Of a stretch of 8,455 nucleotides of DNA, positions 1 through 8,455 are shown one piece after another (within the stretch, counting starts at the first letter, position 1; each line of letters starts with the position of its first letter). Origin of the DNA: Deltaproteobacteria bacterium (GTDB lineage: Bacteria; JAUYMQ01); assembly GCA_030698575.1 (NCBI GenBank), contig JAUYMQ010000318.1, positions 1 to 8,455 on the forward strand, in the 5' to 3' direction. The notes beneath the pieces were generated by a model that searched no databases, was not told the origin of the DNA, and was given only the letters and a program-made list of their open reading frames with translations. The translations under genes and the position numbers were made by a program.

Positions 1-132
1 CGGTTCCATCATTCCGCGGACGTGAACCGCAACCTGGAACGAGTGTCCGTGGAGGCGAGCGCACTTATGCGCTGGCGGAACGTTCGGTAGCCGGTGCGCT
101 GCTTCAAACGTGAATTCTTTGAAGATCTCCAT
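1..132 (-). CDS. queD: 6-carboxytetrahydropterin synthase QueD, N-terminal part (partial)
   Basis: Only the first 44 codons are present; the gene continues past the left edge. QueD converts dihydroneopterin triphosphate to 6-carboxy-5,6,7,8-tetrahydropterin, the step before QueE in preQ0 synthesis. The peptide begins [15 protein letters not shown] and shows the family hallmarks in order: the zinc-ligand histidine in FEAAHRL (H13), the catalytic cysteine in HKCARLHGH (C24) and the two further zinc histidines of HGH (H28, H30). The ATG start at 132-130 is supported by a strong Shine-Dalgarno (AGGAGGA on the minus strand, plus positions 142-148) that overlaps the queE stop codon. Only 14 bases separate it from queE, so it is the next gene of the HTH-queC-queE-queD operon. 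The motif identity is strong despite the short length. Confidence 0.93.
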
Positions 133-146
133 GGCGCAACGTCCTC

Positions 147-788
147 CTAGGGCAATCCAACAAGCTTGTGCGTTTGAAGGCTCAGCCTCCATTGTGGGTG
201 CTCGAGGCAGTAACGAGCGGCCATCTCGGTGTTCTGCTGCACTTCGGGCCCATCCATCGGCTGTAGAAAGAAGTGTCTGAAGTCGAGAGCGGCATATCGC
301 TCGGGCTCACCACCGACTTGGCGGTAGACGAGCTTGAGCTCGTCACCCGATAGTTGGACTAGCTGCGCATTTGCCTTAGGACTGACGCAGAGCCAGTCGA
401 TGCCGGCCACCGCTGGGATTGTCCCGTTGCTTTCGACAGCCACCTCGAAGCCGACTTCGTGGAGAGCGGCGACAAGCGGCTCGTCCAGCTGCAGCATCGG
501 CTCACCACCGGTACACACGACAAGCGGTCGCAGTCTGCCGCTCGCCTCCATTCGCCATGTCGAATGCACAGCGGCGGCCAGCTCTTGCGCGGATGCGAAC
601 TTCCCTCCACCTGGGCCATCCGTGCCGAAAAAGTCCGTATCGCAGAACTGACAGACCGCCTGAGCCCTGTCCTCCTCACGGCCGGTCCAAAGGTTGCAAC
701 CCGCGAACCGAAGGAAAACGGCGGCCCGGCCGGTGTTCGCCCCCTCTCCTTGGAGGGTGTAATAGATCTCCTTCACCGCATAGCTCAC
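147..788 (-). CDS. queE: 7-carboxy-7-deazaguanine synthase QueE (radical SAM)
   Basis: QueE is a cytosolic radical SAM enzyme that contracts 6-carboxytetrahydropterin to 7-carboxy-7-deazaguanine. The 213-residue product has the typical N-terminal TLQGEG substrate motif (residues 11-16), a cluster motif of three cysteines spaced C31-x14-C46-x2-C49, GGEP at 94-97 (SAM binding) and a C-terminal LQTHK motif. The expanded C-x14-C-x2-C spacing replaces the usual radical SAM CX3CX2C and is known from one class of QueE, so it is a variant, not damage. The start is GTG at 788-786, which overlaps the queC stop as GTGA (4 bases) and implies translational coupling. An ATG at 781-779 lies in another frame. 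The length is normal for the family. Confidence 0.96.
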
Positions 789-1498
789 GCGGAAACCACA
801 GCCTCCGTCCGATAGTTGATCGGATCAACTGCTCCGGCTTCGGCGAAGCCCTTCAGCCGGAGTAGGCAGGAGTCACACCTACCGCAAGCCTCACCGGTTG
901 CGGATGGGTCATAACAGCTTGAGGTCAACGAGTAATCAACTCCGAGCTCGAGCCCACGGCGGATGATTTGGGCTTTCGAGAGCTGAATTAACGGTGAGTG
1001 AATCTTAAGGCGCTGGCGACCCTCGACCGCCGCTTTCGTGGCTCGGTTGGCCATCTGTTCGAATGCTGCGATGTACTCAGGTCGGCAGTCGGGATAGCCA
1101 CTGTAGTCGAGTGCATTCACTCCTATATAGACGTCGCTAGCGCCCAGTACCTCTGCCCAAGCCAGGGCGAATGACAGGAAGATCGTGTTGCGTGCAGGCA
1201 CGTACGTAACTGGGATGCCCGTGCCCATCTCTTCGACCGAGCGACCCTTGGGAACGGGGATGTCGCTTGTAAGGGCCGATCCACCGAACAGGCGAAGGTC
1301 GATATCCACCACGACATGCTGCGCGACGCCCATGGTCTGAGCGATTCGGCGCGCGGCCTCGAGTTCGAATGCATGGCGCTGTCCGTATCGGAACGACAGC
1401 GCGCAAGGCTCAAAGTGTTCCGCCTTGGCGATTACCAGCGTCGTCGTGGAATCCAGACCTCCACTCAGTAGCACGACCGCTTTAGGCTTCGTGTTCAT
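785..1498 (-). CDS. queC: 7-cyano-7-deazaguanine synthase QueC
   Basis: QueC is an ATP-dependent enzyme that turns 7-carboxy-7-deazaguanine plus ammonia into preQ0 (7-cyano-7-deazaguanine). The 237-residue protein has the PP-loop SGGLDS at residues 12-17, RYGQRH at 37-42, [10 protein letters not shown] at 100-109, the YPDCRPEY substrate motif at 135-142 and four C-terminal cysteines (C195, C205, C208, C211) that match the zinc site of canonical QueC. The ATG start at 1498-1496 has a GGGGGA Shine-Dalgarno about 7 bases upstream and overlaps the stop of the preceding HTH gene as ATGA. The stop overlaps the queE GTG. All expected residues are present, and nothing suggests one of the diverged QueC-like proteins of defence systems such as QatC. 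Confidence 0.97.
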
Positions 1499-1800
1499 GG
1501 TGTTTCCCCCGACGATCCGCCGTTGCCGTTGTTGAATAGACGCAGTTGCTGGTCGCTTTGTGGACTGATCGGTTCAACGCTAAGGGCGTACAATCGAATC
1601 GCGTCGACGTCACTGGCAGTGAACAGAACTCGACCCCTCCGATCTCGGTGACCGGCGGGTACCTGGCCGTCACGGCGCCAGCGCCAAATCGTCTGACGTG
1701 TTCTCCCAACTGCCGTCTCGACTTCATCGAGGGTGAAATACCGCACGCCCTGTATGTCGAGGATGGCCGGATCTCTCTTGCGTTGGCTTCGGGAGGGCAT
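1495..1800 (-). CDS. Small winged-HTH protein (MerR/excisionase type), first gene of the que operon
   Basis: This 101-residue protein has a basic N-terminus, then a helix-turn-helix region at about residues 22-73 ([20 protein letters not shown], followed by a basic wing and [13 protein letters not shown]). That is the layout of the MerR/excisionase HTH superfamily: helix, recognition helix with [11 protein letters not shown], hairpin wing, closing helix. The C-terminus is Ser/Gly/Asn-rich and probably disordered. Its stop overlaps the queC ATG (ATGA), so it is translated with the que genes. A promoter and an inverted repeat sit 50-85 bases upstream of its start. Inference: it may autoregulate the queC-E-D operon and the divergent queF. 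No close family with known function is recognised, and no clear Shine-Dalgarno precedes the ATG at 1800-1798, so the exact start is less certain. Confidence 0.8.
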
Positions 1801-1849
1801 GGCGCGTCGGCGCTGGTGTTGTTAAATCACGTTCTACGACGTATCGACA

Positions 1850-1876
1850 TGTAACTCCATATAACACTCCGTTACA
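1850..1876. promoter_or_regulatory. Candidate operator: inverted repeat TGTAAC-N15-GTTACA
   Basis: Perfect 6-bp half sites lie at 1850-1855 and 1871-1876, 21 bp apart start to start (two helical turns). One half lies in the promoter spacer and the other at the predicted transcription start of the HTH-que operon. That is a natural place for a repressor or a MerR-type regulator that acts on both divergent transcripts. The likely binder, the HTH protein at 1495-1800, is inferred from position only. Confidence 0.4.
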
Positions 1877-1885
1877 GGACGTCAA
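1858..1885 (-). promoter_or_regulatory. Sigma70-like promoter for the HTH-queC-queE-queD operon
   Basis: On the minus strand TTGACG (plus 1880-1885) is followed after 16 bases by TATATG (plus 1858-1863). The -35 matches the consensus at 5 of 6 positions and the -10 at 4 of 6. Transcription would start near 1851, about 50 bases before the HTH gene ATG. On the plus strand a TATAAC at 1860-1865 could serve as the -10 for divergent queF, but no good -35 is visible for it. Confidence 0.55.
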
Positions 1886-1891
1886 GACCCA

Positions 1892-2320
1892 ATGAGACCG
1901 CGCACCACCATGCCGAGGGCCGGCCCGCTGCCAAGACCCGCTCACCCCGATGAGGCCAAGCGCTCACTCAAGTCCGAAGCCTTTCACGCAGCGGGAGTGC
2001 AGATAGTTACGCTGACGGCCGTTGAGTTCACGTCGGTCTGTCCAAAGACGGGGCAACCGGACTTCGGCTCGGTGACTATAGAGTACTCGCCACGGAAGCT
2101 CTGCCTGGAGTCCAGATCGCTCAAGTACTACTTGTGGTCCTACCGACAAGTGGGGGCTTACTGCGAGACCATCGCCGGCAGGATCGCTGACGACATCGCA
2201 CTAGCAATTTCTCCTAGAACTCTGGTTGTCCGAGTGTCCCAGAATGTCAGGGGCGGGATAACGATCACGGCGGCAGCTGAACGAAGGGGAGGGCGAGCGA
2301 GGCGCGGAGCCGCGAAGTGA
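1892..2320 (+). CDS. queF: NADPH-dependent preQ0 reductase QueF (type I)
   Basis: QueF reduces the nitrile of preQ0 to the aminomethyl group of preQ1, committing the pathway to queuosine-type products. The 142-residue protein is the short single-domain (type I) form. EFTSVCPKTGQPDF at 45-58 supplies the thioimide-forming cysteine (C50) and the catalytic aspartate (D57). ESRSLKYYLW at 73-82 is the QueF motif, and RGGITIT at 120-126 closes the T-fold. Two departures from the Bacillus-type enzyme are visible: Arg75 where the E(S/L)K motif has Lys, and AYCE (C91-E92) where FHE is common. The T-fold core and both catalytic residues are intact, so activity is likely. It is divergent from the HTH-queC-E-D operon across a 91-base spacer. 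The ATG at 1892 has only a distant AGGA upstream; the in-frame ATG at 1910 is an alternative start. Confidence 0.9.
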   Translation: MRPRTTMPRAGPLPRPAHPDEAKRSLKSEAFHAAGVQIVTLTAVEFTSVCPKTGQPDFGSVTIEYSPRKLCLESRSLKYYLWSYRQVGAYCETIAGRIADDIALAISPRTLVVRVSQNVRGGITITAAAERRGGRARRGAAK

Positions 2321-2394
2321 CGGCGGGCTGGGGATGGAAACTGACCACCGATAAAGCCCTGTGGATTGGCCAGTCTGAGCGTGTAAACATCTTC

Positions 2395-2424
2395 TTGACT
2401 CGCCGCGCGCGGGGGGCCTACACT
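2395..2424 (+). promoter_or_regulatory. Sigma70-like promoter upstream of the HTH/coiled-coil gene
   Basis: TTGACT (2395-2400) and TACACT (2419-2424) are separated by 18 bases with a GC-only core. Transcription would begin near 2431, leaving a leader of about 108 bases before the ATG at 2539. It lies 75 bases after the queF stop codon, in an otherwise featureless spacer with no queF terminator. Confidence 0.5.
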
Positions 2425-2460
2425 TCCCGCAGCCGGAAGACATAGCGCGCCAAGACTAAG

Positions 2461-2521
2461 ACGCGCCGCAACTGAAAGAGCGGGAAGTGTGCCCGCCTCA
2501 GTTGCGGCGCGTTTTGCTTTT
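2461..2521 (+). terminator. Strong intrinsic terminator inside the leader of the HTH/coiled-coil gene
   Basis: A perfect 15-bp GC-rich stem (2461-2475 with 2498-2512) has an inner 5-bp stem (gcggg 2480-2484 with cccgc 2492-2496) in its loop and is followed directly by TTTTGCTTTT. It ends only 18 bases before the likely ATG at 2539, so it is an attenuator for that gene or the end of a small RNA that starts near 2431. GCGCG at 2445-2449 can pair with CGCGC at 2462-2466, in the left arm, and would act as an antiterminator. Confidence 0.75.
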
Positions 2522-2538
2522 GACCCATGGAGAACACA

Positions 2539-3528
2539 ATGAAGAGACCGAGGAAGGGCCGGTCGAACGGCCGGGATGGACTCCTGTCAGTGGGCGATGT
2601 CGCCCAGCGGCTGGGAATGTCGGAAGATGTGGTCCGTTCGCTCATCGATAGCGGCGAGCTGAAAGCTGTCCGAACTGGTGGTGGACATAGACGCTGCCCA
2701 CCCGAGGAGGTGAAGCAGTTCAAGACGAGGGGCGGGAGACGCAAGCCCAACCGCGCGGCTGGGCCCAGGACTAACGCGCCTCGGTCGACCGCCCCGCCCC
2801 CGGTTGAAATCGAGGACGAGGAACGCCGCCTCCAAGAGTACCAGGCGGAAATCGAGCACGAAGCAGCTCGGGAACGCACCCGAGCCGAAGACGAGCGGCT
2901 GGAGGGGTGGAAGAAGTACGGCCGCGACTATGCGCGTTGGAGCATCCTGCCGTCGGAGTGGCATGTCCTGGTTGTCGAAGACCTCGAAACATTCGTCACA
3001 ACAAGGCGCATCCCGCCGACGCTCCAGGCTTGGGAGGCTCAGCAGATCGTTCAAGCGCGCGTCAACGCGCTCGTCAAGGAGTATCGCGACGCGGAGAGGG
3101 CCCGCCAGGAGAAGGAGCGTGAGGCCGCCGAGGAGCGTCAGCGGGTCGAGGCCGAGCGCAAGAGGGCGGAAGATGAACGCCGCCAGAAGGAGCGCGATGC
3201 CGAGGAGCAGCGCCGCAAGCAAGAGCACGAGGCTGCGGAACAACGCCGCAAGCAGGAGGAAGCCGACCAAAAACTCAAGGCCCTCATCGACCACGGAAAC
3301 AGCCACGCGTGGAGCGAGACAATCAGCTGGAACTCCTCCGAGGCAGAGCGGGCGCGCCGCGACGTCGCCAGGGCGCTCAAGGAAGAGGTGAAGGCCGACT
3401 GGACGGAGGCCGAGGTGGAGGATCTGGTCGACGACGTGCTGTATGAGGACGACGAGGGCGAGGAATCTGACGAGGACGAATCTGAAGAAGAGGAATCTGA
3501 AGAGGAGGAAGGCGACGAAAGCTGGTGA
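2539..3528 (+). CDS. Unrecognised MerR/excisionase-type HTH protein with coiled coils and an acidic tail
   Basis: The 329-residue cytosolic protein is modular. An HTH of the MerR/excisionase type lies at about 16-62 (LLSVGDVAQRLGMSEDVVRSL, then a wing with RTGGGHRR and PPEEVKQF). A basic, Pro-rich linker spans 64-88. A first charged helix at 90-125 leads to a folded-looking Trp/Tyr-containing stretch at 125-180. A long Glu/Arg/Lys/Gln coiled coil covers 181-250, another helical part 255-300, and a tail of almost only Glu/Asp/Ser ends the protein (303-328), including ESDED, ESEEE, ESEEE pentads. I prefer the ATG at 2539 because GGAG (2529-2532) is well spaced before it, while the ATG four codons earlier has no Shine-Dalgarno. 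The promoter and terminator upstream suggest attenuation control. The function is unknown; DNA binding is likely, and an oligomeric element-control or partition-like role is possible. Confidence 0.85.
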   Translation: MKRPRKGRSNGRDGLLSVGDVAQRLGMSEDVVRSLIDSGELKAVRTGGGHRRCPPEEVKQFKTRGGRRKPNRAAGPRTNAPRSTAPPPVEIEDEERRLQEYQAEIEHEAARERTRAEDERLEGWKKYGRDYARWSILPSEWHVLVVEDLETFVTTRRIPPTLQAWEAQQIVQARVNALVKEYRDAERARQEKEREAAEERQRVEAERKRAEDERRQKERDAEEQRRKQEHEAAEQRRKQEEADQKLKALIDHGNSHAWSETISWNSSEAERARRDVARALKEEVKADWTEAEVEDLVDDVLYEDDEGEESDEDESEEEESEEEEGDESW

Positions 3529-3574
3529 ATCTCGACATGGAATCTGGGAAACCTGGACCAGATTCCCGAGATTC
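3527..3574 (+). repeat. Nested inverted repeat (hairpin) at the end of the HTH/coiled-coil gene
   Basis: Two perfect inverted repeats are nested: GAATCTCG (3527-3534) with CGAGATTC (3567-3574), and GGAATCTGG (3539-3547) with CCAGATTCC (3558-3566). Together they give 17 base pairs with a 4-base bulge on the left side and a 10-base loop. The outer arm starts on the last two bases of the stop codon. No T-run follows, so it is not a standard intrinsic terminator. The segment gaccagattc recurs 30 bp later (3556-3565 and 3586-3595). Confidence 0.55.
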
Positions 3575-3596
3575 GCAGCCTCGTAGACCAGATTCT

Positions 3597-3647
3597 ATGA
3601 GCACCCCCACGGTCGTTTTCCCGCTTTCTGGGACCGTCCGGCCGTGA
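3597..3647 (+). CDS. Possible 16-residue leader peptide ahead of the excisionase-like gene
   Basis: An ATG at 3597 opens a 16-codon frame (MSTPTVVFPLSGTVRP) whose TGA overlaps the GTG start of the next gene as GTGA, the same coupling seen in the que operon. There is no Shine-Dalgarno before it, so it may be chance. If translated, it would couple translation into the excisionase-like gene, which itself has a weak ribosome binding site. Confidence 0.2.
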   Translation: MSTPTVVFPLSGTVRP

Positions 3648-4021
3648 CGCGCCACGATTTCGTCGCGCGCTGGCGCGCCCGCCGCGACGAACTCGCCCGT
3701 CTCGGCGCCCAAGTGGACGGCGCGAAGCTCTGCGATGAAGTGCTCGCGGACGTTGACGCCCTTCTAACCGGCGAGGAGGAGGCTCTTTTGGACCTCCATG
3801 AAGCCGCAACTCGTTCCGGATACTCGAGCGACCATCTCCGCCGTTTACATCGGCTTGGCAAGCTGCCCGCTCGCCGAGACGGCCGACGCCTATTCTTCCG
3901 CGCCGGAGATCTGCCCAAGAAACCGACCGTCGTTGACGCCCGGCCGGTCCGGGCGTACGATCCCATCGCCGATGCTCGGCGGGTCGCCACCCGGACCTCA
4001 TCTGGAGGTTCGAATGACTGA
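3644..4021 (+). CDS. Small HTH protein, probable excisionase / directionality factor
   Basis: The 125-residue protein has a basic N-terminal helix, a linking helix and an excisionase/MerR-type HTH at about 50-90 (LDLHEAATRSGYSSDHLRRL, then LGKLPARRDGRRLFF, the wing, and RAGDLP). The C-terminus is basic and probably disordered. It sits directly upstream of a tyrosine integrase and overlaps its start by 8 bases (4014-4021), the usual place for a recombination directionality factor, which bends attachment-site DNA to favour excision. The start is GTG at 3644; only a distant GGGA precedes it. The assignment as excisionase rests on fold and position; a transcriptional regulator of the integrase is the alternative. 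It is larger than typical phage Xis proteins. Confidence 0.75.
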   Translation: MTRHDFVARWRARRDELARLGAQVDGAKLCDEVLADVDALLTGEEEALLDLHEAATRSGYSSDHLRRLHRLGKLPARRDGRRLFFRAGDLPKKPTVVDARPVRAYDPIADARRVATRTSSGGSND

Positions 4022-5264
4022 ACGGCGACTCCCAATTCCGGAACGCCCCTGGCACAAGAGCAAGAGCGGCCGCTGGTCCCTCTCGCTCGGCGTCAGGGGG
4101 CTGAAAGTGCGAGTCCAGCAGCACAAGCCAGGCGGCACGTTTCAACGGGTGTTTCGGGTAGGCCGACGCGTCTCGTATGCATCGCTCGGCACAACCGATC
4201 GCCAGGAAGCGCGCCGGCTCGCGATCGAGTTCATTCGCGAGGTCGAGAAGGGCAAGAAGATCAACCTGGCCGAGCCGCTGACGCTCGAAAGACTGTGGGA
4301 CCGTTACCAGCAGGAGGCGTCGAGCTACCGCGGCAACCTTGAACGGACGCGGAAGCAGAAAAAGACCGATGTCCGGCTACTCATCGCCGGGCTCGGTGCC
4401 ACAAAGCGGGTGGAGCACCTGACCAAAAACGACGTGGAGCGCTACGTCGCGATGCGTCGCACTGGTCATGGATGGCCGGATGGTCGCGATACCAAGCCGG
4501 TGCGGGCCCGGACGATCCAAGGCGAGATCAAGCAGCTGCGCCAGATGATCTACTGGGCCATGAGCGAGCGGTTGCCCGACGGATCATGGCTGCTCGAGAA
4601 CAACCCGCTTCGCGGTGTGAAGTTGCCGAAGGAAGAGGACCCGCGCCGGCCGATCGCGACGTATGACCGGTTCCTGAAGCTCAGGGCAGCCGCCCAGGAT
4701 ATGGCGGCTACGGCGCCGCAGCAGCGGGGCCGCGACCGGTGGAAACGCTGGGAATTGGCGCTCGTGCTGGCGGAAGCGACCGGGGCACGCATCGGGGCGA
4801 TCAGCGGTCTCCGCTGGTCGGACATCTGCTTTGACCCGCCTGAAATCAAGTTCAGGGCGGAGTTCGACAAGCGGGGCCGTGATCGGGTGGTCCCTATCCA
4901 CGAGGCGTTGGCCGAGGAACTTCGCGGCTTCAAAGTGAAATTCGCGGCGGTTGGTGACGGGTGGCTGTTCCCGTGCGCCGACAAGGACGACCACTGGCCT
5001 CGGGAGATCTTCGGCGAGCTGTACGACCGCGTGGAGCGGCATGCGGGTCTGCCGCATCTGAAGGGCGGTCGCTTCCACCCGTTCAGAAGGAAGTGGGCCA
5101 CCGAGCGAAAGAACATGTCGCTCGTGGACGTGATGGCGGCTGGCGGGTGGCGTGACGCGCAGACGTTGCATAGCTGCTACCAGTTGGCGACGACGGACGG
5201 CATGCTCGAAGTGATGAGCTCACCGGTCAAGCTACGGGATCGCAAGGCAGTGGGTCGGAACTAG
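4014..5264 (+). CDS. int: Tyrosine recombinase / site-specific integrase
   Basis: This 416-residue protein catalyses integration and excision of the element at a tRNA attachment site. The N-terminal part (about 1-90) holds the arm-binding region (WSLSLGVRGLKVRV, then YASLGTTDRQEARR), 91-185 is the SAM-like core-binding domain, and 215-400 is the catalytic domain. The catalytic residues visible are R259 (TGARIGAISGLRW), K286 (FDKRGRDRVV), H355 and R358 (HPFR), W379 in the usual second-histidine position (GGWRD) and the nucleophile Y389 (LHSCYQ). I chose the ATG at 4014 because GGAGG lies 5 bases before it; the frame is open for 72 codons upstream, but that part is another frame of the excisionase-like gene. 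It overlaps that gene by 8 bases and reads toward tRNA-Gln, 366 bases away. All six catalytic positions are filled, so it should be active. Confidence 0.95.
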   Translation: MTERRLPIPERPWHKSKSGRWSLSLGVRGLKVRVQQHKPGGTFQRVFRVGRRVSYASLGTTDRQEARRLAIEFIREVEKGKKINLAEPLTLERLWDRYQQEASSYRGNLERTRKQKKTDVRLLIAGLGATKRVEHLTKNDVERYVAMRRTGHGWPDGRDTKPVRARTIQGEIKQLRQMIYWAMSERLPDGSWLLENNPLRGVKLPKEEDPRRPIATYDRFLKLRAAAQDMAATAPQQRGRDRWKRWELALVLAEATGARIGAISGLRWSDICFDPPEIKFRAEFDKRGRDRVVPIHEALAEELRGFKVKFAAVGDGWLFPCADKDDHWPREIFGELYDRVERHAGLPHLKGGRFHPFRRKWATERKNMSLVDVMAAGGWRDAQTLHSCYQLATTDGMLEVMSSPVKLRDRKAVGRN

Positions 5265-5290
5265 GGGACGGCCGAGAGACGGAGGTGTTA

Positions 5291-5497
5291 GTGGGGATTC
5301 ATCAGTGGCACTCCGGCAAGGTGGTCCTCGTTTGGGTGGCGGCGGTGTCCCTGCTGATCCTATCGTTTCTTGTCGGCCAGGCTGTTTCCTTTAGACAGGA
5401 ATCGCTGGGCATTGCGATCGCTTTTTCAGGGTTGGCTTGGCCCATGGTCGCATTTGCGATCTCCTGGGTGTGGTTCGGCGGCCGCGAACGGAAGTGA
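5291..5497 (+). CDS. Small two-pass inner-membrane protein, unrecognised
   Basis: This predicted 68-residue protein has a short soluble N-terminus (MGIHQWHSGK), a hydrophobic segment at about 11-29 (VVLVWVAAVSLLILSFLVG), a short polar loop (SFRQES), a second hydrophobic segment at about 39-60 (IAIAFSGLAWPMVAFAISWVWF) and a basic end (GGRERK). The GTG at 5291 is preferred because GGAGG lies 5 bases upstream; the GTG at 5285 overlaps that ribosome binding site. It follows the integrase by 26 bases in the same direction and is the last gene before the attachment region. No family is recognised. Confidence 0.65.
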   Translation: MGIHQWHSGKVVLVWVAAVSLLILSFLVGQAVSFRQESLGIAIAFSGLAWPMVAFAISWVWFGGRERK

Positions 5498-5500
5498 GAG

Positions 5501-5527
5501 ACGCCAGTGCAAAGTTTGCATTGGCGT
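5501..5527. repeat. Near-perfect palindrome in the attachment region
   Basis: ACGCCAGTGCAAA (5501-5513) is the reverse complement of 5515-5527 except for one position, which still allows a G-U pair. It starts four bases after the stop of the small membrane protein. No T-run follows on either strand. It may be an integrase/excisionase binding site or an mRNA end structure. Confidence 0.5.
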
Positions 5528-5530
5528 GGC

Positions 5531-5546
5531 GATTCCAGGAGGGGCA
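5531..5546 (+). repeat. Inverted copy of the tRNA-Gln 3' end
   Basis: Fifteen of 16 bases (GATTCCAGGAGGGGCA) match the 3' end of the tRNA-Gln gene (T-arm plus acceptor strand), but on the opposite strand; the tRNA end itself is at 5631-5646. The copies are 84 bp apart and point toward each other. It could be a remnant of an earlier insertion or part of the recombination site. Confidence 0.6.
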
Positions 5547-5554
5547 GCGGCGTG

Positions 5555-5576
5555 AACGCTTGTAAAACGCTTGTAA
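5555..5576. repeat. Exact 11-bp tandem repeat, candidate integrase arm sites
   Basis: aacgcttgtaa occurs twice without a gap (5555-5565 and 5566-5576), a period of one helical turn, 54 bases from the tRNA-Gln 3' end. Short direct repeats at this distance from the crossover site are typical of arm-type sites bound by the N-terminal domain of tyrosine integrases or of excisionase sites. They also lie just beyond the T-run of the tRNA terminator. Confidence 0.55.
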
Positions 5577-5581
5577 GCCCC

Positions 5582-5626
5582 AAAAACAGGAGAAGCGCGA
5601 CACGCTTTATCCGCGCATCGCGCTTC
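5582..5626 (-). terminator. Intrinsic terminator of tRNA-Gln
   Basis: Read on the minus strand, the 9-bp perfect stem GAAGCGCGA / TCGCGCTTC (plus 5618-5626 and 5592-5600, 17-base loop) begins three bases after the tRNA end and is followed by TCCTG and five T (plus 5586-5582). It would end the tRNA-Gln transcript before the inverted tRNA copy and the tandem repeats. If the element is inserted here, the terminator is element DNA that replaces the host one. Confidence 0.6.
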
Positions 5627-5629
5627 GAG

Positions 5630-5646
5630 TTGCCCCTCCTGGGATC
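5630..5646. other. Candidate attachment site core in the tRNA-Gln 3' end
   Basis: The 3' half of the T-arm and the acceptor strand of tRNA-Gln face the integrase gene, with palindromes and tandem repeats between them. Tyrosine integrases commonly cross over in such tRNA 3' ends and leave a direct repeat at the far end of the element. No direct repeat of this segment is found in the remaining window to the left, so the element end is outside and the core borders are unknown. Confidence 0.45.
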
Positions 5647-5702
5647 GAACCAGGACTCTCCTGATCCAGAGTCAGGCGTGTTGCCAGTTACACCAAGGGG
5701 CA
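5630..5702 (-). tRNA. tRNA-Gln (anticodon CUG)
   Basis: A complete 73-base cloverleaf is visible on the minus strand: acceptor TGCCCCT/AGGGGCA, D-stem GTGT/ACAC, anticodon stem CCTGA/TCAGG with loop CTCTGGA (anticodon CTG, codon CAG), a 5-base variable loop, T-stem CCTGG/CCAGG with TTCGATC, discriminator A at 5630. It begins with U, as bacterial tRNA-Gln does. CCA is not encoded. Its 3' end faces the integrase, making it the likely attachment gene. Confidence 0.96.
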
Positions 5703-5711
5703 GGGACGCGT

Positions 5712-5740
5712 ATCCTAAATCACCATGGCCTCGCTCGCAA
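5712..5740 (-). promoter_or_regulatory. Promoter of tRNA-Gln
   Basis: On the minus strand TTGCGA (plus 5735-5740) and TAGGAT (plus 5712-5717) are 17 bases apart and end nine bases before the tRNA 5' end. Each box matches the sigma70 consensus at 4 of 6 positions. Confidence 0.45.
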
Positions 5741-5957
5741 TGCTACTCGCGCTCCAGGTGCAGGTCATCACCACGACCGGCGGCCACCTGCCCGACCGTG
5801 ACTTCCACGTGAAGCTCCAGACGCGCGATTCCGTCCTCGAAGTCATCGCCAATCCCGCACCGCGCCGGGATCGTTCGAGGTCGTGGTCATCGTGCCGGGC
5901 CGGGTACGAGAGCACCGGGCGATTGTAAAAGGAAAAGACCGCGACGCGCTGCGTTGA
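5725..5957 (+). pseudogene. Small frameshifted ORF with signal-like N-terminus
   Basis: The frame opens at the ATG at 5725 (or 5740) with a hydrophobic start (MASLAMLLALQVQVITTT) and continues plausibly as HVKLQTRDSVLEVIANP. It then turns into an Arg/Ser-rich stretch after about 5868. From there the -1 frame reads on protein-like (GSFEVVVIVPGRVREHR, then AIVKGKDRDALR) to a TGA at 5955-5957. The two pieces joined would give a short secreted or periplasmic protein of about 78 residues. This points to a one-base loss, by mutation or sequencing error. The start overlaps the tRNA-Gln promoter. No family is recognised, and the whole call could be chance in GC-rich DNA. Confidence 0.35.
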
Positions 5958-5966
5958 GGTACCGTT

Positions 5967-5991
5967 CCCCCTCTCCCGGAGGGAGAGGGGG
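5967..5991. repeat. REP-like palindrome
   Basis: CCCCCTCTCCC (5967-5977) and GGGAGAGGGGG (5981-5991) form a perfect 11-bp stem with a 3-base loop. On the minus strand it is preceded by CACCCCCTGA (about 5992-6001), and the whole resembles the dispersed CCCTCTCCC/GGGAGAGGG REP-like repeats seen in many GC-rich genomes. It lies just downstream of tRNA-Ala and could also help end its transcript, although no T-run follows. Confidence 0.6.
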
Positions 5992-6005
5992 TCAGGGGGT
6001 GAGGA

Positions 6006-6078
6006 TGGAGCTGAGGGGGCTCGAACCCCTGACCTCCTGGGTGCGATCCAGGCGCTCTCCCAGCTGAGCTACAGCCCC
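6006..6078 (-). tRNA. tRNA-Ala (anticodon CGC)
   Basis: A complete 73-base cloverleaf on the minus strand: acceptor GGGGCTG/CAGCTCC with the G3-U70 pair that identifies alanine tRNA, D-stem GCTC/GAGC, anticodon stem CCTGG/CCAGG with loop ATCGCAC (anticodon CGC, codon GCG), T-stem AGGGG/CCCCT with TTCGAGC, discriminator A at 6006. CCA is not encoded. It is intact and carries no neighbouring integrase. Confidence 0.96.
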
Positions 6079-6097
6079 GAAGGGAGTGGAAGCTAAC

Positions 6098-6853
6098 ATG
6101 GTCATCGCCATTCTCGCCACGCTGCAGATGCCGTGGACCGCCGCCCTGCCGCCGCACGGCGCATCGCTCGACATCCTCCGCCCCAAGTTCGACGGCGGCG
6201 GCACCTCGCTCACCAGCGTCGCCGTCTTCGCCTCGGCGCGCATGCCCATGGGCAACGTGTCGCTGCGCGTCGAGCTGCCGTTCGCCCACATCGCAACGGA
6301 CCCCGGCGGCTCCAGCTCGTCGCTCGGCAATCCCTACGTCGGCATCGAGACCGGCGGCGCGACCGGCGTGAGCCTCGAAGCCGGCATCCGCGGCCCGCTC
6401 GCGTCCGACACCGAAGTCGCGCCGCAGCTCGGCGCGCTCGCCGACATCACGCAGATCGAGGCGTTCTTCCCAAACCTCGTCACCGCCAGCGCCGGCGCGC
6501 GCTATCGCTTCCACGACGCCGGCGGCAGCGGCTTCCTGTTCGACGGCGGCGGCGGCCCGGCGGTCTGGTTCCCGACCGAAGGAGGCGATCCGGAGCTCGT
6601 GCTCCATCATCACATGATGGCGGGCTACCGCGGGGCGGACCTCTGGGTCGCGGTCGGGTTCGGCGGCTGGACCGCCGTCACCAGCGACGGCGGCTCGGTC
6701 GGGGAGCGCACCGTCAATCAGGCCGGCGCGTCGTTCGGCATGGCGGGCGGCAAGACACGGCCGTCGTTCCACGTCATCGTTCCGCTGGACCAGGCCTTCA
6801 CCGCGGCCACCCAGATCGTGCTGGGGATCGGTCTGGCGATCGCCGCGAACTAG
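6098..6853 (+). CDS. Probable outer-membrane beta-barrel protein
   Basis: The 251-residue protein begins with a short hydrophobic, signal-like stretch ([16 protein letters not shown]) that could be cleaved before LPPHG. The rest is Gly/Ala-rich with alternating hydrophobic strands and polar turns: [81 protein letters not shown]. The ELPFAHI ... LGNPYVGIE pattern recalls the transporter/MetA-pathway-like beta-barrel families; this is a structural resemblance only. The ATG at 6098 has GGAAG five bases upstream and is preferred over the GTG at 6086. It converges with the UPF0182 gene and overlaps it by four bases. No function can be named. Confidence 0.75.
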
Positions 6854-8455
6854 TCCCGGCCGCCCCCGCCCAGCAGTCCCTGAAGCTGCCGCAGCGCCTG
6901 CTCGAGCCGCGCCAGCTCTTCTCCATACCGCGCCCAATCGCCGGCGCGCTGCGCCTCGATCGCCCGCCGGAACGCTTCGTTCGCCCGCCGCGTGAGCTCG
7001 GCGGCGCGAGGATTCGGCGCGGGCGCGGCGCCCTGCCCCGCGGCGACGCGCTCGGGTGCGCGCTCGGGCCCAACGCCGCCTCCACCCGCGAACAGCCGCG
7101 ACAACCCTTCCTCCAGCGTCTCCTCCATCACCACCCGGTTCTCGTGCGCCACCACCACGCGCTTGAGCTCGGGAATCCGGCCCCCCTGCGCCCGCAGATA
7201 CAGCGGCATCACGTAGATCAGCGATTCCTCGATCGGAATGACGAGCAGGTTGCCGCGGATCACCTGCGAGCCGCCCTGGTCCCACAGCGATATCTGCCGC
7301 GCGATCTCGGTGTCCTGATTGATCCGGTTGACGATCTGCGTGGGGCCGAACACGAGGCTCTGCTTGGGAAAGCGATAGACGACCAGCTCGCCGTAATGCT
7401 CGCCGTCGTTCCGCGCCACCATCCACGACGCCAGGTTGTCCTTGCCGCGCGGCGTGAACGGCACCATGAGGATGAACTCCGCCCGCGGCTCCTCCGGCAG
7501 CCGCATGATCATGTGCCGCAGGAACAGCTCGGTCCGCTCCGGCGCCATCGACAGCACCGGCTTCTGCCACTGGTCTTCCCGGTGATAGAAAATCCCCGGC
7601 TCGGCCATGTGATAGGTGGCGTACAGGTCGCTCTGCAGGCGGAACAAGTCCTCGGGATAGCGCAGATGCGCGCGCAGCCCGGCGGGGATGGAGTCCAGCG
7701 GCACCAAGATCCCGGGGAAGATCTTGCCGAAGGTGCGCACCAGCGGATCGGCGGGATCGGCGAGATACGCCGTGACGCTCCCCTCGTGCGCGTCGATCAC
7801 GACCTTCACGCTGTTGCGCATGTAGTTGACCCCGCTGCGCAGCGGCTGCGCATAGGGGTAGCCGGCGGTGGCGGTGTAGGCGTCGAGGATCCAGTGCAGC
7901 CGGCCCTCGGGGTCGATCACCATGTAGGGATCGTTGTCGAACGCGAGGAACGGCAGCGCCGTGCGCGCCCGCTCGCGGATGTTGCGCACGTACAACGCCC
8001 GGCTCTCGCTCGTGATGTCGCTCGACAGCAGCACCTTCAGCGAGCGGAAGTGGGCGGCGAGCACCAGCCGGCGCAGCAGGCCGCCGACGCGCACGCCGCC
8101 GTCGCCTTTGTAGCTCGTGAAGATGTTCTCGTCCGCCGAGGGGTAGTCGAACTCCCGCTGGCCGGTGTTGGCGAACACCCACGAATCGGTCAGCTCGCCG
8201 AAGTAGATCTCCGGCCGCGCGACCTCGAGCGACACGCTGGAGACGGGAGGCAGGTCCTTGATGAGCAGGACCGGCAGCCCTTCCTCGGTGACTTCGTTCA
8301 CGGGACCGAGCGTCAGGCCCATGCCGTGCGTGAACGTGAGCCGCTCATTGATGAAGGTGCGGGTGGGGAGCGAGGAGGAGTTCAGCTCGCGCGGCGACAG
8401 CATCACCTGGCGGTACGCCCCGTCGATCATGTAGCGGTCGTCGTCCACCGAGACG
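6850..8455 (-). CDS. UPF0182 family membrane protein, C-terminal part (partial)
   Basis: The gene runs off the right edge; 534 codons plus the stop are visible. The sequence carries the extracytoplasmic part of the UPF0182 family: [21 protein letters not shown] near the edge, then [28 protein letters not shown], the LHWILDAYT and YPYAQPL region, [26 protein letters not shown]-like [24 protein letters not shown], and [40 protein letters not shown]. The N-terminal membrane segments known from the family (about seven) are outside the window. A Gly/Pro/Ala-rich linker and a C-terminal charged helix ([19 protein letters not shown]) end the protein. The GTG at 8448-8446 is internal, since the frame stays open to the edge. 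The cellular role of the family is unknown. It belongs to the resident-looking flank. Confidence 0.93.

Follow-up and report, generated by a model that had tools for sequence, protein, structure and literature searches.

What are genes for the synthesis of preQ1 doing next to an integrase and a tRNA gene? The sequence-only reading of this locus had left three options, namely a DNA modification based on preQ1, a transferred queuosine pathway, or host genes lying outside a mobile element, and we compared the locus with its source genome and with other que loci in order to weigh them. The window, that is the whole stretch of 8455 bp that was analysed, is a complete contig (C231) of a metagenome-assembled genome (MAG) of 4.1 Mb in 653 contigs, a fragmented bin with 4.6% contamination, and because the contig ends where the window does, no leftward extension is possible. 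Reading from the left end, the minus strand holds a closely packed group made up of a queD fragment, queE, queC and a small HTH gene; the plus strand then carries queF, an excisionase-like HTH protein, a second HTH protein and a tyrosine recombinase, and to the right of the recombinase come a small membrane ORF, the genes for tRNA-Gln(CTG) and tRNA-Ala, and part of a UPF0182 gene. The que genes had been placed on the integrase side of the tRNA-Gln, and we confirm this for queD, which the contig end truncates, and for queE, queC and the divergent queF. No phage structural or replication gene was found among the ORFs of the window with PHROGs, the part of the element beyond the contig end being unread, and the window has neither a biosynthetic tailoring gene nor a preQ1 riboswitch (Rfam). 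The que part comprises the following features.

1 to 132, minus strand: queD, first 44 codons, 6-carboxytetrahydropterin synthase, cut by the contig end (PF01242, E 8e-12; TIGR03367)
147 to 788, minus strand: queE, 7-carboxy-7-deazaguanine synthase of the Cx14CxxC subfamily (TIGR04508, 346 bits against a cut-off of 240)
785 to 1498, minus strand: queC, 7-cyano-7-deazaguanine (preQ0) synthase (PF06508, 252 bits)
1495 to 1800, minus strand: small HTH_17/MerR-like DNA-binding protein, with a 4-nt overlap with queC (PF12728, E 3e-7)
1892 to 2320, plus strand: queF, preQ1 synthase (nitrile reductase) of the unimodular type, divergent from the operon (TIGR03139, 107 bits against a cut-off of 87)

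QueE, QueC and QueF all exceed the curated cut-offs, and the QueD fragment passes that of Pfam despite its truncation and has the H...CxxxHGH motif. The solved QueE structure 4njg aligns end to end with the window QueE (E 1e-87), QueC has the PP-loop SGGLDST and the zinc motif CGRCDSC (structural matches 2pg3 and 3bl5), and QueF keeps the catalytic Cys and Asp (CPKTGQPDF) and the ESRSLK binding motif (4f8b, E 2e-16), its FHE motif having Cys instead of His. A de novo preQ1 pathway is thus represented by family-level matches for QueD (partial), QueE, QueC and QueF and, in sequence and alignments, by the active-site motifs of the last three. Overlaps of 4 nt join queE to queC and queC to the HTH gene at 1495 to 1800, which is probably the operon's first gene and its regulator; its product has no relatives in the plasmid collection.

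The MAG holds a separate queuosine set, on which the sequence-only reading was silent, with queA, tgt and queC on one contig (C535), a queF with the usual FHE motif on another (C133), queE on a third (C632) and two queD with folE on a fourth (C323), and this makes the window genes a second set, alongside the queuosine genes already there. The window and host copies are 26% identical for QueE, 40% for QueF and 62% for QueC and, to judge from these values, are not recent duplicates. Nor does the bin contain the remainder of queD that the contig lacks. The host folE (GTP cyclohydrolase I; locus L050 on C323, 4172-5743), which directly follows the two tandem queD-like genes, contains an apparent in-frame intein.

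The DNA around the que genes had been described as less GC-rich than the other flank, and this holds, with 59.7% GC at 1-2320 and 63-64% at 2321-5600 against 69-70% in the right flank. The tetranucleotide signature of 1-2320 falls below all 60 equal-size control chunks of the MAG, whereas the integrase part lies at the 17th-22nd percentile and the right flank at the 72nd-92nd, the que DNA being the most atypical part of the contig. Because oligonucleotide usage at 1-2320 is beyond all controls and the right flank fits the MAG, the que set looks acquired and the right side of the contig native; since the integrase half is compositionally milder, the two halves may be separate acquisitions.

The integrase module and its surroundings consist of these features.

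2395 to 2424, plus strand: promoter-like TTGACT-N18-TACACT upstream of the excisionase-like gene (2 found against 1.0 expected)
2451 to 2522, plus strand: strong terminator-like hairpin (inverted repeat) with a U-rich tail, located within the leader that precedes the excisionase-like gene
2539 to 3528, plus strand: HTH protein of excisionase type, with a coiled coil and an acidic tail (TIGR01764, 42 bits; phrog_66; alternative start 2527)
3644 to 4021, plus strand: another small HTH_17-like protein, encoded immediately before the integrase (PF12728, E 4e-4, below the cut-off)
4014 to 5264, plus strand: tyrosine recombinase (integrase) (PF00589, 46 bits; phrog_1, 140 bits)
5530 to 5546, no strand assigned: inverted 17-nt copy of the tRNA-Gln 3′ end (16/17, 94%; score reached by 0 of 200 local shuffles)
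5555 to 5576, no strand assigned: perfect 11-bp tandem repeat, AACGCTTGTAA twice
5629 to 5702, minus strand: intact tRNA-Gln (CTG), its 3′ end facing the integrase

The active-site residues R, K, HxxR, W and Y of the integrase are readable in the sequence, and the gene is directed toward the tRNA 3′ end and stops 365 bp short of it, an arrangement typical of elements inserted at such a site. The tRNA-Gln (CTG) at 5629 to 5702 is likely the attachment site. The att-like repeats attributed to this place, however, turned out to be of another kind: a direct repeat of the tRNA 3′ end was found neither in the contig, beyond which the far end of the element lies (best direct match scoring 8, with a shuffle range of 8-12), nor elsewhere in the MAG at up to 2 mismatches over 20 nt, and the repeats actually present are the inverted 17-nt copy and the 11-bp tandem repeat. 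The inverted copy, located in the interval between integrase and tRNA at a distance of 84 bp from the original, does not qualify as the other half of an att pair, and the tandem repeat at 5555 to 5576 could possibly be an integrase arm site; it is plausible that one att side is here and the other off the contig. The locus resembles tRNA-targeted integrative islands with a tyrosine recombinase in having an integrase and an excisionase-like gene beside the 3′ end of an intact tRNA, but differs from them in its inverted tRNA-end copy and in showing no far att site on the contig. Relatives of the integrase were absent from the viral contigs, phages and plasmids searched, and those of the excisionase-like gene from the viral contigs.

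The excisionase-like protein has a long, charged coiled coil, and its acidic tail is encoded by 15-bp repeats. Upstream of it, at 2418-2522, a perfect 11-nt inverted repeat (ACACTTCCCGC / GCGGGAAGTGT) joins the promoter-like -10 region to the loop of the very stable hairpin (fold of 2430-2545, z -5.2, MFE -48.9), and this stretch looks like a regulated leader of the gene.

In regards to QueF, the window protein forms one group at 53-61% identity with six others, five of them from Bacillaceae and one from a Gemmatimonadota MAG, the next relatives being clearly separate. The His-to-Cys change in the FHE motif is common to this clade. We considered it as a sign of new chemistry and rejected the idea, given that the position is variable across QueF-II relatives (H, M, Y, C, Q or F) and that the FCE-type protein is the only convincing QueF in each of the six clade genomes. 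In none of these six (L131-L136, queF at about 10001-10400) was a queC or queE match found within 10 kb of queF, and since the clade QueFs stand apart from such genes in this way the window set may be a mosaic.

One reading is that the genes serve an element-borne DNA modification, in which a DpdA-type transglycosylase beyond the contig's left end would put preQ1 (or preQ0) in DNA and shield the element from restriction, as in Dp-1 and HVTV-1. In its favour, the host has no need of the additional que genes, which lie on what looks like a mobile element, and the operon is cut at queD. Streptococcus phage Dp-1 and Halovirus HVTV-1, which have queF-type genes, contain dPreQ1 in their DNA (PMC6884629), so that the claim that queF points to preQ1 is sound for the DNA of some phages, although queF alone does not show that preQ1 is in DNA. 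As to the dpdA/tgt homologues and restriction genes proposed as a check, neither the bacterial DpdA (PDLC02807) nor the phage DpdA (phrog_887) nor DpdB (PF14072, a model that does recognise DpdB) is present in the MAG at E <= 1, the window included and the DNA left of queD unseen, the sole PF01702 match in the MAG is the canonical tgt, and the window has no restriction gene. This MAG-wide negative for DpdA and DpdB is limited because the rest of queD is missing from the bin and the far part of the element is probably unbinned. Stronger is the local comparison with 80 viral contigs carrying QueF and 80 chromosomal queF loci, where a DpdA/TGT-like gene occurs in 62/80 of the former, 57 of these at most 1 kb from queF (median gap 218 bp), and in 0/80 of the latter, and the window has none. 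With the QueC of six chromosomal que loci the window QueC shares 60-65% identity, with viral QueC no more than 43% and with plasmid QueC beside DpdA only 30-37%, and it is of the bacterial chromosomal type; the viral contigs contain neither a close QueC relative nor an exact 24-mer from queD. The closest plasmid relatives of QueE are mixed, some lying in Dpd islands (61-65%) and others not. Bacterial Dpd islands are defined in a large survey by dpdA plus dpdB, with dPreQ0 or dADG as products, and about a quarter of them have preQ0 genes nearby (PMC11888242). The window shares with these islands a mobile-looking context with queC, queD and queE, and with some of them a QueE of its subfamily, but it has no dpdA, dpdB or restriction genes, its MAG has no dpdA or dpdB, its QueC is of another type and it has queF. 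With the phage dPreQ1 clusters of Dp-1 and HVTV-1 it shares queF with preQ0 genes on mobile DNA, but it lacks both the DpdA beside queF and phage structural genes, and its QueC has low identity to viral QueC (at most 43%). As far as it can be read, the window is neither a phage dPreQ1 cluster nor a Dpd island as defined. The option of a preQ1-based DNA modification is therefore not supported, none of these marker genes having been found and the enzymes being of bacterial chromosomal type, and we regard it as unlikely; that a bacterial integrative island produces its own preQ1 and installs it as dPreQ1 in DNA through a transglycosylase left of queD, as a preQ1 counterpart of the preQ0-based Dpd islands, seems to us quite improbable. 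On the evidence, a transferred tRNA-type pathway is preferable to DNA modification.

It could also be that the que genes are a resident chromosomal cluster beside a tRNA-Gln hotspot and that only a small integrase module (about 2.5-5.6 kb) is mobile, so that they would be the host genes of the third option. A queF divergent from queC-queE is normal on chromosomes, being seen also at loci L180, L187, L203 and L208, and composition changes again near 2.3 kb; however, a second att site between 2320 and 3644, to which the sequence-only reading had pointed as one test of its cargo view, was looked for and none was found there or anywhere left of the tRNA. Because the que DNA is atypical beyond all 60 controls, the host set is on other contigs and no such site was seen, we disfavour this option, and only disfavour it because the far att site is off the contig; it is doubtful, if the least so of the alternatives. 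An assembly or binning artefact, in which que-plus-integrase DNA of another organism, with that organism's ordinary que genes, was joined or binned here, would agree with the fragmented, partly contaminated bin and the foreign composition of the left half, but the right flank fits the bin well, UPF0182 and tRNA-Gln(CTG) are not duplicated in it and the layout matches that of an integrated element, so that we give it little credence. Pathways for pyrrolopyrimidine-type secondary metabolites use dedicated que copies, and preQ0 or preQ1 might be such a precursor here; with no biosynthetic tailoring gene in the window this is very improbable indeed.

On balance, and with moderate confidence, we favour a second, horizontally acquired, bacterial-type preQ1 gene set, probably in an integrative island at the 3′ end of tRNA-Gln(CTG) and feeding host tRNA queuosine. 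Among the options raised at the outset a transferred queuosine pathway is the best fit, for its preQ1 part only, given the atypical DNA, the second set, the chromosomal-type QueC, the queF divergence shared with chromosomal loci, a QueF clade whose other members are each the sole convincing QueF of their genome, and the lack of DpdA in the window and the MAG. The que genes would be cargo of the island, and the HTH-queC-queE-queD operon with the divergent queF would lead from dihydroneopterin triphosphate, supplied by the host FolE, through 7-carboxy-7-deazaguanine and preQ0 to preQ1, as the intact and specifically assigned enzymes suggest. The preQ1 would most likely enter the host Tgt/QueA route, for which tgt and queA are present, and end as queuosine in tRNA, the island providing a redundant or differently regulated supply. 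The window is like the bacterial de novo preQ1/queuosine pathway in its four enzymes, operon-like order, intact active-site motifs and queF divergence, and unlike it in being a second set that adjoins an integrase and a tRNA, has its own HTH gene first and carries a QueF of a separate clade. Against this explanation, the operon runs off the contig with the genes after queD unseen, a redundant preQ1 set is without obvious benefit, and Dpd islands on plasmids contain some of the near relatives of QueE. The fragmented bin, which makes a chimeric contig conceivable, and the milder composition of the integrase half also count against it.

The locus is moderately unusual, a second preQ1 set beside an integrase, all parts of which are of known kinds. 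Should the que genes be true cargo, they show that the preQ1 half of the pathway to queuosine can move as one unit into a genome already equipped with it, which would be a caution against equating every mobile que cluster with DNA modification, and the presence of DpdA beside queF, common on the viral contigs and absent from the chromosomal loci, offers a simple criterion for sorting such clusters.
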